Origin: Acidobacteriota bacterium
Lineage (GTDB): Bacteria; Acidobacteriota; Terriglobia; UBA7540
Direction of reading: 5' to 3'
Assembly (NCBI GenBank): GCA_021789565.1
Contig: JAJYJL010000356.1
Span: forward strand, 1-7,514
Length of the DNA: 7,514 nt
A program made the translations under genes and the position numbers. The notes under the pieces were generated by a model, which did not search any database, had not been told where the DNA came from, and worked only from the letters and a program-made list of their open reading frames with translations. This document shows, piece by piece, positions 1 through 7,514 of the stretch (position 1 is the stretch's first letter; each line of letters begins with the position of its first letter).

Positions 1-1
1 G

Positions 2-595
2 GCGCTGATGGTGGTCGTGTTTGCGTCGCTCGCCTGGATGAGTGAAGGACCGGCGCCAAGCAAAACCCTCGAGAACCTGAAGACTGCTTACCTGGGCGAG
101 GCCAATGCCTATGTGCGTTACCTGGCTTTTGCGGAACGGGCTCGGGAGGAAGAATTTGGCGAAGCGGCAAGCCTGTTCAGGGCCGCCGCGTGCGCAGAGC
201 ACATTCACGTGAAGAACTTCGCTGCCGTGTTGCGGAAGATGGGTTATGAGCCCGTGATCAGGATTGACACTCCTGTGGTGAATACGACGGCGGAAAATCT
301 TCGCAGATCGTCGGGTGGGTGCGAACCTTACGAGTGCGGCGAGCTGTATCCGGCGTTCATCAAGCAGGCCAAAGCTGAAGGTAACGATGACGCGGTGCGC
401 GCGTTCCAGTATGTGCTGAAAGGGCAGGCACAGCACACCATGCTGTTCAATGCTGCTCTCAACAACCTGCGCAAGATGAATATGACGAGCCAGTTGTACT
501 ATGTCTGCAACGTGTGCGGCTATACGGCGAAGCGCCCGGTAAAGCCTTGCCCCGGATGTGAAGACCCGAATGCCAGCTACGAGGAGATGTTTTGA
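2..595 (+). CDS. Exported rubrerythrin, copy 1 (5' end cut by window)
   Basis: Rubrerythrins are diiron/rubredoxin proteins that reduce hydrogen peroxide. Numbering from the ATG at 8, the protein shows the first helix motif with E31, the ExxH motif E64/H67, the E109-C-G-E112-L-Y-P motif, a fourth-helix motif with H143, and a C-terminal rubredoxin-type site with CxxCG (C167, C170) and CPxC (C181, C184). The fourth-helix ligand, normally Glu in ExxH, is Gln140. A hydrophobic stretch before the ferritin-like domain aligns with the signal segment of the neighbouring copy, which has about 14 more residues upstream. The frame is also open to base 2, so the true start probably lies before the window and the ATG at 8 is internal. 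It ends with TGA at 593-595. The second copy follows after 123 bases on the same strand. Family assignment is firm; peroxidase activity is uncertain because of Gln140. Confidence 0.93.
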   Translation, partial: ALMVVVFASLAWMSEGPAPSKTLENLKTAYLGEANAYVRYLAFAERAREEEFGEAASLFRAAACAEHIHVKNFAAVLRKMGYEPVIRIDTPVVNTTAENLRRSSGGCEPYECGELYPAFIKQAKAEGNDDAVRAFQYVLKGQAQHTMLFNAALNNLRKMNMTSQLYYVCNVCGYTAKRPVKPCPGCEDPNASYEEMF

Positions 596-718
596 AGTGG
601 CTGGATGACCCTGAACGAAATCAATCCTTTTGCTTAGGGGACTCGGGCGAAAGGGGACAATGTTTAACTGTACCCTCCGGCGAGGGAGGAAGGAGGGTTC
701 GGGATAAGCACGAACGGA

Positions 719-1351
719 TTGAAAGGAATGGCCTTACGAATAGGACCCTTTACGGGTTCTCTTGTGGTGGTCGTGCTTTTGTCCGTGGCGTGGATTGGTG
801 CCAGGCATGAACAAAGCAAGACACTACAGAATCTGCAAGCTGCTTACAACGGTGAGGCCAACGCGCAGGCACGCTACCTGGCGTTTGCAGACCGTGCCCA
901 GCACGAAGAGAATTATGAGGTGGCAAGCTTGTTCAGGGCGGCCGCATACGCTGAGAACATCCACTTTGAGAGATTTGGTGACCTGATGCGGAAGATGGGT
1001 GCTGAACCTGTATCCAAAATCGAACCTCCTGTGGTAAAGGCGACGGCGGAAAACCTACAGGCGGCTGCAAAAGAAGGCGAAGCCTGCGAGCGTGACACTC
1101 TCTATCCAAGGTTTATCAAGGAAGCAGAAGTCGAGGGAAACGCGGAGGCCGCGCGCGAGTTTCGGCACGCGAGCATGGCGGAAGCACAACACTTCAAGCT
1201 GTTTAAGACTGCTCTGGAAAATCTGAAAACTACCGGTGTGGAGAGTCGTCCATACTATGTCTGCAGGACGTGCGGCTACACATCGAAGCACCCCGTCAGC
1301 CCGTGCCCAGGCTGTTCTGATCCGCACGCCAGCTACGCGCAGGTACACTGA
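719..1351 (+). CDS. Exported rubrerythrin, copy 2
   Basis: This is a complete paralogue of the preceding gene, 210 residues if begun at the TTG at 719 or 207 from the ATG at 728; an in-frame stop at 665 limits further extension. Neither start has an ideally spaced ribosome binding site: the strong GGAGG-type tract at 685-697 is about 22 bases upstream of 719. Residues 13-28 form a hydrophobic segment after a basic residue, as in a signal peptide or anchor, so the protein is probably periplasmic or membrane-attached. The diiron domain has E46, E79xxH82, E124 and E155xxH158; the rubredoxin site has C182, C185, C196 and C199. The position of the second Glu in the ExxE-x-YP motif is Thr127. The likely role is peroxide or oxidative-stress defence outside the cytoplasm. 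It converges with the receiver-only gene, with 153 bases between the stop codons. Confidence 0.93.
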   Translation: MKGMALRIGPFTGSLVVVVLLSVAWIGARHEQSKTLQNLQAAYNGEANAQARYLAFADRAQHEENYEVASLFRAAAYAENIHFERFGDLMRKMGAEPVSKIEPPVVKATAENLQAAAKEGEACERDTLYPRFIKEAEVEGNAEAAREFRHASMAEAQHFKLFKTALENLKTTGVESRPYYVCRTCGYTSKHPVSPCPGCSDPHASYAQVH

Positions 1352-1504
1352 TTTGGGCGGGCCTTTGATTCGAAGAGCAGCGGCCCTGGCTTTGCGGACC
1401 GGAATGTGTTTGAAGCATTTCGGGCCGAGCCTACTAATGACAGCGGCCTAGCCGGAAGGAAGTGCCCGGTGTGCGTGGCTTGAAGTGAACTGCGGAGAGG
1501 CTGC

Positions 1505-1933
1505 TTACGCCCTGTGGACAATCTTTTGAGAGAGACCCTGGCTGAGAAAGAGCTCTCCAACGGCGACCTGATGGACCGCCGTAGCCAGGTCTTCCACCGC
1601 ACGACTCTTCAGAATGTAACCGCGCACTCCGGCCTCCAGTGCCTCAAGTACGTAGTGATATTCACGGTGAACAGTAAGAATAATGGTGCGCGCCTGGGGA
1701 ATAGTTTTCCGAATCTGGCGGGCGGCTGCTATTCCATTCAGGTGGGGCATTGACAGATCGAGGAGGATAACATCCGGTCGAAACCTCTCGGCCAACGACA
1801 CGGCCTGTTGCCCGTCAGAGGCCTCAACAATGACTTCAAAACCCTGCCGCTCAAGGAGAGCTTTCAGGCTTCGTCTTACGGGAGCATTGTCGTCGGCCAA
1901 CAAGAGTCGCAATGCCATCAGTGAATCAAACAC
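1505..1933 (-). CDS. Receiver-only response regulator (no HTH)
   Basis: The protein is a CheY-like receiver domain most similar to NarL/FixJ-family regulators. It has the acidic pair D14-D15, phosphoacceptor D59 in a D-L-S-M-P motif, T87 and K109. It stops at residue 142 just where the linker to the helix-turn-helix would begin, and no HTH can be read in any minus-strand frame of the 153 bases beyond the stop. By hand alignment about 70 of 137 residues match the receiver of the full regulator at 2259-2891. Translation starts at the GTG at 1933, with GAGG close upstream, or at the ATG at 1918, which better matches the start of that paralogue. A protein of this form could be a phosphate sink, a protein-binding output, or a truncated duplicate. 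Its partner kinase may be the one at 2863-4194; that is an inference. Confidence 0.92.
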   Translation of the reverse strand: MFDSLMALRLLLADDNAPVRRSLKALLERQGFEVIVEASDGQQAVSLAERFRPDVILLDLSMPHLNGIAAARQIRKTIPQARTIILTVHREYHYVLEALEAGVRGYILKSRAVEDLATAVHQVAVGELFLSQGLSQKIVHRA

Positions 1934-1985
1934 TTTCCTCGGTCCTGGTTATAATCTCCTCCCTGCATCCCAGAACAGAAGGACC

Positions 1986-1998
1986 CCCTGAGGCAGGG
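1986..1998. repeat. Short GC hairpin CCCTG-AGG-CAGGG
   Basis: Five perfect G:C-rich base pairs enclose a 3-base loop, with flanking GA/TC (1982-1983 and 1999-2000) able to extend it across a 2-base bulge. It lies 53 bases or more upstream of the GTG at 1933, within a probable leader of the receiver-only gene on the minus strand. There is no clear T-run on either side, so it is not a canonical intrinsic terminator. Confidence 0.4.
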
Positions 1999-2024
1999 TC
2001 TTAAAGTTTCCTCGTGGCACACTT

Positions 2025-2037
2025 ACAGGCAGCCTGT
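2025..2037. promoter_or_regulatory. Candidate operator: ACAGGC-A-GCCTGT
   Basis: This is a perfect 13-base dyad with 6-base arms. It lies 91 bases upstream of the GTG at 1933. Its ACAGG/CCTGT half-sites recur in the dyad at 7050-7064 upstream of the AAA+ gene, with a different centre length. The binding protein is unknown; the regulatory role is inferred only from symmetry and position. Confidence 0.35.
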
Positions 2038-2082
2038 CGTTCTCTGCAACTCGGAAGGTCCAATACCGTTACACAGAAACCC

Positions 2083-2109
2083 TGCACCGCCTTTACAGCG
2101 GTTCGTGCA
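2083..2109. repeat. Imperfect dyad TGCAC-CGC ... GCG-GTGCA
   Basis: Outer arms TGCAC (2083-2087) and GTGCA (2105-2109) and inner arms CGC (2088-2090) and GCG (2098-2100) pair around the loop CTTTACA, leaving a 4-base bulge GTTC. An alternative pairing is ACCGC (2086-2090) with GCGGT (2098-2102). It could be an operator or RNA hairpin in the spacer; no flanking signal decides between them. Confidence 0.3.
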
Positions 2110-2258
2110 ACGCCGCGCGAGGCGCTCATTTCCGTCGAGTGCTAGCCCATGCTAATTCTCATCCAATAAGCCCGTCAATCCGGTAAAGACCTTAGAAGGC
2201 GCTCCAGAAGTGTAATGAATGAATTGCGGAAAACTACCCAACTACGCTCGCATGGGGG

Positions 2259-2891
2259 TCAGGGCTGGACCAGGCCACGGCGGATAGCGTACCTGACAAG
2301 GCTAGCCGTTTCATGGACATCGAGCTTTTCCATGATTCGTGTCCGGTGCGATTCAGCGGTTTTTACACTGATGTTTAACAAGGCGGCCACTTCCTTGGTG
2401 GTTTTCCCTTCGGCAACCAGCTGCAGAACCTGCAGCTCTCTCGGGCTCAGAGAATCACTGGGCACGTCGACCTTGTTCAGATAAGCGTCCACCACCGTAT
2501 CGGAGATGTCCGAGCTCAGGAAAGTTGATCCCCTGGAAACTTCGCGGATGGCCTGCACCAGTTCTCCGGCGGCGCGGCTTTTGAGCACGTAGCCCCTGAT
2601 TCCTGCCCGCAATGCTTCCAGGACGTACTGGGCTTCTGTGTGCATGGTCAGCACGACCACTTTTGTTGCGGGACTGATCTGGCTGATGGCTTTTGCCGCC
2701 CCGATTCCATTCATCAGAGGCATGGCCAGGTCAAGAACGGCGAGGTCTGGCGTCAATTCCTGGGCCAATCGCGTGGCCTGGTGGCCATCGGAAGCTTCTC
2801 CGACGACCTTGAAACCCTCCTGTTCCAGGAGGGCCTTCAGTCCCTGGCGGACCATTTGGTGATCATCTGCCAGAAGGATACGTATAGGCAT
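2259..2891 (-). CDS. NarL/FixJ-family response regulator
   Basis: This is a complete 210-residue two-component regulator. The receiver domain occupies about residues 1-120, with D9-D10, phosphoacceptor D54 in D-L-A-M-P, T82 and K104. A LuxR-type helix-turn-helix covers about residues 147-206, recognisable from S-P-R-E-L at 149-153 and the K-T-A-E-S-H-R segment at 177-183. The ATG at 2889-2891 is supported by GGAGGG at 2897-2902, five bases upstream. The start lies inside the end of the histidine kinase gene (29-base overlap), so the two are translationally coupled and this is the expected cognate regulator. On phosphorylation it should dimerise and bind DNA in the cytoplasm. It is the last gene of the rsb operon and therefore the probable transcriptional output of the stressosome. 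Its targets cannot be read from the window. Confidence 0.97.
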   Translation of the reverse strand: MPIRILLADDHQMVRQGLKALLEQEGFKVVGEASDGHQATRLAQELTPDLAVLDLAMPLMNGIGAAKAISQISPATKVVVLTMHTEAQYVLEALRAGIRGYVLKSRAAGELVQAIREVSRGSTFLSSDISDTVVDAYLNKVDVPSDSLSPRELQVLQLVAEGKTTKEVAALLNISVKTAESHRTRIMEKLDVHETASLVRYAIRRGLVQP

Positions 2892-4194
2892 CTTTGCCCT
2901 CCGAAGGAACCAAGACTGAAATTTCCGTGCCTTTCCCGGGACTGGAATTAATTATACATTCGCCGCGCAGGGGAATCACCCGTTCTCTTATTCCGATAAG
3001 TCCCAGTCCAGACCTTCCTTTCTGTCCCAGGACGGACTGGACATCGAAGCCGGCACCGTCATCGGTTACAGTCAAATGGATTTTGCTGTCTTCCTTTTGC
3101 AGCCGGACGGCAACGTAGTTGGCCCCGGAATGTTTAGTGATATTGTTCAGGGCCTCCTGGGTAATTCGATACAGGGCGACCTCCACCTGTGCGGGCAAGC
3201 GCCCGCCCGTATCCCCTTCAACGGTGATCCGAATTCCGAATCTTTTTGAAACGCCCTGCGCCAGGAATTCGAGCGCCGGAATCAGTCCCAGATCATCCAG
3301 GATGGTCGGCCGCAACTCATGGGAGAGGCGACGCAATTCAGACTCAATCTGCTCAATCAACTGCTTGATCTCCGTGACGGTCTGCTGGCCGGAAGCCGGG
3401 AGGGACTGGGCCAATCCGTCAATGGCGATATGGACCGACACCAGGAGCTGGCTAGCTTCATCGTGGAGCTCGTGGGCGATGTGCCGTGCACGCTCTTCCA
3501 GTGTTTCATTCAGCCTGTGCAGGGCCTGTTCAGCACGCTTGCGCTCCGAGATGTCGCGCGCAATGCCCTGCACGCCGACAGGCTTGCCCTCGCTCAGAAT
3601 CGGACGGGCGCTAACTTCCACCATGAGCGGGTGCCCGTCTTTGGTGATGATCTCAAATTCCTGCGTCCCACCGCCGCCGCCGCTGATCAGTTCCTGGAAC
3701 ATCCTTGCTGCGCGCTCGAAATATTCCAGTGCCAGAACTTTTACAGGGATGGGCGGGGGTTCATCCCGTCGATACCCGGTGAGTCTTTCCCCGGCCCTGT
3801 TGATCGAGGTGAGCCGGCCCTCAAAATCCGTGGTGAAAACGATATCGTTGGCGTTTTCGAACAACTCACGGTAGCGTTCTTCACTGGCCTGCAGCGCGGC
3901 GTTTGTCTCCCGGTAGCCGCTGATCGTCATTTCATAGGGGGCAAGGCTTTCGATCAGGAATTTTGCCGACGACTTCAACATATCGGAAAAATCCTGGATT
4001 TGGGGCATGCTTGAAACGACCTGGCCAAGGGCATCGCAATGGAGTGTCACCATTTCGATGAGACTGGTTTCGTGGCTCAGACCGCGGCGTCCCAGTTCAT
4101 AGGCAACTTCCAGTGCCGCTTCGTCTGTTTTTTCCAGGTAAGTCCGCAACGCCGAAGTGTAGGCGTTCATGAGTTCGCGTTGGCCGGTTTTCAT
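2863..4194 (-). CDS. Histidine kinase: RsbU-like N-domain, PAS, HisKA_3, HATPase
   Basis: This is a 443-residue cytoplasmic kinase with no membrane segment. Residues 1-95 are helical and resemble the RsbT-binding N-terminal domain of Bacillus RsbU: a Y-x-x-x-L-x-x-Y-L start, an A-Y-E-L-G-R-R segment (31-37), an I-E-M-V-T-L-H segment (46-52) and K-F-L-I-E-S-L at 78-84. A PAS domain follows (about 103-217), with a run of five glycines at 172-176. The dimerisation/phosphoacceptor domain is HisKA_3, with E-L-H-D and predicted phospho-His H244. The ATPase has E347/N351 in the N-box, D378-D-G-A-G at the G1 box and a Gly-rich G2 box at 393-398. The ATG at 4192-4194 shares ATGA with the rsbX stop and has CAAGGGAG six bases upstream. 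The gene sits between rsbX and its regulator. Kinase identity is firm; RsbT as the activator is inferred from the N-domain and the operon. Confidence 0.95.
   Translation of the reverse strand: MKTGQRELMNAYTSALRTYLEKTDEAALEVAYELGRRGLSHETSLIEMVTLHCDALGQVVSSMPQIQDFSDMLKSSAKFLIESLAPYEMTISGYRETNAALQASEERYRELFENANDIVFTTDFEGRLTSINRAGERLTGYRRDEPPPIPVKVLALEYFERAARMFQELISGGGGGTQEFEIITKDGHPLMVEVSARPILSEGKPVGVQGIARDISERKRAEQALHRLNETLEERARHIAHELHDEASQLLVSVHIAIDGLAQSLPASGQQTVTEIKQLIEQIESELRRLSHELRPTILDDLGLIPALEFLAQGVSKRFGIRITVEGDTGGRLPAQVEVALYRITQEALNNITKHSGANYVAVRLQKEDSKIHLTVTDDGAGFDVQSVLGQKGRSGLGLIGIRERVIPLRGECIINSSPGKGTEISVLVPSEGKDAYTYPSGR
2897..2902 (-). promoter_or_regulatory. Ribosome binding site of the NarL-type regulator
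   Basis: GGAGGG on the minus strand lies five bases before the ATG at 2891, inside the end of the kinase gene. It fixes the regulator start. Confidence 0.7.
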
Positions 4195-4808
4195 CGCGGT
4201 CTCCCTTGATAGGTGGCAACAACCACGAGTGCGTCATCTGTCTCCAGCCCGTCTCGCGAAAGAATGGCTTGCGCGGTCTTTTCGGCCCTGTCGAACAGGA
4301 CCATGCCGTCTTCGAAGCCTCGCCGGATGCCGTCCGTTGCCAGAACTATCGTGTCTCCTGGGGCGACCTTCACTGCCGTGGCGCGCAACGCAGGAAAGTG
4401 AATGCCGACAACTCCCTGGGATAATAACAAAAACTCATGCAAGCGATTCCCATCGGCTCCGAAGCGCACCAGCAGGCCTGCAACATTCCCTACGCCCAGC
4501 CATTCCATTGAATCTTCCACCCCATCGAGAAGAGCCACGCTCATCACGACCCCCCGTGTATCGCGCAGCCTGCGGCTGCAATGTTCGAGGATCCTGACCA
4601 GCGCCTCGCCCGAATGCTCGTCGACGGTGCTCAGCGCGAGCGTTGCAGCCTCGTAAGCAGCTTTACCGTGCCCAAGACCGTCTGCGACTGCAATCAGGAC
4701 CTTATTCTCACGCTGCTTGACCAGATGCAGATCCCCGGACAGGGTTTCACCCTGCATCTGCTTGCCTGCCACACCCCATTCGACAAAGCCTTGATTCATT
4801 CCTTCCAT
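4191..4808 (-). CDS. rsbX: RsbX-like PP2C phosphatase (SpoIIE family)
   Basis: This is a 205-residue stand-alone phosphatase domain of the RsbX type, without the N-terminal domain that RsbU carries. Metal-binding acidic positions are visible as G25-D26, A42-D43-G-L-G-H-G48, T158-D159-G and T190-D191-D192. A G-V-G-N motif at 105-108 matches the family core. RsbX dephosphorylates RsbR and RsbS, so that RsbT is recaptured and the stress signal ends. The start is ambiguous. The ATG at 4808 overlaps rsbT by 13 bases; the ATG at 4799 would make an ATGA overlap with the rsbT stop, like the junction at the other end of this gene. Neither has an ideally spaced ribosome binding site. The position directly after rsbT is the usual one for rsbX. 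A looser PP2C function cannot be excluded. Confidence 0.9.
   Translation of the reverse strand: MEGMNQGFVEWGVAGKQMQGETLSGDLHLVKQRENKVLIAVADGLGHGKAAYEAATLALSTVDEHSGEALVRILEHCSRRLRDTRGVVMSVALLDGVEDSMEWLGVGNVAGLLVRFGADGNRLHEFLLLSQGVVGIHFPALRATAVKVAPGDTIVLATDGIRRGFEDGMVLFDRAEKTAQAILSRDGLETDDALVVVATYQGRPR
4201..4208 (-). promoter_or_regulatory. Ribosome binding site of the histidine kinase
   Basis: CAAGGGAG on the minus strand lies six bases before the ATG at 4194, inside the end of the rsbX-like gene. It supports both the start and independent loading on top of the ATGA overlap. Confidence 0.7.
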
Positions 4809-5206
4809 TTGATGGCGGTTACGGTTGTCCCACGTCCCTTGTGGGAAACGATGGCGAACTCGTCCATCATTCGCCGGACACCGGGCAAGCCGAGACCTAG
4901 CCCGCCGGAGGTGGAATAACCGTCCTTAAGCACGGCTTCGACGTCCGGAATGCCGGGGCCTTCATCTTCGGCCTGGATAACGATGCCTTTCCTGGGCTCC
5001 TTGTTGATAGCCCAGCAAATGATGCTTCCGTTTCTTGCATAAAGCAGGAGGTTTCGCGCCAACTCCGAGATCGAAGTCGCGATCACTGCAAGGTCCGAGG
5101 GCCCAAAGCCCAGGCGGACACCCAGTTCGCGCCCTTCCTGGCGGGCCGCGAGGATGTCTTCATCGGACTTGATCAATACTCGAACTTCATTTCCCGTAAC
5201 GGCCAT
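4796..5206 (-). CDS. rsbT: Switch kinase RsbT
   Basis: This is a 136-residue GHKL-fold serine/threonine kinase. It matches Bacillus RsbT along its length: the D-I-L-A-A-R-Q segment (17-23), I-S-E-L-A-R-N (46-52, with N52 as the magnesium ligand), A-E-D-E-G-P-G-I-P-D (79-88) and the ATP lid S-T-S-G-G-L-G-L-G-L-P-G (98-109), ending in A-I-K-W (131-134). RsbT is held in the stressosome, phosphorylates RsbS and RsbR on stress, and then leaves to activate its downstream partner. The ATG at 5204-5206 gives the same N-terminus as Bacillus RsbT. The frame is open to 5314, but that part overlaps rsbS and reads as a shadow. The start lies 20 bases inside rsbS with no clear ribosome binding site, suggesting translational coupling. 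No RsbU gene is visible; the nearest candidate partner is the kinase at 2863-4194. Confidence 0.96.
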   Translation of the reverse strand: MAVTGNEVRVLIKSDEDILAARQEGRELGVRLGFGPSDLAVIATSISELARNLLLYARNGSIICWAINKEPRKGIVIQAEDEGPGIPDVEAVLKDGYSTSGGLGLGLPGVRRMMDEFAIVSHKGRGTTVTAIKWKE

Positions 5207-5567
5207 GGTCGATTCGTTTCGTTCTGCGTTCCATGTACTTGAGGCCTTCTTCCAGGTCCAGTACGGTAGCCACACCTTCCAGCTTGAGCCCAAGTTGGAC
5301 CATAGAAAAAGCAACTTCGGGTTGAATGCCGACGATTACCGTCTGTGCCCCACGCAACCTGATCATGCCGGCGATTTCACTAAGGGTCCGGCAGGCGAAT
5401 GAGTCGAGCACGTCCATTGCTGTGACATCGACGATCACGCCCCGGGAGCGGTAGGTTCCAACCTGTTCCGTCAGTGCGTCGCGAAGCACGATCAGGTCGG
5501 CATCCCTCAAAGCTGCCTGCACTGAGGCAATCAGGTAAGGCCCTTGCTTGAGAATTGGAACCTGCAA
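5187..5567 (-). CDS. rsbS: Stressosome scaffold and RsbT antagonist RsbS
   Basis: This is a single STAS domain of 126 residues, the usual size for RsbS. It opens with V-P-I-L-K like the Bacillus protein. It has the V-D-V-T strand (46-49), D55-S56-F57 where S56 corresponds to the serine phosphorylated by RsbT (S59 in Bacillus), and G-I-Q-P-E-V-A (79-85) followed by a D-L-E-E-G-L tail. RsbS and RsbR together form the stressosome, which holds RsbT inactive. The start codon is TTG at 5565-5567, three bases after the rsbR stop, with AGG six bases upstream. The next in-frame Met is internal to the conserved domain, so no ATG alternative exists. The gene overlaps rsbT by 20 bases. Confidence 0.96.
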   Translation of the reverse strand: MQVPILKQGPYLIASVQAALRDADLIVLRDALTEQVGTYRSRGVIVDVTAMDVLDSFACRTLSEIAGMIRLRGAQTVIVGIQPEVAFSMVQLGLKLEGVATVLDLEEGLKYMERRTKRIDHGRYGK

Positions 5568-5570
5568 AGT

Positions 5571-6473
5571 TTACCTGCCTTTCTCGTGTTCAACGGAATC
5601 GTCCATCCGCGTCACCTTAAAGCCCAAAGTCCTGTCAGCCTCTTCGATTCCTTCCCGCAGGTCGCAAACGGTGTTCATCTTGGAAAGATCAACTCCGATC
5701 GTAACCAACGTTTGCGCAATCTCGGGAGACAAGCCCGTAACGATCGCCGTTGCTCCCAGCAGCCGCGCTGCTTCCACCGTCAGAACCAGATGGTTGGCGA
5801 CTGTCGAGTTGATGGACGGGACACCTGTAATGTCGATAACCACTACCTTGGCCCTGTTGGCGCGGATGCCACGCAGGAGCTGTTGCGTTAGCTGGCGCGC
5901 GCGCTGCGGATCGATGACGCCGACGATGGGCAGGATGAGGAGTCCTTCGCGTACGGGCAACACCGGTGTGGAAAGCTCCCGGATGGCGTCCTGCTGCTGG
6001 CGAATGATCCTTTCGCGTTCGTGCACAAACCCGGCAGCAACCGTCACCGTGATCCGTCGTGCGGCAGGCTCAAAAGCATCCAGCATGCGGCTGAGCAACT
6101 CCAGACTGGACTGGCTTAGTTCGAAAAGCGACCGCAGCAGCACGTCCCGCAGGAGAAGAACGATCCCAATGACTTCATCGGTTTCCACACCTCGGGGGAT
6201 GATTCTTTCCGAAAGATTCCGCGCGTAGGCTTCCATGGCCTCAACGTCGCCTGTTTCCAGGACGTTGATGTAATTGTCATAAATGGATGTTGTTTCGGTG
6301 ACGATCTCCTCTTCGGTCATCGCCGACAACATGTGACCTTCGGTGATGCGGCGGGCCCACTCCTCCCGGAGGCGGGTCCTGTTCTTGCGCAGCTGGGCAA
6401 CGAGTTCTGGAAAAACATCGGCGGCCCCGCCTTGCGCACCGGGACGGGGGCTTACTTTCCTGGCCGCAGACAT
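5571..6473 (-). CDS. rsbR: Stressosome sensor RsbR (helical N-domain plus STAS)
   Basis: This is a 300-residue stressosome co-antagonist. Residues about 20-155 are an all-helical sensor domain of the kind seen in RsbRD-type proteins (F-P-E-L at 21-24, R-E-E-W at 36-39, E-R-I-I-P-R-G-V at 89-96). It lacks the appearance of a globin, PAS or transmembrane sensor, so the ligand is unknown. Residues about 165-285 are a STAS domain. The second RsbT target threonine is conserved as T255 in P-E-I-A-Q-T; at the first, the usual Asp-Thr is N222-S223. The ATG at 6471-6473 is fixed by AAGGAGGG at 6482-6489, eight bases upstream. The frame remains open to a GTG at 6563, but that extension ignores the ribosome binding site. 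As the first gene of the operon, it should be transcribed from the spacer at 6474-7156. Confidence 0.94.
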   Translation of the reverse strand: MSAARKVSPRPGAQGGAADVFPELVAQLRKNRTRLREEWARRITEGHMLSAMTEEEIVTETTSIYDNYINVLETGDVEAMEAYARNLSERIIPRGVETDEVIGIVLLLRDVLLRSLFELSQSSLELLSRMLDAFEPAARRITVTVAAGFVHERERIIRQQQDAIRELSTPVLPVREGLLILPIVGVIDPQRARQLTQQLLRGIRANRAKVVVIDITGVPSINSTVANHLVLTVEAARLLGATAIVTGLSPEIAQTLVTIGVDLSKMNTVCDLREGIEEADRTLGFKVTRMDDSVEHEKGR

Positions 6474-6481
6474 AGGGAATA

Positions 6482-6489
6482 CCCTCCTT
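6482..6489 (-). promoter_or_regulatory. Strong ribosome binding site of rsbR
   Basis: AAGGAGGG on the minus strand lies eight bases before the ATG at 6473. It is the best Shine-Dalgarno match in the operon and decides the rsbR start over the longer open frame. Confidence 0.8.
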
Positions 6490-6943
6490 GTTTGTATGTA
6501 CTTTTCATTCCGGCCATGGCATGTCCCATAGCAATGCAGCCGTGAAGTCTTGTAAACCTGCACCTTGGTTTGAGCATGGGTATGTCAAAATACGGGTACT
6601 CGCCATTGTCATCAGGCTACCTTACGGCCCGGTGGCCCGACTGTATGGTTTTGAGCAAGTCAGCACCCCGGCGAAATGCGGACGTAATGAACGCTAGCTA
6701 GCTCCGCCCGTTATTTTAACGTTTAGAGTTTTGCGCTTTATGGGGCAACGTGTCAAATGCTTTTGATTGGCCGCCTCCCTGGGACCCCAATGCCGGAAAT
6801 CACGAGCACCCTCATCGTAGAACAGGGCGCAACTCCCGGTTGGTTCCCGGGTAGAGACCACCTGCCCTTGCATGGCTTGCCGCGTCCTCAAAAAAGAGAA
6901 TCGCCACGCCGGCAAGTTGCTGGCGCAATCTGCAAAACATTTC

Positions 6944-6964
6944 CGCAAACGGAATTAATTTGCG
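6944..6964. repeat. Inverted repeat CGCAAA-N9-TTTGCG
   Basis: Perfect 6-base arms at 6944-6949 and 6959-6964 flank an AT-rich centre. The geometry would suit a dimeric helix-turn-helix regulator. It lies in the divergent spacer, with a second small dyad 16 bases to the right. Chance occurrence is possible. Confidence 0.35.
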
Positions 6965-6980
6965 CGCATTCCAGGTACTT

Positions 6981-6993
6981 TTGGCTTTGCCAA
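6981..6993. repeat. Inverted repeat TTGGC-TTT-GCCAA
   Basis: Perfect 5-base arms enclose a 3-base centre in the divergent spacer. It may be an operator or a small hairpin; symmetry is the only support. Confidence 0.3.
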
Positions 6994-7041
6994 TCCATTA
7001 TTAAGTCAGGGCCGGTCGAAGCTCGCAAACTATTCCATTCC

Positions 7042-7064
7042 TTGACATTACAGGATGATCCTGT
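7042..7064 (+). promoter_or_regulatory. TTGACA hexamer followed by perfect dyad ACAGGAT-G-ATCCTGT
   Basis: A consensus -35 hexamer TTGACA at 7042-7047 is followed two bases later by a 15-base perfect palindrome with 7-base arms (7050-7064). The palindrome would fill the spacer of a promoter reading toward the AAA+ gene, a classic place for a repressor site. The bases 17 after the hexamer (CCGCTT) make a poor -10, so the promoter itself is uncertain. The palindrome ends 92 bases before the ATG at 7157. Confidence 0.45.
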
Positions 7065-7143
7065 CCGCTTGTAAATCTTGCCCTTCAGGCCACTTCCCGT
7101 TTGGAAGGTGATGTGCACGTCGGGTTGCCGGTCAGTGCCATTC

Positions 7144-7148
7144 AGAGG
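7144..7148 (+). promoter_or_regulatory. Ribosome binding site of the AAA+ gene
   Basis: AGAGG lies eight bases before the ATG at 7157. It supports that start over the in-frame GTG at 7151. Confidence 0.5.
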
Positions 7149-7156
7149 TAGTGCAG

Positions 7157-7514
7157 ATGGCCGGAGCTTTTGCGGCTGTTACAACTCGTTATGGAATACT
7201 GCCTCCCGACGAGGTGGTATTTGGTTCCTCAGGCGCTATGGGCGAAGTTCGGACCAAGCTTGAAAAAGTGGCTTGTACCGACGCTCCTGTCCTGATCCGG
7301 GGAGAGGCCGGGACTGGCAAAGAGTTCTTAGCCAGGCTCATTCACAAGAGATATCCCGGGGAGAGTACACCGTTTCATAAAGTGACTCCTGCGGGTAGGG
7401 TCGGATGGCGGAAGAGCGCTAGTTTTGTGTTTCCCAAGGACGAGGCCGGCGGCGCCAACGGTAATGGCCACTCCCGGCCAGGGGATTCCGTTAGACCCGG
7501 TTGTATCGGTACGC
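7157..7514 (+). CDS. NtrC-type AAA+ ATPase, partial (3' end beyond window)
   Basis: The first 119 residues are readable from the ATG at 7157, without an N-terminal receiver or sensor domain. V21-F-G-S-S and the following helix match the start of a sigma-54 activator ATPase domain. Walker A is G49-E-A-G-T-G-K55-E, followed by L-A-R-L-I-H at 58-63 and P-F-H-K-V at 72-76. The next part is unusually divergent: the position of the GAFTGA loop that contacts sigma-54 reads D95-E-A-G-G-A100. After a segment rich in Gly and Arg the frame reaches G-T at 118-119, where G-T-L-F-L-D-E (Walker B) would be expected, then the window ends. The AAA+ family is well supported. A sigma-54 activator role is doubtful with this loop. 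It is divergent from the rsb operon, so a functional link is possible but unproven. Confidence 0.83.
   Translation, partial: MAGAFAAVTTRYGILPPDEVVFGSSGAMGEVRTKLEKVACTDAPVLIRGEAGTGKEFLARLIHKRYPGESTPFHKVTPAGRVGWRKSASFVFPKDEAGGANGNGHSRPGDSVRPGCIGT

Follow-up and report, generated by a model that had tools for sequence, protein, structure and literature searches.

An acidobacterial stressosome operon with a predicted two-component output through an RsbU_N histidine kinase

In stressed Bacillus, RsbT phosphorylates the stressosome core and then departs. The RsbU_N domain is where RsbT of Bacillus binds RsbU to activate it, according to passages of a 2025 paper (PMC12143880) that also present an RsbU_N histidine kinase from Gammaproteobacteria (MBI3545564.1) and already propose that RsbT can control histidine kinases via RsbU_N. 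For the cyclase of Moorella, the same passages name RsbT and RsbU_N as controlling the enzyme and leave the sign of this control unstated. Proteobacterial stressosome operons consist of rsbRSTX and then signalling proteins, some of them with RsbU_N, as described in passages of a 2022 survey (PMC9237108). VvD1 of Vibrio vulnificus is described there as being without RsbU_N, with interaction with RsbT not detected, and a passage of another study predicts cyclic di-GMP as the stressosome output of this species (PMC10014275). Acidobacterial cases may already figure in the papers of 2005 and 2017 on RsbRST modules.

Here we analysed a DNA stretch of 7,514 nucleotides (the window), the nearest relative of which is locus L001 of genome G001, a metagenome-assembled genome (MAG) that may be incomplete. 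The ORF coordinates place six genes, rsbR-rsbS-rsbT-rsbX-kinase-regulator, all on the minus strand (Table 1), with junctions of +3, -20, -13, -4 and -29 in this order; the rsbT/rsbX junction becomes -4 instead of -13 if the second ATG of rsbX is the start. From the gene overlap, we infer that the six genes form one transcript. The first-pass annotation had described this cluster, and ORF coordinates, Pfam and matches to solved structures agree with its gene identities and junctions. The six-gene order, which the annotation had proposed to look for in related genomes, recurs in L001 (86.7% DNA identity to the window over 6868 alignment columns; dN/dS of the six genes 0.05-0.22) and in loci whose record labels name many other phyla, indicating that the cluster is more than a chance arrangement. 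As judged from sequence, a real cluster of a kind already known is well supported. A receiver-only ORF at 1505-1933 is also intact in the window and in L001 (dN/dS 0.109). It was considered as a second regulator and rejected, as no DNA-binding domain was seen by eye in three frames of either sequence.

Table 1 Features of the predicted stressosome operon (positions in the window)
Feature	Position	Strand	Remarks
rsbR	5571..6473	-	mechanical ORF begins further upstream, at 6563
rsbS	5187..5567	-	TTG start; residue 1 aligned to residue 1 of solved RsbS
rsbT	4796..5206	-	in-frame ATG within ORF 4796-5314
rsbX-like, PP2C/SpoIIE-type feedback phosphatase	4191..4808	-	domain profiles and solved structures
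Histidine kinase RsbU_N-PAS-HisKA_3-HATPase_c, 443 aa	2863..4194	-	Pfam
RsbU_N of kinase, residues 11-89, predicted RsbT docking site	3928..4164	-	Pfam
PAS of kinase, residues 106-215, possible second input	3550..3879	-	Pfam
HisKA_3 and HATPase_c core of kinase, residues 237-431	2902..3486	-	Pfam
NarL-type response regulator: receiver with Asp54, GerE DNA-binding domain	2259..2891	-	Pfam

RsbR (E 1.7e-31 against solved RsbR) combines an N-terminal sensor with a C-terminal STAS domain, as in the stressosome module. The sensor is predicted to adopt a helical, globin-like fold and lies nearest to RsbRD_N, at 22.2 bits and thus under the cut-off of 24.3. Thr175 and Thr209 of Listeria RsbR, which we take to be phosphosites with phosphorylated equivalents in Bacillus and Listeria, are replaced in the window by Pro189 and by the phosphorylatable Ser223, which Thr224 adjoins; the canonical pair of threonines is therefore not present. 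Among 81 relatives' loci chosen by RsbS similarity, proline holds the first position in 49, and neither Ser nor Thr is found at either aligned position in 38, although in 35 of these 38 a Ser or Thr one residue past the second position could substitute. Since we do not deem the paired threonines obligatory for every stressosome, the assignment to the module stands. RsbS (E 8.2e-24 against solved RsbS) is a stand-alone STAS protein with the DSF-motif Ser56, a serine kept in 81/81 loci. RsbT was identified as a switch kinase of the GHKL type by its HATPase_c/HATPase_c_2 matches on the longer ORF (HATPase_c 37.9 bits, Pfam), its motifs and its gene position; the only solved structures it matched are of anti-sigma-F factor (E 2.3e-5). 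Its ATP-binding motifs are intact, with the Glu, Arg and Asn of the N-box and the Asp of DxGxG present in all 81 loci. The RsbX-like protein matched 3zt9, deposited as a SpoIIE-type phosphatase (E 1.1e-17), and solved RsbX (E 3.2e-10).

The N-terminus of the kinase is an RsbU_N domain (PF08673; 51.9 bits against a cut-off of 25.5, E 8.7e-14). This domain is absent from the first-pass annotation. A profile of 31 such N-termini matched the Bacillus RsbU N-domain structures 2j70, 2j6z, 1w53 and 2j6y, with E-values from 1.4e-8 to 5e-7; no other solved structure matched under E 0.04. In fold searches with the whole kinase model, the matches were all taken up by the kinase and PAS domains and provided no test of RsbU_N, so that its assignment derives from sequence profiles. 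The model has a mean pLDDT of 86.9 and a single helix (residues 69-114) joining RsbU_N to PAS; given its low pTM (0.47), it does not establish the domain arrangement. Consistent with a HisKA_3/NarL-type two-component system, the kinase has His244 as likely phospho-acceptor and Asn351 in the N-box of HATPase_c, and the regulator has its receiver aspartate and a GerE domain. Instead of the C-terminal PP2C/SpoIIE phosphatase domain of an RsbU, the kinase carries HisKA_3 and HATPase_c. It is accordingly no RsbU, but its input end may work as in RsbU, and its RsbU_N is a likely landing site for RsbT.

The residues at the putative interface are kept in part. Glu24 of RsbU, implicated in RsbT binding in passages of PMC12143880, corresponds to Glu25 of the kinase, which is invariant together with Gly35 and Arg36 in 65/65 aligned RsbU_N proteins. 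The RsbU contact Ile74 is Ile81 in the window's kinase and most often Ala in relatives; the contacts Tyr28 and Ile78 are not kept, with Glu29 (a variable position) and Ala85 in their places, and Arg91 of RsbU falls at kinase position 98. On the side of RsbT, the equivalent of the RsbU-contact Arg19 is Arg in 81/81 loci, that of Arg23 is Arg in 79 and Lys in 2, and that of Asn24 is Glu in the window and variable among loci. Within the kinase, constraint between the window and L001 is weakest on RsbU_N (dN/dS 0.179 vs 0.109 and 0.051). This and the contacts that are not kept count against docking.

An RsbU_N-type domain adjoins rsbRST in 74 of the 81 loci. When matches were sought in 50 relatives' genomes, 46/46 lay beside rsbRST, and 44 of the 45 genomes having any match had exactly one; among 14 control genomes, only Bacillus subtilis had RsbU_N. 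We scanned 65 of the 75 RsbU_N proteins found by the N-domain profile, a set that is not unbiased, and detected PF08673 in 65, HATPase_c in 62, HisKA_3 in 41, HisKA in 15 and HisKA_2 in 1. A regulator-like ORF adjoins the kinase in 45 of the 47 HisKA_3-type loci with room for one; a regular separation of the kinase/regulator pair from rsbRSTX was not found in these loci. By their record labels, many of them on MAGs, the sampled loci belong to Acidobacteriota, Rokuibacteriota, Pseudomonadota, Verrucomicrobiota, Nitrospirota, Planctomycetota, Chloroflexota, Actinomycetota, Bacillota and archaea. In a tree of RsbS and RsbT, the output label switches at least 9 times, whereas 73/75 labelled rows have RsbU_N, which is the pattern expected of a docking plug. 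One such output is the RsbU_N-PAS-GGDEF-EAL protein of Formivibrio (L080). RsbU_N is not indispensable, since L045 and L047 combine a stressosome with a kinase that is without RsbU_N, and L052 and L066 have no RsbU_N at all.

Together, these observations make it probable that the operon encodes a stressosome with a two-component output, in which RsbT docks on the RsbU_N of the kinase and switches it, and the regulator alters transcription. RsbR and RsbS would form the sensory core and retain RsbT. Upon stress, and by analogy with Bacillus, RsbT would phosphorylate this core and leave, and the free RsbT would bind RsbU_N at the start of the kinase. Binding may stiffen the helix that runs on to PAS and the catalytic core, and would switch kinase activity, most likely on. 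Phosphotransfer to the NarL-type regulator would then change transcription of a putative regulon, and RsbX would reset the core. The first-pass annotation had suggested the kinase as the target of released RsbT; RsbU_N on the kinase supports this and makes it the best-supported mechanism. The passages on stressosome output on which we drew contain no binding or kinase assay on an RsbU_N-bearing histidine kinase.

The sign and the chemistry of this step could differ from our proposal. The H-box of the kinase reads HDEASQ, and in kinases of this class a DxxxQ motif following the phospho-His is linked to phosphatase activity; the Gln occurs at this position in 42/65 aligned proteins, non-HisKA_3 ones included. 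RsbT might thus turn the kinase off, or its phosphatase on, and stress would lower regulator phosphorylation. We regard this as rather unlikely: RsbU, the best-studied precedent, is activated by RsbT (passages of PMC12143880). Phosphorylation of the kinase by RsbT on Ser/Thr, in place of docking, has been proposed for downstream kinases without RsbU_N (passages of PMC9237108), a description that fits the kinases of L045 and L047, and it also appears in a passage on Moorella, the cyclase of which has the RsbU N-terminal domain (PMC12143880). The window's kinase does have RsbU_N, and this argues for docking and makes phosphorylation unlikely. Judging by the title of a study cited in PMC4976288, the serine kinase activity of the Bacillus switch protein is reportedly dispensable for activating its target phosphatase, which points the same way.

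About equally unlikely is a kinase/regulator pair that answers mainly its own PAS signal, with the stressosome as a minor or second input and the shared operon as mere co-regulation. The PAS domain that separates RsbU_N from the kinase core is indeed an extra input relative to the many proteins of ~325 aa in acidobacterial relatives, of which L030, the only one scanned singly, is without PAS. This reading would leave RsbU_N purposeless, although the domain is constant in 65/65 proteins (a set found by that domain). Finally, RsbT could really target a sigma-factor partner-switch of the classical kind encoded elsewhere in the genome. G001, the only relative's genome searched for these families, has 10 SpoIIE, 7 HATPase_c_2 and 8 STAS matches above cut-off, each count including operon genes; further RsbW/RsbV-like genes lie outside the operon, and one RsbW-like/STAS pair adjoins a FliA/WhiG-type sigma on the opposite strand. 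The sole RsbU_N match of G001 is the operon's kinase, so that none of its other SpoIIE proteins has a detectable RsbU_N and no RsbU homologue was found elsewhere in it, and SigB/F/G-type sigma factors were above the profile cut-off in 0/42 relatives' genomes. We therefore consider this highly improbable. The lack of sigma and anti-sigma genes noted in the first-pass annotation holds for the window, where rsbV, rsbW and sigB are absent, and, as regards SigB/F/G-type sigma factors, for the 42 relatives' genomes; for anti-sigma genes, the window is no guide to the genome as a whole, given the RsbW/RsbV-like genes elsewhere in the nearest relative.

With its single RsbU_N match, G001 offers a clean case for the proposed RsbT-to-kinase control. 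Across the sampled phyla, the data suggest a constant docking domain joined to changing output enzymes. On a broader and more tentative view, RsbU_N might be a portable output plug, with phosphotransfer rather than sigma as the main stressosome output across much of the bacteria and in archaea of the Methanoperedens type. The RsbR core of this branch may have lost its canonical phospho-threonines, and given the 38/81 loci without Ser/Thr at either RsbR place, RsbS phosphorylation could suffice for the switch; the window's kinase, with its PAS, would integrate two signals.

Compared with the RsbR-S-T-U-V-W-SigB-X system of Bacillus subtilis, the window shares the stressosome core, RsbT, RsbX and the RsbU_N docking domain, but this domain is fused to a histidine kinase instead of a PP2C phosphatase, and the sigma branch is missing from the window. 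The stressosome of Vibrio vulnificus (rsbRSTX-VvD1-VvD2) likewise stands beside a two-component system. In Moorella thermoacetica, RsbU_N is likewise plugged onto another output enzyme, an RsbU_N-GAF-GGDEF cyclase (passages of PMC12143880), with cyclic di-GMP as output in contrast to the phosphotransfer predicted here. With its RsbU_N histidine kinase encoded in the same operon as rsbT and the stressosome genes, the window falls within the definition given in passages of PMC12143880. It resembles the proteobacterial RsbU_N operons in that rsbRSTX is closely followed by signalling proteins, and differs from them in being acidobacterial by its nearest relative and in having PAS between RsbU_N and the kinase core. 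The 2022 survey, by the passages concerned, was built on heme-globin RsbR (PMC9237108), whereas the window's RsbR sensor is nearest, below cut-off, to RsbRD_N. The wiring that earlier publications propose for some Proteobacteria also shows up here in relatives of other phyla.

The six operon genes lie on one strand in the order rsbR-rsbS-rsbT-rsbX-histidine kinase-NarL-type regulator (see table), and the junction spacings computed from their coordinates are those reported in the first-pass annotation. That annotation had also identified the fifth gene as a histidine kinase, in agreement with its HisKA_3 and HATPase_c domains, while leaving out an RsbU_N domain (PF08673) at residues 11-89 (E 8.7e-14; 51.9 bits, cut-off 25.5). 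Among solved structures, a profile built from 31 such N-termini matched the Bacillus RsbU N-domains (E 1.4e-8 to 5e-7), with no other hit below E 0.04. RsbT matched only anti-sigma-F structures. Between the window and L001, the locus of the nearest relative, dN/dS was 0.11 for rsbR, 0.127 for rsbS, 0.05 for rsbT, 0.222 for rsbX, 0.092 for the kinase and 0.062 for the regulator, values at which all six genes appear functional.

Coordinates of operon genes and other features in the window and in related loci (L numbers)
Feature	Stretch	Position	Strand	Basis or remark
rsbR	window	5571-6473	minus	ORF; Pfam, NCBIfam and solved-structure searches agree with name
rsbS	window	5187-5567	minus	as rsbR
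rsbT	window	4796-5206	minus	GHKL ATPase; name from motifs and place
rsbX	window	4191-4808	minus	as rsbR
Histidine kinase	window	2863-4194	minus	RsbU_N, then PAS, HisKA_3, HATPase_c (Pfam)
NarL-type response regulator	window	2259-2891	minus	Pfam, NCBIfam
Receiver-only regulator	window	1505-1933	minus	downstream of operon
Receiver-only regulator	L001	11635-12063	plus	downstream of operon
Two rubrerythrin-like genes	window	2-595; 719-1351	plus	tandem
Sigma-54 interaction domain gene	window	7151-7513	plus	divergent from rsbR
Sigma-54 interaction domain gene	L001	5368-6408	minus	complete
RsbW-like and STAS pair	L103 (nearest relative)	1465-1950; 1877-2269	plus
FliA/WhiG-family sigma gene	L103	2433-3371	minus	convergent with pair
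RsbU_N ORF	L064	2799-3236
PAS-PAS-HisKA_3 kinase	L064	3233-4627		overlaps RsbU_N ORF
RsbU_N-PAS-SpoIIE-HATPase_c_2	L072	9394-11562		Actinomycetota
RsbU_N-PAS-SpoIIE-HATPase_c_2	L076	9423-11180		Actinomycetota

We compared 81 loci, the window plus the best 80 of 87 confirmed by RsbS similarity, so that the counts describe one branch rather than stressosomes at large. The N-domain profile found 75 RsbU_N-like ORFs in 74 loci, 73 of them downstream of the rsbT start on the same strand; one of the two in L069 lies upstream on that strand, and that of L025 is divergent. Seven loci gave none: L006, L011 and L028, where the sequence stops no more than 600 bases from rsbT, L045 and L047, which have a kinase without RsbU_N, and L052 and L066. 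Pfam scans of 65 ORFs (E up to 0.001) returned RsbU_N in all 65 (unlisted for L067 and L025 at 0.0001), HATPase_c in 62 (including at least one SpoIIE protein with an added ATPase, L072), HisKA_3 in 41, HisKA in 15, SpoIIE in 5, and HisKA_2 and GGDEF in 1 each. Single scans gave HisKA hybrids with receivers in the Methanoperedens-type archaea L063 and L058, HisKA_2 in L012, SpoIIE in L078 and L065, and GGDEF-EAL in L080. A regulator-like ORF adjoins in 45 of the 47 HisKA_3-labelled loci with at least 650 bases downstream (only 135 aa in L018), the label on 50 loci resting partly on likeness to the window's kinase core rather than on Pfam. The exceptions are L035, with a short ORF whose start is receiver-like by eye, and L064, where RsbU_N and kinase occupy separate ORFs before the regulator; this may reflect a frameshift, a split of the gene or an independent docking subunit.

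In L072 and L076 a single chain combines the docking domain with a phosphatase and an anti-sigma-type kinase. Archaeal records also contain stressosome operons that encode RsbU_N proteins (L024, L033, L040, L041, L051, L053, L056, L058, L059, L063); several of these records are named Methanoperedens, and together they form a single starred clade on a tree of RsbS+RsbT. On that quick tree (80 rows with SH-aLRT as the only support, 30 of the 77 inner branches open, deep forks unsure because of long branches), six output labels, including 'kinase without RsbU_N', require at least nine changes, while RsbU_N is present in 73 of the 75 labelled rows; labels were given partly by analogy with scanned kin.

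Across 50 relatives' genomes, many of them MAGs and possibly incomplete, PF08673 matched in 45, once in 44 of them and twice in the other (46 matches altogether), the genomes of L006, L045, L047, L052 and L066 having none; among 14 control genomes only Bacillus subtilis matched. As all 46 map to ORFs adjoining rsbRST, these genomes, that of the nearest relative included, yielded no further RsbU-like partner for docking. SigB/F/G (TIGR02980) exceeded its cut-off in 0 of 42 relatives' genomes, where many matches lay below it, and in 1 of 14 controls. However, a wholly sigma-free reading is countered by gene content in the nearest relative, which has, counting the genes of the operon, 10 SpoIIE, 7 HATPase_c_2 and 8 STAS matches that exceed their cut-offs, and an RsbW-like and STAS pair convergent with a sigma gene of the FliA/WhiG family, which scores 218.1 bits against a cut-off of 189.6.

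The contacts reported in PMC12143880 are, on RsbU, Glu24 and Tyr28 of one subunit and Ile74 and Ile78 of its partner, and, on RsbT, Arg19, Arg23 and Asn24. The charged contacts are retained and the others are not, because Glu24 (Glu25 in the window kinase; Glu in 65/65 aligned proteins), Arg19 (81/81 loci) and Arg23 (Arg in 79, Lys in 2) have conserved equivalents, whereas those of Tyr28 (Glu29; variable), Ile74 (Ile81; Ala commonest among relatives), Ile78 (Ala85) and Asn24 (Glu; variable across the 81 loci) are not conserved. RsbU_N is the least constrained kinase part between window and L001 (dN/dS 0.179 for residues 1-98, 0.109 for 99-225, 0.051 for 226-443).

The RsbS serine is conserved in 81/81 loci. 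At the place of the first canonical phospho-threonine RsbR has Pro in 49, Thr in 14 and Ser in 10, and at the second Ser in 37, Val in 22, Ala in 12 and Thr in 3; Pro at the first often accompanies Val or Ala at the second, and Thr one residue on is common. The window has Pro189, Ser223 and Thr224. Loss of RsbR control is not established by the 38 loci lacking Ser/Thr at both places, since 35 keep one a residue later.

The receiver-only regulator is intact in the window and L001 (dN/dS 0.109). At least two regulator-like ORFs above 150 aa occur on the operon strand in 20 of the 74 RsbU_N loci (fetched stretch), and in some, such as L010, a second ORF, not the adjacent one, scores nearer to the regulator of the window. 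L001 has one rubrerythrin-like ORF at the corresponding place and, beyond its sigma-54 interaction gene, by eye, a second such gene and Wza/Wzc-like exopolysaccharide genes.

The genes, their domains and their conservation are established, and we infer from them that released RsbT would dock on the kinase's RsbU_N and switch the kinase, the NarL-type regulator then conveying the signal to promoters; the sign of the switch and the regulon are likewise inferred. Within the same wiring, the chief rival has RsbT phosphorylating its target, which is what PMC4976288 states for the Moorella cyclase. As to docking, RsbT binding to a Vibrio protein was not detected in PMC9237108; that protein lacks RsbU_N, whereas the window kinase has it. 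The same paper describes eleven architectures of downstream proteins, part of which carry RsbU_N, and its outputs include HisKA/REC phosphorelays. The window operon thus belongs to a kind already described, although RsbU_N-kinase stressosomes may be without earlier description for this phylum in the open-access literature; it will not surprise specialists, yet it offers a clean test case.
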